Source: a virus
DNA: 21,673 nt
Direction: 5' to 3' (one strand)
Virus record (IMG/VR): IMGVR_UViG_3300042356_000701
Span: 1-21,673 of that record
The first letter of the stretch is position 1. Each line of letters starts with the position of its first letter. The translations under genes and the position numbers were made by a program. The notes beneath the pieces are model-generated. The model was not told the origin of the DNA and did no database searches. It was given only the letters and a program-made list of their open reading frames with translations. This document shows positions 1-21,673 of the stretch, piece after piece.

Positions 1-294
1 CCGACTACTGTTTACACTGCTACCAGTGTTGACACAACTTCAATGAAAGTTACAATGCAAATTCAGCATACTGGTTTAGGATTTGAATTTTTTGATGTGT
101 CTGCTACATCTACAGGTGGTAATACTTACTACACAGTAAGCAACAGAGTTCAACCACCAACAATCAGTAACAGTACAGTAGTAGTTGACCTGAACGGCTC
201 TAACATAATGGAAATTACAGTAACAATTAACTCAGGCGCAGCCAATAGTTGGGTTACATATGATGCTACCGAATTTGGTATTGCAGTAGATTAA
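1..294 (+). CDS. C-terminal end of a probable virion structural protein (5' truncated by the window)
   Basis: Frame 1 is open from the first base to a TAA at 292-294, so this is the tail of a gene that begins before the window; an internal ATG at 43 is not needed as a start. The visible 97 residues are rich in Thr, Ser, Asn and Val with alternating polar/hydrophobic beta-strand-like texture and no Cys. It is followed after 20 bp, with a Shine-Dalgarno sequence, by a fibre-like gene on the same strand. Composition and position suggest a tail-fibre, baseplate or head-decoration protein. This is inference; no named family is recognised. Confidence 0.6.
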   Translation, partial: PTTVYTATSVDTTSMKVTMQIQHTGLGFEFFDVSATSTGGNTYYTVSNRVQPPTISNSTVVVDLNGSNIMEITVTINSGAANSWVTYDATEFGIAVD

Positions 295-314
295 TAAGAA
301 TAAGGAAAAATAAA

Positions 315-2450
315 ATGGCAGCAAACTTACTACCAATCTCATCAGACGGTGGATTCACATCTGGTGGAAATATCAACCTAAATGGTAACTTAAACTTGCC
401 ATTGAATAGTGTTGTTTATGAAACCAACATTCCGGACGGCGCACTTAGTGGTAGTGCCATTGCTTTAAAACCAGCAGGTGGAACTACTGCTAATCAACAG
501 TTATTAATATATCCAACAGCGGCTGACGGTGATCACATTCACTTGACAAGTGGAAACTTGTATGCAACCGAGTTGTTCTTAGGTAGTGATAACTTATATG
601 TTAAGTTAGCAAACACAGGTAATGTTGTTATCAACAGTAATGATGGTAATAGCAATACTGCTATGTGGACATTTGACACTGCCGGTAACCTAACACTACC
701 AGGTAATACTTTTGCTGTTAACTACGCTAACGGTACACAAGTATCAATTGGTGGCGGTGGTGCTAACACAGGTAACGTCACATTTGACGATAATATTGTT
801 ATTGGCACAGGCGATGAATTTGGCAGTACCGGATTGTTTTTGGCCCCTGGAAATGGCAGCATTGCCAATAGCGCAGTACAATACTTGAGAGTGCGTGGCG
901 GTGATGCTCCCACACACATACACCTTGACACTGGCAACAATGCTTATTATGACCAATACTTTGGGGCTGACAGTAGGTTTGTAAAATTAGAAGCCAACGG
1001 TAATGTAGTAATCAACGCTGATGATTATGCTGGCAACGGCGCTTCTTGGACATTTGACACAACTGGTAACTTAACATTACCCGGTGATATTGTTGGAACA
1101 GCAAATGCTAACTTTACAATCTATTCTAATGCAGCCGCACATGAATTTATATTTGGTGATGATGGTACATTCTACGCACCAGATAATGTTGTATTAGGTG
1201 GTACAAGTATTTACATTGGTCCAGGCGCTAATACATTGACTGGCATTGAGCATGAGGTTTTTATAGCAAGTAGTAATAATTTTGCATATGTTCAAGCTGT
1301 TGTTAATAATGTATCAGATAATGGTAGTGCTGACTGGGTGGCACTTGGTGCAAAAGGTGATGACACTGGTGGACAAGCATCTCTGGGCTTTACTAGTTCA
1401 GGATTTGGAGATGCAAATTATAGTATAACCGGCAACGGTGACGGATATGTATTTGTGCAATCATATGGTCCTGGCCAAACACTATTAGGTGGCGGTGGAA
1501 ATCTAGTATTAACAACCGGTAGTCAGGGTACAACAAAAGATATTATATTTGGTACTGGTGGTTTCTTATCAAGTAATATATTTGGTAGAATATCTCATGC
1601 TAATAATTCGCTTGAATTATCACGTACTGGTGCAACAATCACATTCCCCGATGCAACTGAACAAAATACAGCTTGGACTGGAAGTGTAACAACTATTGCT
1701 AATGGTAATAGCAATGTTAATATCGCAACTAGTAATGGCAATATAGTTATAACTAGTGCTGGTACTAACGGATGGAACTTTGATAGTACTGGTAATTTAA
1801 CAATACCAGGTTCATCGGGCGGATTCATTAAGACAGTAGCAAATGCGTCAATCGGTATTGTGGCAGTAGACAACGGTACAAACAATCCAGCACAATTGTT
1901 GTCCATGACTAATGCAGGTGCCGCAACTAGTATTATATCAGCATATGCTACTAATGCTACTATTCAAACAAACGCTACTGGTACACTCAATACTTGGCAA
2001 TTTGACAATACAGGTAACTTGACGGCACCAGGTACAGTGTCAGCTACTACCTTTACTGGTAACGGTGGTGGATTATCTAATGTTGCTACTAAAGTTGCAG
2101 GTAGTTGGACACTTGCGTCCGGCAATAATACAGTAAACATTAGTGTACCATTGAATGGAACTTACTCAATCTGGGTTAACGGTAATATTCCAAACGGTAT
2201 TATAACATATACTGCGACTGCTGTTGTTACAAATACAAATGTACCGGTACTAGGCAGTCAGTATGCTTGGTATTACTCAGTTGGAAATGCATTAGTGTTT
2301 ACAACAATACCCGATCAGTTTACTGGCACAGTAGGTTCAATCAGCAATGTTAATACTTATTTAGGTAACACGGCTAATGTGTTTACATTTGGTATCACTA
2401 ACAATAGCGGTGCTAACGCAGTTGTTAATTATGGTTATACTAAACTGTAA
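315..2450 (+). CDS. Tail-fibre-like repeat protein, 711 aa
   Basis: Probable late structural protein, most likely a fibre or fibre-associated adhesin. The start at 315 has AAGGA at 302-306. The protein is extremely rich in Gly, Asn, Thr and Ala and carries an internal repeat of roughly 58 residues. Residues about 72-130 and 201-257 share the order HIHL, a Tyr-rich stretch, FxGxD, V(K)L, GNVVIN and W(T)FDTxGNLTLPG. The last motif recurs degenerately at about 487-499 (WNFDSTGNLTIPG) and 561-573 (WQFDNTGNLTAPG). Such W-F-D-x-x-G-N-L-T-x-P-G repeats are common in tail-fibre-like proteins of aquatic phages. No enzymatic motif or membrane segment is seen. The next gene starts 33 bp downstream on the same strand, suggesting one late operon. 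Receptor binding is inferred from type and context only. Confidence 0.75.
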   Translation: MAANLLPISSDGGFTSGGNINLNGNLNLPLNSVVYETNIPDGALSGSAIALKPAGGTTANQQLLIYPTAADGDHIHLTSGNLYATELFLGSDNLYVKLANTGNVVINSNDGNSNTAMWTFDTAGNLTLPGNTFAVNYANGTQVSIGGGGANTGNVTFDDNIVIGTGDEFGSTGLFLAPGNGSIANSAVQYLRVRGGDAPTHIHLDTGNNAYYDQYFGADSRFVKLEANGNVVINADDYAGNGASWTFDTTGNLTLPGDIVGTANANFTIYSNAAAHEFIFGDDGTFYAPDNVVLGGTSIYIGPGANTLTGIEHEVFIASSNNFAYVQAVVNNVSDNGSADWVALGAKGDDTGGQASLGFTSSGFGDANYSITGNGDGYVFVQSYGPGQTLLGGGGNLVLTTGSQGTTKDIIFGTGGFLSSNIFGRISHANNSLELSRTGATITFPDATEQNTAWTGSVTTIANGNSNVNIATSNGNIVITSAGTNGWNFDSTGNLTIPGSSGGFIKTVANASIGIVAVDNGTNNPAQLLSMTNAGAATSIISAYATNATIQTNATGTLNTWQFDNTGNLTAPGTVSATTFTGNGGGLSNVATKVAGSWTLASGNNTVNISVPLNGTYSIWVNGNIPNGIITYTATAVVTNTNVPVLGSQYAWYYSVGNALVFTTIPDQFTGTVGSISNVNTYLGNTANVFTFGITNNSGANAVVNYGYTKL

Positions 2451-2483
2451 AACTACCCTTTCACATTCAGTTAAGGAATTATT

Positions 2484-3323
2484 ATGAAACAAGATCCTCG
2501 CACAATAATAAACACAAATGAGGATCATACCTTCAATCCCCCTGCCGACAAAAAAGTCATACCTAGGACACTTGACGACAAATTTAATTTAATATGGAAA
2601 ACTGATAAAATAGATACAAGAGATTACAAATATCAAGTAACATCTAAAGTAAGTCCTAATGTTGTAGATTTAAGAAGTTATTGCAGTCCAATTGAAAATC
2701 AAGGTAATCTTGGAAGTTGTACCGGTCAGGCAATAGCAGGTGCAATAGAACTATTAAACAAACGTAATGGCAAACACAAAGATATTAGTAGATTATTCAT
2801 TTACTATTATGAACGTTTACTACTTGGTACAGTTAATTATGATAGTGGGGCATATATTCGTGATGGGATTAAAGCAACAAATCACTATGGTGCAAGTTTA
2901 GAATCATTGTGGCCGCATGATATTAGAAAGTTTAGACAAGAACCAATTACTGAAGCAAAAAATGATGCGTTGAATCGTAAAGTAACACGATACGAAAGAG
3001 TAAATGATTTTAATGGATGTATAGACGCATTAACAAATGGTTATCCTATTGTAATGGGATTTCATGTATATACTAGTTTTATGTCTGCTAGTGTAGCACG
3101 AACTGGTAATATGCCTTATCCAAACACAAGGCGTGAACGATTGTTAGGTGGTCATGCTGTATTACTAGTTGGATATGATAAGCGTAAGAAGGTTTTTATT
3201 GCAAGAAACAGTTGGGGTACAAATTGGGGTGCTAAGGGATACTTCTATATGCCATTTAATGTTGTTACTAATTCAAGTATGAGCAGTGATTATTGGATAA
3301 TTAAGTCAGTTAACAACCCGTAA
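2484..3323 (+). CDS. Papain-like (C1 family) cysteine peptidase, 279 aa
   Basis: Predicted papain-fold cysteine protease. The order of active-site motifs is visible: oxyanion-hole Gln73 and nucleophile Cys79 in NQGNLGSCTG, His224 in GGHAVLLVGY, and Asn242 in RNSWGTNWG followed by GYFYMP. These match the C1A layout, and the whole catalytic set is intact. There is no signal peptide. About 70 residues precede the catalytic domain and could be a propeptide or a virion-targeting segment. AAGGA lies just upstream of the ATG at 2484. It sits between two fibre-like genes on the same strand, which suggests a virion-associated protease that matures fibres or acts on host surface proteins; that role is inference. 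Papain-like peptidases occur in other phages but are not a standard part of T4-type tails. Confidence 0.85.
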   Translation: MKQDPRTIINTNEDHTFNPPADKKVIPRTLDDKFNLIWKTDKIDTRDYKYQVTSKVSPNVVDLRSYCSPIENQGNLGSCTGQAIAGAIELLNKRNGKHKDISRLFIYYYERLLLGTVNYDSGAYIRDGIKATNHYGASLESLWPHDIRKFRQEPITEAKNDALNRKVTRYERVNDFNGCIDALTNGYPIVMGFHVYTSFMSASVARTGNMPYPNTRRERLLGGHAVLLVGYDKRKKVFIARNSWGTNWGAKGYFYMPFNVVTNSSMSSDYWIIKSVNNP

Positions 3324-3337
3324 TTAGATATTTTAGA

Positions 3338-3345
3338 CTAAATAG
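3338..3345 (+). promoter_or_regulatory. T4-type late promoter box (CTAAATAG)
   Basis: CTAAATAG matches the TATAAATA-type late box of T4-like phages at the core TAAATA (3339-3344). Transcription would start near 3350, giving a short leader that contains AAAGGA at 3359-3364 before the ATG at 3373. Here, unlike other TAAATA boxes in the window, a normal leader with a Shine-Dalgarno sequence is present. Assignment is by motif and position. Confidence 0.5.
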
Positions 3346-3372
3346 TAATATAACAACTAAAGGACCATTATA

Positions 3373-5640
3373 ATGGCAACATCACCACCAATGATCGGCG
3401 GATCCGATCCTTCTGTATTAAGATCACTAGAAACACCAACTCCGTCAGTAGCAAGAACAAGTCCTCCGACAGTTTCTGCTAGTACAGGTTCAGCTACATC
3501 AGGCGGAACAGCAGTAGCCAGAGGTATTGCACCACAAGTATCTGGTGCTACAACAACCTATAATCAAGCTACTCAAACAGCTTCAGGAACATCGTTAACT
3601 ATTACATCAGCAACTAGCAATGAGCCAGCTGATGTTGTAACTGTATATAACACTAATAAAGCTATCTCTGTTAGCGCAGTTAATCAAACAGTAAATTCAT
3701 ATAAAGTTAATAACTATGCAGGTAATGAATATACTGACAGCAACGTTGCCGCATATCTGCCAACATTTACAGGTAATGTTGGAGCTGGCAATGTTAATGT
3801 AACAGGTACAGTATACACTAGTGGTATAAGTTCTACTGGATCAGCATCACTAACTATATTAAATGTTTCTACTACAGCTAATCTTGGTGCTGTAGGTAAT
3901 ATAATAATTACCGGTGGTACCGCAGGTCAAGTATTATCTACTAACGGCAGTGGCGTATTAAGTTGGGCAAGTGACGCAACTACATACGGTAATAGCAATG
4001 TAGTAACTTTAATGAGTGCGTTTGGTAGCAATACAATTAGCACAACAGGTAATATTACTGGCGGTAACATTATTGGTATTATTGCTGCCGGTAGTAACAC
4101 AATTACAACAACAGGTAATATCACTGGTGGTAACATTAATATTCCAAATGGTAATGCAAATGTAACCGGTACTGCTAATACAGTCGGTGGTGGTGCAACA
4201 GTTGGAGTACGTAGTATATTAGCAATTGATTCAGCATTTGGTAGCAATGACGCAAATGATCCGGCTAGCGCACAAGCAGTGCGTGGTCGTGTAACAGGTA
4301 GCAATCTAACTAAAACACGCAATTATGTAGCCGGTGTAACCGGTCAATACTTAGTTACCGGTACTAATGCAAGCGAATTTATTAACACTGGTTTACTTGG
4401 TGTTGTGGGAGATCAAACAACTACAGCAAATGCGGCTGTTGTTGCTTACTTAGACGGTGACGGTGGATTGACTACCGCTGGTTCAGCATATGGTGTTAGT
4501 ATGAAAAACTCAACTCCTGGCTCAGGATTTGATTACGGTCTTGACTTGCAATTCATTAATTTAAATGTAGCGGGGACGACCACTCCATTCAAGCAAGCAG
4601 ATATTCGTTTTAATAACGGTGTAGAAATTGTTGCTAATACAGCTGGCAATATTTCTATCAATGCTAATGTTAACTTAGGTAATGCAGTAACAGCAAATTA
4701 CTTCATCGGTAGTGGTGGTAATATTGCATATCAACAAACTAATACATTTTATGTTGATCCAAGTAGATCAGATACTTATACTGCAATTGGTACACCAATA
4801 CAACCTTTTAAAACAGTTACGGCGGCTATATCAGCGGCCGTAACTGCAGGATATACTGATAGTAACCCTGCATTTGTTCTATTATTAAATAACATTACTG
4901 AAAACATTACAATGCAACCCGGAATTTGGTTGACTAGTTTTGGTACGGGTACACACGGTAGTCCAACTATTACAGGTACAATTACAGTATCTTCAAGCAC
5001 TGGTTCTATATCAAGTAATCACTACTCAATAAGCAATCTAAGACTTGTTGCACCAACTAACGGAACTTGTATTGATTTCACTGGTAGTGCGGCACAGAGA
5101 CTATTCATTCGTGATGTTTGGTTAGATACAAACGGATCCGGAACTTGTATCTTTATGGATAATTCAAATGTAACCTCCGTGTTACATTTGAATATTGGAC
5201 ACTTAGCACATAGTGGTACCGGCGATGTTTATTGTATTGACGTTACAACAGGTAACTGTTATATAACTGATATTGAAACTTCCGGTAATGTTCAAGTTGC
5301 CGCTGTCCGTACCGGTACAGTTATGACTATTGATAGTTCAGAAATTGATGCAAACAACGCGGCCGCAATTGAAGTATATGGTGGAACATTAACTGTAACT
5401 AACAGTATTATTACTAATACTGCTACCAATAGTAACGGTGTTGCATTAAATACAACTGGCTCTGTTTGCACATTACTAAATGTATTATTCAGTATCCCAA
5501 CTGGTACAGGTAACGCAGTATTTGGTACAACTACTTCATTGTTGTTCTATCTAAATGTTGCATTTGCTCCAAGCACTAATACAAGTAAAACTGCAAGTCC
5601 GGCATTGATTGCGACACAGTTATCAACTACATGGACCTAA
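3373..5640 (+). CDS. Tail-fibre/tailspike-like protein with beta-helix-like C-terminal region, 755 aa
   Basis: Probable late virion protein. The start is set by AAAGGA eight bases upstream. The N-terminal ~45 residues are Pro/Ser/Thr-rich and disordered-looking; residues ~100-450 are Gly/Asn/Thr-rich with repeated TTGNITGGNI units. From ~457 comes a FYVDPSRSDTYTAIGTP...PFKTVTAAI segment, typical of the first turn of right-handed parallel beta-helix (pectate-lyase-like) folds. It is followed by ~240 residues of short strands with Asn, Ser and Thr turns, as in tailspikes. No catalytic residues can be assigned. It resembles the 711-aa protein in composition and lies downstream of the peptidase. 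A bidirectional terminator follows within 15 bp. Host-surface recognition is inference. Confidence 0.72.
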   Translation: MATSPPMIGGSDPSVLRSLETPTPSVARTSPPTVSASTGSATSGGTAVARGIAPQVSGATTTYNQATQTASGTSLTITSATSNEPADVVTVYNTNKAISVSAVNQTVNSYKVNNYAGNEYTDSNVAAYLPTFTGNVGAGNVNVTGTVYTSGISSTGSASLTILNVSTTANLGAVGNIIITGGTAGQVLSTNGSGVLSWASDATTYGNSNVVTLMSAFGSNTISTTGNITGGNIIGIIAAGSNTITTTGNITGGNINIPNGNANVTGTANTVGGGATVGVRSILAIDSAFGSNDANDPASAQAVRGRVTGSNLTKTRNYVAGVTGQYLVTGTNASEFINTGLLGVVGDQTTTANAAVVAYLDGDGGLTTAGSAYGVSMKNSTPGSGFDYGLDLQFINLNVAGTTTPFKQADIRFNNGVEIVANTAGNISINANVNLGNAVTANYFIGSGGNIAYQQTNTFYVDPSRSDTYTAIGTPIQPFKTVTAAISAAVTAGYTDSNPAFVLLLNNITENITMQPGIWLTSFGTGTHGSPTITGTITVSSSTGSISSNHYSISNLRLVAPTNGTCIDFTGSAAQRLFIRDVWLDTNGSGTCIFMDNSNVTSVLHLNIGHLAHSGTGDVYCIDVTTGNCYITDIETSGNVQVAAVRTGTVMTIDSSEIDANNAAAIEVYGGTLTVTNSIITNTATNSNGVALNTTGSVCTLLNVLFSIPTGTGNAVFGTTTSLLFYLNVAFAPSTNTSKTASPALIATQLSTTWT

Positions 5641-5654
5641 TATTATAACCCACA

Positions 5655-5683
5655 AAAAAGCCCCAATTAAGGGGCTTTTTTTT
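5655..5683. terminator. Bidirectional intrinsic terminator between convergent genes
   Basis: AAAAAGCCCC (5655-5664), loop AATTAA, GGGGCTTTTT (5671-5680) plus further Ts. The stem is 10 bp and has a U-tract on both strands. It ends the + strand structural block and the - strand block, whose last stop codon is at 5682-5684. Confidence 0.9.
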
Positions 5684-5885
5684 ACATCTTCGTTAGCATG
5701 TAGTTAGTGAATTTACTTTCACACATTGCCGGAATCTCAACAAATGGATCCTCTAAATAGAATGGACAACCAGTTTTCCATTTGCCTTTCTGTTTAAAGT
5801 ATTTAAATTCTAGCAAATCTTTTTTATCTGCCGGATTAAATTCTCTACGAGGGTTAAACGAACGACGGAATGTAGATAGATTCAT
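5682..5885 (-). CDS. Hypothetical basic protein, 67 aa
   Basis: I do not recognise this protein. It is strongly basic at the N-terminus (RRSFNPRREFNPADKK) and has two Cys residues (in TGCPF and AMCESKF), without a clear zinc-finger pattern. It is the last gene of the - strand block, with its stop abutting the terminator. No convincing Shine-Dalgarno sequence precedes the ATG. Instead a UUCG hairpin lies nine bases upstream of it, so translation may depend on coupling or on RNA structure. Confidence 0.55.
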   Translation of the reverse strand: MNLSTFRRSFNPRREFNPADKKDLLEFKYFKQKGKWKTGCPFYLEDPFVEIPAMCESKFTNYMLTKM

Positions 5886-5893
5886 AATTTAAT

Positions 5894-5907
5894 AGGGCCG
5901 AAGCCCT
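5894..5907 (-). promoter_or_regulatory. Intergenic hairpin with C(UUCG)G tetraloop
   Basis: Read on the - strand the sequence is AGGGC-TTCG-GCCCT, a five-bp stem capped by the extra-stable C(UUCG)G loop. It sits in the 27-nt gap between two - strand genes. On the - strand no T-run follows, so it is more likely an mRNA-stability or processing element than a terminator. On the + strand it is followed by GTTTTTT, so it could also stop antisense read-through. Confidence 0.55.
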
Positions 5908-5912
5908 GTTTT

Positions 5913-6302
5913 TTAGAGTGGAGCATCTTCAACTGCCGCAAGAATATCTTCTGCGGACACTTTTGCTTTTTTAGCACGTGCTTTAATAGCATCAATGCTA
6001 GGCTTTGTTTTGGAAGCTTTTACTTTAACTTCACCTTTACTTGCTTCTTTAGTTTTATCTTCAAGTGTATCAGCAATAGTTGCCTGATCTGATGCACTAG
6101 CAAACTCAGATAGAGTAGCAAGATATTTTAATGCTTCTACCTTTGTCATTTCTGACGGCAACTCAACAAAGTCTACACGACTAGCACCACCTTTAGTGAA
6201 TTGCTTGATACGTCGGACCATGTCATCTGTAAAACGAACTTTAGCGTTACCATTGTGAATAGTAATACCAGCGACTTTGAAAGTTTGATTAGAATTAGCC
6301 AT
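5913..6302 (-). CDS. Hypothetical protein, 129 aa, with Lys/Ala-rich tail
   Basis: Residues 1-70 look globular, with a beta-rich start (TFKVAGITIHNGNAKVRFTDDMVRRIKQF). Residues ~78-118 are Lys/Ala/Glu-rich and probably helical or disordered, and the end is acidic. No family is recognised. AAAGGAAAC precedes the ATG. A sigma70-type promoter lies 63 nt upstream, giving it its own transcript. The basic tail could bind nucleic acid, but nothing proves it. Confidence 0.7.
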   Translation of the reverse strand: MANSNQTFKVAGITIHNGNAKVRFTDDMVRRIKQFTKGGASRVDFVELPSEMTKVEALKYLATLSEFASASDQATIADTLEDKTKEASKGEVKVKASKTKPSIDAIKARAKKAKVSAEDILAAVEDAPL

Positions 6303-6364
6303 TATGTTTCCTTTAAAAAAAGCTAAGTTTAAAAAATGTACTGATATTACTCAGCACTGTTATA

Positions 6365-6393
6365 ATGATAACACAATCGGACATTATTGTCAA
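6365..6393 (-). promoter_or_regulatory. Sigma70-type promoter for the 129-aa protein gene
   Basis: On the - strand, TTGACA (6393-6388), a 17-nt spacer, then TATCAT (6370-6365). A leader of about 55 nt follows, carrying AAAGGA before the start codon at 6302. Confidence 0.75.
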
Positions 6394-6404
6394 CCATTGT
6401 GTTA
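6369..6404. repeat. 9-bp inverted repeat embracing the promoter
   Basis: TAACACAAT (6369-6377) and ATTGTGTTA (6396-6404) are perfect inverted copies separated by 18 bp. One arm overlaps the -10 box and the other lies just upstream of the -35 box. This geometry is typical of an operator for a dimeric repressor. Confidence 0.55.
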
Positions 6405-6417
6405 CCCATTATTTGAT

Positions 6418-6831
6418 TTATTGAACAATGTATGGACTGTTCCATTTGCCAATGTTAACATCAACATAGTATGCCGTGTTAAAATAATCTGTCATTGCAT
6501 CCGATTCGTCATACCAATCGGCAGCTTTTAATGCTTGAAAAGCCTCGGTCAAGAATTCCTTAGCAACACCATCATAGTGATCCTGGAACCAGTAAGGATT
6601 CACCTGATCGTAACCACTTGTAGTAGGTTTGAACCCACGAGCCACTTGATAGAAATCATTACCACAAACCTTGTTGCTATTACCAATAAAGTCAATAGCA
6701 CCCGATTTGAGGGTCAATACAATAGTCATATGGTTGCGAACTGACAAAGATCCTTTAACCTTATACTTAGCCAAGATAGGCTTAAGTGCTTGTGTAATCT
6801 TTGCTTTGCGTTCTTGATTCATGTAAGCCAT
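6418..6831 (-). CDS. Conserved phage protein of unknown function, 137 aa
   Basis: The N-terminal half (MAYMNQERKAKI...LKPILAKYKVKG...VRNHMTIVLTLKSG.IDFIGN) resembles a protein I recall as widespread in phages and plasmids without an assigned role. The C-terminal half is aromatic-rich (YDQVNPYWFQDHYDG; DYFNTAYYVDVNIGKW). No catalytic motif or membrane segment is seen. AAGGA precedes the ATG at 6831, and a strong promoter is just upstream. The family assignment is from memory, so only moderately sure. Confidence 0.75.
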   Translation of the reverse strand: MAYMNQERKAKITQALKPILAKYKVKGSLSVRNHMTIVLTLKSGAIDFIGNSNKVCGNDFYQVARGFKPTTSGYDQVNPYWFQDHYDGVAKEFLTEAFQALKAADWYDESDAMTDYFNTAYYVDVNIGKWNSPYIVQ

Positions 6832-6864
6832 TTGTTAGTCCTTTGTTTAACTGTTTAAGATTCT

Positions 6865-6893
6865 ATTATAGCACCAAATCCATTTATTGTCAA
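6865..6893 (-). promoter_or_regulatory. Strong sigma70-type promoter with extended -10
   Basis: TTGACA (6893-6888), a 17-nt spacer, then TATAAT (6870-6865), both consensus. TGC directly precedes the -10 box, making it an extended -10. The spacer starts ATAAATGG and ends TTTGGTGC, nearly identical to the promoters at 7529 and 7810. A leader of about 27 nt with AAGGA leads to the start at 6831. The -35 lies two bases past the stop codon of the 53-aa gene. Confidence 0.9.
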
Positions 6894-6895
6894 AT

Positions 6896-7057
6896 TTAGG
6901 AGTTGACTGTTTTGTATGGGCTAAACACTTCCTTACCCTTCAAGGAATCGGACACCTCATAAACCCAAGTTACGGGCACTTCCAATACAGCGGAGATAGT
7001 TGCAGGGTGTGTACCTTGCCCCAACATTTCAACGATATCAATTTCTAATTCACTCAT
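6896..7057 (-). CDS. Small conserved phage protein, 53 aa, helix-turn-helix-like
   Basis: Begins MSELEIDIVEMLGQGTHPAT and ends SPYKTVNS. The order 'acidic helix - QGTHPATISAVLEVPVTWVYEV' resembles a small HTH of the kind 'Q-G-x-x-P-x-x-I-A-x-x-L-x-V-P-x-x-W-V'. It could bind DNA, but with 53 residues this is tentative. Its ATG overlaps the TGA of the upstream 57-aa gene (ATGA), and AGGAAAA is upstream. It is the last gene of a three-gene overlapping operon. Confidence 0.75.
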   Translation of the reverse strand: MSELEIDIVEMLGQGTHPATISAVLEVPVTWVYEVSDSLKGKEVFSPYKTVNS

Positions 7058-7227
7058 TTTGGTTTTCCTACTTTAAACAATCCACCTAAAATCACTACAG
7101 CTAGCCAGGACTCTAATGAGTACTTAATAGCTAACATTGGGAACAACACATTCAATGACCAAATAGTCAGTAACGGGCCAATTGCAACGAGGGCAATGAC
7201 AATCACGATTCCGACAAAATAACTCAT
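7054..7227 (-). CDS. Small membrane protein, 57 aa
   Basis: A long hydrophobic stretch (residues ~4-32: FVGIVIVIALVAIG, then PLLTIWSLNVLFPML) is followed by a second one (~42-51), giving one or two membrane passes. The tail GLFKVGKPK is basic. The order GPLLTIWxLNxLFP...YSLESW resembles a small protein I recall from several phage genomes. Function is unknown. GGAGG is five bases before the ATG, the best Shine-Dalgarno sequence in the block. It overlaps by ATGA with both neighbours, so translation is coupled. Confidence 0.8.
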   Translation of the reverse strand: MSYFVGIVIVIALVAIGPLLTIWSLNVLFPMLAIKYSLESWLAVVILGGLFKVGKPK

Positions 7228-7499
7228 AACACCTCCAACATGTTAGCGGGCACTCTCCAACTACGGAACTGACCCGGTTGATCTACAATTACAAATTTAC
7301 GATTGATTTTCTTTACAACACCGGAGATAGTACCACGGGTTGAACTAGTAAATTTAACATTAGATCCGATCGTCAATGCCGATTTGTTACGCACCACTAG
7401 TTGGGCACGGGCAAAACGAATTGCATCACCGATGCTATTCAATTCTTCATTAGTAAGATCACCCTGCATGATAGCAGTATTAATTTGCTTAATGTTCAT
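7224..7499 (-). CDS. Conserved phage protein with SH3/KOW-like C-terminal half, 91 aa
   Basis: Residues 1-40 are helical (IKQINTAIMQGDLTNEELN...AIRFARAQLV). Residues ~43-91 form a small beta-barrel-like segment (IGSNVKFTSSTRGTISGVVKKINRKFVIVDQ...WRVPANMLEVL) with the G-x-V-K...G-x-I-x-x-V...I-N-x-K pattern of KOW/SH3-type domains. This suggests RNA, ribosome or protein binding; the role is not known. AAAGGAG precedes the ATG. First gene of the three-gene ATGA-overlapping operon 7499-6896. Confidence 0.82.
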   Translation of the reverse strand: MNIKQINTAIMQGDLTNEELNSIGDAIRFARAQLVVRNKSALTIGSNVKFTSSTRGTISGVVKKINRKFVIVDQPGQFRSWRVPANMLEVL

Positions 7500-7528
7500 A
7501 ATAACTCCTTTTGACTGAATAAGACTCT

Positions 7529-7557
7529 ATTGTAGCACCAAAACCATTTATTGTCAA
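7529..7557 (-). promoter_or_regulatory. Sigma70-type promoter with extended -10
   Basis: TTGACA (7557-7552), 17-nt spacer, TACAAT (7534-7529), with TGC before the -10. The -35 hexamer contains the TGA stop codon of the upstream gene (7556-7554). Leader of about 22 nt with AAAGGAG to the start at 7499. Confidence 0.9.
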
Positions 7558-7778
7558 ATTTTGGATGACAATTTATCCAAAGTTTCCTTAGACTCTAGCC
7601 TGTTTAAAACAAGCCCATATATGGAATAGAACAAGAATCCGAACAATGCAGAACCGGTAATATATACCAATGTGTCTCTGCTAATTACAGAAATTAGATA
7701 TGTAAGTACTACTGATCCGAATGATACTCCGACAACAATGCCTGCTGTCTGGAGTAATGCTTTTTGTTTAAGTGTCAT
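7554..7778 (-). CDS. Small two-pass membrane protein, 74 aa
   Basis: Two hydrophobic helices are visible, at residues ~9-32 (LQTAGIVVGVSFGSVVLTYLISVI) and ~38-57 (VYITGSALFGFLFYSIYGLV). A basic N-terminus (MTLKQKALLQ) and a charged C-terminus (NRLESKETLDKL) flank them. The N-terminal MTLKQKALLQTAGIV pattern is shared by small phage proteins I recall without a function. AAAAGGAAA precedes the ATG, and a dedicated promoter lies 32-60 nt upstream. The stop codon is embedded in the -35 box of the next promoter. Confidence 0.8.
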   Translation of the reverse strand: MTLKQKALLQTAGIVVGVSFGSVVLTYLISVISRDTLVYITGSALFGFLFYSIYGLVLNRLESKETLDKLSSKI

Positions 7779-7809
7779 TTTTGTTTCCTTTTAATGATTC
7801 AATACAAGT

Positions 7810-7838
7810 ATTGTAGCACCAAACTGATTTATTGTCAA
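7810..7838 (-). promoter_or_regulatory. Sigma70-type promoter with extended -10
   Basis: TTGACA (7838-7833), 17-nt spacer, TACAAT (7815-7810), TGC before the -10. The TGA stop of the 52-aa gene (7837-7835) lies inside the -35 box. Leader with AAAAGGAAA to the start at 7778. Confidence 0.9.
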
Positions 7839-7993
7839 ATTTCGGTGCGATTTGGATGCTTAGGTTTACGTATGTACTCACCCTTTTTAGATGTTACAAC
7901 CTTAGGTTTGAACGGAGTGTTGCAAGAAAACAACACTCTATGAGCCCGATGTTTGGGCTGTTCAATAGTAAAGGATAAGATTTTTCGTTTCAT
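7835..7993 (-). CDS. Small basic conserved phage protein, 52 aa
   Basis: Starts MKRKILSFTIEQPKHRAHR and ends KPKHPNRTEI; strongly basic. The layout (MKRKxxxxxxxQPKxR...S-K-K-G-x-x-x-R-K) resembles short basic phage proteins I recall that lack a known role. There is no Shine-Dalgarno sequence. A consensus TATAAT ends seven bases before the ATG, so the transcript should start at or next to the start codon (leaderless). Confidence 0.7.
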   Translation of the reverse strand: MKRKILSFTIEQPKHRAHRVLFSCNTPFKPKVVTSKKGEYIRKPKHPNRTEI

Positions 7994-8000
7994 AATGCAT

Positions 8001-8030
8001 ATTATAGCATGGGAAACGTATTTATGTCAA
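8001..8030 (-). promoter_or_regulatory. Sigma70-type promoter giving a predicted leaderless mRNA
   Basis: TTGACA (8030-8025), 18-nt spacer, TATAAT (8006-8001), extended by TGC. The start codon of the 52-aa gene follows after only seven bases (8000-7994). The TGA stop of the DUF805 gene (8029-8027) is inside the -35 box. Confidence 0.85.
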
Positions 8031-8401
8031 CCTTTATCAGAATCTGGTTTTAAGCATCCAAATACAATGACAGGAATAGTGCCGAATGGCGGAGGTAATA
8101 GTATGGTAATAGAAAACCAAGGATTGATTCCGGCATCGTTGCAACGTCTAATTGTGGTTGCAATCCATAACCAACATGACAATATACTACCTGCACATAA
8201 TATTGCAAGAGAAGTAATCCAACCAAGTATTCCTATTACCACGATAGTAAAGGGTAAACTTAATACAAATAATATAAAAGCTAATGAACTAGTAAGACCT
8301 AGTAGGAACCAACTAATTAAGTATACTCCCCAGTATTCGCTACGTGAAGCTGTACCTTTAAAACTAAAGTATTTTTTATATTGTTCTAATTTGTTTATCA
8401 C
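8027..8401 (-). CDS. DUF805 family membrane protein, 124 aa
   Basis: Matches DUF805 (YhaH-type) inner-membrane proteins. It has an N-terminal FSFKGTASRSEYWGVYL, three to four hydrophobic helices (~24-48, ~50-70, ~70-84, ~97-115), the signature R85-R86-C-N-D-A-G-I-N-P-W, and a C-terminal FGCLKPDSDKG. The function of the family is unknown; in bacteria it is a general membrane protein. The start is a GTG (8401-8399), supported by AAGGAT six bases upstream and by a GTGA overlap with the preceding stop. In a phage it may be acquired from a host; no evidence for a phage-specific role. Confidence 0.88.
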   Translation of the reverse strand: MINKLEQYKKYFSFKGTASRSEYWGVYLISWFLLGLTSSLAFILFVLSLPFTIVVIGILGWITSLAILCAGSILSCWLWIATTIRRCNDAGINPWFSITILLPPPFGTIPVIVFGCLKPDSDKG

Positions 8402-8685
8402 ATTAACATCCTTATTAATCCTACACTATCAATTGTTACAAGTAGCAAGTAGTTAGCCAACATGCCAAAAGATTTCCTAGTAAAACTAGCCCAAGCATAG
8501 AGACCACAACCGATGATCCAAAGAGGGTACAAAGCAAGTAAAGGCGGATTGGGGACGGTGAGTGCCATTGCGATTGAACAGCCAATGCTAATACCCCAAG
8601 CAAGCAACTCAATGATAAACCTAAAAGGATTAGTACGGTAGTCATCTTTGATCCAATTGAAAATTCCATAAAAAATATCGTTCAT
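8398..8685 (-). CDS. Conserved small membrane protein, 95 aa
   Basis: Begins MNDIFYGIFNWIKDDYRTNP, followed by three hydrophobic segments (~22-42, ~48-66, ~73-93), and ends IRMLM. I recall similar proteins from large phages; the function is unknown. The ATG at 8685 is chosen over an in-frame ATG at 8691 because a TACAAT box ends at 8692, so transcription should begin at 8685. No Shine-Dalgarno sequence is present; predicted leaderless. Its stop overlaps the GTG start of the DUF805 gene, so both membrane proteins form one unit. Confidence 0.75.
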   Translation of the reverse strand: MNDIFYGIFNWIKDDYRTNPFRFIIELLAWGISIGCSIAMALTVPNPPLLALYPLWIIGCGLYAWASFTRKSFGMLANYLLLVTIDSVGLIRMLM

Positions 8686-8691
8686 ATGCAT

Positions 8692-8720
8692 ATTGTAACA
8701 TATTGAACGATATTGCACAA
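8692..8720 (-). promoter_or_regulatory. Putative promoter, good -10 but poor -35
   Basis: TACAAT (8697-8692) lies six bases before the ATG at 8685. At 17 nt upstream the -35 candidate is TTGTGC (8720-8715), only half matching consensus, so the call rests on the -10 and its spacing to the gene. Confidence 0.5.
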
Positions 8721-8730
8721 GTGATTTTGG

Positions 8731-9030
8731 TTACTGATTACAGGTTCGTTCTCTATATATTTTACCATCAGAAGTGTGTACCTCTTTCCATTCGGTACAT
8801 GTTATGCTAGGAGGAATAGATTGTTGTTGAATAACTATTGGTTGTTGTTGAACAATAACCTGTTGACGACCTAATTCATAACCTATCGCCCCTACAACCA
8901 CAGGGGCTACCCACCAACCCATACTTGGACCACGATGATGGCCATGATGACGGAAACCGTGCCCGTGATGTTGTGCCATTGCTGTTCCGGTTACAGCTAA
9001 TAATGATAATGCTACTAGAATCTTTTTCAT
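8731..9030 (-). CDS. Secreted His-rich protein, 99 aa
   Basis: A clear Sec signal peptide is seen: MKK, hydrophobic ILVALSLLAVTG, then TAMA before Q20. The mature protein starts with a His/Gly-rich segment (HHGHGFRHHGHHRG), then one hydrophobic segment (GWWVAPVVVGAIGYELG), a Gln/Val/Ile-rich stretch, and a C-terminal CTEWKEVHTSDGKIYRERTC with two Cys that could form a disulphide. The layout resembles small periplasmic or outer-membrane proteins of Proteobacteria. The His cluster may bind metal; inference. AGGAGAT precedes the ATG. A protein exported to the host periplasm is unusual in this block and looks host-derived. Confidence 0.82.
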   Translation of the reverse strand: MKKILVALSLLAVTGTAMAQHHGHGFRHHGHHRGPSMGWWVAPVVVGAIGYELGRQQVIVQQQPIVIQQQSIPPSITCTEWKEVHTSDGKIYRERTCNQ

Positions 9031-9057
9031 AACTATCTCCTATACTTATATAACGTA

Positions 9058-9222
9058 TTAGGCAAGTGTTCCGTTGACTGTATGTTTGTCAATTACTTCC
9101 TGTAAAATACCCTCTATCATCTTATTTAGTGTAATATCACGTTTGTGGGCTTCCATAGCCAACAAATACACCTCATGTTCATTCAAATCTAATTCAATTT
9201 CAACCCTATTATCTTTTTCCAT
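9058..9222 (-). CDS. Small ribbon-helix-helix-like protein, 54 aa
   Basis: Starts MEKDNRVEIELDLNEHEVYL and has a strand-helix-helix pattern: VEIELDLNEHEVYLLAMEAHK, then RDITLNKMIEGILQEVID. This is the size and order of Arc/MetJ-type DNA-binding proteins, but no residue proves it. The ATG at 9222 is chosen because GGAG lies nine bases upstream; a longer in-frame reading would run far into the neighbour. It overlaps the preceding gene by 14 nt. Confidence 0.72.
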   Translation of the reverse strand: MEKDNRVEIELDLNEHEVYLLAMEAHKRDITLNKMIEGILQEVIDKHTVNGTLA

Positions 9223-9502
9223 TCTTTTTCTCCAAATAAAACATTCCAACACGTACCATTGCTTCAGCATGGTCTTTGTCTTTAGGTAGAATAACACTAT
9301 TACCTTCTTGTAAATCTTTATACTGATTCACCATTGGTTCAATATTATTTTCATAGATTTGCTTCATTGTATTGTACAAACCCTTACGTTCATCAAATGT
9401 CATTCCTGCAACCCATGATGGATCATTAGGATCTTTATCTAATCCATAATCATGCCGATATGTATAGCACATATCAGTGATAATTTCTTCTTTACTTTTC
9501 AT
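9209..9502 (-). CDS. Conserved phage protein, 97 aa
   Basis: Begins MKSKEEIITDMCYTYRHDYG, followed by DKDPNDPSWVAGMTFDERKG, a helical middle, and a C-terminal PKDKDHAEAMVRVGMFYLEKK. No known fold is recognised, although the N-terminal order resembles proteins in other phages. GAGGA lies just before the ATG. It overlaps both the 40-aa gene upstream (11 nt) and the 54-aa gene downstream (14 nt), so it belongs to a compact eight-gene operon. Confidence 0.75.
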   Translation of the reverse strand: MKSKEEIITDMCYTYRHDYGLDKDPNDPSWVAGMTFDERKGLYNTMKQIYENNIEPMVNQYKDLQEGNSVILPKDKDHAEAMVRVGMFYLEKKNGKR

Positions 9503-9614
9503 ATTCCTCTATCCGATATTTACTGAAGGGATAATTTTCATGTAACCATTCAATCATACCTTCTTCATATGGAAGAAACACTGTACGGTCTTTATTAGTT
9601 ATATAAAGTATCAT
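9492..9614 (-). CDS. Tiny ORF, 40 aa, inside the operon
   Basis: Begins MILYITNKDRTVFLPYEEG and ends KYRIEEYEK. It exactly fills the gap between two genes: its ATG overlaps the TGA of the upstream gene (ATGA) and its end overlaps the next start by 11 nt. No Shine-Dalgarno sequence of its own, so translation would be by coupling. The exact fit argues that it is real, but 40 residues gives little else. Confidence 0.55.
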   Translation of the reverse strand: MILYITNKDRTVFLPYEEGMIEWLHENYPFSKYRIEEYEK

Positions 9615-9847
9615 TTTAATTTAACATTCATTTTTTTCAAAATAGTTTCAGCATAGGTGCCACCACCCTGTTTATACACATTGTTAACTTCTTTAGCACA
9701 TTCACGTACAACCAGTTCATAAAATTTTTCTAGTTCTTTATCATAGGAACTAGACCAATCAATATTACCTTTACCTGGACCATGTGGTTCATTAGCCCAA
9801 GTAACAAATCCAGCCTCTTTGGCAATTTCTTTAATTTTTTTATTCAT
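9611..9847 (-). CDS. Conserved phage protein, 78 aa (paralogue of 10407-10619)
   Basis: Follows the pattern M-N-x-K-I-x-E-x-x-x-x-A-G ... EKFYELVVRECAKEV ... hydrophobic C-terminus, which recurs in the 70-aa protein at 10407-10619. I recall this 'NxxIxxLAxxAG...KFAELIVRECxxV' family as very common in tailed phages, often in several copies, with no known function. Only a weak GGGGGC precedes the ATG. Downstream it overlaps a 40-aa ORF by ATGA. Confidence 0.8.
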   Translation of the reverse strand: MNKKIKEIAKEAGFVTWANEPHGPGKGNIDWSSSYDKELEKFYELVVRECAKEVNNVYKQGGGTYAETILKKMNVKLK

Positions 9848-9872
9848 TAATCAGCCCCCAATAATATATTAC

Positions 9873-10181
9873 TTATGCCGTAAACCAATCTGCATCATCT
9901 TTCAATTCAATAGATTCGTCGCCGTCATATTCGTTTATTCTAAACATTGCACCTTCAGGTATCCATGCTACCTTCAATTCCCACATACCACCGTCATATA
10001 TGTTGGGATACTTTAATGTAACATATGTTTTCAATTCATCAAACTTTTCTTCCTCTACCAATTGAACGATAGCAGGATCAAATAATAATTCAGGATGGTT
10101 CGTATTCCATGTATACCATCCTGAACCATAGTCAGGGCTATATAATACAGCAACCATTCCATCTCTAACTAATTTGTTCAT
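9873..10181 (-). CDS. Conserved hypothetical protein, 102 aa
   Basis: Starts MNKLVRDGMVAVLYSPDYGS, with GWYTWN, LLFDPAIVQLVEE and a C-terminal FRINEYDGDESIEL. I recall a bacterial and phage family of this layout (VAVLYSPGxGAGWxTWN ... FRIxEYDGxE), of unknown function. The start is set by GGAGAT at the right distance; the upstream gene's TAA sits one base before the ATG. Part of the operon from the promoter at 10964. Confidence 0.8.
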   Translation of the reverse strand: MNKLVRDGMVAVLYSPDYGSGWYTWNTNHPELLFDPAIVQLVEEEKFDELKTYVTLKYPNIYDGGMWELKVAWIPEGAMFRINEYDGDESIELKDDADWFTA

Positions 10182-10182
10182 C

Positions 10183-10410
10183 TTATCTCCAAGCGTTAAC
10201 CAAACCAATTAAACAAGTAACCATTGACACTACATTGACTACTATTTGTGGACTATTTTTTACACGACTAGCCCAAGACAAAAACGCAACAGTACCTAAT
10301 GTAAATGCTACAATGTTGTAGGGATAAACACTAGGACCTATTGAGTTAAAAACATGCCCGATAATTACAAAGAATGCGCCTGACCATTGTAGGATATCGT
10401 TTAATTTCAT
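10183..10410 (-). CDS. Small membrane protein, 75 aa (possibly DUF6552-like)
   Basis: Begins MKLNDILQWSGAFFVIIGHV, with hydrophobic segments at ~8-22, ~31-48 and ~56-73, and ends LVNAWR. The order ILQWSGAFFxIxGHxxNxIGP...YPxNIxAFxLGTxAFLxW is distinctive and resembles small membrane proteins I recall as DUF6552; that name is not certain. The start at 10410 is chosen for its ATGA overlap with the upstream gene. The neighbouring gene ends in GGAATAAAATG, which supplies a weak Shine-Dalgarno sequence. Confidence 0.75.
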   Translation of the reverse strand: MKLNDILQWSGAFFVIIGHVFNSIGPSVYPYNIVAFTLGTVAFLSWASRVKNSPQIVVNVVSMVTCLIGLVNAWR

Positions 10411-10619
10411 TTTATTCCAAAATGTTCTGACAACCACTGTCTTGTGTGGAAACGTGCTATCAATTGATGGCCGCCCGGATCTAAAACATTCATACATTCC
10501 TTTACAATCAATTCGGCAAACTTTTCTATAGCCTGTTTATCATACTCATCCATTTCATCCCAGCATCCTTGTGCGGTTAGTCCTGCATGATACATCAAAT
10601 CTTCAATTTTTTGATTCAT
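10407..10619 (-). CDS. Conserved phage protein, 70 aa (paralogue of 9611-9847)
   Basis: Begins MNQKIEDLMYHAGLTAQ, then EKFAELIVKECMNVLD and a C-terminal WLSEHFGIK. It shares its design with the 78-aa protein at 9611-9847, so both probably come from duplication or from the same repeated phage family. Function unknown. GGAG is upstream; its ATG overlaps the preceding TAA (TAATG) and its own stop overlaps the next ATG. Confidence 0.82.
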   Translation of the reverse strand: MNQKIEDLMYHAGLTAQGCWDEMDEYDKQAIEKFAELIVKECMNVLDPGGHQLIARFHTRQWLSEHFGIK

Positions 10620-10957
10620 TACTTTACTCCAAATGTGTTTAATGCTGGTTGCAATGTGTTAATCAATTCTGTCTCACGTGCATGAGCAGGACGCTTACCA
10701 CGTACAACTTCCAATGTTCCAAATACAAAACGCTCGGCGCCACGCTCACGTAATGCACGGCTTAAACCCCAATCTTTGTTCTCAGTCATGGCCCGTTGCA
10801 TATGTTTTTGCATACGACGGGTCAGTGTCTTGCGAACATTACCATTGAAGCAAAGTGCGGTCAAACCGACATAGTACTCAAGTGTTACTGTATCACGGAT
10901 ATAGTATATCACTTGATTGCGATCTGTTCTACGTTTGCGGACGATTTTTGAGTTCAT
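10619..10957 (-). CDS. GIY-YIG nuclease family protein, 112 aa
   Basis: Motifs in order: Y18-Y-I20 (the GIY half), Y28-Y-V-G31 (the YIG half), a conserved basic helix with R47/R48 and H52, E95 in ARETELI, and N107 in LQPALN. The distance from E95 to N107 matches UvrC-type GIY-YIG domains. The protein is only the catalytic domain plus a basic N-terminus (NSKIVRKRRTDR), without a DNA-binding module, so it may be a small repair or host-DNA nuclease rather than a homing enzyme. The ATG at 10957 is chosen because a TACAAT box ends six bases upstream; a longer reading would run through the promoter. No Shine-Dalgarno sequence. First gene of an eight-gene operon. Confidence 0.82.
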   Translation of the reverse strand: MNSKIVRKRRTDRNQVIYYIRDTVTLEYYVGLTALCFNGNVRKTLTRRMQKHMQRAMTENKDWGLSRALRERGAERFVFGTLEVVRGKRPAHARETELINTLQPALNTFGVK

Positions 10958-10963
10958 AGATGA

Positions 10964-10992
10964 ATTGTACACGAAAACCCATTTATTGTCAA
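10964..10992 (-). promoter_or_regulatory. Sigma70-type promoter giving a predicted leaderless mRNA
   Basis: TTGACA (10992-10987), 17-nt spacer beginning ATAAATGG, TACAAT (10969-10964). The start codon at 10957 follows after six bases, so the mRNA should begin with AUG. It is the only promoter I see for the operon running to about 9058. Confidence 0.85.
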
Positions 10993-11006
10993 ATATTGGC
11001 AAAAAC

Positions 11007-11047
11007 CGCTAGAAGTGTATCAGAGTGCGTTCCTGAGTATTCTAGCG
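11007..11047. repeat. Inverted repeat upstream of the GIY-YIG operon promoter
   Basis: CGCTAGAA (11007-11014) and TTCTAGCG (11040-11047), perfect 8-bp arms around 25 nt that contain a smaller TCAG/CTGA pair. It lies 15 bp upstream of the -35 box. It could be a regulator site, or an RNA hairpin in a read-through transcript. Confidence 0.5.
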
Positions 11048-11054
11048 ATTTTGA

Positions 11055-11070
11055 AGCCCCTCAGGGGGCT
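11055..11070. terminator. GC-rich hairpin, possible weak terminator
   Basis: AGCCCC (11055-11060), loop TCAG, GGGGCT (11065-11070). On the - strand it follows the 97-aa gene and is trailed by TCAAAATC, which is not a proper U-tract. It may attenuate transcription between two - strand units; a strong terminator is not supported. Confidence 0.45.
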
Positions 11071-11098
11071 AAATGAGTACTTTTGTTTGTTAAAAATG

Positions 11099-11114
11099 TA
11101 ATACTTAAGTATTA
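11099..11114. repeat. 16-bp perfect palindrome at a stop codon
   Basis: TAATACTTAAGTATTA is identical to its own reverse complement and contains the TAA stop (11114-11112) of the - strand gene. It may simply be AT-rich chance, or a protein-binding site. Confidence 0.45.
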
Positions 11115-11405
11115 GTGAACTACTTGTCCTACACTTGTATTAAGCCAAGTCTTAATTTCCTTACGCAATTCTTTTTCGGTATATCCCATTTCACCTAAAC
11201 GTGCTACTAATGAAATAAATAATCCATGACTTGCAATACCATATATATATTGGTCATCATCATTATCATGTTCAAATTTATCTAATTGTTCCAATAATAC
11301 ATCATTAATAAATTCCGATGCTATAATGGCACTATGTTCATATTGCCACATTTCCGGATCTTCATCTTCTACTTCATTAACTATTAATAGATTCTCTTTG
11401 CTCAT
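11112..11405 (-). CDS. Acidic hypothetical protein, 97 aa
   Basis: Acidic stretches are seen at VNEVEDEDPEMW and DKFEHDNDDDQY; the C-terminal half looks helical (LFISLVARLGEMGYTEKELRKEIKTWLN). No family recognised. GGAGAA precedes the ATG. It overlaps the end of the GNAT-like gene by 29 nt, so the two are co-transcribed. Small acidic phage proteins are often inhibitors or DNA mimics, but nothing specific supports that here. Confidence 0.72.
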   Translation of the reverse strand: MSKENLLIVNEVEDEDPEMWQYEHSAIIASEFINDVLLEQLDKFEHDNDDDQYIYGIASHGLFISLVARLGEMGYTEKELRKEIKTWLNTSVGQVVH

Positions 11406-11874
11406 TATTATTCTCCAAGTTATCTGTATTTACTATTGGGGTATATTCATAATTAATTGTTTCTATATTCTCTCTAAAAACAATAGCTCCATTACGCAAA
11501 TGGAATCTCCTTGCCATATTAGTTTTAGGACTTAATGTTACAAATCTAGTAACACTTGGATATTGTTCCTGAATACCCTTAACCGCTCTATATAATAATT
11601 CAGCACCTTTACCGGCTTTATAACTCCATATTGTATAAAATACTGCAGTTGTTGGTACTTGAGTAGTATTATCTAAATCTTTTACATTTTCTGGAATAAA
11701 ATTATGGAAACTAACACATACCATAGCATCCGGATTATCTTCAGATTCATCAGTTAATGCTGCCACTAATCGTCCATTACTAACTCTAAAATCGGTTGAG
11801 ATTTCAGGTCTTACTGGATCGTCTTTAATAAATTCTAATAGTTTGTGTGTGATGTCTTTAATGAAGTGTAGCAT
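11377..11874 (-). CDS. GNAT-like acetyltransferase fold protein, 165 aa
   Basis: Segments match the order of a GNAT core: central strands (MVCVSFHNFI; TTAVFYTIWSY), then a Gly-containing turn and helix (YKAGKGAELLYRAVKGI, residues 85-101) where acetyl-CoA would bind, then FVTLSPKTNMARRFHLRNGA (111-130), similar to the 'N..A..fYek.GF' helix, and a final VFRENIETINYEY strand. The pattern is clear enough for a GNAT-like fold, but substrate and activity are unknown. Phage GNATs can modify host proteins. The start follows GAGG; a TAAATA box lies 25 nt upstream. Confidence 0.65.
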   Translation of the reverse strand: MLHFIKDITHKLLEFIKDDPVRPEISTDFRVSNGRLVAALTDESEDNPDAMVCVSFHNFIPENVKDLDNTTQVPTTAVFYTIWSYKAGKGAELLYRAVKGIQEQYPSVTRFVTLSPKTNMARRFHLRNGAIVFRENIETINYEYTPIVNTDNLENNNEQRESINS

Positions 11875-11898
11875 TTTAACCTCGGTGTAGTGTTATTC

Positions 11899-11906
11899 GT
11901 ATTTAG
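11899..11906 (-). promoter_or_regulatory. Putative T4-type late promoter box
   Basis: CTAAATAC on the - strand (11906-11899). Transcription would start near 11893, giving a leader of about 20 nt that includes GAGG before the start at 11874. It lies in an 88-bp divergent gap with another TAAATA box facing the other way. Confidence 0.45.
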
Positions 11907-11951
11907 CATAAATTCAAAATATGCTATTATTTAGCGACATTTTTTAACTAC

Positions 11952-11957
11952 TAAATA
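11952..11957 (+). promoter_or_regulatory. Late promoter box five bases from a start codon
   Basis: CTAAATAT with TAAATA at 11952-11957, then five bases (TTGTT) and the ATG at 11963. No Shine-Dalgarno sequence can fit. In T4 late promoters, transcription starts about six bases after the box, which would be the A of the ATG. Confidence 0.55.
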
Positions 11958-11962
11958 TTGTT

Positions 11963-12868
11963 ATGGAAAATGTTATTGAATGGAATGTTGGATTAAGTGG
12001 GTTTAAGAAATGTACCCTAGAATTAGGGGAAAATTCTCATAAATTTACCACAGAATTATTAGATGTTCCATACGAAAATAACCGTAATATTACTGACATA
12101 TTCAATGACCATTTATCAAACAGACAGACCAAATATGTAGAAGTATTATATAGCGGTGGATTAGATAGTGAGTTAGTATTGTTATCCTGTATAAAAAACA
12201 ATATACCAGTCATAGCAATCACATTAGTTATTAAAATAGAAGGGTTAATCATTAATACCCATGATTTGTATTATGCAGAAAAGTTTTGTAGAGAAAATAA
12301 TATAACTCATAAATTGGTTGATTTGGATGCAGATAAATTTTTTCAGAATGGTGAACATTTAAAATATCTGACCCCTTATTATATCATAGAACCGCATGTA
12401 GCGACACATTTATGGTTAATTGAACAATGTAATTATTTCCCTATTATAGGAGGAGATTGGCCATGGGCACAAACACATATTCCAAATAAAGTCTTATCAC
12501 CTTTTAGATTAGAATATGCTAGTTACGAACGGTTTATGACTGATAAAGGTATACATGGAATTGGCAATATGATAAGCTACAGTTTAGACTCCAGTGTTAA
12601 ACTAATAGACATACATTTAAATAATCATATACTCGGTGAGAATATATCTAATTTTAAATCACGTATGTATCAAATTATGTACCCAGAGTTGAAATCTAGA
12701 ATAAAAAATCATGGTTGGGAACACCATAAAACAAAATCATTTAACCTAATAAATTATAAAATAGAGTTAATTAAACAATTAAAACTGACTAATTCTCATA
12801 TTAAATGGAATAACACCATCAAAACATTATTAAATACGCAAGCCAATGAAAATGACAAATTCAGATAA
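11963..12868 (+). CDS. PP-loop ATP pyrophosphatase-like protein, 301 aa
   Basis: Contains the PP-loop S64-G-G-L-D-S69 within VEVLYSGGLDSELVLLS, the ATP-pyrophosphate-binding motif of N-type ATP pyrophosphatases (asparagine synthetase C-domain, GuaA, QueC, TilS). The following strand AITLVI and IIGGDWPWAQ (161-170) resemble the later half of the asparagine-synthetase-like fold. Such enzymes adenylate a carboxylate, amide or carbonyl and then add a nucleophile. No glutaminase domain or partner is present, so the substrate is unknown. The protein overlaps by 23 nt a methyltransferase-like gene, pointing to a shared pathway. Its start lies five bases from a late box, with no Shine-Dalgarno sequence. 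Confidence 0.78.
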   Translation: MENVIEWNVGLSGFKKCTLELGENSHKFTTELLDVPYENNRNITDIFNDHLSNRQTKYVEVLYSGGLDSELVLLSCIKNNIPVIAITLVIKIEGLIINTHDLYYAEKFCRENNITHKLVDLDADKFFQNGEHLKYLTPYYIIEPHVATHLWLIEQCNYFPIIGGDWPWAQTHIPNKVLSPFRLEYASYERFMTDKGIHGIGNMISYSLDSSVKLIDIHLNNHILGENISNFKSRMYQIMYPELKSRIKNHGWEHHKTKSFNLINYKIELIKQLKLTNSHIKWNNTIKTLLNTQANENDKFR

Positions 12869-13442
12869 ATTTGATACACATGAATCTTTCTATCATGGAT
12901 TGATTAAAAGCAAACTATGGTTATGTGAGGAACTAGAAACAGCTATATACCGTGAATGTCTTACAAAACCCACATTACATATTCTAGGCTGTTGGGATAA
13001 TCTTTTAGCATTTATGTTACTTACTCGCAAACCTACATTCTATAATACTGTACATGGATATGACATTAATCCAGAAGCAATAAATAATGCTAATAAAGTG
13101 TGTGACATGTGGAAATACGAATCCCCCAAAGTTTACAATCATGTACAAGATGTGAACGAATATGATTACAGTCTACATGCTAACAGTATTTTCATTAATT
13201 GTAGCATAGACCAAATGGATAACAATAACTGGTATGATTCAGTTTCAAATGGTAGTTTAGTATGTATTCAGACTACTAATATGAAAGATCCAGAATTTCC
13301 CTGGTTTATTAAACAAACTACTGATAGTTTAGATGAGTTAGTTAATAAGTTTAACCTGAGTAATTTGTTATATTCCGGAGTAAAAAACATACCATATGCT
13401 ACTAATGGATATAAACGCTATATGATTATTGGAACCAAATGA
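12846..13442 (+). CDS. Class I SAM-methyltransferase-like protein, 198 aa
   Basis: Shows a Rossmann-like start: TLHILGCWDNLLAFMLL (44-59) at the position of motif I and VHGYDINPEAINNANKV (69-85) at motif II, with the Asp expected to bind the SAM ribose. SIFINCSIDQMDNNNWYD and GSLVCIQTTNM would be the later strands. Motif I is degenerate: C-W-D replaces the usual G-x-G, so either an odd methyltransferase or a related SAM-binding fold (nicotianamine-synthase-like) is possible. It is translationally coupled to the PP-loop gene. No Shine-Dalgarno sequence; a second ATG at 12852 is an alternative start. Confidence 0.6.
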   Translation: MKMTNSDKFDTHESFYHGLIKSKLWLCEELETAIYRECLTKPTLHILGCWDNLLAFMLLTRKPTFYNTVHGYDINPEAINNANKVCDMWKYESPKVYNHVQDVNEYDYSLHANSIFINCSIDQMDNNNWYDSVSNGSLVCIQTTNMKDPEFPWFIKQTTDSLDELVNKFNLSNLLYSGVKNIPYATNGYKRYMIIGTK

Positions 13443-13453
13443 TTATAAAAGAA

Positions 13454-13459
13454 TAAATA
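13454..13459 (+). promoter_or_regulatory. Late promoter box five bases from a start codon
   Basis: GAATAAATAC with TAAATA at 13454-13459, then CATAT and the ATG at 13465. Predicted leaderless transcript; no Shine-Dalgarno sequence. Because the box directs transcription to begin at 13465, it also decides the start of the next gene. Confidence 0.55.
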
Positions 13460-13464
13460 CATAT

Positions 13465-14370
13465 ATGGATAATTATAAGTATTTTTCGCAATTATGCGAA
13501 AGCATAGTGTCAGAAGCCAGCACAGCTATGGCTCAGTTTACTGGGCCGGGCGCACAGGAAGTATTAAAACAACTACATTCTAAAGAAGCTTTAGGACATG
13601 ATGTTCAACCTGAACCTGCAATCAGACCTAAATGGACTGATCTCAAAGACAAGCCCGGTACATGGTTGCTAATAGCAGGTAATAAAGGATTTGGTGCAGT
13701 AAGATATATAGGTTCCGATACTTATCGTAGCAGGGCATCAAGGTCTGGATCCTATCAAATATTTACTAGTAACGGTAGACCTGATCCAGATGAAGGCAAT
13801 ATGATATATTCTACCTTTGCAGACAATGTTACTGATGCTAATGGTTTGTTAAAAAGTATTATAGGTGATGCTAGAAAATTTTACTTTGTAGATAGTGAAT
13901 ACTCCAAAGAATTAAACCAAAATCGTGGTAAGAATAAACCTATATCAGACTTTAACACTGTTAATGTAACTACCTTGACCAAACGATTCAAACCACTTTT
14001 TAGAAAAATATTAGTTGCTTCCAAAGCTGATATCAATGGTGTTATTGCTAGTATGGCAAAAAATGATGCTCATCATAAAGTAGATAAAAAAATTGACCAA
14101 GTAAAATTAATTGACCAAGCAATCCAAGGTTTAGATAACAATGAGATAAGTGACGTCCTTGGCAATGCGGTGAGTGCTAGTGTAATATTAGCAGCCAGAT
14201 ATTACTATCCACAACTTACTGGTAATGTAACTAGTGGTTATAGGTATCGTGATAATGGTTTAACAACAGAAAAAACTGAAGGTATGGTAAAGGTATTATC
14301 AGATATAGCTAACGGAGATAGAGATAAATTAAGTGCTGTTCTCGCATATCTAAAGAGGAGTTTAGTATAA
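13465..14370 (+). CDS. Protein of unknown function, 301 aa
   Basis: Unrecognised. A short N-terminal helix (KYFSQLCESIVSEASTAM) is followed by a Pro-rich linker and a beta-rich segment (KWTDLKDKPGTWLLIAGNKGFGAVRYIG). The mid and C-terminal parts are helical (KKIDQVKLIDQAIQGLDNNEI; ASVILAARYYYPQL; MVKVLSDIANGDRDKLSAVL). No membrane segment or catalytic motif is seen. The frame stays open upstream to a TTG at 13429, but the ATG at 13465 is preferred because of the late box. Its TAA overlaps the next ATG (TAATG), with GAGGAG upstream, so the two proteins are made together and may interact. Confidence 0.72.
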   Translation: MDNYKYFSQLCESIVSEASTAMAQFTGPGAQEVLKQLHSKEALGHDVQPEPAIRPKWTDLKDKPGTWLLIAGNKGFGAVRYIGSDTYRSRASRSGSYQIFTSNGRPDPDEGNMIYSTFADNVTDANGLLKSIIGDARKFYFVDSEYSKELNQNRGKNKPISDFNTVNVTTLTKRFKPLFRKILVASKADINGVIASMAKNDAHHKVDKKIDQVKLIDQAIQGLDNNEISDVLGNAVSASVILAARYYYPQLTGNVTSGYRYRDNGLTTEKTEGMVKVLSDIANGDRDKLSAVLAYLKRSLV

Positions 14371-15605
14371 TGAGAGCAACACACTTTTTAACAGAAGCCG
14401 ATATCAGTACTAATATAATGAAAGACCCCAAGCTAGCAAAAATGTTAGCTATTGCTGTTAGACACGATAGAACATTCCCAAAAAATGAAATAGCAGATAT
14501 GGGTCCAAGACCTACAGTTGCTGATTATGTTCAAGCTTGGAGTAAATTAGTTAATCAAACACTGGCTAAAAATGAGTATGGTGATTTAAGTAAAGAAGGT
14601 AAATTTGATAGTTGGTTATTAAAATTATATAATAATCACGCTATAGATTATGAAGATTTGAATGGTGAGGGCGGTGACGCACTGGGTGCTTGGCAAGCAT
14701 TAAGCACACGTGGTTTATTAAAGAAGCCAGACCAAGATTTTAATAAATTTCCTAGTATACGGGCGTTACAACAGGCAATGGAAAAAGATGAGTATCGTAA
14801 TACTTTAAGAAGAATTAAAGACGCCGAAGCATTAGAAAAACATAAACGCAATAGAAAAGAAATAGTACTATTAGATAATGACAGATTTCATGTTATAATG
14901 CCATTAAACTATGGTGCTTGTTATACATTTAACAATCAAACAGGACACATGAGTAATTTCTGTACCGGTGGTTCTAGTGGATTGAATTGGTTTAATAATT
15001 ATGCACCTGACGGTCCTATCATTAGTATTATTGATAAACAAAATATTGATAATAAAAATGGCAAGTGGCAATTACATGCTCCTACTAGTCAATTAGTAAA
15101 CAGCACACAGGATCAACGATATAATAGAACTGGTGCTGATCTTGAGTTTTCTAAAAGATTCCCTGGTTTAATGAAAGAAATTGTTAAAGCTATGCTTACA
15201 AAAGCAGGTGAAGTAAAAACCGGCAGTAAAGAAATTAGCCCACCTGAAGGGTATGATGTTAGAGAAGCTGCCAAGCAGATAGTAGCAAAGTTCCCTCAAA
15301 GTTATAAATCAGTTCCCGGTGCACCAGGAAAAAATCTACCACCTGATGATGAATTTGTAAATCAACCAGCTGAGCCGGCACCAACTCAAGCTACTCAAGC
15401 TACACAAGCAACTCAACCCACTGAACCAGAAGGGCCACGTATAAGTGATTGGCGAATTTATAATGCAGGAAGGCAAGTTGCTACAGCAGTAAATAAAACT
15501 CAACAACAAGCCATGCAAGAATTAGAAAAATATGCCATAAAGAATAGAATACCTAGAGGTCGTATGTATTTACAAGATTATTCTAACAATCAAATAGTCA
15601 GATGA
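14370..15605 (+). CDS. Protein of unknown function, 411 aa, with TQA linker
   Basis: Begins MRATHFLTEADI, an N-terminus similar to those of other large-phage proteins. The middle has HVIMPLNYGACYTF...SNFCTGGSSGLNWFNNYAPDGPIISIIDK (~170-225). I recall a Cys-centred segment of the form 'WCT...FxxY...GPLYxIID' from other phage proteins, but it has no name I trust. Residues ~335-355 are a low-complexity Pro/Thr/Gln/Ala linker (TQATQATQATQ). A small C-terminal domain follows (WRIYNAGRQVATAVNKTQQQAMQELEKYA...). GAGGAG precedes the start. It is the last gene before a terminator. Confidence 0.72.
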   Translation: MRATHFLTEADISTNIMKDPKLAKMLAIAVRHDRTFPKNEIADMGPRPTVADYVQAWSKLVNQTLAKNEYGDLSKEGKFDSWLLKLYNNHAIDYEDLNGEGGDALGAWQALSTRGLLKKPDQDFNKFPSIRALQQAMEKDEYRNTLRRIKDAEALEKHKRNRKEIVLLDNDRFHVIMPLNYGACYTFNNQTGHMSNFCTGGSSGLNWFNNYAPDGPIISIIDKQNIDNKNGKWQLHAPTSQLVNSTQDQRYNRTGADLEFSKRFPGLMKEIVKAMLTKAGEVKTGSKEISPPEGYDVREAAKQIVAKFPQSYKSVPGAPGKNLPPDDEFVNQPAEPAPTQATQATQATQPTEPEGPRISDWRIYNAGRQVATAVNKTQQQAMQELEKYAIKNRIPRGRMYLQDYSNNQIVR

Positions 15606-15612
15606 TAGCCAA

Positions 15613-15640
15613 AAAAATAGACCCCGAAGGGTCTATTTTT
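15613..15640. terminator. Bidirectional intrinsic terminator
   Basis: AAAAATAGACCC (15613-15624), loop CGAA, GGGTCTATTTTT (15629-15640): a 12-bp stem with U-tracts on both strands. On the - strand the loop is C(UUCG)G. It separates the convergent 411-aa and lipoprotein genes. Confidence 0.9.
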
Positions 15641-16532
15641 ATTTAATTGACTTAGTGATACTATCATAATAGATTACTTGTGTATTATACGGCTCTCTTG
15701 TCTTTGACTTAGATCCATTATATAAACCTAACCGCAACATTACTCGCAAATCTTTATCTAACACATTTGGCCCAGTAGTGTTTAGTATAGTATTTCCGTT
15801 AATTTTAACACGACTGTACCCGTCACTATACATAGATGTTTTTATTTCATAACGTATATTAATCCACTGATTGTACGGATTGTCAATGGCATTGATATCA
15901 ACTGTAGGATACGTATCAGCGGCTGATGTAAATGAAAATTCATTTAGAGGGCGAACAGCTAATTTATTTTCACTAGAAATTAGTATCTGTGCAAATCCAA
16001 AATAGTTTAAACAGCATCTAGTAGTTGACATTGTTAATAGCTGTGATACAAATAAATGTCCTGATCCTACTGGTTTAAATCTAGGTTGTTCCGGAATGTA
16101 CATCCAAAAGTCCCATACTATTTCTTTATTATATACATTAATTCCACCGGTATCATCTTCAATTTCAGTCCTACTTCTATCATTAATACAATCATTGTGA
16201 CTTGTATTCCAAGTACAATCCTCAGGACGCAACTCAAATCTATAAGCATAATCACCAGATTTTGTAGGATGTCCATCTGATTTATGTGCCTGTAAACAAT
16301 GATAGGACTGTATGTTGCCTAATTGAAAAAGTTTAAATTTTGCAACATCAGAAATATCACTATTGAACAAATCACATGATACTCCCCTAACCGATTGGCG
16401 AGACAGATCGGTTGTAACAATGTTACCATTAATTATAGGTGGTTCAATAATTGTAGGGGAAGCAGATGAGCCACCCCCGCATCCTGCAAGCAATGTTATT
16501 GAAAAAAGGGCAAGAGTAATATGCTTTTTCAT
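15639..16532 (-). CDS. Polysaccharide-lyase-like lipoprotein, 297 aa
   Basis: Lipoprotein signal: MKKHITLALFSITLL, then lipobox L15-A-G-C18 followed by GGGSS. Gly at +2 predicts outer-membrane sorting. The mature part resembles jelly-roll polysaccharide lyases (the Polysacc_lyase / PL20-type family): RFELRPEDC, RSRTEIED, IVWDFWMYIPEQ, LFVSQLL, NQWINIRYEIK, YSRVKINGNTIL, RVMLRLGLYNG, TQVIYYDSITKSI. The likely reaction is beta-elimination on a uronate polysaccharide; the substrate is unknown. Six Cys residues in the mature part may form disulphides. It stands alone between a bidirectional terminator and its own consensus promoter, like a 'moron'. No clear Shine-Dalgarno sequence. Confidence 0.78.
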   Translation of the reverse strand: MKKHITLALFSITLLAGCGGGSSASPTIIEPPIINGNIVTTDLSRQSVRGVSCDLFNSDISDVAKFKLFQLGNIQSYHCLQAHKSDGHPTKSGDYAYRFELRPEDCTWNTSHNDCINDRSRTEIEDDTGGINVYNKEIVWDFWMYIPEQPRFKPVGSGHLFVSQLLTMSTTRCCLNYFGFAQILISSENKLAVRPLNEFSFTSAADTYPTVDINAIDNPYNQWINIRYEIKTSMYSDGYSRVKINGNTILNTTGPNVLDKDLRVMLRLGLYNGSKSKTREPYNTQVIYYDSITKSIK

Positions 16533-16560
16533 AAAACTTAATAAGTATTGATTAAAACTT

Positions 16561-16589
16561 ATTATAATACATTACGGTATTATTGTCAA
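16561..16589 (-). promoter_or_regulatory. Consensus sigma70-type promoter for the lipoprotein gene
   Basis: TTGACA (16589-16584), 17-nt spacer, TATAAT (16566-16561). Both boxes are perfect. The leader (about 22 nt) holds two AAGTTTTA-like repeats but no Shine-Dalgarno sequence. Confidence 0.9.
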
Positions 16590-16597
16590 CCTTTAAT

Positions 16598-17197
16598 TTA
16601 CATTGTAGGTCCATTACCGTTTTTAAATCCAACACTACCACCTTCACTTTCAATACGTTTTATAACATCTTCAAACAGTATGGGTCTATAATCTGTATGC
16701 TCAACACATACGCAATGATAACGTACATCAATGTAATGTCTACTACCACGAACGCCAAACTCATGTAATGTTTCAACTTCTTTCTTTACACGATTAGCAT
16801 GTAAGTGACCGTGAATGTTAGTACCAAATCTTCCTAACGATTCAGTATGAATTGGTATATGGCTTAATATCATTCCGTTCATCACGTGATAAGCACGTAA
16901 TTCACGGAAGTATAATCTATATTCATCGTCACGGAAGATATCATGGTTACCACGAATCAACACTTTGTCACCGTTTAAGCGACTCATAATCTTCAATGCT
17001 TTGCGGTTAATGACAACATCACCCAAGTGATAAACTTTGTCGTTAGGTCGTACTGTTTCATTCCAACGCTTAACCATTTCTTCATCCATCTCATCTGGAT
17101 CAGTCCATGGTCGCATCTTTGAACCATCACTGTTTGTGAATCTACAAACTCCGGTATGCCCGAAGTGTGTGTCACTTGTTAAAAATACTGCGGGCAT
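16598..17197 (-). CDS. Calcineurin-like metallophosphoesterase, 199 aa
   Basis: All metal-binding motifs of the calcineurin-like phosphoesterase fold are present in order: D9-T-H11 (SDTHFGH), G59-D60 (HLGDVV), G83-N-H-D86, H113 (LSHIPIH) and G130-H131-L-H133. Enzymes of this class hydrolyse phosphomonoesters or diesters using two metal ions; the small single-domain size suggests a nucleotide or nucleic-acid phosphoesterase like those found in many phages, but the substrate cannot be read from sequence. AAAGGA precedes the ATG. It is the distal gene of the tRNA operon, 15 nt beyond tRNA-Trp. Confidence 0.9.
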   Translation of the reverse strand: MPAVFLTSDTHFGHTGVCRFTNSDGSKMRPWTDPDEMDEEMVKRWNETVRPNDKVYHLGDVVINRKALKIMSRLNGDKVLIRGNHDIFRDDEYRLYFRELRAYHVMNGMILSHIPIHTESLGRFGTNIHGHLHANRVKKEVETLHEFGVRGSRHYIDVRYHCVCVEHTDYRPILFEDVIKRIESEGGSVGFKNGNGPTM

Positions 17198-17211
17198 ATT
17201 ATTCCTTTATT

Positions 17212-17285
17212 TGGCATCCCTCCAAGGATTCGAACCTTGACTAACGGTTTTGGAGACCGGTATGCTGCCATTACACTAGAGAGAT
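17212..17285 (-). tRNA. tRNA-Trp(CCA)
   Basis: Acceptor ATCTCTC pairs with GAGGGAT; anticodon stem-loop ACCGGTCTCCAAAACCGGT-like with loop CTCCAAA, anticodon CCA; T-loop TTCGAAT; discriminator G; CCA is encoded at 17214-17212. Reads UGG. Located between the metallophosphoesterase and omega-like genes. Confidence 0.93.
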
Positions 17286-17290
17286 ATTGT

Positions 17291-17512
17291 TTACAAATTC
17301 TTTCTAATACGTTTTAGATATTCTCTACCAACAAGTCCTTGTTCAATTTCTTCTAATGCAGTAACCATTGGTCCTGATTTAGTAGTAAGCATTGAACGAT
17401 GTCCTCGCTTTAATTCTCTTACACGCTGTGAGGCGATAAGAACTAAATCAAAACGATTACCGACCATGTTTGCGGCTTCTTCACTTGTATATCTTGCTCT
17501 GCTTTGTGACAT
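17291..17512 (-). CDS. rpoZ: RNA polymerase omega subunit homologue, 73 aa
   Basis: Strong resemblance to bacterial RpoZ: an N-terminal YTSEEAANMVGNRFDLVLIA (8-27) matching the omega signature 'A...v.NRFdLvL.A..Ra', then SQRVRELKRGH (28-38), and MVTALEEIEQGLVGREYL (49-66) matching 'vtALrEI..G'. Omega clamps the beta' subunit and helps assembly and stability of RNA polymerase. The length equals that of a minimal omega. AAAGGAAA precedes the ATG. It sits between two tRNA genes in the same operon. In a phage it may replace or modify host omega to alter polymerase behaviour; that role is inference. Confidence 0.85.
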   Translation of the reverse strand: MSQSRARYTSEEAANMVGNRFDLVLIASQRVRELKRGHRSMLTTKSGPMVTALEEIEQGLVGREYLKRIRKNL

Positions 17513-17526
17513 ATTTTTCCTTTGTT

Positions 17527-17601
17527 TGGTGCATCGTGAGAGGGTCGAACTCCCGACATTCGCCGTGTAAAGGCGCTACTCTACCACTGAGTTAACGATG
17601 C
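17527..17601 (-). tRNA. tRNA-Val(TAC)
   Basis: Acceptor GCATCGT pairs with ACGATGC; anticodon loop TTTACAC with anticodon TAC; T-loop TTCGACC; discriminator A; encoded CCA at 17529-17527. The outermost anticodon stem pair is mismatched. Reads GUA and, by wobble, other GUN codons. Confidence 0.92.
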
Positions 17602-17611
17602 GTTATTCTAT

Positions 17612-17791
17612 TTAACCACCCTGGTTACTATCTTTTACTTCTGTTTGTTTAACAATATTGTCAAACGCTTCATCTTCATTCTTTTGATCCTCAAGTATTC
17701 TTGGATCAGGCTTACGAAAGATATTATCCCAGTTGTTATTAAACGTTTTTAAATCAACACTATAGGGTCTTGGTAAGCTACCTTTAGTCAT
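17612..17791 (-). CDS. Small conserved phage protein, 59 aa
   Basis: Starts MTKGSLPRPYSVDLKTFNNN, then WDNIFRKPDPR and an acidic, polar C-terminus. I recall short phage proteins with the same opening (MTKGSxPRPxSVxxxxFxxxxDxIFxK), with no known function. AAGGAT precedes the ATG, which overlaps the stop of the 55-aa gene (ATGA). It lies in the tRNA operon between tRNA-Pro and tRNA-Val. Confidence 0.8.
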   Translation of the reverse strand: MTKGSLPRPYSVDLKTFNNNWDNIFRKPDPRILEDQKNEDEAFDNIVKQTEVKDSNQGG

Positions 17792-17955
17792 TTACTATTA
17801 TCCTTACGAGAACTTGTGCGTGAATTGCTTTTTTCAATCTCAACATAACTACGAATAAAATCCCCACGCACATGTGCATCACGAATTAGCGTTGCCGCAC
17901 GTTTAACTGCTTTAGGGATTTTAACTGCCCTTGAATCATAACCTCTACATGTCAT
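17788..17955 (-). CDS. Small conserved basic protein, 55 aa
   Basis: Starts MTCRGYDSRAVKIPKAVKRA, with AATLIRDAHVRGDFIRSYVEIE and a Ser/Arg/Lys-rich tail. Similar short phage proteins are known to me without function. AGAGGAAA supports the ATG at 17955; reading further upstream in the frame would run into tRNA-Pro and is rejected. Overlaps the next gene by ATGA. Confidence 0.78.
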   Translation of the reverse strand: MTCRGYDSRAVKIPKAVKRAATLIRDAHVRGDFIRSYVEIEKSNSRTSSRKDNSK

Positions 17956-17980
17956 ACTATTTCCTCTTTTAAAAAATGAT

Positions 17981-18057
17981 TGGTCGGAGTACAAGGATTC
18001 GAACCTTGGACCCCCTGGTCCCAAACCAGGTGCGCTACCAGACTGCGCCACACTCCG
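17981..18057 (-). tRNA. tRNA-Pro(TGG)
   Basis: Acceptor CGGAGTG pairs with TACTCCG; anticodon stem CCTGG/CCAGG with loop TTTGGGA, anticodon TGG; T-loop TTCGAAT; discriminator A; encoded CCA at 17983-17981. Reads CCA and related proline codons. Confidence 0.93.
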
Positions 18058-18059
18058 AA

Positions 18060-18209
18060 TTAACTTGGTATTATATGCGGTATGAATGGAACATTTCGTG
18101 GACCATATGTTTGTTCAAAAAGCTTTTTAGCTTCTTGTACATTAGGCGCAAAGACTTTTTCTTTCTTTTCACCTTGTGGTGTTCTTACTGTTGTTTCATA
18201 CATTGGCAT
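18060..18209 (-). CDS. Small conserved phage protein, 49 aa
   Basis: Starts MPMYETTVRTPQGEKKEKVF, then APNVQEAKKLFEQTYGPRNV and PFIPHIIPS. The pattern 'Y.T.VRTP.G...V.A.N..EA..L....YG..NVPFIP' is one I recall from short phage proteins of unknown function; it looks like a strand-helix mini-domain. AGGAGA lies at a good distance before the ATG. It fills the gap between tRNA-fMet and tRNA-Pro almost completely; the stop is two bases from the tRNA. Confidence 0.8.
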   Translation of the reverse strand: MPMYETTVRTPQGEKKEKVFAPNVQEAKKLFEQTYGPRNVPFIPHIIPS

Positions 18210-18223
18210 ATAATTCTCCTATT

Positions 18224-18298
18224 TGGATGCGGGGGACGGATTCGCACCGCCGATCTTCAGGTTATGAGCCTGATGAGTTACTACTTCTCCACCCCGCG
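18224..18298 (-). tRNA. Initiator tRNA-fMet(CAT)
   Basis: Begins CGCGGGGTGGAG like bacterial initiators, with the hallmark C1 x A72 mismatch, A11-U24, and anticodon loop CTCATAA. The anticodon stem keeps two of the three G-C pairs (29-41 is A-U). Oddities: discriminator U73, a shortened D-loop, an A13 x A22 mismatch, and T-loop TGCGAAT, where the usual T55 is G. CCA is encoded at 18226-18224. This is an initiator rather than an elongator; whether it works normally is uncertain. Confidence 0.88.
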
Positions 18299-18351
18299 TA
18301 ATTCGTTTACACACTACTTATCATAGTATACACCGTGTGTAATGGTGATCT

Positions 18352-18427
18352 TGGTGGAGGAGACAGGGATCGAACCTGCGACCTACTGGTTGCAAACCAG
18401 CCGCTCTCCCAACTGAGCTACACCCCC
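18352..18427 (-). tRNA. tRNA-Ala(TGC)
   Basis: Acceptor GGGGGTG pairs with CTCCTCC, including the G3-U70 pair that marks alanine tRNAs (with a U6 x U67 mismatch). Anticodon stem CTGGT with loop TTTGCAA, anticodon TGC; T-loop TTCGATC; A73 and encoded CCA at 18354-18352. Confidence 0.92.
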
Positions 18428-18437
18428 AATATTCTTT

Positions 18438-18522
18438 TGGTGCGTCTGGTCAGACTCGAACTGACACGCCTTTCGGCACGGGCTTCTAAGACCCGCATGG
18501 CTACCAATTACATCACAAACGC
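18438..18522 (-). tRNA. tRNA-Leu(TAG)
   Basis: Class II tRNA with a long variable arm (TGCCGAAAGGCGT). Acceptor GCGTTTG pairs with CAGACGC; anticodon loop CTTAGAA with anticodon TAG; T-loop TTCGAGT; A73; encoded CCA at 18440-18438. Reads CUA and other CUN codons. First gene behind the promoter at 18548-18576. Confidence 0.92.
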
Positions 18523-18547
18523 ATTAACCTTTTAAAGAACAAATGTT

Positions 18548-18576
18548 ATTATAACAGAGAATTATTTATCTGTCAA
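18548..18576 (-). promoter_or_regulatory. Consensus sigma70-type promoter of the tRNA/rpoZ operon
   Basis: TTGACA (18576-18571), 17-nt spacer, TATAAT (18553-18548). Start of transcription near 18541, about 19 nt before tRNA-Leu. It would transcribe Leu, Ala, fMet, the 49-aa gene, Pro, two small genes, Val, rpoZ, Trp and the phosphoesterase. Confidence 0.92.
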
Positions 18577-18592
18577 TACTTGTTTTCCCGAA

Positions 18593-18598
18593 TAAATA
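18593..18598 (+). promoter_or_regulatory. Late promoter box five bases from a start codon
   Basis: AATAAATA with TAAATA at 18593-18598, then TTTTC and ATG at 18604. No Shine-Dalgarno sequence; predicted leaderless transcript for the HNH gene. Faces away from the tRNA promoter, 17 bp off. Confidence 0.55.
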
Positions 18599-18603
18599 TT
18601 TTC

Positions 18604-18882
18604 ATGTTTAAAAAGAAACAACACATCCCTCTTAACCTACGCCGTAGAGTTATTGAAAGGGACGGCAAATGGTGTGTCTATTGTGATGAAGACTTGTCCG
18701 ATAAAGAAATACACATGGATCATGTTATTGCTGAATCTAAAGGTGGAGAAACCACTTATAACAATCTTCAAGTAACTTGTAGAAAATGTAATCTTGCTAA
18801 GGGTACTTTAACTGAATCAGAATTTACTGAACAGTTAAGAACCAGAGCAATGAACATTTTAAATAGAATTGGAGCGGGATAG
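18604..18882 (+). CDS. HNH endonuclease, 92 aa
   Basis: Compact HNH nuclease. It has C24-x2-C27 (WCVYC) and C59-x2-C62 (CRKC), which form a structural zinc site, H37-M-D39-H40 with catalytic His40, N54 (NNLQ) and C62-N63-x2-K66, the classic order 'DH..p...GG....NL...C..CN..K'. It cuts DNA in a metal-dependent way. It lies on the strand opposite to the tRNA operons, between tRNA-Leu and tRNA-Gly, typical of a homing-type insertion. The last 12 bases and stop codon overlap the 3' end of tRNA-Gly on the other strand. The start is the ATG five bases after a late box; an upstream TTG is rejected. Confidence 0.9.
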   Translation: MFKKKQHIPLNLRRRVIERDGKWCVYCDEDLSDKEIHMDHVIAESKGGETTYNNLQVTCRKCNLAKGTLTESEFTEQLRTRAMNILNRIGAG

Positions 18883-18944
18883 CGGATTCGAACCGCTGAC
18901 GAACAGCTTGGAAGGCTGACACTCTACCCCTGAGTTAATCCCGC
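18870..18944 (-). tRNA. tRNA-Gly(TCC)
   Basis: Acceptor GCGGGAT pairs with ATCCCGC; anticodon stem CAGC with loop CTTCCAA, anticodon TCC; T-loop TTCGAAT; U73; encoded CCA at 18872-18870. Its 3' end is antisense to the HNH stop region. Confidence 0.93.
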
Positions 18945-18949
18945 AACTT

Positions 18950-19027
18950 TGGAGCACAGAGTGAGATTTGAACTCACGGTTTTACGGATTTGCAATCCGT
19001 CGCATTTGACCACTCTGCCACCTGTGC
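18950..19027 (-). tRNA. tRNA-Cys(GCA)
   Basis: Acceptor GCACAGG pairs with TCTGTGC; anticodon stem-loop ACGGATTGCAAATCCGT is nearly identical to the E. coli tRNA-Cys arm, anticodon GCA; U73, a cysteine identity base; T-loop TTCAAAT; encoded CCA at 18952-18950. Its 5' end is one base from the late box of the + strand oxygenase gene. I see no clear promoter of its own. Confidence 0.93.
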
Positions 19028-19028
19028 A

Positions 19029-19036
19029 TATAAATA
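19029..19036 (+). promoter_or_regulatory. Perfect T4 late promoter box, four bases from a start codon
   Basis: TATAAATA (19029-19036) is the exact T4 late consensus. Only CATT separates it from the ATG at 19041, so the mRNA should be leaderless. It lies one base off the 5' end of tRNA-Cys on the other strand. Confidence 0.65.
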
Positions 19037-19040
19037 CATT

Positions 19041-19586
19041 ATGAAATATTATTCACCTATCTATTTAGAAAATATTAAAATCATTCAAGAAAAGATTTTT
19101 GATGTATTTCCTAAAACTGAATTATCAAGTAAAGAAAACTTATTCTATATACCTGATAATCTAAAATTATTTTTTGATATACCAGAATTAAAATCTGAAT
19201 TAGATAATATGAACTGGTCACAATATGTTCATTCGTTTGGTTTTTATGTAATTAACAAAACATACGGCACACCTATACATATTGATAGTGGTAATAGTCT
19301 TTATAGTTTTAATATACCAATACTAAATTGTAAAAATACTTTTGTTAATTTTTACAAAACAGATAAAGAACCTGTAAAGAAATCATATGTTGCATATAAC
19401 AAGATTATAGACTATTATAGTTTTAATCCTACTGAATGTGTATTACAAGATAAATTAGAAATGACCACTCCACATGTCATAAAAGTCAAAGAGGTACATA
19501 ATGTAACTAACATTAACGATTTACCACGCATTACATTATTAATCAGATTAAAAAAAGAAATTAACTTGGATTACTTATTTCAATGA
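19041..19586 (+). CDS. 2OG-Fe(II)-oxygenase-like protein, 181 aa
   Basis: Likely double-stranded beta-helix oxygenase. It has H80-x-D82 (TPIHIDSGN), followed by hydrophobic strands (YSFNIPIL; TFVNFY), then a distal H153 (KEVHNV) and R163 (PRITLLIRL), the usual order for Fe(II) and 2-oxoglutarate ligands. It resembles the next gene, with shared PIH(I/V)D(S/N)GN. Substrate unknown; phage members of this fold are thought to modify proteins or nucleic acids. The start is fixed by the late box; no Shine-Dalgarno sequence. Its TGA overlaps the next ATG (ATGA). Confidence 0.68.
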   Translation: MKYYSPIYLENIKIIQEKIFDVFPKTELSSKENLFYIPDNLKLFFDIPELKSELDNMNWSQYVHSFGFYVINKTYGTPIHIDSGNSLYSFNIPILNCKNTFVNFYKTDKEPVKKSYVAYNKIIDYYSFNPTECVLQDKLEMTTPHVIKVKEVHNVTNINDLPRITLLIRLKKEINLDYLFQ

Positions 19587-20020
19587 AATATATAGAATAC
19601 TTAGATTTACCACCGGTACCCGAAAACTTAATTGAATCTATTACGGATATCATTAATAAGCCACCTAAAGCTTATAGTACAGTACCGGCTGAATATAACT
19701 TTTTCAAAACTAGAAATGTTAATGATGATTTGGCAGAATGGTTACAATCTATAGTTGAATATAAAATATATCCACAATATCAATTAATATATAACGGTTT
19801 ACCTATACATGTAGATAACGGTAACAGAATTAATGCCTATAACTATTTGTTAGATACAGGAGGAAAAAATGTTAAAACTATCGTATATAATGAAAACTAC
19901 AAACCATTGCAAATTGAACAGCTTGAACTAAAAAGATGGCATCGTATTAATACGGGCATGTTACACGGTGTTCATGGAATTGAACCTGATAAAGTTAGAG
20001 TTGCTATTAGCATAACATAA
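19583..20020 (+). CDS. 2OG-Fe(II)-oxygenase-like protein, 145 aa (paralogue)
   Basis: Carries H76-x-D78 (LPIHVDNGN), strands AYNYLL and VKTIVY, then WHRINTGMLHGVHGI with distal H128 and R139 (KVRVAISIT), a near-canonical oxygenase motif set. Shorter at the N-terminus than its upstream neighbour but clearly related to it, so the pair arose by duplication or is a heterodimer. Translationally coupled by ATGA. Followed on the opposite strand by the terminator of the structured RNA. Confidence 0.75.
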   Translation: MKYIEYLDLPPVPENLIESITDIINKPPKAYSTVPAEYNFFKTRNVNDDLAEWLQSIVEYKIYPQYQLIYNGLPIHVDNGNRINAYNYLLDTGGKNVKTIVYNENYKPLQIEQLELKRWHRINTGMLHGVHGIEPDKVRVAISIT

Positions 20021-20036
20021 TCATTTATTTGTGCAT

Positions 20037-20118
20037 AAAAAAGCATATTGAAACACACTAACATCCTCGGTATGTACTAAAGTTCAATGAACCGCTACGA
20101 CCAAATATCAATATGCTT
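20037..20118 (-). terminator. Intrinsic terminator of the structured RNA transcript
   Basis: On the - strand, AAGCATATTGA (20118-20108) pairs perfectly with TCAATATGCTT (20051-20041) and is followed by a T-run to 20037. The 56-nt loop is itself structured, so this is a terminal domain more than a simple hairpin. It ends the unit from the promoter at 21261. Confidence 0.65.
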
Positions 20119-20322
20119 CAATCTGCTCTGCATCCCCCGGCGGTAATTATAGAGTATCAAGATATGACGCTATCATACCCATCACACACTCCTTCCACCC
20201 GCTTCCCGACAGGGACCGTTCTCGCATTGCTAGCGGCCTTTGGGTTTAAAGACTACCACCCGTACTTGTCACAGTACTTCTCATCCTGCGGGTCACAGTA
20301 TCCGGAGACACCCGGAACGTTC
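20037..20322 (-). ncRNA. Structured RNA candidate, ~285 nt, in the tRNA operon
   Basis: This 302-bp gap (20021-20322) has no credible gene. It is clearly more GC-rich than the surroundings and, on the - strand, full of hairpins: ACCCG/CGGGT enclosing GTACT-GTGACA-AGTAC (20293-20258); GGCCG/CGGTC (20238-20214); CCC-TGTC-GGG (about 20213-20203); TATGA-TAGCG-TCATA (20178-20164); and the long 3' stem AAGCATATTGA/TCAATATGCTT followed by U6. It begins right after tRNA-Ser CCA and ends in a terminator. It does not show the tmRNA, RNase P or group I intron core sequences I know. A T4-like stable RNA or a new family is possible. Confidence 0.5.
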
Positions 20323-20414
20323 TGGTGGAGACGGTGAGATTCGAACTCACGGTACGTGTTACCACATACGACAGGTTAGCAACCTGCTGCCTTAGGCCAC
20401 TCGGCCACGTCTCC
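20323..20414 (-). tRNA. tRNA-Ser(GCT)
   Basis: Class II tRNA. Acceptor GGAGACG pairs with CGTCTCC; anticodon loop TTGCTAA with stem CAGG/CCTG, anticodon GCT; long variable arm (TCGTATGTGGTAACACGTAC); T-loop TTCGAAT; encoded CCA at 20325-20323. The discriminator is A rather than the G common in bacterial serine tRNAs. Confidence 0.92.
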
Positions 20415-20422
20415 TATTTAGA

Positions 20423-20500
20423 TGGTGCCTCCACCTGGACTCGAACCAGGAACCTAGCGATTATGAGTCGCTTGCAACTAACCAATTGTGCTATAGAGGC
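20423..20500 (-). tRNA. tRNA with CAT anticodon, Ile2-like (lysidine type)
   Basis: Acceptor GCCTCTA pairs with TGGAGGC; anticodon arm GCGACTCATAATCGC is the same as in E. coli minor tRNA-Ile (ileX), and differs from elongator Met (CATCACTCATAATGATG). C34 would be changed to lysidine by host TilS so that it reads AUA, fitting an AT-rich genome. T-loop TTCGAGT; A73; encoded CCA at 20425-20423. Elongator Met remains possible. Confidence 0.88.
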
Positions 20501-20505
20501 AATAA

Positions 20506-21120
20506 TTAAATAATCAACTCAAAGTTATTTCGTTGAATATTTATTATATCTTGTTTTTGAACTACTAATAACTGTTCTGGGAATTGTCCCCACTTTGCTG
20601 TATCTCGTTCAGTTTTATATCCTTTGACTTCTACATATACCTTTTTTTCAGGTAAATAGAAATCAGGAAAATATGTTCTAGTGCCATTCCACTCATACGG
20701 AAATCCTTTTGTATTTCTAATACAAGGAATATTATTAGCAAGACACCATTTATAAAAATTAAGTTCCCAGTTCCCTTGAAACTTCATCCCATTAAAAATA
20801 ATCTGTTTTACTCTTCCTCTATTAGAAGATGAGTATGCTTCTGGATTATTTTCAACTGCTTGTTTCATACTTAATGACAGTTTGTTTTTGGATTCATCAG
20901 ACCAAACTCTATTACGATTTGAATTACGAATGATATCTCTACCTGTTTCCGTCATAGGAGTAGCAGTACCTTTAATAAACTGATTACTACCTTGTTTCCC
21001 TAACATCCCCATTGATGCTTTTTTAACTTTAGCATCAGGATTAGATTTACAATACAGTTCGTGTTGAGCCTTACTGTTGGGTGATTTTTTATCACGGTTA
21101 CAAAAATTACATTTTAACAT
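20506..21120 (-). CDS. PD-(D/E)xK homing-type endonuclease, 204 aa
   Basis: N-terminal zinc finger C4-x2-C7...H20-x3-C24 (CNFCNR...AQHELYC); a basic linker with a NUMOD-like helix (SDESKNKLSLSMKQA); then a nuclease core: E119 in GNWELNFYKW, F-P-D153 in TYFPDFYLP, and E164-V-K166 in VYVEVKGYKT. This is the PD-(D/E)xK order, as in Vsr-like enzymes and in free-standing homing endonucleases of T4-like phages. It probably moves itself by cutting phage genomes that lack it. It lies between tRNA-Leu and tRNA-Ile2. The start is five bases behind a late box, without a Shine-Dalgarno sequence. Confidence 0.85.
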   Translation of the reverse strand: MLKCNFCNRDKKSPNSKAQHELYCKSNPDAKVKKASMGMLGKQGSNQFIKGTATPMTETGRDIIRNSNRNRVWSDESKNKLSLSMKQAVENNPEAYSSSNRGRVKQIIFNGMKFQGNWELNFYKWCLANNIPCIRNTKGFPYEWNGTRTYFPDFYLPEKKVYVEVKGYKTERDTAKWGQFPEQLLVVQKQDIINIQRNNFELII

Positions 21121-21125
21121 AAATG

Positions 21126-21131
21126 TATTTA
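21126..21131 (-). promoter_or_regulatory. Late promoter box five bases from a start codon
   Basis: CTAAATAC on the - strand with TAAATA at 21131-21126, then CATTT and the ATG at 21120. Predicted leaderless transcript for the endonuclease gene, inside a unit otherwise transcribed from 21261. Confidence 0.55.
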
Positions 21132-21163
21132 GTCCTAAAGTTCATTGCTCTAACCTTCTATTT

Positions 21164-21248
21164 TGGTGCGAGTGGGCGGGGTCGAACCGCCATGCCTTGC
21201 GACGCCAGATTTTAAGTCTGGAGAGTATACCGATTTCTCCACACTCGC
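21164..21248 (-). tRNA. tRNA-Leu(TAA)
   Basis: Class II. Acceptor GCGAGTG pairs with CACTCGC; anticodon stem CCAGA/TCTGG with loop CTTAAAA, anticodon TAA; variable arm CGTCGCAAGGCAT; T-loop TTCGACC; A73; encoded CCA at 21166-21164. Reads UUA, the commonest Leu codon in AT-rich genomes. Confidence 0.93.
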
Positions 21249-21260
21249 ATTATTGTTATC

Positions 21261-21289
21261 ATTATATATCATACAATTATTGTAGTCAA
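21261..21289 (-). promoter_or_regulatory. Sigma70-type promoter for tRNA-Leu(TAA) and downstream genes
   Basis: TTGACT (21289-21284), 17-nt spacer, TATAAT (21266-21261). Transcription would begin near 21254, six bases before the tRNA, then run through the endonuclease, Ile2-like tRNA, Ser tRNA and structured RNA. Confidence 0.82.
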
Positions 21290-21308
21290 ATAATATGGTC
21301 AACTAACT

Positions 21309-21383
21309 TGGCGGTCCCAGCGGGTAACGATCCCGCTCCTCATGCGTGACAGGCATGTATGCGTCCGTGAACACTTTGAGACC
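21309..21383 (-). tRNA. tRNA-Asp(GTC) with unusual T-loop
   Basis: Acceptor GGTCTCA pairs with TGGGACC; D-loop contains GG; anticodon stem CATGC/GCATG with loop CTGTCAC, anticodon GTC; discriminator G as in aspartate tRNAs; encoded CCA at 21311-21309. The T-loop reads ATCGTTA within GCGGG/CCCGC: bases 54 and 58 are A and T instead of T and A. Confidence 0.9.
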
Positions 21384-21392
21384 TGATACAGA

Positions 21393-21451
21393 ATAGGACA
21401 CCCCTTTGGCCTAGGTAGTTTAAGAGTACGCCTGCCCAGCGACTCTCCTAT
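21393..21451 (-). ncRNA. Structured spacer RNA between tRNA-Tyr and tRNA-Asp
   Basis: Closed by ATAGGA (21451-21446) with TCCTAT (21398-21393). Inside is a strong hairpin, GAGTCGC-TGGGCAG-GCG-T-ACTC, and a weaker CCT/AGG one. It has no CCA, T-loop or anticodon. It may be a processing spacer or a T4-species-like stable small RNA. Confidence 0.4.
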
Positions 21452-21456
21452 ATTTT

Positions 21457-21542
21457 TGGTGGAGACGGTTGGAGTTGAACCAACAGTGCCATAAGGCGGA
21501 AGATTTACAGTCTCCTGGGGTTACCAATTTTCCTACATCTCC
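21457..21542 (-). tRNA. tRNA-Tyr(GTA)
   Basis: Class II, as usual for bacterial Tyr. Acceptor GGAGATG pairs with CGTCTCC; anticodon stem GGAGA with loop CTGTAAA, anticodon GTA; variable arm CCGCCTTATGGCA; T-loop TTCAACT; A73; encoded CCA at 21459-21457. Confidence 0.92.
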
Positions 21543-21547
21543 AAGAT

Positions 21548-21608
21548 GAGTTACGGTTGCAAGACCTAGTGTCTCATTACTGAGAGAAGTATCAGGGCGA
21601 TGTAACTC
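21548..21608 (-). ncRNA. tRNA-like structured element without CCA
   Basis: On the - strand, GAGTTAC (21608-21602) pairs perfectly with GTAACTC (21554-21548), a 7-bp acceptor-like stem. Inside are TCTCA-GTAA-TGAGA (a GNRA-loop hairpin) and GGT-CTTGCA-ACC next to the 3' strand, where a T-arm would be. No CCA and no normal T-loop. Possibly a decayed tRNA or a stable small RNA. A further hairpin (21620-21648) lies beside it; the remaining bases to the window end hold no gene I can see. Confidence 0.4.
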
Positions 21609-21673
21609 AAAAATTAGTATAAGCTACTTGTTTCCACACAAGCCCTTAATTGAGCGGTTACTCTGTCCATCTC

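Follow-up and report, generated by a model that had tools for sequence, protein, structure and literature searches.

What does the GC-rich stretch of about 285 nt directly behind a tRNA-Ser gene encode in the viral DNA analysed here, a 21,673-nt fragment of a viral contig that we refer to as the window? An initial annotation, made from the sequence alone, had proposed a structured RNA at this site, and the proposal is borne out by evidence that is stronger than claimed, namely a conserved core, covariation and a fold specific to the minus strand.

The RNA locus and its conserved fold

The element lies on the minus strand and starts at position 20322, with 0 nt between it and the encoded CCA of tRNA-Ser(GCT) (20323..20414, minus strand; called by ARAGORN and Rfam), which ends at 20323, as the annotated tRNA CCA end had implied. 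The minus-strand fold of the 285 nt is better than that of shuffled sequences (z -3.25; 1 of 200 shuffles as good) and the plus-strand fold is not (z -0.28), in agreement with the annotated folding on one strand. The 285-nt stretch consists of two parts. The first is a conserved core of about 200 nt (nt 1-199, where nt i is window position 20323-i; 20124..20322, minus strand), which is defined by its homologues, by pair counts and by a match to our covariance model R1 (229 bits, E 2.3e-72), and which has a GC content of 0.52, compared with roughly 0.30-0.40 across most of the window, so that the elevated GC is also confirmed. The second part, about 85 nt long, is a terminator-like 3' hairpin (20037..20122, minus strand) with the arms AAGCATATTGA and TCAATATGCTT followed by six T. 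It is present in 14 distinct copies, 13 of which lie directly behind the core, and is confined to the clade of the window. Hence, while the 285-nt stretch is real, the conserved unit is the core. Similarly, the intrinsic terminator that had been annotated is seen as a hairpin followed by six T, but is not listed in a scan for consensus terminators with loops of up to 8 nt because its loop is long. The hairpin module is also found in locus L134 (4700-4780), where a core follows some 400-600 nt further downstream, and judging from this copy it may be a separate module.

The only open reading frame across the element encodes 74 amino acids on the opposite strand and is not conserved, in keeping with the annotated absence of a gene. 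Protein coding on either strand was rejected, as the antisense frame is open in just 27 of 86 homologues and the lengths of the homologues are spread evenly modulo 3. A sigma-70-like putative promoter, TTGACT-17-TATAAT, which matches the consensus at 11 of 12 positions and is predicted from this match, is located at 21261..21289 (minus strand), upstream of a unit comprising tRNA-Leu, an endonuclease gene, tRNA-Met, tRNA-Ser and the RNA.

Covariation was assessed on 107 distinct sequences and pairs were counted in 86 sequences, and both approaches give the same helices, P1 to P8. The covariance check across related phages that had been suggested thus reveals very strong covariation: double changes are seen in 27 of the 40 pairs, with a covariation score of 0.532 versus 0.183 for shuffled sequences. 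Standard pairs occupy 97.5% of the paired positions in the 86 sequences, compared with 35-53% when the partners are slid, a comparison that is somewhat favoured because some helices were chosen after seeing the covariation, although the margin is very large.

The 5' half of the core is a series of hairpins, all on the minus strand: P1 (nt 7-22; 20301..20316) with double changes in all five pairs, P2 (nt 25-37; 20286..20298) in three of four, P3 (nt 47-60; 20263..20276) in all four and P4 (nt 70-87; 20236..20253) in four of five. In one group of members, P4 has about 30-60 additional nt. These are followed by P5 (nt 88-100; 20223..20235), which has a 7-nt loop and is 100% paired; its loop nucleotide 97 pairs with nt 104, and this pair changes from UA to CG in six sequences. 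The 3' part is enclosed by the long-range helix P6 (nt 107-112 with 186-191; 20132..20216, minus strand), which is 100% paired with double changes in four of six pairs. Inside P6, the pair counts place P7 (nt 121-124 with 180-183; 100% paired, double changes in one of four pairs) and P8 (nt 132-135 with 168-171; 98% paired, double changes in three of four). P8 often carries GUGUGAUG opposite YUGAUG, which some members lack and which could possibly form a tandem G-A or K-turn-like motif. Identical P8 loops are found on divergent cores in loci L004, L103 and L101 (alignment A1), making this a mosaic family and pointing either to chimeras in the assemblies or to recombination that is frequent among the phages.

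The pair counts also support one pseudoknot, PK1, between the P2 loop ACCC (nt 30-33) and a GGGU behind P3 (nt 62-65; 20258-20261, minus strand), with 99.4% pairing and one doubly changed pair in the 86 sequences. The P4 loop AACC is a possible competitor for the same GGGU, since an A-to-G change is seen in both loops together with the U-to-C change. A compensatory change to GGUCC/GGACC in locus L194 favours PK1 over the pairing with the P4 loop. A T-box-like reading of the GGGUGG sequence was dropped because its first copy is bound in PK1. Taken together, we are close to certain that the stretch is a conserved structured RNA gene.

Distribution and genomic context

A 20-mer from the 5' part of the RNA was found in 21 viral stretches, and the neighbouring phosphoesterase gene led to 80 loci, about two dozen of which carry the element. 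A degenerate pattern of the core matched at least 120 viral stretches, and a profile search of all collected loci revealed at least about 145 viral loci with the element; among the matches listed, 144 are full-length cores, which represent 107 distinct sequences. The carriers include many large uncultured phages, mostly from lakes. R1 matched 21 of 23 viral records with E-values from 1e-30 to 1e-72, and 20 of these 21 large records contain exactly one copy. The remaining one, a 524-kb record, has two copies and is perhaps a joined assembly. No copy was found in any of the bacterial or archaeal genomes that we searched: in 84,980 prokaryote species, the degenerate pattern had 15 matches, none of them to the RNA, and 299 genomes from a single bacterial phylum were negative with R1. 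Of 33 members that had been identified independently of the pattern, it recovers 25, so that about a quarter of members would be missed. Nor did R1 match any of nine isolated phages that are tRNA-rich or large, T4 included, and blastn searches against isolated phages returned only matches of the tRNA-Ser type for the window element and nothing for two divergent members. Within the sequence examined, the RNA is missing in 15 of 26 loci of relatives with at least 15 tRNAs and is therefore not needed by all such phages.

Restriction to viruses, a single copy, a patchy occurrence among relatives and a varied context are what one would expect of accessory counter-defence genes, and the RNA might accordingly bind, as a decoy, those nucleases or effectors with which the host targets phage tRNAs or RNA. 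We consider this unlikely, as no known defence target can be recognised and the invariant nucleotides and fixed core resemble a conserved machine more than a fast-evolving decoy.

A tRNA on the same strand ends between -1 and +4 nt before the core in 91 loci, and at exactly 0 nt in 66 of them; in 50 loci, a tRNA begins 2-19 nt after the core. Such an exact start is reminiscent of the theta (HDV-like) ribozymes, which are located within 5 nt of tRNAs and have been proposed to trim tRNA trailers (PMC10879173), and the RNA could likewise be a ribozyme whose self-cleavage, at its own 5' end, would generate the 3' terminus of the tRNA before it. However, each genome has a single copy, often next to 10-30 tRNAs in an array, and some copies have no tRNA nearby. 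In addition, an HDV match in Rfam is absent, the first three nucleotides are variable and have no pairing partner, unlike P1 of HDV, and the core is far larger than self-cleavage would need, which together make a ribozyme very unlikely.

The upstream tRNA can be of the Tyr, Ser, Asp, Met, Arg, Glu, Asn, Cys, Pro or Ala type, and this variation means that no single tRNA is the partner of the RNA. In other loci, the RNA is located behind a protein gene or between other sequences. It lies at 66.8 kb in G020, about 94 kb away from the listed tRNAs at 160-172 kb, and at 51 kb in G008, where the listed tRNAs are at 270-279 kb, and it is present in G019, a 212-kb record and maybe a fragment, in which no tRNA was found. 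Thus, the annotated location behind tRNA-Ser holds for the window, but elsewhere the RNA is tied neither to this tRNA nor to a tRNA cluster. A perfect TTGACA-17-TATAAT, a putative promoter of the sigma-70 type, ends 17 nt before the RNA in locus L148, and a putative promoter with 11 of 12 consensus positions lies 32 nt before it in L198. Overall, three promoter matches (one overlapping a tRNA gene) were found in 104 upstream regions, compared with 0.05 expected. The variable tRNAs, the distant copies and the putative promoters of its own are easier to reconcile with an autonomous gene than with a tRNA trailer or a cis element. A leader that controls the tRNA operon or the following gene in cis, as an antiterminator or in a riboswitch-like manner, would fit with the predicted position of the RNA within transcripts and with loci such as L099, L118 and L121, in which it shortly precedes a ribosome-binding site and an ATG. 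This possibility seems quite remote to us, since the neighbours are inconstant on both sides, the RNA often occupies a middle or final position in an array, and a terminator-like hairpin follows it in the window.

In loci L028, L019, L041, L140 and L176, TATTTATA or TATTTATTA immediately precedes the RNA. On the other strand, TATTTATA reads TATAAATA, which is T4-late-promoter-like, and it forms the end of a recurring gap of about 199 nt behind tRNA-Ser.

Homing genes were found within the RNA gene itself. Three loci, L042, L193 and L194, share one arrangement: an upstream CCA or CCA-like end is joined directly to roughly 35-40 nt from the start of the RNA, which are followed by an open reading frame of the GIY-YIG type (L042 3509-4333; L193 1409-2211; L194 1559-2407), a label that we assigned by reading the motif, and then by a complete RNA. 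The open reading frame of L194 has a weak match to a PHROGs homing endonuclease and no match in Pfam. The P1 region of the complete RNA contains or overlaps the end of the open reading frame, and the 5' hairpin is altered. The simplest reading is that homing genes inserted into the RNA gene three times and brought a replacement 5' end, leaving an intact copy, as would be expected if the intact RNA is under selection. One might speculate that the RNA is instead a mobile intron-like or homing element and no functional RNA gene, given its varied insertion contexts and the endonucleases attached in these three loci. This is most improbable: there is one copy per genome, the contexts read show no interrupted gene around the RNA, an intron match in Rfam is absent, and the homing genes interrupt the RNA while a full copy remains.

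The window also contains an HNH endonuclease gene (18604-18882, plus strand) and a second endonuclease-like gene (20506-21120, minus strand) between tRNAs. A tRNA-Asp (21309-21383, minus strand) was called by ARAGORN and missed by Rfam at E<=1, and its T-loop is AUCGUUA, not UUCRANY; a similar GATCGTTAC T-arm is found upstream of the RNA in L153. Finally, a second conserved small RNA of about 61-66 nt is located at 21548-21608 (minus strand) and is also found in L002, L005, L133, L138, L207 and others. It has a closing stem GAGTTAC/GTAACTC around ACATCGCC, a hairpin and ACTAGGTCYTGCAACCGT, is not matched by Rfam in the window at E<=1, and occurs in 24 distinct sequence contexts among the loci examined, often between tRNA-Asp and tRNA-Glu.

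Relation to known RNAs

The Rfam search that had been suggested was run with Rfam 15 and gave no match beyond tRNAs and weak noise, mostly over tRNAs, for the window at E<=1, and none beyond tRNAs and weak noise for seven homologous loci at E<=10. RNase P RNA, tmRNA and group I/II introns, which the initial annotation had already set aside, were rejected, as we obtained nothing but sub-threshold matches of the tmRNA type and none of these at the window element; one in L133 (17.9 bits, gathering score 47) spans the element and a tRNA and is taken as noise. A literature search whose coverage lacks most subscription journals found no published description.

The RNA is a new family within a loose kind, the structured RNAs of phage tRNA islands, and it resembles GOLLD, ROOL, the T4 RNAs C and D and the theta ribozymes in setting, not in sequence or fold. 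GOLLD and ROOL are structured, pseudoknotted RNAs of phages and prophages with unknown function, often found near tRNA islands (PMC12286853). The tRNA-island setting is shared, with 91 loci abutting a tRNA here. In contrast, the RNA described here is about 200 nt long, compared with 659 nt for ROOL and often more than 800 nt for GOLLD, and it is not matched by any Rfam 15 covariance model (window at E<=1; seven loci at E<=10). Homo-oligomeric RNA cages are a further characteristic of GOLLD and ROOL.

RNA C and RNA D of T4, also referred to as species 1 and 2, have unknown functions (PMC9697503). Both are stable RNAs of small size that neighbour tRNAs in a large phage; RNA D starts 1 nt after tRNA-Arg, and segB, a GIY-YIG homing gene, is part of the cluster. 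They differ in size (119 and 139 nt), and RNA C ends in a T-arm-like hairpin that is not seen in the RNA described here. Homology was rejected, as R1 gave no significant match: used unfiltered on the T4 tRNA region, its best E-value is 0.54, and on the whole T4 genome nothing was found at E<=1. A GAACGTTCCG string shared with the T4 RNAs was given no weight because it is largely a palindrome. The annotated comparison with GOLLD and the T4 species therefore holds for the genomic setting and does not extend to a match in the region of the T4 RNAs. Theta ribozymes of gut phages are located directly at tRNA 3' ends (PMC10879173), a position shared by the RNA described here, which is single copy, sometimes far from tRNAs, and unmatched by their small HDV fold. 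The HDV double-pseudoknot fold was rejected, as there is no Rfam match and the covarying structure consists of P1 to P8 with a different pseudoknot.

Possible role of the RNA

We propose, as the more probable reading, that the RNA is encoded by an independent single-copy gene, is co-transcribed with tRNAs, is released by tRNA-end processing and acts in trans. In most phages, it would be transcribed together with the tRNA array. Its 5' end would be formed by cleavage behind the CCA of the upstream tRNA, and its 3' end by a terminator or by RNase P cleavage at the next tRNA. The folded core, comprising P1 to P8 and the pseudoknot, could then act in trans, either as an RNA or as an RNA-protein particle. 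What the sequences show directly is the conserved structure, the single copy, the restriction to viruses, the 0-nt junctions and the relocation behind protein genes or a putative promoter of the RNA itself; transcription, processing and action in trans we infer.

For the target, translation or the tRNA machinery would be a speculative guess that is based on the usual genomic setting, and the sequence has no feature that points specifically to translation. In a weak test for which a single 8-nt window of the invariant stretches qualified, we found no complementarity to E. coli 16S and 23S rRNA, and no homology to E. coli rRNA was detected. With regard to protein partners, a Ro/TROVE protein was found in none of 16 records, while one control genome was positive, and a Ro-associated Y RNA was rejected for this reason; an RNase P protein was likewise absent in 16 records, with a positive control. 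Conceivably, although we regard this as doubtful, the RNA represents a class of phage RNA machines that has not been described before, is fixed as a single copy in a broad group of large tRNA-rich phages and acts in trans during infection to remodel or guard the translation or tRNA system of the host.

Little is known about the RNA content of the tRNA arrays of large phages beyond the tRNAs themselves. The RNA family described here is well defined, has a covariance model and more than 100 distinct members and is under strong structural constraint, so that it can be annotated at once, expressed and tested. The family raises the question of what phage tRNA islands do beyond supplying tRNAs, a question that has stood since the stable RNAs of T4 and GOLLD/ROOL.
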